Source of the DNA: Nocardiopsis salina YIM 90010
GTDB taxonomy: Bacteria > Actinomycetota > Actinomycetes > Streptosporangiales > Streptosporangiaceae
Direction of reading: 5' to 3'
Length of the DNA stretch: 38,979 nt
NCBI RefSeq assembly: GCF_000341025.1
Contig: NZ_ANBF01000124.1
Span: forward strand, 14,741 to 53,719
Part shown: positions 1-38,979 of the stretch, piece by piece
Layout: each line of letters opens with the position of its first letter
Numbering within the stretch: position 1 is the first letter of the stretch
Made by a program: the position numbers and the translations under genes
Notes under the pieces: generated by a model
The model's input: the letters and a program-made list of their open reading frames with translations, nothing else
Database searches by the model: none
Told to the model about the DNA's origin: nothing

Positions 1-509
1 GGCGCACGGCGGTTCCGGTGCGGGCCGGGGCGGGTCTCAGCGGGCTGTTGGGGCCGGTGTTCGAGGGGATGGCGGAGGGAACGGGAGAGGGCGCGGCTTC
101 CAGCGCACAGCACCACCTGGCGACGGCATTGGTGTCGTTGGTGTGTGCGGCCTTCACCGATGCGGTGCCCGAGGACGGTTCGGACCCGTGGGAGCGGATC
201 CGCTCTTACTGTCTGTCGCGCTTGGGCGACCCCGACCTGTCGGTGGCGTCGGTGGCGGCCGCGCACCGGGTGTCCCCCAGGTACCTGCAGAAACTGTGCC
301 GGGATCGGGGGTTCACCCTCTCCGGGTGGATCCGGACCGAGCGGCTGTCGCGGATCCGCCGCGACCTGGCCGACCCGTCCCTGACGGACCGGAGCACGTC
401 GGCGGTGGCCGCGCGGTGGGGTGTGCTGGACGCCGGCCACCTGGGCCGGATGCTGCGTGCGGAGTTCGGGGAGAGCGCCCGGGAGATCAGAGCGCGCTCA
501 CCGAAATGA
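1..509 (+). CDS. AraC-family transcriptional regulator, C-terminal part
   Basis: The frame is open to the left edge, so the start and most of the N-terminal sensing domain are missing. The visible C-terminal ~100 residues form an AraC-type double helix-turn-helix: the first HTH contains SVASVAAAHRVSPRYLQKL, and a second region has the WGVLDAGHLGRMLRAEFG pattern that replaces the usual 'F.d.shFsR.Fr..fG' signature. It should bind DNA as a transcription factor; the ligand and targets cannot be inferred. It converges with the methyltransferase on the other strand. The family call is firm, the target unknown. Confidence 0.8.
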   Translation, partial: RTAVPVRAGAGLSGLLGPVFEGMAEGTGEGAASSAQHHLATALVSLVCAAFTDAVPEDGSDPWERIRSYCLSRLGDPDLSVASVAAAHRVSPRYLQKLCRDRGFTLSGWIRTERLSRIRRDLADPSLTDRSTSAVAARWGVLDAGHLGRMLRAEFGESAREIRARSPK

Positions 510-562
510 ACCGACAGGCTTCCGAGGCAGCCGCGGTGGCAGCACGCCGGTGGGACCACGTG

Positions 563-1162
563 TCACCCGGTGGTGCGACGGAATCGGTACCACTTCGGTG
601 ACGTGCGGTTCATCGGCCAGCCGAGGCCTTCGGTGGAGGCGTCCTCCACCTCCAGGAGGTCCCACTCCGGGAACGCTGCCTCGACCTCTGCCTGCGAGAC
701 GCCCTCGACCATCCGCCGGTAGATCGAGGGACCGAAGGCGAGCATCAGCAGAGTCGCTCCGGTCTCGGCGAGCGCCGTCACCCCTCTGCCCATCGCCTTC
801 TGCTGGGCCCCGTCGAACCCTTGGAAACAACCGATGTCGAGGAAGAGGTCGAAGGTACCCAGGTCGGCGGACTCCAGCTTGGTCGCGTCCCCAACGGCAT
901 AGGCGACCTCGGCCGGCCCCCTCTCCCGGGCTGCCTCGATCGCCTCGGGCACCACATCGACACCCACCGCTTCCCACCCGTTCCGGGAGAGCTCGGGGGT
1001 GAACTGCCCCCGGCCGCAGCCGATGTCCAATGCGCGGCCGGGCCCGGACCGCCGCTCCTGCGCCTCGCGCTCGAGCAGAGGGCGCAGCTGTGCCCCGGCG
1101 GCAGGACCATAGCGCTCCCAAGGCGTGAAACCGAGCCGGTACATCCGCGCATACTTGGTCAT
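563..1162 (-). CDS. Class I SAM-dependent methyltransferase
   Basis: A 199-residue cytosolic protein with the Rossmann-type methyltransferase core. Motif I (ALDIGCGRGQF, about residues 44-54) binds SAM, GVDVVPEAI supplies the acidic residue at the end of strand 2, and GDATKL the following loop. This resembles small-molecule methyltransferases of the Methyltransf_11/25 type; the substrate is not identifiable. Its ATG at 1162 has only a weak ribosome site. It is divergent from paaZ, so the roughly 180 bases between them probably hold both promoters, and it converges on the AraC-type gene. Confidence 0.82.
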   Translation of the reverse strand: MTKYARMYRLGFTPWERYGPAAGAQLRPLLEREAQERRSGPGRALDIGCGRGQFTPELSRNGWEAVGVDVVPEAIEAARERGPAEVAYAVGDATKLESADLGTFDLFLDIGCFQGFDGAQQKAMGRGVTALAETGATLLMLAFGPSIYRRMVEGVSQAEVEAAFPEWDLLEVEDASTEGLGWPMNRTSPKWYRFRRTTG

Positions 1163-1278
1163 GGATCCACGATAAGCGCGGTGCCCTGGACGGGAGGGTC
1201 ACTCCTGGTGCACGGCACGCTCATCCGATGACCTGCACGGAATGCGCTGTTGGGTGGCGACGGGGACCGCTCGCCTAT

Positions 1279-1300
1279 TTACTGACCGATCGTTCTGTAA
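1279..1300. promoter_or_regulatory. 22-bp imperfect palindrome, probable TetR-type operator before paaZ
   Basis: The sequence reads TTACTGAC on the left and GTTCTGTAA on the right around a central CGATCG; 18 of 22 positions are symmetric. It lies 43 bases upstream of the paaZ start. TetR-family repressors of phenylacetate genes (PaaR type) bind palindromes with ACCGA/TCGGT half-sites, and this matches that layout. No such regulator is encoded in the window, so the binder is inferred. Confidence 0.55.
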
Positions 1301-1342
1301 TACTGTCCTGGCACACCCGCAGCCCGAGGAGAGGACCTTCAG

Positions 1343-3382
1343 GTGTCCGACGTACTGGCGAGCTACGCACAGGGGTCCTGGTTCACCCCCGCGGACGAGG
1401 GAACACCCCTGGCCGACGCGAACACCGGCGCGACCGTCGCCCGCATCTCCGCCCAGGGCCCGGACGCGACCGCGATGATCGCCCACGCCCGGGAGGTCGG
1501 CGGCCCCGCCGTACGTGCCCTCACCTTCCACCAGCGCGCCAACATCCTCAAAGAGGTCGCCAAGCACCTCATGGGGCACAAGGAGGAGTTCTACTCCCTC
1601 TCCCACCGCACCGGCGCAAACAAGCGCGACACCGCCGTGGATGTCGACGGCGGGTTCGGCACCCTCTTCAGTTTCTCCAACAAGGGCCGCCGCGAACTGC
1701 CCAACTCCACGGTGATCCTCGACGGCGGGCTCGAACCGCTCGGCAAGGAGGGCACGTTCGCCGCCCAGCACGTGTACACATCCCGCCCGGGTGTGGCCGT
1801 GCAGATCAATGCGTTCAACTTCCCCGTGTGGGGCATGCTCGAGAAGCTCGCCCCCGCCTTCCTCGCGGGGCTGCCCAGCATCGTCAAGCCCGCCGACCAG
1901 ACCGCGTACCTGACCGTGGCCGTCGTCGAGCGCATCATCGAGTCCGGGCTCATGCCGGAGGGCTCCCTCCAGCTCCTCACCGGGACACACGAGGGCCTCG
2001 TCGAGAACCTCGGGCCGCAGGACGTCCTCGGCTTCACCGGGTCGGCCGCGACCGGGCGGATCCTGCGCGGACATCCCAACGTGGTCTACGGCGGTGTGCA
2101 GCTCAACGTCGAGGCAGACTCCCTCAACTGCTCGATCCTCGGCCCGGACGTCGCCGCCGACGACCCCGAGTTCGACCTCTTCGTCAAGCAGGTCGTCGCG
2201 GAAATGACCGTCAAGGCCGGCCAGAAGTGCACCGCGATCCGCCGGGTTCTGGTGCCCGAGGCCATGGGCGACGCCGTCACCGAAGCGCTGACCGCACGCC
2301 TGTCGAAGGTCGTGGTGGGCGCCGCCGACGACCCCGAAGCGAAGATGGGCCCGCTCATCGACCTCCAGCAGCGCGACCGCCTGCGAGAGGCCGTCAAGGC
2401 CCTGCGCACATCCAGTGACCTGGTCTTCGGCGACCCGGACCGCGTCGAGGTGCACGGCGACGCGAACGCCGAGGCCGGCGCCTTCGTCTCCCCGATCCTG
2501 CTTCGCGCACGCCCGGGCGCGCAGGAGCCGCACGACGTGGAGCCGTTCGGCCCTGTCAGCACCGTGATCACCTACTCCTCGGTGAGCGGGGCGGTCGAGC
2601 TCGCCGCCCGCGGGCAGGGCTCGCTCGTGGGTTCGCTCATCACCCGGGACGAGGACGTGGCCCGCGACATCGTACTGGGCACGGCCCCTTGGCACGGCCG
2701 GATCCTGGTGCTCAACCGCGACGACGCCGAGGAGTCCACCGGCCACGGTTCACCGATGCCCGTCCTGGTGCACGGCGGCCCCGGACGTGCCGGCGGCGGC
2801 GAGGAGATGGGCGGAGTGCGCGGCGTCAAGCACCACCTGCAGCGCACCGCCGTGCAGGGAACCCCCGACATGCTCACCGCGGTCACCGGTCACTGGACCA
2901 CCGGTTCACGACGCGACGTCGGCGACGTGCACCCGTTCCGCAAGAACCTGTCGGAGCTGCGGATCGGCGACACGATCTCCTCGGCCGAGCGAACGGTCTC
3001 GCGCGCCGACATCGACCACTTCGCGGAGTTCACCGGCGACACCTTCTACGCACACACCGACGAGGACGCCGCGGCCGCCAACCCGCTGTTCGGGGGGATC
3101 GTCGCCCACGGCTACCTCGTGGTCTCGCTCGCGGCCGGCCTGTTCGTGGACCCGGACCCCGGTCCGGTGCTGGCCAACTTCGGCGTCGACAACCTGCGGT
3201 TCCTCACCCCCGTCAAGGAGGGCGAGACCATCAAGGTGACGCTGACCGCCAAGCAGATCACCCCGCGCACCAACGCCGACTACGGCGAGGTGCGCTGGGA
3301 CGCCGTGGTCACCAACACCGAGGGCGACCCGGTGGCCACCTACGACGTGCTCACCCTCGTCGCCAAGGGTGAGGAAGGGTAG
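1343..3382 (+). CDS. paaZ: PaaZ: oxepin-CoA hydrolase / 3-oxo-5,6-dehydrosuberyl-CoA semialdehyde dehydrogenase
   Basis: A 679-residue two-domain enzyme of aerobic phenylacetate catabolism. The C-terminal MaoC-like hydratase hydrolytically opens oxepin-CoA, and the N-terminal NADP-dependent aldehyde dehydrogenase oxidises the resulting semialdehyde. In the dehydrogenase half, Glu257 (NVEADSLN) and catalytic Cys296 (AGQKCTAIRR) sit where the E. coli enzyme has Glu256 and Cys295. In the hydratase half, GDTFYAHTDEDA holds the Asp566/His571 pair. The length matches the family. The GTG start is chosen because GAGGAGAGG lies 8 bases upstream. The gene stands alone: no paaABCDE epoxidase, paaG or paaK genes are visible nearby. 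A palindromic operator candidate precedes it. Confidence 0.95.
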   Translation: MSDVLASYAQGSWFTPADEGTPLADANTGATVARISAQGPDATAMIAHAREVGGPAVRALTFHQRANILKEVAKHLMGHKEEFYSLSHRTGANKRDTAVDVDGGFGTLFSFSNKGRRELPNSTVILDGGLEPLGKEGTFAAQHVYTSRPGVAVQINAFNFPVWGMLEKLAPAFLAGLPSIVKPADQTAYLTVAVVERIIESGLMPEGSLQLLTGTHEGLVENLGPQDVLGFTGSAATGRILRGHPNVVYGGVQLNVEADSLNCSILGPDVAADDPEFDLFVKQVVAEMTVKAGQKCTAIRRVLVPEAMGDAVTEALTARLSKVVVGAADDPEAKMGPLIDLQQRDRLREAVKALRTSSDLVFGDPDRVEVHGDANAEAGAFVSPILLRARPGAQEPHDVEPFGPVSTVITYSSVSGAVELAARGQGSLVGSLITRDEDVARDIVLGTAPWHGRILVLNRDDAEESTGHGSPMPVLVHGGPGRAGGGEEMGGVRGVKHHLQRTAVQGTPDMLTAVTGHWTTGSRRDVGDVHPFRKNLSELRIGDTISSAERTVSRADIDHFAEFTGDTFYAHTDEDAAAANPLFGGIVAHGYLVVSLAAGLFVDPDPGPVLANFGVDNLRFLTPVKEGETIKVTLTAKQITPRTNADYGEVRWDAVVTNTEGDPVATYDVLTLVAKGEEG

Positions 3383-3442
3383 TTCCGGCGATCCGGCGAC
3401 CGACCTGGCGACAGGTCCGCACATCGCCGAGTCGACATGGGG

Positions 3443-3481
3443 ACACGTCGGCACCCCGGCCCGGTCGGGGCGCCGACATGT
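3443..3481. terminator. GC-rich stem-loop downstream of paaZ
   Basis: Left arm 3443-3458 and right arm 3466-3481 pair over 16 bases with two mismatches around a 7-base loop. It lies about 60 bases after the paaZ stop and before the SRPBCC gene. There is no T tract, as is common for actinobacterial terminators; it could equally be a protein-binding palindrome. Confidence 0.35.
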
Positions 3482-3526
3482 ATGCGCCCGGGTTTGGCAA
3501 GTACAGCGGGGGAGCAGGGGCACCCC

Positions 3527-4003
3527 ATGGGAGACGGAGAACGGGCCGCGGCGCGCAGGCCCAAGCGCACCACCACCCTGCGGGTCGTGGAGCAATTCGC
3601 TGCCCCGCCCGAGCTGGTGTTCGCCCTGATCACGAGCCGCGATGGCTTCCTGAACGCCATGCCGCCCGGGGTGGAGGTGCTGGCCTGGCCGGAGCACTTC
3701 GGCCCGGGCGAGGTGTTGGACCTGCGCTGGGGCGCCGCGGGTGTGCACCCGGTGCGCTGGCTCGCGGAGATCGACGCCTTCGAGCACGGGCGAACCTTTT
3801 CCGACCTGCAGGTGCGCGGCCCGTTCCGGTTCTGGCGGCACACCCACACGGTCGAGCCCCACAACGGCGGCACCCGGCACACCGACACCGTGGAGTTCAG
3901 CACCGGGTTCGGGCCGGCCGGGGACCTGGTCGCGGCCATCGCCCTCCGAGGCGCGTTCGGCCCACGGTTGCGGCGGATGCACGCCGACCTGGAGCGTTCC
4001 TGA
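3527..4003 (+). CDS. SRPBCC (START/Bet v 1-like) family protein
   Basis: A 158-residue protein resembling polyketide cyclase/Coq10-type SRPBCC proteins, which form a single cavity binding a hydrophobic ligand. Visible family features are an N-terminal VVEQFAAPPELVFALIT strand-helix, a central region rich in Trp/His (EHFGPGEVLDLRWG) and a C-terminal helix (LVAAIALRGAFGPRLRRMH). The ATG at 3527 is preferred to an in-frame ATG 30 codons upstream because a GGGGGAGCAGGGG ribosome site precedes it. No partner indicates the ligand. It follows paaZ by about 145 bases with a hairpin between, so it probably has its own transcript. Confidence 0.7.
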   Translation: MGDGERAAARRPKRTTTLRVVEQFAAPPELVFALITSRDGFLNAMPPGVEVLAWPEHFGPGEVLDLRWGAAGVHPVRWLAEIDAFEHGRTFSDLQVRGPFRFWRHTHTVEPHNGGTRHTDTVEFSTGFGPAGDLVAAIALRGAFGPRLRRMHADLERS

Positions 4004-4198
4004 CCGCTGTTCCGGCGGGCCGGTAAGGGTTCTGGTCTCCAGCTCCGGTGTGGAGGTTCGTGAGCACGTGAGCGGCCAGGTGGCAGGAGGGCACCGGGTC
4101 AGGACGGGACGGCGAGCTCGACCACACGTGGTTCCGAGGCCGGTCGGCCCACGGAGCCGCTCCGGAGAAGGTCGACCACGGAGCTGCCCCGGAGGAGC

Positions 4199-4588
4199 GC
4201 CCGCCTCGATCGCGGCCGCGGTCTCGGGCAGGCTCTGCCGGTGCAGGTTCTGCGCCAGCACCATGAGCCGATCGGCCTCGGTGTGGCCGATGCCCCAGGC
4301 ATGGGCCAGATAGGCCTTGAGGGTGTTCTGCCCGCCCTCGGCCAGCAATGCGCCCGAGGCCTCCATCTGCGCCAACGGGGCCAGCATCGCAAACGTCAAC
4401 TGGTCGATCTGCTCGCGCACCGCCCGGAGGCGCTCCAACACCGTTGCGGCCGCACCGAACGGCACTTCCCCGGCCAGGGTCGCGGTGAAGGTCTGCACCG
4501 CAGCCACCAGGGCGGACACGGCCGCGTCCGGGGCACTGCCCGGGGCGGCCGTGTCGACCCGACGACGAACACCACCCACCCCAACCAC
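4199..4588 (-). pseudogene. DUF222/HNH endonuclease (13E12-type) N-terminal remnant
   Basis: About 130 residues match the helical N-terminus of DUF222 proteins: LERLRAVREQIDQLTFAML, then an ASGALLAEGGQNTLKAYLAH segment and the SLPETAAAIEAGA stretch. These proteins normally continue to 400-500 residues and often end in an HNH nuclease domain. Here similarity stops near 4199 and the following frame is compositionally odd, so this is a truncated relic. DUF222 genes are multicopy in actinobacteria and often decay. The flanking 4004-4198 and 4589-4867 hold no gene I can support. Confidence 0.6.
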
Positions 4589-4867
4589 AAGCCGTCAACC
4601 ACAGCCCCCTCGACTCCCGGCCCCCGGCCCCAGTCCGACACAGAGCTCCACACGTCCCGGCCCGGCCGGTCCTGGGGTCACACCCGCGAGGAACCACCGC
4701 CCCTGGGCAACACCACACATCACCCCGAAAACCCTGCCCAGCCGCACCGGTCCCAGGACGACCCCCACCTCTGGACCGGCTACCCGCACCGAAGTCGGGC
4801 TGCGAGGTGGGTCTTCTTCCGTAGATGTCCCAGAAATGGCTCCGGGGCTGCGCTCCGTGGGTGGCTA

Positions 4868-6226
4868 CTACAACCCCGCAATGGCCGCCGCGGGATCCTC
4901 CATCGCATCGGCAACGACACGCATGAACCCGGCCGCCGTGCCGCCATCGCAGACACGGTGGTCGAAGGCAAAAGAGAGCTGGGTGATCTTGCGGGCGGTC
5001 AGCTCCCCGTCGACGATCCACGGCCGGTCCATGATGCGGCCGAGCCCGAGGATCGCGACCTGGGGATGGTTGATGATCGCCGCGCTACCGTCCACCCGCA
5101 ACGCCCCGTAGTTGTTCAGGGTGAACGTCCCACCGGTCATCTCGGCGGGCGACGTCTTCCCCTCGCGGGCAGCAGCGGTGACGCGGCGGATCTCCGCGTC
5201 CAACTCAGCAGTGGTGTACCTGTGCGCGCCGAGCACAGCGGGGGCGACCAGACCACGGTCGGTCTGCACAGCGAGGCCGAGGTTGACCCCGTCATAGCGC
5301 ACGAGCTCTTCGCGTTCGGTGTCCACACACCCGTTGAGCTCGGGGTACGCGTGCAGCCCCGCCAGCACGAACCGCGCCACGTACGCCATGAGCCCCGGTC
5401 CTTCAGGACGCGACGCACGCAGGCGCATCAGTTCCGTTGCGTCGACGTCCACCCACACGGTCGCCTCCGGGATCTCCCGGCGACTGCGGGAGAGCGCGGT
5501 GGCGACACTCTTACGGAACCCGGTCATGGGCACCCGCGCGGCCTCGGGCAGCCCGGTGCGCGGGTCGGTCGGTGTAGCGGAGGCCGCTGCGGGGACGGCG
5601 TCGCGACCATCGGTGTTCCGGTCGTCGGTCTCGTGACCGGCGACGTCCTGACGCTCGACCCCGGCCTCGATCGCGGCGCGCACGTCCTTGCGCATGATCA
5701 GCCCGTTCGGTCCGCTCCCCTCGAGGTCGGCCACACGGATCCCCGCTCCCCGCGCCATGTTCCTGACCAGGGGAGAGGTCACCAGCGGCACCCGGCGCGG
5801 CTCCGGGACCCGGCCCTGACCGCCCGTGGCCGACACGGCGGGCGCGGCCGGACGGGTGCGGGGACGGCGCGTGCGTCCCCGCCCACCGGTCTGGGGGGTC
5901 CCGTAACCGACGAGTACGTTGCCGGACCCGGCACGCTCCTCCTCCCGGTACCGCTCACCGGCCGGATCGGGGGCGGCCATGGGCTCCCCGGACACCACCG
6001 TGATCAGCGGCCGTCCCACCTCGACGACCGCGCCCTCCTCGCCGTGCAGCACTCCGACGGTGCCGGCGAAGGGCGAGGGCACCTCGACGACGGACTTGGC
6101 GGTCTCCACCTCGACGACCGGCTGGTCCAGCGCCACGGTGTCGCCGACGGCGACGAGCCAGCGCACGACCTCGGCCTCGGTCAGGCCCTCACCCAGGTCG
6201 GGCAGGTCGAAGGTCCGGTCTGTCAC
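4868..6226 (-). CDS. bkdC: Branched-chain 2-oxoacid dehydrogenase E2, dihydrolipoamide acyltransferase
   Basis: A 452-residue core subunit that moves the acyl group from lipoate to CoA. The N-terminal lipoyl domain carries the lipoylated lysine in VEVETAKSVVEV (Lys44). An Ala/Pro/Arg-rich linker follows, then the E1/E3-binding domain (PLVRNMARGAGIRVADLEG, around residues 155-195), then the catalytic domain with the DHRVCDGG active site (His423, Asp427). The GTG start overlaps the E1beta stop by 4 bases (GTGA), which indicates translational coupling. It is the last gene of a three-gene operon. A pyruvate-type complex is the main alternative. Confidence 0.9.
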   Translation of the reverse strand: MTDRTFDLPDLGEGLTEAEVVRWLVAVGDTVALDQPVVEVETAKSVVEVPSPFAGTVGVLHGEEGAVVEVGRPLITVVSGEPMAAPDPAGERYREEERAGSGNVLVGYGTPQTGGRGRTRRPRTRPAAPAVSATGGQGRVPEPRRVPLVTSPLVRNMARGAGIRVADLEGSGPNGLIMRKDVRAAIEAGVERQDVAGHETDDRNTDGRDAVPAAASATPTDPRTGLPEAARVPMTGFRKSVATALSRSRREIPEATVWVDVDATELMRLRASRPEGPGLMAYVARFVLAGLHAYPELNGCVDTEREELVRYDGVNLGLAVQTDRGLVAPAVLGAHRYTTAELDAEIRRVTAAAREGKTSPAEMTGGTFTLNNYGALRVDGSAAIINHPQVAILGLGRIMDRPWIVDGELTARKITQLSFAFDHRVCDGGTAAGFMRVVADAMEDPAAAIAGL

Positions 6227-7215
6227 TGGTCCTCCCACTGAAGGTCGTCGACGGCGTCGAGGATCCGGTCCACACCCGGCAGCTGGTGGCGTTCCAGCTT
6301 CGGCGGCGGGTACGGGACGTCGAACCCGGTCACGCGCCGGACCGGGGCCGCGAGGGAGTGGAAACAGCGTTCGCTCACGCGCGCGGCGATCTCCGAGGCG
6401 ACACTGGCGAACCCGCTCGCCTCGGCGACGACGACGGCCCGGCCGGTGGAGCGCACCGCCTCGCACACGGTCGCGTCGTCGAAGGGCACGAGGGATCGCA
6501 CGTCCACGACCTGCAGGCTGCGCCCCTCCTGCGCGGCAGCCTCGGCGGCCTCCAACGCGGTGGGGACGGAGGGCCCGTAGGTGACGAGGGTGGCGTCCGT
6601 GCCCTCCCGGCAGACCACGGCGGTACCGATGCCTGGGACGGGGGTGCTCAGGTCGACCTCGTCCTTGCCCCAGTAGAGCTTCTTCGGCTCCATGAACACG
6701 ACCGGGTCGGGTAGGGCGATCGCGTCCCGCAGCATCCAGTACGCGTCGACGGGGGTGGAGGGCGCCAGCACGGTGAGCCCGGGGGTGTGCGTGTAGTAGG
6801 CCTCGGAGGAGTCGCAATGGTGCTCGACCCCGCCGATGCCGCCCGCGTAGGGCACCCGGATCACCATGGGCAGCGTGATTCTGCCGCGGGTGCGGTTGCG
6901 GGTCTTGGCGACGTGGCTGACGATCTGCTCGAACGCGGGGTAGGCGAAGGCGTCGAACTGCATCTCCACGACGGGCCGCATGCCGTTCATGGCCATGCCC
7001 ACCGCCATGCCGACGATCCCGGACTCGGCGAGCGGGGTGTCGAAGCAGCGGTCCTCACCGAAGTCGTCGGTGATGCCGTCGGTGATGCGGAAGACCCCGC
7101 CGAGCGGGCCGACGTCCTCACCGAAGACGTACACGGTCGGGTCGTCGGCCATGGCGTCGCGCAGGGCCCGGTTGAGGGCCTGGGCCATGGACATTTTCGT
7201 GAACCGTTCGGCCAT
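6223..7215 (-). CDS. bkdB: Branched-chain 2-oxoacid dehydrogenase E1 beta subunit
   Basis: A 330-residue transketolase-like beta chain that pairs with E1alpha to form the thiamine-diphosphate site. Family features are MSMAQALNRALRDAM at the N-terminus, VFGEDVGPLGGVFRITDG, the FDTPLAESGIVGMAVGMAM segment bearing the conserved Glu, and GGIGGVEHHCDSSEAYY. The C-terminal transketolase domain begins near VVDVRSLVPFD. The start ATG at 7215 lies one base after the E1alpha stop (TGACATG), so the two subunits are coupled as expected for a stoichiometric pair. Confidence 0.92.
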   Translation of the reverse strand: MAERFTKMSMAQALNRALRDAMADDPTVYVFGEDVGPLGGVFRITDGITDDFGEDRCFDTPLAESGIVGMAVGMAMNGMRPVVEMQFDAFAYPAFEQIVSHVAKTRNRTRGRITLPMVIRVPYAGGIGGVEHHCDSSEAYYTHTPGLTVLAPSTPVDAYWMLRDAIALPDPVVFMEPKKLYWGKDEVDLSTPVPGIGTAVVCREGTDATLVTYGPSVPTALEAAEAAAQEGRSLQVVDVRSLVPFDDATVCEAVRSTGRAVVVAEASGFASVASEIAARVSERCFHSLAAPVRRVTGFDVPYPPPKLERHQLPGVDRILDAVDDLQWEDQ

Positions 7216-7216
7216 G

Positions 7217-8302
7217 TCAGTGGCCCTCTCTGCTGAGTTCGTCGGCCAGGAAGGCGGCCTGCTCGGCCAGTTGGGGGGTGGGCCGCGCGTGCACGTGGGC
7301 GAAGAGTTCCGAGGGGTCCGGGTCGGAGTCGGCGTCCACTCCGGCACGCATGGCGGCGGCGACCTCCTCGGCGCGTTCGTTGATGCGGGCCGCGCGGGCC
7401 TTGGTGAGCACCCGGCGGCGCTTGAGGTGGGCCTCGGCACGCAGCAGGGGGTCGCGTTCGCGCCAGGGGTCGACCTCGCCTCCGTCGCGGTAGCGGGTGT
7501 CGTCGTCGGCGTTGGTGTGGGCCTGCATCCGGTAGGTGTGCGCCTCCACGAGCCGGGGGCCTGCGCCGGAACGTGCCGCGGCGACCTCGCGGTCGAGCAC
7601 GGCCAGGACCGCAGCGATGTCGTTGCCGTCGACGCGTTCACCCTTGATGCCGTAGCCGACGCCCTTGTGCGCGAGGGAGGGCGCGGCTGTCTGGCGGGCG
7701 AGGGGCACGGAGATGGCGTACTGGTTGTTCTGCACGAAGAAGACGACGGGGGTCCGGAACACAGCGGCGAAGTTGAGCGCCTCGTGGAAGTCACCCTCGC
7801 TGGTGGCGCCGTCACCGCACAGGGCCATGACGACGGTGTCCTCACCGCGCAGGCGGGCGGCGTGGGCGACACCGACGGCGTGCAGGAGCTGGGTGGCCAG
7901 TGGTGTGGCCTGGGGTGCGACGCGGTGTTCGCAGGGGTCGTATCCGGAGTGCCAGTCCCCCTTGAGAAGGGTGAGGACCTGGACGGGATCGACACCGCGG
8001 GCCACAGCGGCAGCGGTGTCGCGGTAGGTGGGGAAGAGCCAGTCGCCGTCGGCGAGCGCGAGGGCAGCGCCGGTCTGGCAGGCCTCCTGGCCGTGGGAGG
8101 AGGGGTAGACGGCGAGTTTGCCCTGCCGGACGAGGGCTCCGGCCTGGTCGTTGACTCGGCGGCCGACCACCAGGGATTCGTACGCGGCGAGCAACCGGTC
8201 CTTGTGTGGGAGCGGCAGGACCGGGTGGTCGACCGCGCGGCCCGACGGTTCGAGCAGCTGTACGGGCTGCTCGGAGGGCAACAGGTCCCGGGCGTCGGCC
8301 AT
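7217..8302 (-). CDS. bkdA: Branched-chain 2-oxoacid dehydrogenase E1 alpha subunit
   Basis: A 361-residue alpha chain that decarboxylates the branched-chain 2-oxoacid and reductively acylates the E2 lipoate. The thiamine-diphosphate motif runs from GDGATSEGDFHEALNFA (Gly163-Asp-Gly) to VQNNQYAIS (Asn192-Asn193). HTYRMQAHTNADDDTRY is the phosphorylation-loop region. A start at 8302 is preferred to longer forms because GGAGGTGG lies just upstream and the family begins about here. In actinomycetes this complex supplies branched acyl-CoA starters for fatty acids and polyketides. It reads away from the phosphoribosyltransferase gene across a 307-base region with two palindromes. Confidence 0.9.
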   Translation of the reverse strand: MADARDLLPSEQPVQLLEPSGRAVDHPVLPLPHKDRLLAAYESLVVGRRVNDQAGALVRQGKLAVYPSSHGQEACQTGAALALADGDWLFPTYRDTAAAVARGVDPVQVLTLLKGDWHSGYDPCEHRVAPQATPLATQLLHAVGVAHAARLRGEDTVVMALCGDGATSEGDFHEALNFAAVFRTPVVFFVQNNQYAISVPLARQTAAPSLAHKGVGYGIKGERVDGNDIAAVLAVLDREVAAARSGAGPRLVEAHTYRMQAHTNADDDTRYRDGGEVDPWRERDPLLRAEAHLKRRRVLTKARAARINERAEEVAAAMRAGVDADSDPDPSELFAHVHARPTPQLAEQAAFLADELSREGH

Positions 8303-8416
8303 GCGACCACCTCCGTGTGTCGTGGATGACTCGTACGGAAACATGGTGCGATTCGGAGCCATCTGTTGGCCACAAACCGGGATCATCTGAGAAAACGTCG
8401 CGATCTTCGCCGTTTT

Positions 8417-8474
8417 TATGGACCAATTGTCCATACCTGTGACCTGAACCACCCGCGTGGCTGGACAGTTGTCC
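8417..8474. promoter_or_regulatory. Two related palindromes in the bkd / phosphoribosyltransferase divergent region
   Basis: The first, 8417-8435, is TATGGACCAATTGTCCATA with 7-base perfect arms. The second, 8463-8474, is GGACAGTTGTCC. Both share TGGAC and TTGTCC half-sites, and their centres are about 42 bases apart (roughly four helical turns). The 307-base gap holds no gene. A dimeric repressor of the bkd operon is the simplest reading; the regulator is not adjacent. Confidence 0.5.
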
Positions 8475-8609
8475 GGACCTCCCGGTGCCCCCGCCCCCAC
8501 GGGGCACACACGGGACACGCATACGATGGGCCGGTGCCGTACCGGCTCCCACCAGCGAGGAATCGGGCCGACGGCCGCCACCACACCCACCGGTCACAAA
8601 GGAAACCCC

Positions 8610-9107
8610 GTGAGCGACGAGCGCGAGAACCTCAGCTACGAACTCTTCGGAACCGCCATCCGCGATCTGGCCAGCACGGTCGCCGACGACGGGTTCGAGC
8701 CCGACATGATCCTCTCGATCGCTCGCGGCGGCCTCTTCGTCGCCGGCGGCCTCGGGTACGCGCTCGACGTCAAGAACCTGCACGTCATGAACGTCGAGTT
8801 CTACACGGGGGTCGGCCAGACCCTGGACATGCCGGTCATGCTTCCGCCCGTGCCCAACGTGGTGGACCTCAGCGACAAGAAGGTCCTGGTCGCCGACGAC
8901 GTGGCCGACACCGGAAAGACCCTCAAACTCGTGCACGACTTCTGCGCCGAGCACGTCGCCGAGGTCCGCAGCGCGGTCATCTACGAGAAGCCGCAGTCCT
9001 CCATCAAGTGCGAGTACGTGTGGCGCCACACCGACCGCTGGATCAACTTCCCGTGGTCGGTCGAGCCCCCGGTCGTTCAGCGTCAGGGCCAGGTTCTGGA
9101 CTCCTGA
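8610..9107 (+). CDS. Purine-type phosphoribosyltransferase
   Basis: A 165-residue type I phosphoribosyltransferase. The PRPP-binding loop is VLVADDVADTGKTLKL, with the two acidic residues followed by TGKT; SIARGGLFVAGGL is the earlier pyrophosphate loop. It should transfer ribose-5-phosphate from PRPP to a base, probably a purine such as xanthine, hypoxanthine or guanine, in salvage. The small size and the C-terminal WINFPWSVE stretch fit xanthine/hypoxanthine-type enzymes, but specificity cannot be read. The GTG at 8610 follows AAAGGAAA. It converges with the gene ending at 9238. Confidence 0.85.
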   Translation: MSDERENLSYELFGTAIRDLASTVADDGFEPDMILSIARGGLFVAGGLGYALDVKNLHVMNVEFYTGVGQTLDMPVMLPPVPNVVDLSDKKVLVADDVADTGKTLKLVHDFCAEHVAEVRSAVIYEKPQSSIKCEYVWRHTDRWINFPWSVEPPVVQRQGQVLDS

Positions 9108-9237
9108 CCCTGGAGCCGTCCTCGCGCGCCCACCGCAGGAACGGCCCGATCGGGGCCGCTGGGTCGTGGCAGCACGCGGTCGCCTCCTTGTGGCTCTGCA
9201 GGGATCGTTCCGCGCGGTGCCCCTTCCGGGAACGGGC

Positions 9238-10554
9238 TCAGGAACCCCCTCCGGCGGCGCGCAACCGTTCAGCCAACCACAGCGGGGTCCGCGCTCCGTC
9301 CCGGGGGAAGTACCGGGCGTCGAGCGCGTAACTGAACGCCGGCGGCGGGAACGAGAACGCGGGTTCCTCGGCGCGGTCGTAGGCGATGCGCCACCCGCTT
9401 CCGTGCTCGAGGGTCAGGCGGGCGGTGAACCAGGCGCCGTGTCCGGGCGAGAACGTGGCCGAACGCAGCAGCGCCATTTCTTCCCGAAGGCCGTCGGGGA
9501 GCGGGACTCGGTGCTCGGCATCGGGGCACACCGCCACGATCTCGCCGCCCGCGTACCCCACGAGCGCACGGTGGACCAGTCGCAGCTTCTGCCACGGGAG
9601 TTCCTCCGCGGCCTCGACGACGAGTGCGCGGATGCGGTCGATCAGCACCGTCCGCTCGTGTGCGTCCATCTCCACCGGATCGACACTGGGCAGCCCCGGC
9701 GGCCCCGGCCACGGGGGTGACCACCGGGTGCGCGGGTCGAGCAGGCCGGCCCACGAGGGAGCGCTTTCGGCCGGGGGTCCGTGTTCCAGCAGGGCCGGGT
9801 CGGCGCGGCCCGAGGGGTCGTGGCCCTCCTCCTCACCAGCGGCACGCAGAGCGTCCCCGACCAGCAGCGCCCACTCGTCGCGGCCGATCAGCGGAACCGA
9901 ACGCGCCGGTGGCGGCCCCTGCCCGGCGGGCAGTTCCGGGGGGTCGGACCCCTCGGTGAGACCCAGCCCGTGTGCGACGGTCACAGCGATCCGGGGATCG
10001 ACCCCAGGGGTCCCGGACGCGGCCTCGGCCACCGTCTCCCGGGTGAGGTCGCGCCCCAGACACCGCGCCACGAACTCGTCGATCGCGGCCGTTGATGCGC
10101 CACGGCCGAGCAGGCGCGCGACCTCCTCCGCCGTGGCGGCAGGCGTGGCCGACCAGCCCAGCAGCCCGGCGAGCCCGTCGTCGTCCCAGTCGTCCGGGTA
10201 GGCGGCGCGCACCCAGGTGTCCTCCCACCAGTAGAGGAAGTGCGGGTCGGCCGGGCAGTGGCGTTCCAGCCACTCGACCGGTAGCCACGGGGGAGCCCCG
10301 TCGAACGGGTCGGTGGGGCGGCGGAGCCCGGTCGCCGGAGCACTGTCCGGGTTCTGGCCGATCAGCACGAAACGCTCGCCCCCGACCCTCAGCAGCCGGA
10401 ACCCGGAGCCCGGGACCCCCACAGTCAGGGACCGGTCGACGAGCGCGGCGTCGACCGCACCCGCTCCGGCCGAGACGACCGCGACAGCACCTGCCCGGCC
10501 CCAGAGGTCCTCGGGGCCGGGCAGGTCGCTGGGGAGTCCGGGTCGGTGGAACAC
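9238..10554 (-). CDS. Unrecognised protein at the end of the formate dehydrogenase operon
   Basis: A 438-residue soluble protein that I do not recognise with confidence. The N-terminal ~130 residues are rich in Trp and acidic residues (HFLYWWEDTWVRAAYPDDWD). A Pro/Gly-rich middle separates them from a C-terminal ~140-residue domain with strands such as GWRIAYDRAEEPAF, loosely like YezG-type immunity/chaperone folds (a weak impression). No signal peptide or membrane span is visible. The GTG at 10554 is chosen for the upstream GAGGAAGGA; longer frames have unlike composition. It begins 64 bases after the NrfD-type gene on the same strand, so it may be co-transcribed. Confidence 0.6.
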   Translation of the reverse strand: MFHRPGLPSDLPGPEDLWGRAGAVAVVSAGAGAVDAALVDRSLTVGVPGSGFRLLRVGGERFVLIGQNPDSAPATGLRRPTDPFDGAPPWLPVEWLERHCPADPHFLYWWEDTWVRAAYPDDWDDDGLAGLLGWSATPAATAEEVARLLGRGASTAAIDEFVARCLGRDLTRETVAEAASGTPGVDPRIAVTVAHGLGLTEGSDPPELPAGQGPPPARSVPLIGRDEWALLVGDALRAAGEEEGHDPSGRADPALLEHGPPAESAPSWAGLLDPRTRWSPPWPGPPGLPSVDPVEMDAHERTVLIDRIRALVVEAAEELPWQKLRLVHRALVGYAGGEIVAVCPDAEHRVPLPDGLREEMALLRSATFSPGHGAWFTARLTLEHGSGWRIAYDRAEEPAFSFPPPAFSYALDARYFPRDGARTPLWLAERLRAAGGGS

Positions 10555-10618
10555 GTGCGGCGGTCCTTCCTCGGCTGTCCGTCTGTGCCGGGAACCCTTC
10601 CCCGACACCGGCGCCGAC

Positions 10619-11662
10619 TCACGCCTGAGCGCCCTCCCCGTGTTCCCGGGCGTCACGACGCCTGCGCTGCGGCACCACGGTGTACTTCGGGTCCTCCTGG
10701 GACTGTCGCCCAGCGTGGAAGACACCCAACCGGGTGCACGCCGACCCCGCCACGAGCGCCGCCCCGCTGAGCGCCGACACCACCCGGCTCCGGCGGCCGA
10801 GCACGGCCCCGGCGGCACCCGCCAGCGTGAGGGCCTTGGCTGCGCGCATGTAACGGCCCGCCGTACCCTGCCCGTAGAGCTCGCCGGACAGCCCCATGCG
10901 GTGCTCCATCGCCGTGGACACCGCGGTCTCGGCCAAGGCGCCCCCGACCGCTGCCCGACGCGCGGGCCCGCTCTGCTCGGTGGGTGAACCGACGAGGCCC
11001 GCGCCCCCCGCGGCCGCGACCGCCGAGGAGGCGAAGACGAAGGGCATGTACCTGTACCCCTCGTGCCAGGCCGGGACGGCGGTGTCGCAGACCAGGGGTG
11101 CCGTGTAGGTCGCCACGAGGGCGCCCATGCCCCCGGCGCCGTAGGTGGCCAGGCGTCCGATGCGCGGGAACCACCCGGTCAGCACCGTGACCGCGGAGAT
11201 CCCGGCGAGGGGCCCGTACCCCATGAGGATCCACGAGCCCACGCTCATCGGCGAGGTCGGTTTGAACACGCGCAGCATGTTGAGGAACCGTTCCGGGCGT
11301 CCCAGATCGTAGATGAGTGCTGCCGTCGACCCGGAGATCGCGGTGAGGGCGGTGTACCGCAGCGGCCGGGCCAACCCCGGGCGTCCCGTCAGTTCCGCGC
11401 CCGCGGCGAGGGCGGAGGACGCCCCGGCGAGGCCCCCGAGGAACAGGTACCCGCCGATCGCGGGCGCCTCCCACACGATGGCGTTGAGCACGGGCCGCCC
11501 GTAGTACGAGGAGAACCCGCCGTCGCCTGCGTGCCGGTCGGAGGGGCGTGCGTCGCGTTCGCGCCGCTGCTGTTCCCCGACGACACCGGCGGCGCCCGTG
11601 ACAGCGTCCCGACCGGGTTTCTGTCCGCGGATCCCTTCTTCGGTCACGTCCGACGTGTTCAC
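10619..11662 (-). CDS. NrfD/PsrC-type membrane subunit of the formate dehydrogenase
   Basis: A 347-residue integral membrane protein with several hydrophobic spans, e.g. APAIGGYLFLGGLAGASSAL and SWILMGYGPLAGISAVTVL. The signature YDLGRPERFLNMLRVFKP is typical of NrfD/PsrC quinone-interacting subunits. It would anchor the complex and pass electrons between the Fe-S subunit and the quinone pool. The GTG start overlaps the beta-subunit stop by 4 bases (GTGA). The N-terminal ~50 residues are hydrophilic. An NrfD-type subunit instead of the cytochrome b FdnI subunit sets this enzyme apart from E. coli formate dehydrogenase-N. Confidence 0.88.
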   Translation of the reverse strand: MNTSDVTEEGIRGQKPGRDAVTGAAGVVGEQQRRERDARPSDRHAGDGGFSSYYGRPVLNAIVWEAPAIGGYLFLGGLAGASSALAAGAELTGRPGLARPLRYTALTAISGSTAALIYDLGRPERFLNMLRVFKPTSPMSVGSWILMGYGPLAGISAVTVLTGWFPRIGRLATYGAGGMGALVATYTAPLVCDTAVPAWHEGYRYMPFVFASSAVAAAGGAGLVGSPTEQSGPARRAAVGGALAETAVSTAMEHRMGLSGELYGQGTAGRYMRAAKALTLAGAAGAVLGRRSRVVSALSGAALVAGSACTRLGVFHAGRQSQEDPKYTVVPQRRRRDAREHGEGAQA

Positions 11663-12546
11663 TTCCGGCCTCCCAGGAACGTCGCGGCCACCCCGGCCAG
11701 CATCACCGCCGCCGCCACACCCGCGTGGCGCCACATCGACGGCAGGTCGCGTGTGGTCACGACGGGGTCCGGCGGCAACCCGTACACCTCTGGTTCGTCC
11801 AGCAGCAGGAAGAACGCCCCGTTGCCGCCCACGCCGTCATCGGGGTCCTCCCCGTACAGGCGCGCGGAGCTCACCCCCGCGCCGTGCAGGTCCTCCAGGC
11901 GCTGGGCGGCGCGCTCGCGTAGTTCGTCGAGGTCGCCGAACTGGATGGAATCTGTGGGGCAGGCCTTGGCGCAGGCGGGTTCGAGCCCGTCGCCGACGCG
12001 GTCGTAACACAGGGTGCACTTCCAGGCCCGGCCGTCGTCCTCACGCCGGTCGATGACGCCGTAGGGGCACGCAGGGATGCAGTATCCACAGCCGTTGCAG
12101 ATGTCCTCCTGCACGACGACGGTGTCGAACTCGGTGTGGAAGAGCGCTCCGGTCGGACACACGTCCACGCACGCCGCATGGGTGCAGTGCTTGCACACGT
12201 CGGAGGACATGAGCCACCGGAACTCGCCGCGTTCCTCCGGAGACGCAGACGCCCCGGGGAGCTCGAACGAGGGCATGCCGAGGTCGACGGCCTCCCTGCG
12301 CCCCAGCCCGGTCTCCTGGTGGGCAAGGGGTTCGCGCTGTTCGACGAAGGCGACGTGCCGCCAGGTGTCGGAGCTCAGGCCCCCGGTGTTGTCGAAGGAC
12401 ATCCCGGTGAAGTCGAGACCGTCCTCGGGGACCATGTTCCATTCCTTGCAGGCCACCTCGCAGGCCTTGCACCCGATGCACACGCTGGTGTCGGTGAAGA
12501 AGCCGAGCCGCGGTTGCTCGGATCCGTTCTCGGTACCCACGTTCAT
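11659..12546 (-). CDS. Formate dehydrogenase beta subunit, four [4Fe-4S] electron-transfer protein
   Basis: A 295-residue ferredoxin-like subunit that relays electrons from the molybdenum subunit to the membrane. Four cysteine groups are visible: CIGCKACEVAC near residue 23, CKHCTHAACVDVC, CNGCGYCIPAC, and CTLC paired with a later ACAKAC. A hydrophobic C-terminal helix (HAGVAAAVMLAGVAATFLGG) probably anchors it, as in FdnH/FdoH proteins. The ATG overlaps the alpha-subunit stop by 4 bases (ATGA), and its own stop overlaps the next start, so the three subunits are translationally coupled. Confidence 0.93.
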   Translation of the reverse strand: MNVGTENGSEQPRLGFFTDTSVCIGCKACEVACKEWNMVPEDGLDFTGMSFDNTGGLSSDTWRHVAFVEQREPLAHQETGLGRREAVDLGMPSFELPGASASPEERGEFRWLMSSDVCKHCTHAACVDVCPTGALFHTEFDTVVVQEDICNGCGYCIPACPYGVIDRREDDGRAWKCTLCYDRVGDGLEPACAKACPTDSIQFGDLDELRERAAQRLEDLHGAGVSSARLYGEDPDDGVGGNGAFFLLLDEPEVYGLPPDPVVTTRDLPSMWRHAGVAAAVMLAGVAATFLGGRK

Positions 12547-15500
12547 TCCCCCGTTCCGGTCGACTCGGTGATGCGGGCGCGGCGCCGGTACGAACGCACG
12601 AGTTCGAGCCGCTCGGGCCCCCTGGGGCGGCGGCCGGGCCGGATGTCTGCGGTGATCGCCTTGACCTCCTGGATGTGCACGTTCGGGTCGAGCGCGAGCG
12701 ACATGAGTTCGTTGGCGGAGTCGCCGGTGCTGTAGCCGTTCGGGCCCCAGTGGTAGGGCATGCCGATCTGGTGAACGACCCGGCCCTGCACCCGTAGCGG
12801 GGCCATGCGGTCGGTGACCATGACCCGGGCCTCGACGGCGTTGCGGGCGGTGACGACCGTGGCCCAGTCGCCGTGGCTGAGCCCGCGTTCGGCGGCCAGC
12901 TCGGGGCCGACCTCGCAAAAGAACGCCGGCTGGAGCTCGGCGAGGTAGGGCGTCCACCGGCTCATGCCGCCCGAGGTGAAGTGCTCGGTGACCCGGTACG
13001 TGGTGACCACGTACGGGTAGACATCGGCCTCCGGACTGCCCGGGTCGGGGTGGTACAGGTTGTACTCGTGCGGGTAGAGCAGCCGCGTCGGGTTGCGCCC
13101 CTGTGCGTAGAGCGGGTTCTCGAACGGGGTGTCCTGCGGCTCGTAGTGGGTGGGCATCGGACCGTCATGCAGGCCCGCGGGCGCGTACAGCCACCCCTTG
13201 CCGTCGGCCTGCATGACGAAGGCGTCACGCCCACTGAGAGCCTCGACCCCTTGTGCGTTGTCGCCCGGACGGTGGTCGGGCGCCTTGTGCTTCTCGAAGT
13301 CGGGTCGGTCGTGCCCGGTCCACTCACCGCGTTCGGTGTCCCACCAGACGAGGCTCTTGCGCGGGCTCCACGGGTGTCCGTCCTCGTCCGCGGAGGCCCG
13401 GTTGTAGAGGATGCGACGGTTGTCCGGCCAGCTCCAGGCCCACTCGGCGGCGATCCAGTCCTGCTCGGACCCGGGTTTCTTGCGGGCGGCCTGGTTGACT
13501 CCGTCCTTGAAGACCCCACAGTAGATCCAGCAACCGCAGGAGGTCGATCCGTCGGCTCGGAGCTCCGTGTAGGCGCCGAGCGGCCGACCTTCCGCGTCGC
13601 TGCCGTTGATCTCGCGCAGGATCGCGGCGGCGTCGGGCTCACCGTCGGGTTCGAGCGGGTAACCCCAGGTCAGTTCCTGGACAGGCCGGTCCTTGGGGTC
13701 CTCGGATCCGGCGAGGCGCTCGCGTATCAGCTCGCCCAGCCGGTGCATGAACCACAGGTCGCTGCGCCGGTCACCGGTCGGGCGCACGGCCCGGTCGTGC
13801 CACTGCAGTGTCCGGTTGGTGTTGGTGAATGTGCCCGACTTCTCGGTGTGCGCGGCTGCGGGGAAGAAGAACACCTCGGTCCCGATGTCCTCGGGGCGGT
13901 ACTCCTCCGACTCGACCTCGGGTCCGTCCTTCCACCACGTCGCGCTCTCGATGAGGGAGAAGTCGCGCACCACGAGCCAGTCGAGGTTGGCCATACCCAT
14001 GCGCTGCGCCCTGCTGTTGGCCGAGCCCACGGCGGGGTTCTCCCCCATGAGGAAGTACCCCTTGCACTCGCCGCGGATCTGCGCCATGACCGTGTCGTAG
14101 GTACTGTGCGACCCGGTCAGCCGCGGCAGGTGATCGAAGCAGTAGTCGTTGTCCTCCGTGGCGTTCTCGCCCCACCACGCCTTGAGCAGGCTGACGGTGT
14201 AGGCCTCCATGTTCGACCAGAACCCCTTGTGCGGGTGACCGACGGCCCGTACGTAGGAGCCGAGGTCCTGTTCCTCGTGCGCGTGCGGCATCGGAAGGTA
14301 CCCGGGCAGCAGATCGAACAGGGTCGGAACGTCGCTGGATCCCTGGATGCTGGCGTGCCCGCGCAGCGCCTGGATCCCGCCGCCCGGGCGCCCGATGTTG
14401 CCCAACAGCAGCTGCAGGATCGAAGCGGTGCGGATGTACTGCGATCCGACGGTGTGCTGGGTCCAGCCGACCGCGTAACAGAACGCGCTCGTGCGGTCCC
14501 GGTTCGAGTTCTCGGTGAGGTGCCGGCACACCCTCAGGAAGATCTCCTCCGGGATCCCGCAGATCTCCTCGACCATCTCCGGTGTGTAGCGCTCGTAGTG
14601 GCGCTTGAGGATCTGGAACACACAGCGCGGGTCCTGGAGGGTCTCGTCCTGTCGCGAGGCGTTGCGGATCACGGCGCCGCCCGCGCCCTGCTGTTCTGGG
14701 CGGCCAGACCTCGAGACGTCGAGGTCTTCCTCCGAGCGCACCTTGTAGAGCTGGTTGCGGTCGCCCGCCGCGGCCGCGACCTCCACGCCCTCGTAGGTCC
14801 ACTTCGACACGTCGTAGGCGCGTTCTGACGGGTCGAACCCGGAGAACAGGCCGTCGAGGTCCTCGGTGTCCTGGAATTCCTCGCCGACGATCGTGGAGGC
14901 GTTGGTGAAGGCCTTGACGTACTCCTCGAAGTACTTCCCCTCGGTGAGGACGTGATTGATGATCCCGCCGAGGAACGCGATGTCGGTGCCGGCCCGGATT
15001 GGCACGTGCAGGTCGGCCAGGGCGCTGGTGCGGCTGAACCTGGGATCGACGTGGATGACGACGGCACCGCGGGCCTTGGCCTCCATGACCCACTGGAACC
15101 CGACGGGATGGGCCTCGGCGAAGTTGGAACCCTCGATGACGATGCAGTCGGAGTTCTGGAGGTCCTGCAGGAACATCGTCGCGCCGCCGCGGCCGAAACT
15201 GGTGCCGAGCCCGGCGACCGTGGAGCTGTGGCACACACGGGCCTGGTTCTCCACCTGCACGACACCGAGCGCGCTGTGGAGCTTCTTGATGAGGTAGTTC
15301 TCCTCGTTGTCGAGCGTCGCCCCACCCAGACTCGCGATGCCCATGGTGCGGGCGACGCGGAGACCGTCGCTCTCCTCCTGCCAGGTCTCCTCGCGCGTGT
15401 CGACCACACGGTCGGCGACCATGCGCATGGCCGTGTCGAGGTCGAGCTCTTCCCAGTCGGTGCCGTGCGGGCGGCGGTAGAGGACCCTCTCCTCGCGGGA

Positions 15501-15797
15501 GGGGCCGGTGGTCAGCTGCAGACTGGCCGATCCTTTGGGACACAGGCGACCGCGGCTGACCGGGGAGTCCGGGTCCCCCTCGATCTGGACGACCTCGTCG
15601 TCCTTGACGTAGACGTTCTGGCCGCAGCCGACGGCACAGAAGGGGCAGACCGACTTCACGACACGGTCGGCGTCCTCGGTGCGCGGGCGAAGGTCCTCAC
15701 TCCACTGCGACTTGGCGGCCGACCCCCGCCCTGTCGGATCCTCCCCGGTCAGTTGCCGGTAGACCGGCCACGACTCGATCCATGTCCGTACCCCCAT
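12543..15797 (-). CDS. fdh: Formate dehydrogenase alpha subunit, molybdopterin type, cysteine variant
   Basis: A 1084-residue molybdopterin oxidoreductase oxidising formate to CO2. The N-terminal cluster is CPFCAVGCGQ (Cys51, 54, 58) with Cys86 in RGRLCPKG. The active site is NQARVCHSSTVAGL: Cys189 stands where E. coli FdnG has selenocysteine, followed by the conserved His190. The MoCo C-terminal domain includes GMPYHWGPNGYSTGDSANEL. GGAGG lies 9 bases before the ATG. No twin-arginine signal is visible in the first 45 residues, so the subunit is probably cytoplasmic. It is first in an operon with the beta and NrfD-type subunits. No accessory fdhD or selenium genes are in the window. Confidence 0.93.
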   Translation of the reverse strand: MGVRTWIESWPVYRQLTGEDPTGRGSAAKSQWSEDLRPRTEDADRVVKSVCPFCAVGCGQNVYVKDDEVVQIEGDPDSPVSRGRLCPKGSASLQLTTGPSREERVLYRRPHGTDWEELDLDTAMRMVADRVVDTREETWQEESDGLRVARTMGIASLGGATLDNEENYLIKKLHSALGVVQVENQARVCHSSTVAGLGTSFGRGGATMFLQDLQNSDCIVIEGSNFAEAHPVGFQWVMEAKARGAVVIHVDPRFSRTSALADLHVPIRAGTDIAFLGGIINHVLTEGKYFEEYVKAFTNASTIVGEEFQDTEDLDGLFSGFDPSERAYDVSKWTYEGVEVAAAAGDRNQLYKVRSEEDLDVSRSGRPEQQGAGGAVIRNASRQDETLQDPRCVFQILKRHYERYTPEMVEEICGIPEEIFLRVCRHLTENSNRDRTSAFCYAVGWTQHTVGSQYIRTASILQLLLGNIGRPGGGIQALRGHASIQGSSDVPTLFDLLPGYLPMPHAHEEQDLGSYVRAVGHPHKGFWSNMEAYTVSLLKAWWGENATEDNDYCFDHLPRLTGSHSTYDTVMAQIRGECKGYFLMGENPAVGSANSRAQRMGMANLDWLVVRDFSLIESATWWKDGPEVESEEYRPEDIGTEVFFFPAAAHTEKSGTFTNTNRTLQWHDRAVRPTGDRRSDLWFMHRLGELIRERLAGSEDPKDRPVQELTWGYPLEPDGEPDAAAILREINGSDAEGRPLGAYTELRADGSTSCGCWIYCGVFKDGVNQAARKKPGSEQDWIAAEWAWSWPDNRRILYNRASADEDGHPWSPRKSLVWWDTERGEWTGHDRPDFEKHKAPDHRPGDNAQGVEALSGRDAFVMQADGKGWLYAPAGLHDGPMPTHYEPQDTPFENPLYAQGRNPTRLLYPHEYNLYHPDPGSPEADVYPYVVTTYRVTEHFTSGGMSRWTPYLAELQPAFFCEVGPELAAERGLSHGDWATVVTARNAVEARVMVTDRMAPLRVQGRVVHQIGMPYHWGPNGYSTGDSANELMSLALDPNVHIQEVKAITADIRPGRRPRGPERLELVRSYRRRARITESTGTGE

Positions 15798-15894
15798 CGT
15801 GTGTGCCTCCCCCTGGCCCGCAACGGTCGACGCGGACTCGTCTCATCGTTCACCGTCGGGCACGGCGCGAGAGCGGCACGTGAGGACACGCCGC

Positions 15895-15910
15895 TGTTTC
15901 ACGTGAAACC
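15895..15910. promoter_or_regulatory. parS-like ParB-binding palindrome
   Basis: GTTTCACGTGAAAC at 15896-15909 is a perfect 14-bp palindrome, identical to the consensus centromere site bound by ParB in Streptomyces and close to the B. subtilis parS. It lies in the intergenic region upstream of the formate dehydrogenase operon. Such sites usually cluster near oriC in actinomycetes, so this may indicate an origin-proximal location, though outlying copies exist. It is the only copy I found here. Confidence 0.75.
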
Positions 15911-16000
15911 GGATCGCCCCAATCCCTGGTCAAACAGTGCTTCGTCGGCCCGGGACGCGGGCACCGGACCACCATGGAGCCCGAACATCCAGGGGGAACG

Positions 16001-16465
16001 ATGTACGTGGTGCACCTGTTGTCAACGGCTTCCGCCGCCGTGGGGCGGGGCCTGCTGGCCGGATTGGCAGGGACCGCGGCCATGACCGTCTCCAGCACGT
16101 TGGAGGCACGGCTCCGGGGCCGGGGACCGAGTTCGGCACCGGCCGACGCGGCGGCAGTCGTGCTCGGTGTGCGCCCCGAGGGGGAGGACGGGGGCCTTTT
16201 CGGCACCCTCGTTCACTGGGGGTACGGCACGGGCTGGGGCGCCGTGCGCGGCCTCCTCGGCGCGGCAGGCCTGCGGGGTATCCCGGCGACCGGAGCACAT
16301 CTCGCCGTGGTGTTGGGGGGAGAGCAGGTCGTGCTTCCCGCAACAGGCATCAGCGGACCGACCTGGACCTGGAGCTCCGAGGAGATCGCCCTCGACCTGC
16401 TCCACCACTCCGTCTACACCGTCGTGACCGGGGTCGTCTACGAGGCCCTGGACCGGACCTCGTGA
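16001..16465 (+). CDS. Small membrane protein, possibly YagU/DUF1440-like
   Basis: A 154-residue protein with about four hydrophobic segments: GRGLLAGLAGTAAMTVSSTL near the N-terminus, then GYGTGWGAVRGLLGAAGL, GAHLAVVLGGEQVVL and a C-terminal VYTVVTGVVYEAL. The 'GLLAGLAGTAAMT' start recalls YagU/DUF1440 inner-membrane proteins; this is a loose resemblance. An ATG at 16001 with AGGGGGA five bases upstream is preferred to an in-frame ATG at 15974. No function can be assigned. It converges on the symporter gene with a strong hairpin between. Confidence 0.6.
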   Translation: MYVVHLLSTASAAVGRGLLAGLAGTAAMTVSSTLEARLRGRGPSSAPADAAAVVLGVRPEGEDGGLFGTLVHWGYGTGWGAVRGLLGAAGLRGIPATGAHLAVVLGGEQVVLPATGISGPTWTWSSEEIALDLLHHSVYTVVTGVVYEALDRTS

Positions 16466-16473
16466 CCCCGGTC

Positions 16474-16503
16474 GGGTCGGGGCAGGCCGCCCCGCCCCGA
16501 CCC
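16474..16503. terminator. Stem-loop between convergent genes
   Basis: GGGTCGGGG (16474-16482) pairs perfectly with CCCCGACCC (16495-16503) across a 12-base loop. It sits in the 43-base gap between the convergent membrane-protein and symporter genes, the expected place for a bidirectional terminator. There is no T tract. Confidence 0.55.
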
Positions 16504-16508
16504 GGGGG

Positions 16509-17870
16509 TCAGCGAGCGGGCGCGTCGTCCTCGGCATGCAGGTTCGCACCCTGCGGGTTGTTCACCAGGGAGACGGCCGTGCCCGAGATGAGGCAGAGCA
16601 CGACGATGTACACACCGATGGTCCACGAGGCGCCGAAGGACGTCAGTAGCAGTTCGGCGATCGTGGCCGCGAACGCGCCACCGAGGATCGCGCCCAACGC
16701 GTAGCCGATGGACACACCGGAATAGCGGATCTCGGCGGGGAACATCTCTGCGTACAGCGCCGACTGGGGCCCGTAGCTCAACCCGAGCGTCAGGCAGAAC
16801 ACGAACACCGCGACGAAGTACCAGAGCACGTCGGCGGTGTCGATCATGAACCACATCGGCACGGCCCAGACCGCGAGGATCAGGTAACCGACCTGGAAGG
16901 TGCGGACCCGACCGAGCTTGTCGCTGATCCAGCCGCCGTACATGGTCGAGATGAGCCAGCCGAACGAGGCGAGGGTGGTCGCCAGCAGTACCGTCTCGCG
17001 ATCCATGCCCAGACCGAACTCCTCCGCCGGGCGTGAGGCGTAGGTGGCCAGGAACGCGATCACGAGGTATCCGGCAGCGTTGTTGGCGACGAAGATCAGC
17101 GCGGCGAGCACGACCTCCTTGGTGTTCTTGCGGAAGAGGCGGCCCAGGGGAGCCGAGGACTTGGCGCGGCGCTGCTGCATGAGCTCGAAGACCGGGGACT
17201 CCTCGACCGTTCTCCGGATGATGTGGCCCACCACGATCAGCACGAACGACAGCAGGAACGGGATGCGCCAGCCCCATTCCATGAACGCGTCCGTGCCGAT
17301 GGCCGCGGTGATCGCCCAGATCACGAAGGTCGCGAGGATCATTCCGCAGGGCACGCCGATCTGCGGGTAGGCGCCGAAGAGCCCTCGCTTGTGCACGGGG
17401 GCGTGCTCGACCGACATCAGCGCAGCACCACCCCACTCGCCCCCGGCCGAGAAGCCCTGGACCACACGCAGGAAGATCAACAGCACCGGCGCTGCCATAC
17501 CGATCTGTGCGTAAGTGGGGAGCAGACCGATGAGGAAGGTCGCCACGCCCATCATCACCAGGGTGAGCACGAGGATCCTCTTGCGCCCGAAGCGGTCGCC
17601 GAGGTGGCCGGCCACGATCGCGCCCAGGGGACGGAAGAGGAACGAGATGCCGATGGTGGCGAAGGCCAGCACCTGCGCCACGACGGGGTTGGCATCGGCG
17701 AGGGGTGACAGGAAGAGCGGGGAAAGGACCAGCCCCGCCGCCTGGGCGTAGATGAAGAAGTCGTACCACTCGATGGTCGTGCCGACCATGGTCCCGGCGA
17801 GGACCTTGCGCCGTTCCCTGGACTCGAGGGTTCCGTCCGGCCGGGGGACGGGTGGGTCGGAAGGTGCCAT
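16509..17870 (-). CDS. MFS transporter, metabolite:H+ symporter (MHS/ShiA-ProP) family
   Basis: A 453-residue, 12-span transporter. The family start TMVGTTIEWYDFFIYAQAAG is clear, followed by the MFS motif GHLGDRFGRKRILVLTLVMM between spans 2 and 3 and a second related loop GGWISDKLGRVRTF between spans 8 and 9. FLRVVQGFSAGGEWGGA is the typical fourth-span motif. MHS members bring in dicarboxylates, shikimate, proline/betaine or aromatic acids with protons; the substrate cannot be read here. A GGAG lies before the ATG. It is divergent from the CBS gene across 447 bases. Confidence 0.9.
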   Translation of the reverse strand: MAPSDPPVPRPDGTLESRERRKVLAGTMVGTTIEWYDFFIYAQAAGLVLSPLFLSPLADANPVVAQVLAFATIGISFLFRPLGAIVAGHLGDRFGRKRILVLTLVMMGVATFLIGLLPTYAQIGMAAPVLLIFLRVVQGFSAGGEWGGAALMSVEHAPVHKRGLFGAYPQIGVPCGMILATFVIWAITAAIGTDAFMEWGWRIPFLLSFVLIVVGHIIRRTVEESPVFELMQQRRAKSSAPLGRLFRKNTKEVVLAALIFVANNAAGYLVIAFLATYASRPAEEFGLGMDRETVLLATTLASFGWLISTMYGGWISDKLGRVRTFQVGYLILAVWAVPMWFMIDTADVLWYFVAVFVFCLTLGLSYGPQSALYAEMFPAEIRYSGVSIGYALGAILGGAFAATIAELLLTSFGASWTIGVYIVVLCLISGTAVSLVNNPQGANLHAEDDAPAR

Positions 17871-18317
17871 GGGTGCTCCGTAGGGGGTCTCGCGCCGGCC
17901 CGGGGGAGGGCCGAACAGAACGACGAATCAGTGCGATCCGGTGATCCATCGCACACCATGACATGTGATACACGACACCCCAACCGCTGGGGGCGCCTTT
18001 TCCCTGTTCGCCCCACATGACCTGAACGAACGGTCGGTCTTCGGCGTCGCCCGGCCCGGGACGATCTTGCTGGGCCTGGACACGCAGGATCGGCCGCACA
18101 TGGTGTTGGACCTTCTTCGGGGGAAGAGCAGGGGTGCCTGTTGCACACCGATCGCGACGCCGCGGGCCGGTACATGCCGACCTCGAGCAGCCCGGAGCCC
18201 TCCGGCCACTGATTCGTGTCGGTGGGTTCCGGGTAGCGCGCCACCGAGTCCGTTTTCTCCCGTAGCTGGGACAGAAGCGGATCGGGCTGACGAACAGCAT
18301 CAATGGGGGGATCAGAA
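17871..18317. other. 447-base divergent intergenic region, no gene supported
   Basis: The region separates the symporter (minus) from the CBS protein (plus). Open frames exist but have poor codon character and no ribosome sites. Near 17950-17985 there is an AT-richer patch with CATGACATGTGATACACGAC, probably part of the symporter promoter. The last 15 bases contain GGGGGGATCAG, the ribosome site of the CBS gene. I found no convincing RNA gene or long palindrome. Confidence 0.4.
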
Positions 18318-18737
18318 ATGGCACTGATCACGGTGCGCGAAGTCATGACAGCGGATCCGCGCTGCATCGGTACGGACGACTCGCTCCAGAAGGCGGCCGA
18401 GCTCATGGCCGGCGACGGTGTGGGCGCGCTGCCGATCTGCGGCCAGGACGGTCGGCTGAAGGGGGTTCTGACCGACCGGGACATCGTCGTGCGCGGACTC
18501 GCCGGAGGCAAGGAGCTCACCGACCCGGCGGGCAGCCTCAACCAGGGGGAAGCGGTCACCGCGGGCGCCGACGATCCGGTCGACGTCGTGCTGAACACCA
18601 TGATGGAGAAGCGGGTCAAGCGCCTCCCGGTCATCGACGGCACGGACCTGGTCGGGATGGTCACGGTCGCCGACATCGCCAGGGCACTGCCCAATCCCCA
18701 GGTCGGCGACCTCGTCGAACTCCTGAGCGTGGACTGA
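18318..18737 (+). CDS. Tandem CBS-domain protein, Hrp1-like
   Basis: A 139-residue protein made of two CBS domains (about 8-60 and 75-130), a fold that binds adenine nucleotides and senses energy state. VREVMTADPRCIGTDDSL and GVLTDRDIVVRGLAGG closely follow mycobacterial hypoxic response protein 1, and the second domain has RVKRLPVIDGTDLVGMVTVA. An ATG at 18318 is used rather than the upstream in-frame GTG because GGGGGGATCAG fits as its ribosome site. Hrp1 in mycobacteria is under DosR control; I saw no DosR box here. No effector domain is fused, so its target is unknown. Confidence 0.88.
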   Translation: MALITVREVMTADPRCIGTDDSLQKAAELMAGDGVGALPICGQDGRLKGVLTDRDIVVRGLAGGKELTDPAGSLNQGEAVTAGADDPVDVVLNTMMEKRVKRLPVIDGTDLVGMVTVADIARALPNPQVGDLVELLSVD

Positions 18738-18758
18738 AGACCCCGGCCGTCACGTCGT

Positions 18759-18796
18759 GCGGTCATGTCACCGTGTCGACATGGCGCCATGACCGC
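18759..18796. repeat. Palindrome cluster between convergent genes
   Basis: GCGGTCATG (18759-18767) and CATGACCGC (18788-18796) are perfect inverted arms. The spacer holds TGTCGACA (18774-18781), and ATGGCGCCAT (18781-18790) is a further perfect palindrome. The cluster sits between the convergent CBS and LLM genes, so it may be a bidirectional terminator. The TGTCGACA core recurs at three other places in the window. Confidence 0.5.
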
Positions 18797-18822
18797 AGGG
18801 CGTCACGGCGGCACGGCTCGGG

Positions 18823-19599
18823 TCAGAGGGCCGCCTCGACGTCGGCGACGGTCGTCACCTCCGGGAACTGGGTGAGCCACCACGTGGCGCCCGCGTCCCG
18901 GAACGGGGCCGCGTCCTGCCCGGGCGGGCCGCCGACGGCGACCTCGTACCCGTCCAGACCGCCGCGGTGCTCGGCAACCGCGGCGAGCATCCCCCGCAGC
19001 CCTTCGGGATCGGTCTCCGGGCACAACCCCTCGAATCGCGCGGCCCGGCGCAGGGGAGCGGGGCGGGTCGACTGCGCGGCAACCCACACCGGGATGCGGG
19101 GGCGCTGCACCGGGCGCGGCAGGAAACGGAGTCCGTCCACCCGGTAGTACCTCCCCTCATGCTGGACCTCCTCCCCGGACCACAGGCGGCAGATCACGTC
19201 GAGGGCCTCGTCCAGCATGCCCGCCCGATCCCGCGACCCGGGCTCCTCACCCAGGCGGGAGAGCTCACCGCCGTTGTCACCGCCGAGCCCGACCCCGAGT
19301 ACGAAGCGTCCGCCGCTGAGGTGGTCCAGGGCCACGGCCTGGCGGGCGACCACGTGCGGCCGGCGCCGGGCGAGCGGGGTGACGCGGGTACCCAGCACGA
19401 CCCGTTCAGTGCGCGCGGCCATGGCGGCGAGCGCGATCCACGGATCGCACACCGGCAGGCCCGGATTGAGCGGACGTGCCACGTGGTCCCACAGGAACAC
19501 CCCGTCGTAGCCCGCGTTCTCGGCGCGTGCGGCCATCTCGGCGAGGACGGCGGGTTCGGAGAGCTCCCCGAACGGCGGCAGGTACAGACCGTGATGCAT
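18823..19599 (-). CDS. LLM-class flavin/F420-dependent oxidoreductase
   Basis: A 258-residue luciferase-like TIM-barrel protein. Family features are the N-terminal GLYLPPFGELSEPAVLAEMA, the AENAGYDGVFLWDHV segment, VVLGTRVTPLARRRPHVVAR, and LSGGRFVLGVGLGG for cofactor phosphate binding. The LSGEEVQHEGRYY-like element (LWSGEEVQHEGRYYRVDGL) is typical of F420-dependent actinobacterial members. It probably carries out hydride transfer with F420 or FMN on an unknown substrate. The ATG at 19599 follows GAAGGGA; an adjacent GTG is equally possible. It is shorter than the usual 280-340 residues but looks complete. Confidence 0.82.
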   Translation of the reverse strand: MHHGLYLPPFGELSEPAVLAEMAARAENAGYDGVFLWDHVARPLNPGLPVCDPWIALAAMAARTERVVLGTRVTPLARRRPHVVARQAVALDHLSGGRFVLGVGLGGDNGGELSRLGEEPGSRDRAGMLDEALDVICRLWSGEEVQHEGRYYRVDGLRFLPRPVQRPRIPVWVAAQSTRPAPLRRAARFEGLCPETDPEGLRGMLAAVAEHRGGLDGYEVAVGGPPGQDAAPFRDAGATWWLTQFPEVTTVADVEAAL

Positions 19600-19772
19600 C
19601 ACAGCAGTCCCTTCGGGTGGGCACCGGTCCGGCTCTCGGGCTCGGCGGCGACGTGGTCGGGCATGTCCCCACCTGGATGCCATTCCGTCGGTGGGATCCA
19701 TGGCCGGGGTTCTGCCCTCGAGGGACCCTATGCGTCGTCGATGCGGAGTCGTGGTTCCGCAAACCCCTGGAG

Positions 19773-19802
19773 GTCGACAGGCCGCTTCGGTGACCTGTCG
19801 AC
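19773..19802. repeat. Inverted repeat between the LLM and DUF2000 genes
   Basis: GTCGACAGG (19773-19781) and CCTGTCGAC (19794-19802) form perfect 9-bp arms with a 12-base spacer. It is just downstream of the DUF2000 gene end and upstream of the LLM gene, both on the minus strand. It could be a terminator for the first or an operator for the second. It contains another TGTCGACA core (19796-19803). Confidence 0.45.
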
Positions 19803-19824
19803 ACGGCGCCCCTCGACATGGTGC

Positions 19825-20235
19825 TCAGGCCATGAGGGGCAGGCGTTTGGTCAGGCGGGTGACCACGTTGCGGGGCCCGAACACGGCCACGCCCACGTGT
19901 GCGACGTCCTCGGCGGGGGTCCGGGCGAGCGCCTCGGTGTAGGCCTCGTAGGTGCGGGACCTGCGCGCCACCTCGTTGAACCCCACCACCACGACGTCCT
20001 TCCGGGCAGCGGCCTTGGCGTGCAACTCACCGAGTCGGTCGGCGCTCGCGGTGAGCGTGGGTACCGGGTGAGGGTTGAGCCCGGCGTGCAGACCCCCGGA
20101 GGCGTCCTCGGAGTCCTCGGCGACGGAACTCTCCAGGCGCCCGCCGAGGGCGAGCCCGAGGACTGCGGCGGCGTTGGCGGCCAGCGCCGGGGCCAGGTCC
20201 TCCTTGAGGGCAATGACCAGCTTGCGATCGGACAC
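19825..20235 (-). CDS. DUF2000 family protein
   Basis: A 136-residue protein that begins SDRKLVIALKEDLAPALAANA and continues AAVLGLALGG, the pattern of DUF2000 proteins, which have a peptidyl-tRNA hydrolase 2-like fold and no settled function. The C-terminal half has VVVVGFNEVARRSRTYEAY and HVGVAVFGPRNVV. The GTG at 20235 is chosen for the GAGG seven bases upstream. It is divergent from an Lrp/AsnC regulator with about 110 bases between, so it is a likely target of that regulator. Confidence 0.72.
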   Translation of the reverse strand: MSDRKLVIALKEDLAPALAANAAAVLGLALGGRLESSVAEDSEDASGGLHAGLNPHPVPTLTASADRLGELHAKAAARKDVVVVGFNEVARRSRTYEAYTEALARTPAEDVAHVGVAVFGPRNVVTRLTKRLPLMA

Positions 20236-20292
20236 AGTGACCTCACAGACACGGATGATCAGCGTTAGGGTCAAGAGACTAGACATACGCCC

Positions 20293-20311
20293 GATTTCAG
20301 AGCCAGAAATC
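20293..20311. promoter_or_regulatory. GATTTC-N7-GAAATC operator candidate
   Basis: An AT-rich inverted repeat (GATTTCAGAGCCAGAAATC) in the short gap between the divergent DUF2000 and Lrp genes. Lrp/AsnC proteins usually bind AT-rich imperfect palindromes in their own promoter, and the position fits autoregulation plus control of DUF2000. The site is visible; the binder is inferred. Confidence 0.45.
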
Positions 20312-20346
20312 TGAACATCATTCGGAAGATCGAGGTGAGGAGCCTG

Positions 20347-20808
20347 ATGGACGAACTCGATACGGCGATCGTGCGCGAACTCCAAACGAATGCGCGCCGC
20401 ACCAACCGGGAACTCGCTCGCCAGGTGGGGATCGCCCCTTCGACCTGCCTGGAACGCGTGCGCGCGCTGCACGAGCGCGGGGTCGTGCGCGGGTACCACG
20501 CCGAGATCGACCCACGTGCGCTCAACCGGGGTGTGGAGGCCTTCGTCAACACACGGCTGCGCCCGCTCAGCCGTCCGGTCATCGACGGGTTCCGCAAGGC
20601 CCTCATCGAACTGCCGGAGGTGCTCGCGGTGTACGTGGTCGCCGGCGACGACGACTTCCTCGTGCACGTGGCCGTGCAGGACCTCGACCACCTCCACGCG
20701 TTCCTCATCGACCGCTTGAGCCGCCGCCAGGAGGTCGTGGGGTTCCGGAGCCAGATCATCTACGCGAGCGACCACAAGCACGTGCGGGACCGGCTCTCCG
20801 ACGCGTGA
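20347..20808 (+). CDS. Lrp/AsnC family transcriptional regulator
   Basis: A 153-residue regulator with the N-terminal helix-turn-helix (DELDTAIVRELQTNARRT, then NRELARQVGIAPSTCLERV) and a C-terminal RAM/AsnC ligand-binding domain ending in LSRRQEVVGFRSQIIY. Such proteins form octamers that respond to amino acids. The ATG at 20347 follows GAGGTGAGGAG. Its divergent partner is DUF2000, and the AT-rich palindrome between them is the likely operator. Lrp-type regulators often control bkd operons, but the bkd genes here are 12 kb away, so no link can be claimed. Confidence 0.9.
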   Translation: MDELDTAIVRELQTNARRTNRELARQVGIAPSTCLERVRALHERGVVRGYHAEIDPRALNRGVEAFVNTRLRPLSRPVIDGFRKALIELPEVLAVYVVAGDDDFLVHVAVQDLDHLHAFLIDRLSRRQEVVGFRSQIIYASDHKHVRDRLSDA

Positions 20809-20826
20809 ATCGGCCGGCTCCCTGCT

Positions 20827-21175
20827 GCTCGGGCCGGAGGAGTGCTGCACGAAGCGGCCGAGGTACAGTCCCCGCTGACCGGTCTCGGGATGAACCCTCA
20901 CGACGGGGCTCGGTCTTGCACACGGTCGAGACGAACTGCTCGCGGCACACCCTCAGGTCGCCCGTGAGATCGCGCGCCGGGTTCACGGCAGCGTAGTCGT
21001 GGTCGTTGCTGTGCACCGCGCGGGCCGTCGGCGAGCGCCTTCACGGGCTGGGGCAGGGCCTGGTGGACGGTCACGGTGTCGACCCACGTGGCGTCGCCGC
21101 CGTACGGGGGCAGGTGGACGGCGCACAGCACACTGGCCTGCGGGGGACGGACGGGCCAACCTGGACGGTGACATG
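20827..21175 (-). pseudogene. TauD/TfdA-type dioxygenase remnant with at least two frameshifts
   Basis: Read right to left on the minus strand, three frames in turn give a continuous TauD-like C-terminal half. The first has PPQASVLCAVHLPPYGGDA then ALPQPVKALADG (about 21145-21020). The second has MHSNDHDYAAVNPARDLTGD and REQFVSTVCKTEP (about 21016-20905). The third has MRVHPETGQRGLYLGRFVQH (20901-20830). The HPETG...LY pattern surrounds the C-terminal iron/2-oxoglutarate ligands of the family. The N-terminal half with the HxD iron motif is absent. It is a decayed Fe(II)/2-oxoglutarate dioxygenase gene. Confidence 0.75.
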
Positions 21176-21285
21176 TCGACACCTCGACAGATCCGCAGGT
21201 CACCAGGGAGACAGGCGGGCACAGGGCCTTGCCGTCCGGTGTCGACGTGTGCTCAGATCCGAGAGGAACCCCACCGGGAGGCACT

Positions 21286-21648
21286 GTGGACACGACCGAC
21301 GAACTCCTCACCCTGGAACACGAGGGATGGCGTTCCCTGTGCGAGGGCACGGGTGACACCTTCTACGGCGACCTCATGACCGAGGACGGGGCCATGGTGC
21401 TGGCCGACGGATCGGTGTTCGATCGGGAGGCCGTCGTCGCCTCGCTCGACCAGGCACCGACGTGGGACACCTACGAGCTCACCGGTGTCCGCCGCATCGA
21501 CACCGGGCCGGACTCCGCGGCGCTCGTCTACACGGGCCGCGCACGCAGGGGCGACGAGCCCCCGTTCGAGGCCCGCATGGCCAGTACGTACCGCTACACC
21601 GGTGGCCGGTGGCGCCTCGCGCTCTACCAGCAGACGCCCGTGCAGTGA
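21286..21648 (+). CDS. NTF2/SnoaL-like (DUF4440-type) protein
   Basis: A 120-residue single-domain protein with the cystatin-like cone fold pattern: an N-terminal helix LLTLEHEGWRSLCEGTGD, then YGDLMTEDGAMVLADGSVFD, VVASLDQAPTWDTYELTGV, and a C-terminal sheet ending RYTGGRWRLALYQQTPV. DUF4440/SnoaL-like proteins include ketosteroid isomerase-like enzymes and ligand-binding proteins; no catalytic pair can be assigned. The GTG at 21286 follows GGGAGG. It is the last host gene before the prophage junction. Confidence 0.78.
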   Translation: MDTTDELLTLEHEGWRSLCEGTGDTFYGDLMTEDGAMVLADGSVFDREAVVASLDQAPTWDTYELTGVRRIDTGPDSAALVYTGRARRGDEPPFEARMASTYRYTGGRWRLALYQQTPVQ

Positions 21649-21669
21649 CGCACATGGCGCCCGGACATG

Positions 21670-21697
21670 AAAAAAGGCCCCGTGTGGGAGCCTTTTC
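21670..21697 (-). terminator. Intrinsic terminator of the tRNA-Ile fragment
   Basis: On the minus strand AAAAGGC pairs with GCCTTTT and is followed by a T run, a classical Rho-independent terminator starting 3 bases beyond the tRNA CCA end. It also shows that the tRNA fragment is the original host 3' end in its native position. It may serve the plus-strand NTF2-like gene too. Confidence 0.75.
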
Positions 21698-21699
21698 GC

Positions 21700-21745
21700 T
21701 GGTGGGCGTACCAGGACTTGAACCTGGGGCCTCATCCTTATCAGG
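21700..21745 (-). other. 3' fragment of tRNA-Ile(GAT): prophage attachment junction
   Basis: On the minus strand this reads from the anticodon loop (CTGATAA, anticodon GAT) through the 3' anticodon stem GGATG, the variable loop, the T arm CCAGG-TTCAAGT-CCTGG and acceptor strand to an encoded CCA. The 5' half (acceptor, D arm, 5' anticodon stem) is absent; to the right the sequence diverges at 21746. This is the usual scar of site-specific integration into a tRNA gene, with a core of about 46 bases. The tRNA points left, so the rebuilt complete tRNA should be at the far end of the prophage, beyond the window. Confidence 0.85.
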
Positions 21746-21755
21746 CACTCACCGA

Positions 21756-21793
21756 CCCCAGGTCAGAAGCTTTCGATCGTTTCTGACCTGGGG
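21756..21793. repeat. Perfect 13-bp inverted repeat next to the attachment core
   Basis: CCCCAGGTCAGAA (21756-21768) and TTCTGACCTGGGG (21781-21793) pair perfectly across a 12-base loop, followed by TTTCTTG on the plus strand. It begins 10 bases inside the attachment core. It may be a bidirectional terminator insulating the prophage, or part of the recombination site. Confidence 0.65.
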
Positions 21794-21830
21794 TTTCTTG
21801 TTCGTCGGTGTTCGTGGATGTCCGCAGTCG

Positions 21831-21869
21831 GACGCACGTTCTGACGCACGTGTGACGCACGGACGCACG
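21831..21869. repeat. Four direct copies of GACGCACG
   Basis: Copies begin at 21831, 21843, 21854 and 21862, with spacings of 12, 11 and 8. The near-helical spacing 90-120 bases from the tRNA core suggests arm-type sites for a tyrosine integrase or its accessory factor; this is inference. Confidence 0.45.
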
Positions 21870-21890
21870 GGCCGGTGTGCGGCACTCGGA

Positions 21891-21965
21891 GATGAGGCCG
21901 GTTCACCGCCCCCCGAGAAGCAGCCTGATTCAAGGATGAGGCCAGCCTTCAACAAGGATGAGGCC
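21891..21965. repeat. Three direct copies of GATGAGGCC related to the tRNA core
   Basis: GATGAGGCC occurs at 21891, 21935 and 21957; the last two are within CAAGGATGAGGCCA repeated exactly 22 bases apart. The same AAGGATGAGGCC lies in the tRNA fragment (anticodon 3' stem and variable loop) in opposite orientation. The stretch 21794-22056 holds no gene I can support, so these repeats and those just upstream are its main content. Confidence 0.5.
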
Positions 21966-22056
21966 ACGCGAAGTCGGGCTACAGGGCCGTTCCGCCCGAC
22001 GCCCCCGGCCGGTATGCTCCCCGAGAAGCGTCTGTAGGACGCGACTCAGGTACACG

Positions 22057-22089
22057 GAACCCCCGCGCCCGATGACGGCACGGGGGTTC
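22057..22089 (-). terminator. Terminator after the DUF397 gene
   Basis: GAACCCCCG (22057-22065) pairs perfectly with CGGGGGTTC (22081-22089) across a 15-base loop, starting about 18 bases after the DUF397 stop on the minus strand. It would end the XRE-DUF397 transcript. Confidence 0.6.
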
Positions 22090-22107
22090 TGTGGTGTCCA
22101 GGCGCGC

Positions 22108-22293
22108 CTACCCGTCGAGCCCCTTCAGGTCGGCGAGGAACGCGGTCCACTCGGCCCGCGGGAACTCGAGGTGCCCGGCCTCGCGGTGCTTCGTGTCTCG
22201 GATCGCGCCGGCCCCCTCGGGCAGGTACGCGCACTCGACGCAGTTCTGATTGTGATTGCTGTAGGAAGCCTTGCGGAACTCAGGTGTCATCAT
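22108..22293 (-). CDS. DUF397 domain protein
   Basis: A 61-residue DUF397 protein with the family pattern EFRKASYSNHNQNCVECAY followed by IRDTKHREAGHLEFPRAEWTAFL. DUF397 proteins are small partners of actinobacterial XRE/DUF5753 regulators (WhiJ-, Scr1-type systems) and are thought to act antagonistically on them. The first of two ATG codons overlaps the XRE stop (ATGA), so the pair is coupled. It lies nearest the attachment site. Confidence 0.9.
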   Translation of the reverse strand: MMTPEFRKASYSNHNQNCVECAYLPEGAGAIRDTKHREAGHLEFPRAEWTAFLADLKGLDG

Positions 22294-23165
22294 GATTCGT
22301 CGCTTTCTTCGGACAGGATGTCCTCGATGAAACGGGCGCTCTGCACGGTCGACAGCGCCGCGCCCTGTAGCTCGCCGAAGGTCGTCGTGTAGGACTCAAC
22401 CTCGGCGTCGGTCTCCTCGAAGACGCCGCTGGCCACGCTATCGGTGTAGGCGATCGGAGCATCCAGCGGATCGGGGAAGTCCAGGAGGGTGAACGACATC
22501 CCGAGCGCCGCATGTGGGCCGACCGCGAACGGCAGCACCTGGATGTCGATGTTCGGCAACTGCCCGATACGTAGCAGGTACTCGAACTGACCGCGCATCA
22601 CGTCGCGATCGCCCATCGGGCGGCGTAGCGCAGCTTCGTCGATCACCGCTACCAACCGCGGCGGACGTTCGTACCTCGTCAGAATCTCGCGGCGCTCCAT
22701 GCGGGCGTCGACCTGACGCTTGATCTTGTCGGGCGAGGTGTAGCGGCCACCGAGGAACACGCCCTCGGCGTACTCGGGGGTCTGCAACAGGCCGGGCACG
22801 ATCGCGACCTCATAAGTCCGGATCAGGCTTGCCTCGGTCTCGAAGTCGGGCAAGGACTCCGCGCCGAAGACGTCCCGGTACTTCCACCACCAACCTCTCT
22901 GCTTGGCGTCGCGCGCGAGCTGATGGAGTGCCTCCCTCTGCTCGTCGTCCTCGACACCGTAGAGCGTGAGCAGAGAGTCGAGATCCGACGGTTTCACCGT
23001 CTTCAGCTCGCTCGTTTCGAGTTTTCCGACCTTGGCCTTCGCCCAGCCGAGCCGCTGACTGACGTCGGCCATCGTGTACCCCGCTTTGTCGCGCAGGCTT
23101 CGCAGGTGGCGCCCGAGGCGTCGCCGCCGGACGGACGGGGAGTAGGTGGGGTTCGCGCGTGCCAT
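22290..23165 (-). CDS. XRE-family regulator with DUF5753 (Scr1/WhiJ type)
   Basis: A 291-residue DNA-binding protein. Residues about 10-65 form the helix-turn-helix (RRRLGRHLRSLRDKAGYTM, VSQRLGWAKAKVGKLETSE). The rest is the DUF5753 domain with YEVAIVPGLLQTPEYAEGVF, LVAVIDEAALRRPMGDRDVM and LPNIDIQVLPFAVGPHAALG. These regulators pair with DUF397 proteins and control development or secondary metabolism in streptomycetes. Here it occupies the place of a prophage repressor and faces the small plus-strand genes across a 129-base divergent region, so it is the natural candidate to control the cassette; this is inference. Confidence 0.9.
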   Translation of the reverse strand: MARANPTYSPSVRRRRLGRHLRSLRDKAGYTMADVSQRLGWAKAKVGKLETSELKTVKPSDLDSLLTLYGVEDDEQREALHQLARDAKQRGWWWKYRDVFGAESLPDFETEASLIRTYEVAIVPGLLQTPEYAEGVFLGGRYTSPDKIKRQVDARMERREILTRYERPPRLVAVIDEAALRRPMGDRDVMRGQFEYLLRIGQLPNIDIQVLPFAVGPHAALGMSFTLLDFPDPLDAPIAYTDSVASGVFEETDAEVESYTTTFGELQGAALSTVQSARFIEDILSEESDES

Positions 23166-23294
23166 AGACGCATCTTACCGCCGCCTGAAAATCGTAGAGT
23201 CTCTCTTTTGGGGTTGTGCTATTCGGTGTTTCTGGCGCATGATGTCGACACCTGAGTATTGGCCCTACAGACGACGGACAGGAGATGATCCCTA
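23166..23294. promoter_or_regulatory. Divergent promoter region between XRE and the early genes
   Basis: This 129-base gap is locally AT-richer (TGAAAATCGTAGAGTCTCTC, then TTTTGGGGTTGTGCTATTCG). It contains TGTCGACA at 23243-23250 and ends with AGGAGA, the ribosome site of the first plus-strand gene. It should hold the promoters of both transcripts and the XRE operator. No -35/-10 pair is good enough to assign. Confidence 0.5.
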
Positions 23295-23423
23295 ATGTCC
23301 GATTTCTTGGAAGGAAACCCCGCCCGAACTCCCCATACACGCGGTGTCCCGTCCTGGGGCAGGCCCCGCAAGGCTTCCCGCGTCCGGCCCTTTCTCGGCG
23401 CCCGACCGGCGGTGATCCAGTGA
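23295..23423 (+). CDS. Short hypothetical protein, first gene of the plus-strand operon
   Basis: A 42-residue reading frame starting MSDFLEGNPART, preceded by AGGAGA with 10-base spacing. Its TGA overlaps the ATG of the next gene (TGATG), so the arrangement is that of a coupled leader gene. The peptide is basic in its middle (GRPRKASRVRPF) and has no recognisable domain. Support is ribosome site plus coupling, not homology. Confidence 0.5.
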   Translation: MSDFLEGNPARTPHTRGVPSWGRPRKASRVRPFLGARPAVIQ

Positions 23424-23770
23424 TGGAGCTGTTCACCTTGGAAGACCAACGAGACGTCATCCTCACGACCGACGCCGTACTGGCTGACGGCAGAGAGCTG
23501 ACGGGCGACGAGATCGGCGAGCTGATGAAACAGCTCGAACCGCTGCGCCTCGAAACCCTGTGGCGCGAAGTCCATCGCCACTACCCGCTTGGCACGTGGG
23601 TGACCGCCGTCAACAGCAAGCGCGAAACCCCCGACCAGGTCGTCGGCTACCAGCGAGGCCGCCCCGGGTCCCCCGGTCACATGCTGAAGGTCCGCACACA
23701 ACGCGGCGACGAACTGCGCGTACCCGTGGCCGAGGCACACGTAGTGCCCCCTCCTAGGGGGCGAACATGA
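23423..23770 (+). CDS. Hypothetical protein (115 aa)
   Basis: A 115-residue soluble protein, not recognised. The N-terminal half is helical and acidic (ELTGDEIGELMKQLEPLRL); the C-terminal half is strand-rich and basic (LGTWVTAVNSKRE, HMLKVRTQRGDELRVPV), recalling small SH3-like barrels. The ATG at 23423 is chosen because it overlaps the upstream stop (TGATG) and its own stop overlaps the next start (ATGA). Confidence 0.6.
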   Translation: MELFTLEDQRDVILTTDAVLADGRELTGDEIGELMKQLEPLRLETLWREVHRHYPLGTWVTAVNSKRETPDQVVGYQRGRPGSPGHMLKVRTQRGDELRVPVAEAHVVPPPRGRT

Positions 23771-24096
23771 TCCGGCTGTTCCTCTGCCTCCTCGGCGCCG
23801 CACTTCGCCCGGTCCGGTCTGACGTCCGTGCTCGACCTGCACCGAGCGCGGCCGTCCCTCCGATCCCTCGCCAGGCGCGGCGCACAGCGCACGCCCAGGT
23901 CGACCTCGTTGCCCGCGATCACCCCGACTGGCGCGTGCTCGCTCTGCCGGGGCCGTCCGGTCTCTGCTACGTCGCGGCTCGGGGCGCCCACCTCGTGCGT
24001 GCCGATTGCCCCGAAGAGACGCGGCGCCGTATCCGCGAGATCGACGAGGAACCCCCGCCGTGGCCGGTTCGCCCCTACATCCACAGGAGGTGGTGA
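23767..24096 (+). CDS. Hypothetical protein (109 aa)
   Basis: A 109-residue protein whose ATG overlaps the previous stop by 4 bases. It starts with a short hydrophobic stretch (MIRLFLCLLGAAL) that could be a membrane anchor or weak signal, followed by an Arg/Ala/Pro-rich segment. The C-terminal half (AQVDLVARDHPDWRVLALPG, RRRIREIDEE) looks folded. I do not recognise the family. Confidence 0.55.
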   Translation: MIRLFLCLLGAALRPVRSDVRARPAPSAAVPPIPRQARRTAHAQVDLVARDHPDWRVLALPGPSGLCYVAARGAHLVRADCPEETRRRIREIDEEPPPWPVRPYIHRRW

Positions 24097-24098
24097 CC

Positions 24099-24263
24099 GT
24101 GCCCGATGGCAGACCCGAGGACGGCGACGAGATCACCGCAGTGACCGCGGTCGGCCTGGCGCTCATACTCCCGCCCGGCGCCGTCGAGGACGCTCACCCC
24201 GTGGCGAGGATGCGCGAGCTCCTGGCCGACGAGATTGAGGCCGCGCGCACGTGCGGCCGCTGA
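24099..24263 (+). CDS. Small hypothetical acidic protein (54 aa)
   Basis: A 54-residue acidic peptide (PDGRPEDGDEITAVTAVGLA, then ARMRELLADEIEAARTCGR). The GTG at 24099 is preferred to the GTG at 24093 because AGGAGG at 24085-24090 gives proper spacing only to the later codon. It follows the previous stop by two bases and is the last small gene before the paired hairpins. No family was recognised. Confidence 0.55.
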   Translation: MPDGRPEDGDEITAVTAVGLALILPPGAVEDAHPVARMRELLADEIEAARTCGR

Positions 24264-24274
24264 ACCCCTGAACC

Positions 24275-24352
24275 CCCGCGTGCCTGGCGCGTGTGTGGCT
24301 GTCGCCAGGCACGCGGGTTCCCCGCCCTCGAGTCACGGGGGCTCGAGGGCGG
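24275..24352. promoter_or_regulatory. Two consecutive perfect stem-loops before the synthase gene
   Basis: Hairpin 1: arms 24275-24289 and 24303-24317 (15 bp perfect, CCCGCGTGCCTGGCG on the left), 13-base loop. Hairpin 2: arms 24322-24332 and 24342-24352 (11 bp perfect, CCGCCCTCGAG on the left), 9-base loop. They lie between the small genes and the TTG start of the synthase gene, without a T tract. They could terminate or attenuate the upstream transcript or stabilise the downstream one. Confidence 0.65.
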
Positions 24353-24382
24353 CCCCCACACGGAAGGACGGAAGGACTGCTC

Positions 24383-25414
24383 TTGCAGCGATTGACCCCC
24401 CATGTGACCCCCCATATCGAACAGAACTTCCACGACGCCTACCTGGCGGTGCTCGACGCCGTCACCAACCACACCGAACACACGACCTCGTCGAGGGGCA
24501 ACGACTCGGCCGAACTGACCAACGTCAGCTTCCGAATCGCCGACCCCCGCGACCGGCTCCCCTTCATCAGACAGCGGCCGGTGAACATCATCTTCAACCT
24601 CGCCGAGGCCCTGTGGTACGCCTCCGGCCGGGATGACCTCGACATGATCGGCTACTACGCACCCGGCATGGCGAAGAACTCCGCCGACGGCAAAACGCTG
24701 ACAGGTACCGCCTACGGAACCAGGATGTTCGCCCCCGACGCCGAGAACGCCACCCAGTGGGACCGCGTCCTCGACCTGTTGCGCTCCGACCCCGACACCA
24801 AGCGTGCCGTCCTGGGGATCTACCGGCCCGAGGAACTCGCGGTCACCGACAACCCCGACGTCTCGTGCACGATAAGCGCCCAATTTCTGTTGCGCGAGGG
24901 GCGCCTGAACCTGACGTGCTACATGCGCGGGAACGACGCCTACAGGGGCATGGTGAGCGACGTCTTCGCGTTCACCTTCCTCCAGGAGATCGCCGCCTGT
25001 CAGCTCGGCGTCGAGCTGGGGCTCTACACCCACCACGTGGCGTCGATGCACATCAACGACCGTGACGCGGAGACCGTTCGGCGTGTGCTTCACGAACCCC
25101 GCGAACCCGGATACCTGCGGCCGGCGTTCCGGCCGCCCGAGATGCCCGCTGGCACCTCCTGGTCGGCCCTCGAGGCCGTCTTGGAACACGAGGAAGCGTT
25201 GCGCAACAACGAGCGCTCGCACACCCCGAAGACGCTGACGGAAACCGGCCTTGCCGAGTACTGGCAACAGGTCCTGTTGCTGTTCGAGATCTTCCGGCAG
25301 ATCAAGCACACCGACCAGGCGGTCAACCCCGATCACGTCGTCGCCCTCGACCCCGGGTACCGGTGGTTGGTCACCCGTCGATGGAAGAACCGCATGCCCA
25401 AGGGGACCGCGTGA
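24383..25414 (+). CDS. Thymidylate-synthase-fold pyrimidine C5 (hydroxy)methyltransferase, Asp variant
   Basis: A 343-residue TS-family enzyme. The catalytic Cys162 lies in PDVSCTISAQFLL. An ungapped alignment with E. coli ThyA places MRGNDAYRGMVSDVFAF opposite QRSCDVFLGLPFNIASY, so Asp193 replaces the Asn that reads the uracil ring (Asn177). Known TS-fold enzymes with Asp here use cytosine nucleotides (T4 dCMP hydroxymethylase). THHVASMH keeps the His of the ThyA DTHLY motif (His223), while its Tyr is replaced by Asn225. The TTG at 24383 fits GGAAGGA six bases upstream; longer GTG forms run into the hairpins. It heads the cassette and overlaps the kinase (TGATG). Activity is inferred. Confidence 0.8.
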   Translation: MQRLTPHVTPHIEQNFHDAYLAVLDAVTNHTEHTTSSRGNDSAELTNVSFRIADPRDRLPFIRQRPVNIIFNLAEALWYASGRDDLDMIGYYAPGMAKNSADGKTLTGTAYGTRMFAPDAENATQWDRVLDLLRSDPDTKRAVLGIYRPEELAVTDNPDVSCTISAQFLLREGRLNLTCYMRGNDAYRGMVSDVFAFTFLQEIAACQLGVELGLYTHHVASMHINDRDAETVRRVLHEPREPGYLRPAFRPPEMPAGTSWSALEAVLEHEEALRNNERSHTPKTLTETGLAEYWQQVLLLFEIFRQIKHTDQAVNPDHVVALDPGYRWLVTRRWKNRMPKGTA

Positions 25415-25935
25415 TGGCGCCGGCCGGTGGCTGGGGCCGTTGGACCGTGGCCACGTGCAAACCGGACGCGACCCGCCGCGGCTTGGTCGGACCGATCCTG
25501 GAATGGATCGGCGCCGAGGTCCGCCTGGTCGAGCGCCGATCGGTTGTCGTGACCGAGCGGCACATCTTCACCCACTACGCCGACATGATTGCCCTCGACG
25601 ACCGGTTCCCGTTCGACGTGCGCGCCGAGCTGCGCCGCAACTGGGTCGGCCAGACCGTCACAGTCGCCTTGTTCCACGGCCAGGCCGAAGGCACTCCCGA
25701 GCACGTGCGCGGTCTTCTCGGCCACTACGACCCGGCACGCGCCGCGCCGGACTCGATCCGGGGCCACTTCGGCGCGGACTCTATCGCGCAAGCCCGCGCC
25801 GAGGGCCGGTTCATCGACAACCTGATTCACACCTCAGACGACGCCGAAGGTTCCGAGCGCGAGTTCAACGTGTGGTTCGGCCCCGCGTTCGCGCACCTTC
25901 TCACCCCCCAACACGAGGAGCTGTCCCGTGACTGA
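25414..25935 (+). CDS. Nucleoside diphosphate kinase-like protein
   Basis: A 173-residue NDK-fold protein. CKPDATRRGLVGPIL matches the N-terminal KPD...RGLVG motif. PDSIRGHFGADS and DNLIHTSDDAEGSEREF match the C-terminal motifs, with the phosphorylated His139 in the conserved NxxHxSD context. A 20-30 residue loop (about 50-80) differs from housekeeping enzymes, suggesting altered specificity. The enzyme would convert NDP or dNDP to the triphosphate. The start overlaps the synthase stop by one base and its end overlaps the radical SAM gene, so the three are coupled. A chromosomal ndk should exist elsewhere, so this copy is probably specialised. Confidence 0.88.
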   Translation: MAPAGGWGRWTVATCKPDATRRGLVGPILEWIGAEVRLVERRSVVVTERHIFTHYADMIALDDRFPFDVRAELRRNWVGQTVTVALFHGQAEGTPEHVRGLLGHYDPARAAPDSIRGHFGADSIAQARAEGRFIDNLIHTSDDAEGSEREFNVWFGPAFAHLLTPQHEELSRD

Positions 25936-27196
25936 GTCCGTCCTGATCAACGGCGCCACGATCCCCGTAGGGCCGAACAACCTCCGGGTGATGCCCGACG
26001 AGCAACAGTCCGGCCTCGACCCGTACATGGCGCAGATCATCACCAACCGCAAGTCCGGGCTGTCGCTGAACCACGTCATCGGATGCCCGCTCGACTGCGG
26101 GTACTGCGTGCGCCACTTCTGGGGCAACTTCGAGCAGAAGACGCCCCAGCTCCTCATCACCACCGAGGAGGCCGTGGAAATGCTGACCGGGCACGAGGCG
26201 TTCCGGCCGCACTCGACGCCGATCCAGTTGTTCAACAAGGCCACCGACCCGATGTTGCCCGGCGTGAAGCCGCATACTTTCGCCGTCCTCGAGGAGCTGG
26301 ACAGGCGCGGCATGACGAACCTGGTCCTGATCATCACCCGGTTCCACGTCAGCAAGGCCGACATGGCGCGCTTCGAGTCCCTCGAGCATGTGCGGGTGAC
26401 GCTGTTGTTCACCTACTCGGGGATCGCGGATGCGCGTGTGGAGCCGATCGCGAAGTCTCGGACCACCGTGAAGTCGATCGAGACGGCGGCGGCTCTGTCG
26501 GAGCGGACGGGCGTGATCCTCTACTGGCGTCCGATCACGCCGGGGTGGAACGACGACCCGGCGACGTTGCGGCACGTGCTCGACGTCGCCGACCGGGCCG
26601 GCGTAGATGCGCTGGTGTTCACTGGCTACTACCACAAGGAGGAGAACGCCGACTACCTGCGCGGACAGGGCGTCGAGGTGCCCTATGAGGACGACTATCA
26701 GCGCCGGAAGGTGATGCCGGAAGAACTGGATGCGAAGGTGGTCGCCGCGTGGCGCGAGCACGGCACGTCGGTTCCGCTGTTCCGCAAGACCTCATGCGGT
26801 GTCACCTACGCCCACGACGTCCCGGACTACAACGGGCACTGGGGCGTTCCCGAGCTGTGCGACATCTGCCCGGCCAAGCAGCGCCAGTTGTGCGCCGACA
26901 ACCATCACGCGCCGACCGAGGACGAGTTCCGGAACGTCCTCGCCGAGCTGGAGTACGACCCCGATACGCCGTTCCTGGTCGAGGACGGCCACATCCTCAC
27001 CCACGCGCTGGGGGAGCAGCGCCGGTACGCCATCCAGCACACCCTCGGCTACCAGGTGTGGGAAGTCGACCACCCGCACGTTCACCGCGCGCACGGGCGC
27101 ACCCTGAAGGGGTACGAGCTGAGCGAGGATGAACGGCGACAGCTCGACGAGGCACGCGAGCGGCTGCACGCTGCCGCGCGCCACGAGGACGACTAG
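25928..27196 (+). CDS. Radical SAM enzyme with C-terminal cysteine cluster
   Basis: A 422-residue radical SAM protein. GCPLDCGYC (Cys53, 57, 60) binds the catalytic [4Fe-4S] cluster. The partial TIM barrel includes KATDPMLPGVKPHTFAVLEE and WRPITPGWNDDP, recalling the spore-photoproduct-lyase-like branch. A second cysteine set, Cys290, Cys311, Cys314 and Cys322 (ELCDICPAKQRQLC), probably binds an auxiliary cluster. The GTG start, after GAGGAG, overlaps the kinase end by 8 bases. The reaction is unknown; context suggests a nucleotide or nucleoside substrate. It lacks the viperin CNYxCxFC motif. Confidence 0.85.
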   Translation: MTESVLINGATIPVGPNNLRVMPDEQQSGLDPYMAQIITNRKSGLSLNHVIGCPLDCGYCVRHFWGNFEQKTPQLLITTEEAVEMLTGHEAFRPHSTPIQLFNKATDPMLPGVKPHTFAVLEELDRRGMTNLVLIITRFHVSKADMARFESLEHVRVTLLFTYSGIADARVEPIAKSRTTVKSIETAAALSERTGVILYWRPITPGWNDDPATLRHVLDVADRAGVDALVFTGYYHKEENADYLRGQGVEVPYEDDYQRRKVMPEELDAKVVAAWREHGTSVPLFRKTSCGVTYAHDVPDYNGHWGVPELCDICPAKQRQLCADNHHAPTEDEFRNVLAELEYDPDTPFLVEDGHILTHALGEQRRYAIQHTLGYQVWEVDHPHVHRAHGRTLKGYELSEDERRQLDEARERLHAAARHEDD

Positions 27197-27214
27197 AACA
27201 CCGGGGGGACCGTC

Positions 27215-27838
27215 ATGCTCGATCGACCGTGGACCGAGGCACCGCTGTGCGCCCTTGACCTCGAGGGCACGGGTGCCCAGGACAAGGACAACGAGGCGAT
27301 CCTGGAAGTCGCCGCGGTCCCGATCGTGGACGGTTCCCCCGACCTGTCATCGGCCTACGAGAGCCTCGTCAATCCCGGCCGAACCGTTCCGCGCCGTCCC
27401 TGGATCAGCCCAGGGCTGACCGACGAAGCGTTGCGCGAAGCGCCGAGCCCCGCACAGGTCGGCGCCGAGCTGGAAGCCCGTGTCAACGGTCGGTACATGG
27501 TGGGACACAACGTGAGCGTGGACTGGAAGCTTGTCCACCTGCGCCACCCGAGCGTTCGGCCGGCCGGGCTGATCGACACTCTGCGCCTGGCCCGTCACCT
27601 CCAGATCCCCGCCCCGCGCGGGCTCGGGGCGCTCCTTGACCGGTTCGAGCTACGCGAGCAAGTCGACAAGTCGGTTCCCAGCGGACGCCCGCACCGGGCG
27701 TTGTGGGACACCGTCGCCGCTGCTGTCCTACTCGCCCGCCTGGTCGAGGACGACCCGAGCGTGCGCACGCTCGGCGATCTCGTGTCGGCCGCGTCGGTAC
27801 CGCTGGGTCCGCCCGAAGAGGACCCGACCCTGTTCTAA
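27215..27838 (+). CDS. DEDDh 3'-5' exonuclease (DnaQ-like)
   Basis: A 207-residue RNase T/DnaQ-fold exonuclease with all catalytic motifs: Exo I ALDLEGTG (Asp, Glu), Exo II GHNVSVDWKLV (Asp) and Exo III HRALWDT (His and Asp). Two metal ions bound by these residues hydrolyse a 3' nucleotide from DNA or RNA. It is a free-standing domain without polymerase fusion. GGGGGGA precedes the ATG by 6 bases. It follows the radical SAM gene by 18 bases. In this setting it could proofread or remove unusual nucleotides, or act on oligonucleotides; that role is inference. Confidence 0.9.
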   Translation: MLDRPWTEAPLCALDLEGTGAQDKDNEAILEVAAVPIVDGSPDLSSAYESLVNPGRTVPRRPWISPGLTDEALREAPSPAQVGAELEARVNGRYMVGHNVSVDWKLVHLRHPSVRPAGLIDTLRLARHLQIPAPRGLGALLDRFELREQVDKSVPSGRPHRALWDTVAAAVLLARLVEDDPSVRTLGDLVSAASVPLGPPEEDPTLF

Positions 27839-27865
27839 CCCCCTGAGAAACAAGAGGAACCCGCA

Positions 27866-28753
27866 GTGACCACTACCGACGACCACTCTGACCTAAGCCC
27901 TGCCAACGCGTTGGGCACGTTCCCCCTCGGCAGCTCACTGCCCGTCAACCGGCTCGGCTACGGCACGATGCGGCTTACCGGCGAAGGCGTCTGGGACGAG
28001 CCCGCCGACCGCGCCGAGGCGGTGCGCGTTCTGCGCCGCGCCGTCGAACTGGGCGTGAACCTCATCGACACCGCGGACTCCTACGGTCCGCAGATCAGCG
28101 AGCAGCTCATCAAGGAGGCCCTTCATCCCTACCCGGAGAGCCTCGTCATCGCCACCAAGGCCGGCCTGACGCGGCGCGGCCCGAACGACTGGCGTCCCCT
28201 CGGCAGACCTGAGTACCTGCGTCAACAACTCGAGCTGAGTCTGCGCCACCTCGGCCTCGAACGCATCGACCTCTACCAACTACACCGCGTCGACCCGCAG
28301 GTGCCGCTAGCTGAACAGGTGGGCGAACTCGCCGCCATGCGCGACGAAGGCAAGATCGGCCACATCGGCCTTTCAAAGGTGACCGTCGAGCAGGTGACCG
28401 AGGCCCGCACGATCGCCCCCATCGCGTCCGTGCAGAACCGGTACAGCCTCCTCGACCGGGCCAGCGAGGACGTTCTCGACTACTGCGCCGCCGAAGGCAT
28501 CGGATTCATCCCGTATGCCCCGGTGGCGACCGGCGACCTTGCGCGCCCCGGCGGCCCGCTCGACGAAGCCGCCAAACAGCACGGCGCCACCCCGTCGCAA
28601 CTCGCGCTCGCATGGCTGCTGCACCGCTCGCCGGTGATGATGCCGATCCCCGGAACGTCGAAGAGGGCGCACGTCGAGGAGAACACCGAGGCGGCTCGTA
28701 TTCGGCTGAACGATGCGGATTTCGACGCGCTGTCCGCGCTGGCGGCGCTCTAG
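27866..28753 (+). CDS. Aldo/keto reductase
   Basis: A 295-residue NAD(P)H-dependent reductase of the AKR superfamily with the full catalytic tetrad: Asp68 and Tyr73 (DTADSYG), Lys98 (IATKAG) and His140 (YQLHRVD). The cofactor phosphate-binding C-terminal segment [15 protein letters not shown] is present. The group is close to general oxidoreductases such as pyridoxal/aldehyde reductases, so the substrate is open. The GTG start follows AAGAGGAA, 27 bases after the exonuclease. It ends the plus-strand operon just before a strong hairpin, and could reduce a carbonyl made by the upstream enzymes. Confidence 0.88.
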
Positions 28754-28787
28754 CCGACCGGTACGCCTGAGCCCTGAACATGAGAAA

Positions 28788-28822
28788 GGCGCCCCACCCT
28801 CCCAGCGGGAGAGTGGGGCGCC
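28788..28822. terminator. Bidirectional terminator between cassette and lysis genes
   Basis: Left arm 28788-28803 and right arm 28807-28822 pair over 16 bases with one mismatch and a 3-base loop (GGCGCCCCACCCTCCC on the left). It separates the convergent aldo/keto reductase (plus) and holin-like (minus) genes. This is the most stable hairpin in the window by eye. Confidence 0.75.
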
Positions 28823-28883
28823 GTCGCGTCCGTCGGGGCCTTCCCCAGCCACGACTAGAACACGTGTACGAAGATATCACGCA

Positions 28884-29144
28884 TCAGGGCTGGTCAGTGC
28901 TGCCTTCGAGGCGACGCTGAACCCACGCGGCCAACGCGGTACCGGCCGCAGTCGCGGCGGCCAGACCGAGCGTCGGCCAGTCGATGATCTCGCCGGGCAC
29001 GACCTGGTCGGTCACGACGGTGGCGACGGCGACGAGCGCGGTCGATACGGCGCCCTGAAGGGCGGTTCGCCACCCTCGTGTTCGGGCGTCCTGTCGGGTC
29101 TCGGCCTTGCTGCCCGGGGTCGGTGCGGGTGCCTCGTGTGCCAT
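28884..29144 (-). CDS. Putative holin
   Basis: An 86-residue protein with a hydrophilic N-terminus, two hydrophobic segments (LQGAVSTALVAVATVVTDQV and LGLAAATAAGTALAAWVQ) and a short charged tail (QRRLEGSTDQP), the layout of small class II-type phage holins that permeabilise the membrane. The ATG lies one base after the endolysin stop (TGACATG). The call rests on topology and position, not on sequence signature. Confidence 0.65.
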   Translation of the reverse strand: MAHEAPAPTPGSKAETRQDARTRGWRTALQGAVSTALVAVATVVTDQVVPGEIIDWPTLGLAAATAAGTALAAWVQRRLEGSTDQP

Positions 29145-29145
29145 G

Positions 29146-29949
29146 TCAGCAATCCCCCTCGTCGAGGTCGAGGCCGGCCACTGCCCGCTCGGCCTCGCGC
29201 CGCGCGACGGCGCGCCGGATCTGCGCGGCGGCGATCGCGCTCACGCGGGCGCCGCTGGTCGCGCCCGAGCCGACGTACTGTCGAGCGGCCAGAACCGCCT
29301 CGGTGGTGCCGCTGCCGTAATCGCCGTCGACGCCGTCGCCGCGTGGCCCGTAGTCGCCGAGCATGTCGCCGAATCCGGCGTGCCTGAGCGTGGTCTGGAG
29401 CCCTTCGACGCGCTCGCCGCTGTCACCTTCTGAGAGTCCGTACAACTCCTCGTCTCCTTCTGCTGCTTCGTCAAGGTCCATGCCTCCGGTCGCCCAGGCG
29501 TACAGGGCGTCACCGGGGCATCCGGTCGATACGAGGTCGCGGTGACCGGTCACGGGAAGAGTGCGGCCTGCCCAGCTCTCGGCCTCGGCGTGGCACTGGC
29601 GCACGGCGGCCAGGGCGTGAACGCTGGGAAGCCCGTTGTCGTAGGTGCCGATCACGGCGACGCCGAGGTGGCTCCTGTTGTGGCCCAGGGCGTGTGCCAG
29701 TTCGGCGCCGTAGCCGCGGCCTTCGACGATCACGGCGTAGGAACCGTGGTCGACGACCAGGCGCGCGTACCCGACGTCGCTCCACCCGATCGAGAAGTGG
29801 TAGCTCTGAATCTGCGCCGGGGTCTGGGTGGCGGGGCCGGCGGTGTGGTGCACGGTGAAGCCGCGCACCTCGCCCTTTTCGACCGGGGAACGGCTACGAG
29901 CCGGTGCAAGAACGGCCTGTGATCGCGACTGTTTGCGGACATCGGTCAC
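29146..29949 (-). CDS. Endolysin: N-acetylmuramoyl-L-alanine amidase with peptidoglycan-binding domain
   Basis: A 267-residue enzyme. The amidase_2/PGRP-type domain (about 30-150) shows zinc ligands in FTVHHTAG (His34/His35) and in VTGHRDLVSTGCPGD (His137, Cys144). A PG_binding_1-like domain follows from LSEGDSGERVEGLQTTLRHA to DGDYGSGTTEAVL. It cleaves the stem peptide from glycan strands to lyse the host. There is no signal peptide, so export should depend on the holin. The GTG start has an excellent GAAGGAGG site. Confidence 0.92.
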   Translation of the reverse strand: MTDVRKQSRSQAVLAPARSRSPVEKGEVRGFTVHHTAGPATQTPAQIQSYHFSIGWSDVGYARLVVDHGSYAVIVEGRGYGAELAHALGHNRSHLGVAVIGTYDNGLPSVHALAAVRQCHAEAESWAGRTLPVTGHRDLVSTGCPGDALYAWATGGMDLDEAAEGDEELYGLSEGDSGERVEGLQTTLRHAGFGDMLGDYGPRGDGVDGDYGSGTTEAVLAARQYVGSGATSGARVSAIAAAQIRRAVARREAERAVAGLDLDEGDC

Positions 29950-29978
29950 GTGGGGCGCCTCCTTCAGGACATAGAAAT

Positions 29979-30000
29979 GCCCCGACCGGTCGGTCGGGGC
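29979..30000 (-). terminator. Stem-loop upstream of the endolysin gene
   Basis: GCCCCGACC (29979-29987) pairs perfectly with GGTCGGGGC (29992-30000) over a 4-base loop. Reading on the minus strand it is followed by ATTTCTAT, so it should end the upstream tail-gene transcript, leaving the lysis pair to read-through or a separate promoter. Confidence 0.6.
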
Positions 30001-30015
30001 TGGTGTTCGGCTTGG

Positions 30016-30258
30016 TCAGCCGAGGATGGTCGAGGCGACGGCGGCGATCGCCGCGATGATCGCCGAGATCGTCGACAGCGGCAGCGCGTAGCGCCATGCC
30101 TCGAGGCTGCGTAGGCGGGTCTCGTGATCCTCGAGCCGCTCGGTTGTGTGCTGCTGGCGTGCCAGGGCTGACTCGACCTTTCCGGCGAGTTCGCGCTGTT
30201 GTCCGTACACGTCGGCCACGGTTATGACGGCATACGGGCGGGGCTGATCGTCGGCCAC
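30016..30258 (-). CDS. Coiled-coil plus C-terminal membrane helix protein, XhlA-like
   Basis: An 80-residue protein with a heptad-rich helix (QQHTTERLEDHETRLRSLEA) followed by one C-terminal hydrophobic helix (LPLSTISAIIAAIAAVASTI). This is the layout of XhlA/haemolysin-type proteins that help holins and endolysins at the membrane. The GTG at 30258 lies 4 bases after the previous stop. Family assignment is by architecture only; position next to the amidase supports a lysis role. Confidence 0.6.
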   Translation of the reverse strand: MADDQPRPYAVITVADVYGQQRELAGKVESALARQQHTTERLEDHETRLRSLEAWRYALPLSTISAIIAAIAAVASTILG

Positions 30259-30262
30259 CGGA

Positions 30263-30778
30263 TCACCCGATCCTCTGGTACACGAGGCGGGTCTGGTTGC
30301 CTCCTCGGAGGATCGTCGGGGAGGAGTCGGCGGAGTCCTGCCAGAACTGCAACGCAAGGGTCGGGGTGCCTCCCGAGGTGGTGATGGTCCCCCGGTCGGC
30401 AGCACTGTTGAAGTTCGACGAGCCCGAGCCGCCGGCGACACGCGGGGTCGTGTTGGCGGGGCGTCGCAAGATCACCGGGCCGCCGTTGTTGATTCCCGAC
30501 GCGGTGTCTCTGTTGTAGGCGATCGTGAAGGACGCAAGGGTCACCCCAGTGGATGACCAGGACCAGGCGAACCCGCCGTCTCCGGCCGAGTAGGACACTC
30601 CCAGCCAGTAGAAGTAGACGGCGTTCGGTTCCAGTTCCAGCTCGATCTCGGACAGCTCCCACGACGAGTCGTTATCGGTGACCTCCTGATCGTTGAGCTG
30701 CTCGACGAGGCCCATGTTGCGGGCGTTGAGCCGCTCGGCGGTGATGACCTGCCCGGCGTACCACTGCGGGAAGGGCAC
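30263..30778 (-). CDS. Minor tail/fibre protein
   Basis: A 171-residue protein beginning PFPQWYAGQVITAERLNARN, the 'W.aG..lTAa.LN' pattern at the start of many actinophage structural proteins encoded just after the tail-tip gene. The rest is a Gly/Ser/Thr-rich beta region (FYWLGVSYSAGDGGFAWSWS) consistent with a receptor-binding or decoration domain. It probably sits at the tail tip. Position between tail-tip and lysis genes agrees. Confidence 0.65.
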   Translation of the reverse strand: MPFPQWYAGQVITAERLNARNMGLVEQLNDQEVTDNDSSWELSEIELELEPNAVYFYWLGVSYSAGDGGFAWSWSSTGVTLASFTIAYNRDTASGINNGGPVILRRPANTTPRVAGGSGSSNFNSAADRGTITTSGGTPTLALQFWQDSADSSPTILRGGNQTRLVYQRIG

Positions 30779-30793
30779 GGGGTCACCTCCTCT

Positions 30794-32848
30794 CTAGAGC
30801 CCGACGACGGCGGGTTGCGCGAGCGCGACCTGTTCGCCTGCCGGGTGCGATTGGCGGATGGTGTTCATGGCTCGGATGACGGTGAAGGTCTGGGTCCGGT
30901 TGCTGCCGCTGATGTCGGTCACCCGCATGACCTCGCCACCGCACCGGATGTCGAAGGGGAGTTCGTCGGGGAATTCGGCGCTGGTGATCCAGCGCGGCCC
31001 CCGGTAGGTGGTGACCTCGAAGACGGCGGTGTCCTCCTCGACGGCGACGGCCAGGCGCGCGTCGGCGGTATCGCACCTGTTGGGCTGGTTCTCGCCGGGG
31101 TCGGCCTCTTCGCCTTCCTCCTCAACCAGGGCCTGGCCGACGATCCACGGGGCACCGGGGCTCGCGTTGAATTCCACATCCCAACGGTAGGCATTCAGGG
31201 TCTCGGTGTATCCCTCGACCAACAGGTCGATGGGTTCAGGCGGGAGCCACGGCGGGGGGTTGAGCACAGTCAGGCCGTCGCCTGTGTCGCGATCGGACAC
31301 GATGTCGACCAGGTGCGGGTTCCCGACCAGGTTCACGCGCACGTGCGGGTACCGGTAGCCCTCGGTGGTGCCGAGGTGCACGCGCCACGACGCTTGTGCG
31401 CCGAGCTGTTCGTCTCGCTGCACGTCGAGCGTCACGGATTCCTCGTAGGGACCGACGCCCTCGGGAGGGTGTGCGGCGCCCAGCGGGCCGTCGAGAAGTT
31501 GATATGTCTCCTCGCCGCCGTCTCGGCGTGTGGCCTGCACGGTGTTGACCAGGCCGTCATCGTCGTCTGTCGGCTCGAAGGGCGGTGCCAGGTGCCCGGC
31601 GGCGTAGTCGAGCGCCAGGACCTCGTCGGCGCGCACGACCATTCGTGCTCGTACCTGAACTCGCGTGTGCACGCCGACCGTGACATGCCGCGTCGCCGGG
31701 GCCGTGGCCACCGCGCGCACGGGTGCCGTCAGCGGTATCGAGGTCGAGCGCGTCACACCCAGCTCGGCCCGAGCAGCCAGGCGCGCGTGCGCCGAGACGG
31801 CGCCCTCCTCGGTCTCTCCCTCGGCTACGACCGAGACACGCAGACGTGCGTGTGCCGATCGGACCGGCCCTGGTGCGGGACCCAGTGGCGCCGAGTCCGA
31901 GACGGCTACGTGGGAGAGGAAAACCTGGGGCGGGTAGTCGTCGGGATCTGAATCCACTCGCAAGGCGAGGTCGACGGCGGCGAGCGTCTCGGGTCCGGCG
32001 TACCCGTCAGCGAGAAGGGCGTGGTCGTCCTGAAAGGCGATCACGGCGGTGATCGTCTCGCCGCCGTAATCGCCGTCGTCGCCGAACTGCGGCAACTCGT
32101 AGCCGAGCGCCATCAGGTCGCGTTGTAGGTCTCCGACCGCGCCGTCAGTGGTCCCGTCGTTGTCGCCGGGGGCGAGCAGCACGTTTCGCCGGTAGCGGTA
32201 GCCGGTCAGTTCGAGCGTGCCGCCCAGCTCGACGTCGTCCCACCGGTGCACGCGCGCACCCGAGGCCGCGTGACCGGGGAACACACGTGAGGTCAACCCG
32301 TGGCCGTCATAGTGGAGTTCGACGCGCCACCACTGGCCGACCGCTACGGCCGACCCTGATTCGCTGGTCCATCCGATCGACGGCGAGGCGAGCCCGGACG
32401 GCTGCAACCTGGTTCCGACGTTGCCGCCGGCGGTCTCGTGCACGACCAAGCCCAGACCTACATCGGGCCACCCGACCAACCACCGAACCTCGTGAATGCC
32501 GTGTCCGGCGGTCTGCATGGGAGGAATCCAGGCGTAGAACCGCACCCACCATTCGGTCTCGGCATGATCCTCCTCGTCGTCCTCCTCGTCTTGGGTCTCG
32601 TCGTCGGGAGTTTGGGGAAGCTCAAGCACGTACCGCGGCTGTTGGGTGAAGGAGTACCCGGGGTCAATGCGTGTCGTCGCGAGGCCGTGCACGGTGTGCT
32701 CGGCTGAGAATCGGGCACGTCCGACACCGATCGGACCGGTCGTGTCGGCGGCCTCGAGGGTGCCGACGATCGCCGACCGTTCCAGGGTGTCCTCATCGGG
32801 CGCCTCGCCCAGCGGGCCGTCGAGCCGGTTCGCGACCGTCGTCGCCAC
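30794..32848 (-). CDS. Composite tail-tip protein: lectin-like/peptidoglycan-binding N-terminus and detached tail C-terminus
   Basis: A 684-residue protein. The N-terminal ~320 residues look like a concanavalin-type jelly roll (TEWWVRFYAWIPP, VGQWWRVELHYDGHGLTSRV) interrupted by a peptidoglycan-binding-like unit (GAVGDLQRDLMALGYELPQF, GDYGGETITAVIAFQ). An Ala/Arg/Val-rich repetitive stretch follows. From about residue 413 (LDYAAGHLAPPFEPTDDDD; near 31612) the sequence is the usual C-terminus of the tail protein whose N-terminus is the gene ending at 33215, running to the typical VMRVTDISGSNRTQTFTVIR. The GTG at 32848 follows AGGGGG. Confidence 0.75.
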   Translation of the reverse strand: MATTVANRLDGPLGEAPDEDTLERSAIVGTLEAADTTGPIGVGRARFSAEHTVHGLATTRIDPGYSFTQQPRYVLELPQTPDDETQDEEDDEEDHAETEWWVRFYAWIPPMQTAGHGIHEVRWLVGWPDVGLGLVVHETAGGNVGTRLQPSGLASPSIGWTSESGSAVAVGQWWRVELHYDGHGLTSRVFPGHAASGARVHRWDDVELGGTLELTGYRYRRNVLLAPGDNDGTTDGAVGDLQRDLMALGYELPQFGDDGDYGGETITAVIAFQDDHALLADGYAGPETLAAVDLALRVDSDPDDYPPQVFLSHVAVSDSAPLGPAPGPVRSAHARLRVSVVAEGETEEGAVSAHARLAARAELGVTRSTSIPLTAPVRAVATAPATRHVTVGVHTRVQVRARMVVRADEVLALDYAAGHLAPPFEPTDDDDGLVNTVQATRRDGGEETYQLLDGPLGAAHPPEGVGPYEESVTLDVQRDEQLGAQASWRVHLGTTEGYRYPHVRVNLVGNPHLVDIVSDRDTGDGLTVLNPPPWLPPEPIDLLVEGYTETLNAYRWDVEFNASPGAPWIVGQALVEEEGEEADPGENQPNRCDTADARLAVAVEEDTAVFEVTTYRGPRWITSAEFPDELPFDIRCGGEVMRVTDISGSNRTQTFTVIRAMNTIRQSHPAGEQVALAQPAVVGL

Positions 32849-32864
32849 AGCGCACCCCCTATTC

Positions 32865-33218
32865 CTATTCGGCATTCTCGAGGCTGATCGTCAGCGGGTC
32901 GATCGTGAGAGTCCCCGAGGAGGGGAAGGGCTGGGGCTCATTCAGTCGTGCCGAGCCCTTCCACGTGCCGCCCGAGCCCCAGAATCCAATGTGCGAGACG
33001 GTCGTGTCCGAGGGCACCGAGAACGTGACCCCCGACGAGGCAGTCAAAGTCCCGCCCGAAGCGTCAGACCAAGTGACCGACTGGCGCGAGTAGGCGCCGC
33101 CGTCGACCTCGGCCGAGCCCCTCGAGTCGGGTAGTGAAGTGTGCAGGCTGGCCGACACTGCGGTCTCTGCGCCGGTGTCCAGCATCGGGTCGAAGAAGTC
33201 GGCGACGAAGTTCGTCAC
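32865..33218 (-). CDS. Phage tail fibre-like protein
   Basis: A 117-residue beta-rich protein with the pattern of small actinophage tail-fibre proteins: NFVADFFDPML, SASLHTSLPDSRGSAEVDGG, AYSRQSVTWSDASGGTL, and TVSHIGFWGSGG, ending in a TLTIDPLTISL strand. It is probably an adhesion or tail-tip component. The GTG start overlaps the previous stop by 4 bases (GTGA). It lies inside the segment that seems to split the upstream tail protein. Confidence 0.7.
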   Translation of the reverse strand: MTNFVADFFDPMLDTGAETAVSASLHTSLPDSRGSAEVDGGAYSRQSVTWSDASGGTLTASSGVTFSVPSDTTVSHIGFWGSGGTWKGSARLNEPQPFPSSGTLTIDPLTISLENAE

Positions 33219-34609
33219 GACGACATCCCTCCTTGGTTCGTGAGTGTGGCGCCGCGGTTGTACTTGCTGCGAAGGGTGCGGTAAGCCAGGCCGGCGCGTG
33301 CGCGGCTCTCGTAGAGCACGCCGCCGTCGACGGCCTGCGCGGAGTAGAGAAGATCGAGCACGCTGTCGGGGTACTGCGGTCCCATACGAAGCGAATCCTC
33401 GGGTTCGCCGACCAGGTCCAACGGAATGTCGGCCTCCTCGCACAGGCGGATGATCCGCTCGGCCGCGCGTTCGCCGGCGAAACCTCGGAAGGCGGCGAAG
33501 GAGTCGGCCGCAGTGGGGTAGGCGGCGGAGTTGGTGTTCCAGAGCGACACATGCCCCAGCTCGGCCGGGCTCGACGTGTCGTCGTCGGGAACCCACCAGT
33601 GATAAGTCAGGGTGCGCGCGGGTAGTGCCGGAGCCGACCAGGTGCCGCTCGTGAGGGTGGCGCCGTCCATGTAGAGGCGGTACGTCGACGAGCTGTTGTT
33701 GGACGACAGCTCGAACCGGTACAGGTGCGCCTCGTCATCGAAGGCACTCGGGACCGAGAAGTCTGGTTCGACCATCGCGATCGAGGAACTGTCCTCGGTG
33801 GTGGTCTGGATACTGATGAACATCGACCTCGTCGAGATCTCCCAGCCGACCGACCACGTCCGGTACGGGTCTGAGTTGGTTCCTGACCCCTGCATGGCGA
33901 TCGCGAGGCTGTCGAAGCCCCCGCCTTGGCGCGCGATCTCGACGGCCCAAGACCTCGAAGAGGGGGCCGGCCGCACGCTCGCGGCCAAGCGTCCCCGTTC
34001 CTGTTCGGGAAGGCGCATGACCGGGTCGAGCCACGGACCCAGCTCGCCCTCGGCCCAGTCGGCGCCATAGGTGATGGCGGTCGCCCCGGTGCCAGCGGCA
34101 TAGGTGCGCATCGGTTGCTGACCGACGACCGGCGACCCCTGTCGAGCGGTCTCGCCGTCCGTCAGCGGCCAATAGGCGTCCGGCCGATGCGCTAGGAGGA
34201 ACCGCCGGTACACGTCAGGCAGGTTGGCCGCGGACTGCCCGAGGCGTCGCAGGATGCCGTGCGCCTCGATCTCCACCCACACGTCGTTTCCGGACAGGTC
34301 CCAGCGCACCGGCCAGGACGACACTTCACCGCCGAACCGCCACCGTGTACCGGCCGAGGTCTCGACGCCGAGCCGGATCGGGGTATTCTTCCCGACCCGG
34401 CGGAACAGCGGCGACCTCGGGTTGCCCGGCGAGTATTCGCCGTGCCTGTTGTTGAGCTGGAACGACAGGGTAGACGGGTCGACCTGGGCGCCCTCGTCGG
34501 CGCGGCCGCGCACAATCTGCGCGTCTTCGCGCGTGCGGACGTCACCGGTGATGTTCAGCCACTCGCCCGATCGTGTTTGGATCTCCACGCGCAGGCGGAC
34601 CCTGGCCAC
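33215..34609 (-). CDS. Tail protein, N-terminal half, with LamG-like insert
   Basis: A 464-residue protein starting ARVRLRVEIQTRSGEWLNIT, then DPSTLSFQLNNRHGEYSPGN, the classic opening of a conserved actinophage tail protein. A LamG/concanavalin-like domain (about 140-350; TYRLYMDGATLTSGTW) follows. It ends abruptly after SKYNRGATLTNQGGMSS. In intact relatives the chain continues directly into an LDYAAG..APP segment, which here lies 1.6 kb downstream in another gene. The GTG start is 3 bases after the tape-measure stop in transcription order. Confidence 0.75.
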   Translation of the reverse strand: MARVRLRVEIQTRSGEWLNITGDVRTREDAQIVRGRADEGAQVDPSTLSFQLNNRHGEYSPGNPRSPLFRRVGKNTPIRLGVETSAGTRWRFGGEVSSWPVRWDLSGNDVWVEIEAHGILRRLGQSAANLPDVYRRFLLAHRPDAYWPLTDGETARQGSPVVGQQPMRTYAAGTGATAITYGADWAEGELGPWLDPVMRLPEQERGRLAASVRPAPSSRSWAVEIARQGGGFDSLAIAMQGSGTNSDPYRTWSVGWEISTRSMFISIQTTTEDSSSIAMVEPDFSVPSAFDDEAHLYRFELSSNNSSSTYRLYMDGATLTSGTWSAPALPARTLTYHWWVPDDDTSSPAELGHVSLWNTNSAAYPTAADSFAAFRGFAGERAAERIIRLCEEADIPLDLVGEPEDSLRMGPQYPDSVLDLLYSAQAVDGGVLYESRARAGLAYRTLRSKYNRGATLTNQGGMSS

Positions 34610-34612
34610 GGT

Positions 34613-36850
34613 TCACCCCCTACCGAATGCGGTCTGAACCGAACCGCGGCCGTCGACCTTGACCATCTTGCGGATCATGCGCTTCAACTCGCCATCGCCG
34701 CCGGTGACGTCGACGACCACCCGTGCGGGGTTGCCGCCTTCGCGAACGGCCCGGTTGACGTTGGTCGGGATCGAGCGGGCGACGTCGCCCAGGGCGTCGC
34801 CGGTGCGTCCCAGCCGGTCGTCGAGCGGGCGCATGAGTTCGTCGGCCGCGCGGTCGATCGCGGTCAGCTCCGACATCACGCCTTCGCCGAGGGTCTCGGC
34901 GATCCGGGCGCCGGACACCTCGGGTGCGCCGTCGCCGCTCATGGGGCCGACCTCGGCCGGTGAGAACGGCAGGTAGCCCCTGATCGTCGAGGCGACGTTC
35001 GACATCGTGCTTCCGATGTTCGAGATCATCGACTTGATCCCGTTGATCAGGCCCTGGATCACTGATCGGCCCGCGTTGCGAAGCAGCGAGCCGAGGTTGC
35101 CCAGGGCTGACGTGATGCGGCTCGGGATCGACTGCACGAAGCTGATCAGGTTCTGGCCCTGCTGCTGTGCCCGCTGGTACAGGCCCCGGAAGTAGTCGCC
35201 CACCATGCCCGGAAGCTGGGCGAGGCGACCAATGAAGGCGATCACGTTGGTCACCAGCCCGACCACGAAGGCCACGGCGGCGTCGACCCCGGCTTGGAAG
35301 CCGGCGGCGATCTGGTCCCAGTACTGGATTACGAGGCCGATCAGCGTCCAGTTCAGGAACAGGTCAATGATCCAGTCGAGGGCGGACGACAGGATGTCCA
35401 TCAGCCAGTCCCAGGCGGCCCGCGTGGCTGCAACGATCTCGTCCCAGTAGACGATCACGAGCGCGATCACGGCGATCAGGGCGAGGATGCCCAGAACGAT
35501 CCACGTGATCGGGTTCGCGAGGAACGCCGCGTTCAACAGCCACTGCACACCGACCCAGGCCAGGGTCAGCCCGCGGACGACCGCCATGATGCCCTGGTAG
35601 ACCTTCAGTCCGATCACGACGGCGGCGACAGCCGCGCCGATGGCGACGATCGCGATCGCGAGGCGGGTCATGGTCGCCTCGTTCTCACCGACCCAAGTCG
35701 CGAGCGACTGGAACGCCGACAAGGCCGTGGTGGTCAGCCAGTTGATCACGGGCTCGGCCGCTGACGACAGCGAGCCCCAAAGCCCGGTCACGGTCTCGCG
35801 GAAGGTGGCGCTGTTCTGCCAGGCGTACCAGAACGCCCCGGCGAGCAGGGCGAGCCCGGCGACCAACCAGAACACCGGCGATCGCAGGAACGCCAGGGAC
35901 AGGGCATTCTTCGCCCTCGTCGCACCCTGGATGACGGTCGTCGCGCCCTTCAGGATCGGCCCGAGTGCCATCAGCGGAAGCGCGAGCGACCCGGCGGCGT
36001 CGGCGAGGCCGCCGTACCGGAACATCAGGTCCTGAACCCGATCCTGTAGGTCCTGAAGCGGGGTCGAGGTGTCGTTGGCGGCATCGGCCAATTCCTGTGT
36101 GAGACCCGGGGTTGGCTCGACGGCCGTCTGGTAGTTCTCCCACTCCTCGGCGGTCAGCCCGAGGACGTCGAGGAACTCGCCCATGTCGCCCTCGCTGTCG
36201 GCGACGGCTCGACGGAACTCGCGAACGGACTCCTGGCCGCTGTACCCCTGGTCTCGGAAGTACTCGACACCGGCGGCGGCGTCATCCAGCCCGAACTCGA
36301 GCGCTTGCAGCTCGTCGGGCACGCGCCCAAGGTTGCGTTCGAGCGTGCCCAGCGGGATATCGGTCTGTTGGATCAGGCGCGACATCTGGTCCGCGTTGTC
36401 GCCGACGTCTGAAAGGTCATCACCGAAGGGCACCAACAGCCGGTCGGCGGAGCTGATCGCGCTCGGCAAGTCCTTGCCGACCGCGTCGCCGAACTGGCCG
36501 ACCGCCGGAAGGATGGCCTCGAACTCCTGTTTGGTGTCGAAACCCTTCTGTGCCAGCAGCTCCATACCGTCGGCGGCGGCTTCGGCGCCGCCGGTGTGAT
36601 CGGCCATCGCGTAGGCCGATGCGCGTAGGGCTTCCTCATTCTCGCCCGAGGCGATCGCCGTCCGCGCGAGGCTCGCGTTGACGTCGGCCTGGCCGCGGGC
36701 GAAGGCTTCCATCGAACCGCCGGCGGCCACACCGGCGGCGGTGATCTTGCCGATGTTGTCCTCGACGGCTTGGGCCGCTTTGCCCAGTCCGGACTCGAGG
36801 TCGTCGGCATCAGCGCCGATCCGAACGGTGAGTTCGTCGAGGGTGACCAC
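34613..36850 (-). CDS. Tape measure protein
   Basis: A 745-residue protein that sets tail length. The N-terminus (TLDELTVRIGADADDLESGL, followed by GKAAQAVEDNIGKITAAG) is typical. The middle holds several hydrophobic stretches (PVFWLVAGLALLAGAFWYAW, RLAIAIVAIGAAVAAVVIGL, ITWIVLGILALIAVIALVIV), and Trp-rich repeats such as WDWLMDILSSALDWIIDLF. The C-terminus (FSPAEVGPMSG) is also characteristic. It is the longest gene of the tail block and lies directly after the chaperones, as in most siphoviruses. At 745 residues it would imply a fairly short tail. Confidence 0.92.
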   Translation of the reverse strand: MVTLDELTVRIGADADDLESGLGKAAQAVEDNIGKITAAGVAAGGSMEAFARGQADVNASLARTAIASGENEEALRASAYAMADHTGGAEAAADGMELLAQKGFDTKQEFEAILPAVGQFGDAVGKDLPSAISSADRLLVPFGDDLSDVGDNADQMSRLIQQTDIPLGTLERNLGRVPDELQALEFGLDDAAAGVEYFRDQGYSGQESVREFRRAVADSEGDMGEFLDVLGLTAEEWENYQTAVEPTPGLTQELADAANDTSTPLQDLQDRVQDLMFRYGGLADAAGSLALPLMALGPILKGATTVIQGATRAKNALSLAFLRSPVFWLVAGLALLAGAFWYAWQNSATFRETVTGLWGSLSSAAEPVINWLTTTALSAFQSLATWVGENEATMTRLAIAIVAIGAAVAAVVIGLKVYQGIMAVVRGLTLAWVGVQWLLNAAFLANPITWIVLGILALIAVIALVIVYWDEIVAATRAAWDWLMDILSSALDWIIDLFLNWTLIGLVIQYWDQIAAGFQAGVDAAVAFVVGLVTNVIAFIGRLAQLPGMVGDYFRGLYQRAQQQGQNLISFVQSIPSRITSALGNLGSLLRNAGRSVIQGLINGIKSMISNIGSTMSNVASTIRGYLPFSPAEVGPMSGDGAPEVSGARIAETLGEGVMSELTAIDRAADELMRPLDDRLGRTGDALGDVARSIPTNVNRAVREGGNPARVVVDVTGGDGELKRMIRKMVKVDGRGSVQTAFGRG

Positions 36851-36871
36851 GCGGCATCACCCCCTCGACGC

Positions 36872-37222
36872 TCATCTGGGTGTGTACTTGCCAGAGGTCC
36901 CGCCGTGTTTGGCGTTGAGCTGGCGCAGCATGGCCAGTTGCTGGTCGGCGGTCTGGGGCGCCTGGTCCCAGGTCGGAAGGAAGTCCTTCGGCGTCGCCTT
37001 GCGCGTCTTGCGGTCCCTGTTCGCGTTGGTGATCGTGGCGCACAGGAGCGCGTTCAAGATGTCGTCGCGTTCGGGGCCGAGGGTGCCGGCGATCTCCTCG
37101 TATGCGATCCAGTCGGTCAGCTCGGCCGAGGAGACTCGGGCGAGTAGCTCGGCGACAGGGATGCGCATGTGCGCTGCTAGTCGGTGGTAGAACCGTCGCT
37201 CGGGACGGCCTCGGATTTTCCC
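36872..37222 (-). CDS. Tail assembly chaperone gpT-like frame, reached by -1 frameshift
   Basis: The known part, from MRIPVAELLARVSSAELTDW to ATPKDFLPTWDQA, matches gpT/DUF4035-type proteins (WIAYEEIAGTLGPERDD). An ATG at 37168 exists, but the frame is open further upstream and encodes RRFYHRLAAHMRIP, which relatives also have, so the domain starts before that ATG. It joins the gpG frame at a GGGAAAA heptamer (37216-37222). I therefore start it at the slip site; translated alone it would be 98 residues from 37168. The fusion chaperones the tape measure protein during tail assembly. Confidence 0.75.
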   Translation of the reverse strand, partial: GKIRGRPERRFYHRLAAHMRIPVAELLARVSSAELTDWIAYEEIAGTLGPERDDILNALLCATITNANRDRKTRKATPKDFLPTWDQAPQTADQQLAMLRQLNAKHGGTSGKYTPR

Positions 37223-37251
37223 TTGGCCTCCTCCTTGGCCTCCTTGGTCAT
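37177..37251 (-). other. C-terminal segment of gpG in the shifted frame
   Basis: This frame reads MTKEAKEEAKGKSEAVPSDG and ends with TAG. It continues upstream as RIAQRLSG, the normal continuation of gpG proteins after RLY. Its ATG overlaps the stop of the upstream gpG frame (ATGA), so 24 residues could be made by re-initiation. It carries the slippery heptamer. It is separated from the main gpG frame by an apparent one-base deletion near 37275-37282. Confidence 0.6.
37216..37222 (-). promoter_or_regulatory. -1 ribosomal frameshift slippery heptamer GGGAAAA
   Basis: On the minus strand G-GGA-AAA lies in the frame of the gpG C-terminal segment, codons GGA and AAA preceded by G. This is the X-XXY-YYZ form used by lambda-like G/GT genes (lambda uses GGGAAAG). 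A one-base backward slip continues into the open gpT frame. Confidence 0.75.
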
Positions 37252-37583
37252 GCCGGAAAGGCGCTGTGCGATCCGTACAGCCGCTCGATCACGGCGCCGG
37301 ACTTTCGGCCGAGCTTCGCCACGTCCTTGTCGGAGAACAGGCGCTCGTCGCTCTCGGGGTCGAACAGGCACTTGACGACGAGCTTGGTCCTGAAGTCCTG
37401 CAAGCGAAGTTCGACGTCCTGACCCTGATTCTTCAGGGCGACCGCCTTCGCCTCGTAGGCGTCTCGGTCGGTGCCGGACAGGCCGCGCACGCGCACGACG
37501 AGGCCGCCCCACTCGGGCACCGCCTCGTCGACCTCGGGAAGGTCGTCAGCTTCCAGAATCTGGTCGCGCAGGGAGGTTGTCAC
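37248..37583 (-). CDS. Tail assembly chaperone gpG-like, frame disrupted near its end
   Basis: A 111-residue frame with TSLRDQILEADDLPEVDEAV, LSGTDRDAYEAKAVALKNQG, and LVVKCLFDPESDERLFSDKD then VAKLGRKSGAVIERLY, all typical of actinophage tail assembly chaperones. After RLY the frame reads GSHSAFPA and stops, while the expected RIAQRLSGMTKEA lies in the -1 frame. Inserting one base after TAC would restore a full protein ending at 37177. This is a real indel, a sequencing error, or a second recoding site. The GTG start overlaps the tail-tube stop (GTGA). Confidence 0.75.
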   Translation of the reverse strand: MTTSLRDQILEADDLPEVDEAVPEWGGLVVRVRGLSGTDRDAYEAKAVALKNQGQDVELRLQDFRTKLVVKCLFDPESDERLFSDKDVAKLGRKSGAVIERLYGSHSAFPA

Positions 37584-38077
37584 TGGTCGTCTCCGTTCTC
37601 GCCGTCGTCGCCGCCACCGTTGCCGTTGTCGTCCTCACCGTTGCCGGGACCTTCGCCCGGCCCCAGCTCGGACAGGTCAGGTTTACCGGAAACCTTGAAG
37701 GTGATCGAGGTTTCCAGCTTGTCGTCGTGCGGTGCGCTGGGTTCATAGCCGGTCACGAAGGCGTCGAAGGTCCATGCGTGCCGCTCGGCGGTAGGTAGGA
37801 CGATGCGGTACCGGTGAACCTCGTCGTCCTCGAAGTCCTCCATCACCCAGTCGTCGTGACGACTCGGCCGGTAGTTGCAATCCACGGACACCTCGCCGCC
37901 ATCGCGCAGGCCCGGGACGAACTCCATGTAGCCGTCCGGGCTGTCGTGATCGGTGACGTCGATGTCTTCACGGGACAGGCTGGGAAGGTCGATGCTGGTC
38001 GCGTTCGACAACTGGTCCCATTCGCCGTTGCCGTCGCTCCGGTAGAGCTTGGTACCGAAAGCGTTCTTGCCCGCCAC
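37580..38077 (-). CDS. Major tail tube protein
   Basis: A 165-residue tail-tube subunit: AGKNAFGTKLYRSDGNGEW, LSREDIDVTDHDSPDGYMEF, GGEVSVDCNYRPS and RYRIVLPTAERHAWTFDAFV, with a conserved strand ETSITFKVSGKPDL. The last ~25 residues are an acidic Gly/Asn/Asp-rich tail (GNGEDDNGNGGGDDGENGDD) that is probably disordered and surface-exposed. A GTG at 38077 is chosen because AGGAGGGG lies at proper distance; a GTG at 38083 would overlap the upstream stop. It precedes the chaperones, as is standard. Confidence 0.85.
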   Translation of the reverse strand: MAGKNAFGTKLYRSDGNGEWDQLSNATSIDLPSLSREDIDVTDHDSPDGYMEFVPGLRDGGEVSVDCNYRPSRHDDWVMEDFEDDEVHRYRIVLPTAERHAWTFDAFVTGYEPSAPHDDKLETSITFKVSGKPDLSELGPGEGPGNGEDDNGNGGGDDGENGDDQ

Positions 38078-38079
38078 GG

Positions 38080-38508
38080 TCACCCCTCCTCGTCTTCTGG
38101 TTGTTCGGTGTTGATGCGGAACCGCACCGGGATATGCCGCGCGTGCGGCGGTTGCGGGTCCCGAAGTGTCTGGGCGAACTCGAACCGAACCGCGGTCACG
38201 ACCCACTCGGCCGCGTGCAGCGGCATGGGCTGGTGGTCGAGGAGCTGCACGACACGGTCGGCGACGGCATTCGCCTCGTCGAAGGTCTGTTGCTGGGACC
38301 ACACGTGCAGCGTGTGCGTGCTGTTGCGGCCGATCCCGCCGTGCCAGTTATCCGGGGTCTCGGTCGCCTCGCCCAGGACCACATAGGGCATGGGCGCGTC
38401 CTCGGGCACCTGGTCGTACACAGCCGCGCCCAGGCCCTCATCGGTGTTCAGGCGTTGGTAGATCGCCCGCTGGATCGCGGCCAGGGGCGACCGTGCGGTG
38501 ATGCTCAT
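38080..38508 (-). CDS. Tail terminator / DUF3168-like protein
   Basis: A 142-residue protein with RSPLAAIQRAIYQRLNTDEG at the start, VYDQVPEDAPMPYVVLGEAT in the middle and THTLHVWSQQQTFDEANAVA near the end of the core, the DUF3168 pattern of tail-completion proteins in HK97-like and gram-positive siphoviruses. It caps the tail tube and joins it to the head. The ATG overlaps the previous stop by 4 bases (ATGA). Confidence 0.85.
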   Translation of the reverse strand: MSITARSPLAAIQRAIYQRLNTDEGLGAAVYDQVPEDAPMPYVVLGEATETPDNWHGGIGRNSTHTLHVWSQQQTFDEANAVADRVVQLLDHQPMPLHAAEWVVTAVRFEFAQTLRDPQPPHARHIPVRFRINTEQPEDEEG

Positions 38509-38885
38509 GAGCCCGGTAGCTGGTCGCCGACGTGCTGACGCAGTCGGGTCGGAAAGTAGTCGCGTTCCAGCTCGGCCGCCGGCTGCGCGAACGGCTGGGC
38601 GGGCATCTTCGAGGTGCCGAACTCGACGAACGCCCCGTAGTGCACACCCGATCCTTGGGTGCCGATGTCAGCGGTCAGCGCTTCACGATCGACGTCCGAC
38701 CCGATCGACTCCTCGAGCGTTCCGGAGTCGACGGGCACGAAGTTCTTCATCATCCCCTCGACCGACTTCGCCGACTCTTGGACGGCGTCGGCCGCGCCCT
38801 GGCGTACCTGGTCGGGGAGCTGTCCGAGCTGGGCGCGAAGCCCGTCGAGGCCCTCGAGTTGGACGTTCATGCGGGCCTTACCCAT
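38505..38885 (-). CDS. HK97 gp10-like neck/tail-completion protein
   Basis: A 126-residue protein of the HK97-gp10 family: LEGLDGLRAQLGQLPDQVRQ followed by AVQESAKSVEGMMKNFVPVD, the SGTLEESI loop, GSGVHYGAFVEFGTSKMPAQ and PFAQPAAELERDYF, the usual motif order. It acts at the head-tail interface. It is encoded between the connector and tail terminator genes as in related phages; its start overlaps the connector stop by 8 bases. Confidence 0.9.
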   Translation of the reverse strand: MGKARMNVQLEGLDGLRAQLGQLPDQVRQGAADAVQESAKSVEGMMKNFVPVDSGTLEESIGSDVDREALTADIGTQGSGVHYGAFVEFGTSKMPAQPFAQPAAELERDYFPTRLRQHVGDQLPGS

Positions 38886-38979
38886 CGGGGCGCCCTCCTT
38901 CGGTCTGGATGTGTTCGCAGTCCGCGCGCCGGTACACGCCCGGCTCGGACGGCACCACCACGGCGGCCACCCGGTAGAC
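38878..38979 (-). CDS. Head-tail connector (head closure) protein, C-terminal fragment
   Basis: Only the last 33 codons are in the window (VYRVAAVVVPSEPGVYRRAD, then CEHIQTEGG), ending in TAA. The composition and position directly before the gp10-like gene suggest a head-closure/adaptor protein. The rest lies beyond the right edge. Confidence 0.5.
   Translation of the reverse strand, partial: VYRVAAVVVPSEPGVYRRADCEHIQTEGGRPDG

Follow-up and report, generated by a model that had tools for sequence, protein, structure and literature searches.

Organization of the tail module

The window, which is the whole stretch of 38,979 nucleotides of Nocardiopsis salina YIM 90010 analysed here, contains part of a prophage whose tail genes lie on the minus strand. 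Its tail module comprises, in this order, a major tail protein gene, a gpG-like gene, a gpT domain and the tape measure gene (Table 1), which places the gpG and gpT frames between the tail tube and tape measure genes. The real start of the major tail protein is probably near 38077-38083, as the homologue in the prophage on contig C237 of the same genome aligns from 38077. A tail terminator gene is also part of the module, at the right end of the window on the minus strand. Genes for terminase, portal, protease, capsid, connector, terminator, endolysin and integrase are all present. Those for connector, capsid, protease, portal, terminase and integrase are located on the contig beyond the window, and the prophage therefore looks complete. 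The host assembly is a draft of 5.8 Mb in 272 contigs. Two ORFs of the minus strand, 33215-34609 and 30794-32875, correspond to neighbouring segments of phrog_5313, 437-796 for the first and 794-1051 for the second. These two matches are about 1.6 kb apart, and a single protein of 1268 aa in the C237 prophage matches both.

The gpG-like ORF is homologous to phrog_344 (tail assembly chaperone; E 6e-20), while its score against PF06222 (16.9 bits) is below the 25-bit cut-off. Its GTG forms a Shine-Dalgarno duplex of -9.3 kcal/mol, which is beyond the 5th percentile of the background (-8.8). The gpT domain belongs to the gpT family, with a match to PF06223 (Phage_tail_T) of 1.3e-20 and 74 bits for a cut-off of 25.9, and it also matches phrog_337.

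Table 1 Features of the gpG/gpT locus and its neighbours (positions of the window).
Feature	Position	Strand	Basis
ORF with major tail protein, upstream neighbour	37580..38302	-	phrog_158, 8.8e-22
gpG-like tail assembly chaperone, 111 aa, GTG 37583 to TGA 37250-37248	37248..37583	-	ORF, phrog_344
Zone of one-base register change	37270..37277	-	tblastn with C237 gpG; alignment with 12 relatives
gpG C-terminal segment in second frame, carries the heptamer, ends at TAG 37179-37177	37177..37275	-	C237 gpG, relatives
SD-like AAGGAGGAGG upstream of heptamer, possible stimulator	37227..37236	-	sequence; duplex -12.2 kcal/mol
Slippery heptamer G-GGA-AAA	37216..37222	-	sequence, phase, relatives, synonymous codons
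gpT domain as it would be read after -1 slip (IRGRPERRFYHRLAAHMRIPVAEL...), stop TGA 36874-36872	36872..37215	-	PF06223, phrog_337
ATG of apparent separate gpT ORF	37166..37168	-	ORF; no Shine-Dalgarno
Tape measure protein, downstream neighbour	34613..36850	-	phrog_58, 8.5e-39

The heptamer and its reading frames

The first-pass annotation had proposed a -1 frameshift signal, G-GGA-AAA, leading from the C-terminal frame of gpG into a frame that is open through gpT. The heptamer GGGAAAA is indeed present, on the minus strand, which had not been specified. According to the sequence and the ORF map, its codon phase is G-GGA-AAA, and this phase is the frame of the ORF 37512..37177. The heptamer frame (frame b) is open from 37545 to its TAG. 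A -1 slip at the heptamer does enter the gpT frame, which is open over 37288..36875 and has no stop before its TGA. In this copy, the step from the heptamer frame to the gpT frame is thus -1, and the step from the gpG ORF to gpT is +1.

Among 2758 codons from eight other genes of the window there is one in-phase canonical heptamer (Y = A or T), so that 0.013 would be expected in the 37-codon overlap. When the overlap was shuffled 5000 times with its dinucleotides preserved, 4.4% of the shuffles contained an in-phase canonical heptamer and 1.8% contained GGGAAAN. Taken alone, this excess over chance is only moderate evidence for a slip site. The slip site is convincing because it is conserved in relatives, and not on chance statistics alone. 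The minus strand has a second GGGAAAA at 18004, which is not part of the tail module.

Conservation of the junction in relatives

The related loci comprise those of the host genome itself and of other genomes in the same GTDB family, the best 80 of 303 confirmed relatives in IMG/VR, one locus from GTDB species genomes and several GenBank phages; two of the other searches contributed up to 30 loci each. GTDB genomes were searched by family and by order; the matches listed for the order search all fall in the same family. The resulting 154 sequences are 153 loci and the window slice, the window itself being present several times. A G/T pair is absent from 13 of them, and the remaining 141 reduce to 96 distinct junctions. 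The 94 usable junctions do not include L096, in which the gpG match ends early, or L117, in which a long distance separates G from T.

In this set, which includes the best 80 of the 303 IMG/VR relatives, gpT is at -1 of gpG in 93 of the 96 distinct junctions, L096 being assigned by phase arithmetic. Two junctions (L025 and L117) are in frame, and a single one, that of this copy, is +1. Clustering at 85% identity reduced the 94 junctions to 69 clusters, 67 of which are -1 only; the remaining two are a cluster that mixes -1 junctions with the in-frame L025, and this copy. In L025 (G103:C23), a single uninterrupted frame spans G and T, and a G run is longer by one G than in the related L021 and L085 (GGGGGAATGA); the two genes may be naturally fused in frame, or the homopolymer may contain an error.

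Of the 96 junctions, 93 have a slip motif 21-30 nt ahead of the gpT anchor. The offset before the anchor RRFYHRLA is -24, -21, -27 or -30, and it is -24 in this copy. The motifs are GGGAAAC (32 junctions), GGATTTC (21), GGGAAAA (17, including this copy), GGGGGAA (7), GGGTTTC (6), AAAAAAC (5), GGGAAAT (3) and GGGTTTT (2), with none in 3; GGATTTC and GGGGGAA were added to the motif types after inspection of the junctions. The XXXYYYZ form is found in 65 of the 96. G-GAT-TTC takes the place of the canonical heptamer in 21 junctions (L008, L019, L027, L050, L054, L056, L068, L071, L101, L107-L111, L115, L119, L140, L142, L143, L147 and L148), and the literature matches listed contain no phage example of frameshifting at GGATTTC or GGAUUU. 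Among eukaryotic RNA viruses, an umbravirus is reported to use G_GAU_UUU and others to have sites of the G_GA type (PMC5009743).

Within the genome itself (G000), three gpT-family matches, on contigs C124, C237 and C29, belong to related tail modules, all with GGGAAAA at the G/T junction. In the two other prophage copies, GGGAAAA lies inside an intact gpG.

Codon usage at the slip site

For the codon test, sites were picked by their amino-acid pair only, from a list of pairs that was drawn up after inspection. A listed pair is present at the site in 68 of the 69 clusters, and the codons are slippery throughout. Glycine is encoded by GGA in all 40 clusters with Gly-Lys or Gly-Asn, compared with 6.2% elsewhere in gpG. 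The same holds for Lys AAA (12/12 clusters; background 5.0%), Asp GAT (11/11; 9.6%), Gly GGT before Phe (8/8; 13.3%) and Gly GGG before Glu (5/5; 12.2%), and Lys before Asn is AAA in 4/4 clusters. The binomial P values of this test are too small, as the clusters are not fully independent. The nucleotides at the slip site plainly appear to be kept beyond what the amino acids require.

The SD-like region upstream of the heptamer is stronger than upstream control stretches in 64 of the 69 clusters. Against synonymous-codon shuffles it is stronger in 44 of the 69 (p 0.25), which is no excess; an SD-like stimulator under selection was rejected, the match being explained by amino-acid content. Downstream of the heptamer in this copy, a small hairpin (z -0.42) is no better than shuffles, and five shorter folds have z values from -0.69 to 1.21. 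No consensus pairs were obtained for the RNA across relatives, from a rough alignment with ragged ends.

The gpG frame and the one-base register change

As sequenced, the gpG frame that starts at 37583 stops 25 nt short of the heptamer. The last approximately eight residues of this ORF (GSHSAFPA) are out of register and unlike those of relatives, and the heptamer is in frame only with the C-terminal piece RIAQRLSGMTKEAKEEAKGKSEAVPSDGSTTD, which ends at the TAG. This C-terminal segment is 53% identical to C237 gpG over 30 residues. The two candidate tails were each scored against the gpG C-termini of 92 of the 96 junctions, the window itself (L001), L096, L117 and L025 being omitted. The 32-residue tail of frame b outscores at least 99% of its own shuffles against 89 of the 92, and the 8-residue tail of frame 0 does so against 1 of the 92. 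At equal length (8 residues each), frame b outscores frame 0 in 85 of the 92. A raw-score comparison, which gave 92 of 92, was set aside because tails of 32 and 8 residues cannot be compared fairly in this way. The piece in the heptamer frame is therefore best identified, from its relatives, as gpG's own C-terminus, and an in-phase X_XXY_YYZ heptamer is present near the end of G in this frame.

A tblastn search with C237 gpG gives a match in frame -2 that extends to 37275 and continues in frame -1 at 37272, and in the alignment with 12 relatives the sole one-base gap is that of this copy, between 37273 and 37272. In the sequence as it stands, ribosomes translating gpG would thus not arrive at the slip site in the required frame: G is not open from its start through the heptamer, and T is not at -1 of the gpG ORF. 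The proposal that the heptamer lies in the C-terminal frame of gpG thus stands with regard to the segment that matches 89 of the 92 relatives, but not with regard to the ORF that starts at 37583. It follows from the frames that this copy, as sequenced, would not make GT by the gpG start and the heptamer slip alone. One +1 shift leading directly from gpG into gpT does not account for the data, since upstream of the heptamer it is frame b, and not the T frame, that matches the gpG C-termini.

One way to reconcile both frames would be a second recoding event, a -1 step near 37273 followed by the -1 step at GGGAAAA. Both frames are coding on either side of the break, and two -1 steps would give a full GT protein. 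However, the stretch from 37288 to the stop of gpG contains no XXXYYYZ heptamer in gpG phase, and none of the 93 other usable junctions has a +1 relation, so we consider this highly improbable.

Two further explanations can be offered for the register change. It may be an assembly or sequencing error, in which case the real prophage would have an intact gpG and a working -1 site. The draft state of the assembly and the fact that this copy is the sole +1 among 96 junctions point in this direction. So does the comparison with the C237 prophage, of which eight other ORFs, full-length tape measure included, hit the coding strand of tail and lysis genes of the window and reveal no within-gene frame change. 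We give this explanation a little short of an even chance. The register-change site is, however, not in a long homopolymer, and the one further record of the prophage that was found, UViG_2551306679_000004 in IMG/VR, carries an identical sequence. This record seems to derive from the same assembly and is therefore no independent check; no independent copy of the prophage was found in IMG/VR, the only record being the one with the window's own sequence.

The change may equally be real, with gpG inactivated by prophage decay and the slip site left as a relic. Prophage genes are often inactivated, the same data are compatible with this explanation, and a second tail gene differs in its arrangement between the window and the C237 copy. 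Conversely, the absence of any other frame change in the eight genes compared with C237 speaks against decay, and the head and integrase genes, which are long ORFs with strong profile matches, may do so as well. We regard such an inactivation as a serious candidate, at close to even odds.

The apparent start of gpT

The first-pass annotation had also proposed that gpT does not start at the ATG at 37168 and that conserved residues, RFYHRLAAHM, precede this codon. The ATG is a poor start, with a duplex of -0.4 kcal/mol compared with a background median of -3.4 and with -9.3 for the GTG of gpG. A start codon is found at this position in 4 of the 94 junctions, this copy included, and one or two residues later in 49 of the 94. 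Some gpT start codon exists within the first 28 codons in 67 of the 94, of which 3 reach -8 kcal/mol, and there is none in the other 27. Within RFYHRLAA, the 15 sequences aligned show no variation at the R and the A of RLA, and conservation of F and L is 90% or more. The T domain is thus without a start signal of its own, and the conserved residues upstream of the ATG, together with the lack of a ribosome-binding site, favour the fusion.

The early gpG stop overlaps an ATG in the heptamer frame (ATGA 37251-37248, minus strand), which is a possible stop-restart point; this ATG is without a Shine-Dalgarno (duplex +1.2 kcal/mol). A separate gpT could in principle be made from the ATG at 37168, or by stop-restart at this ATGA followed by the -1 slip. 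Both ATGs are present, and four GenBank records, Yara (L005), Dryad (L006), Rooney (L165) and P1312 (L008), annotate G and T as separate genes. The two ORFs of some actinobacteriophages (some Microbacterium phages) are reported to be separately expressed, with no evident frameshift (PMC7302621). Nevertheless, the weak duplexes at both ATGs, the conserved residues upstream of 37168 and the junctions without any start codon make a separate gpT quite unlikely, and three of the four separate-gene records carry a motif at the slip position (GGGAAAC in Yara and Dryad, GGATTTC in P1312). For these three, a joined CDS may therefore be missing from the annotation, and annotators should consider a joined CDS in relatives where G and T are listed separately.

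Proposed function of the locus

Based on these observations, we are confident that this siphophage prophage, which otherwise looks complete, contains a lambda-type G/GT locus whose slip site is stranded by a one-base change near 37273. In the relatives, translation would usually terminate where gpG ends, whereas a small number of ribosomes would shift by -1 on G-GGA-AAA close to this end and continue into gpT. The resulting GT fusion would link the tape measure and tail tube proteins, a role that is established for lambda and that probably applies here. The junctions of the relatives strongly support this mechanism, in which a GT fusion results from a -1 slip at G-GGA-AAA.

In this copy, the register change near 37273 ends gpG at 37248, before the heptamer, and leaves the site stranded, probably because the prophage gene was inactivated recently or because the assembly is wrong at this point. 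The claim that gpT is made as a GT fusion by a -1 slip is well supported for the mechanism and for the relatives, including the two other copies of the same genome, but does not apply to this copy as sequenced, in which gpG ends before the heptamer. The register change could also be both real and tolerated, if a second recoding or a stop-restart at the ATGA restored the functions of gpG and gpT and the slip at GGGAAAA served a free, short-headed gpT; we would be very surprised if this were so.

The G/GT frameshift signal thus extends to this actinobacterial prophage group, with a very strong synonymous-codon constraint at the site. The locus also illustrates that the right local phase of a heptamer is not equivalent to a usable frameshift, and that the upstream frame needs to be traced back to a start codon.

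Comparison with known systems

A literature search on tail assembly in Nocardiopsis prophages returned no match. Among the closest known systems are the gpG and gpGT tail assembly chaperones of phage lambda (PMC5009743, which cites Xu, Hendrix and Duda 2004). The locus resembles that of lambda in its location between the tail tube and tape measure genes, in the -1 relation (here in the relatives), in having a G-GGA-AAN heptamer close to the gpG C-terminus and in a gpT of PF06223. In contrast, the heptamer ends here in A, whereas that of lambda ends in G, and gpG is here out of frame before the site. The lambda -1 shift has been described with its 30:1 ratio and the roles of gpG and gpGT, as has the wide conservation of the G/GT frameshift in long-tailed phages (PMC5009743).

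Microbacterium phage Bush (cluster GA) is reported to have a working programmed -1 shift at GGGAAAA (PMC11749239). Bush is a different phage with the same heptamer and the same tail assembly chaperone pair. GGGGGAA is likewise reported as a common motif (PMC10274946). Streptomyces phages Dubu and phiSASD1 and Rhodococcus phage Jflix2 have homologous G and T, a motif at the same place and an annotated joined CDS. They differ from this copy in their intact gpG and in their heptamers, which are GGGAAAC, GGGAAAC and GGGTTTC, respectively. Given lambda, Bush and the literature on GGGGGAA, the mechanism, the gene pair and the heptamer were already known, and the locus is one more member of the known G/GT class, with its gpG out of frame in this assembly.
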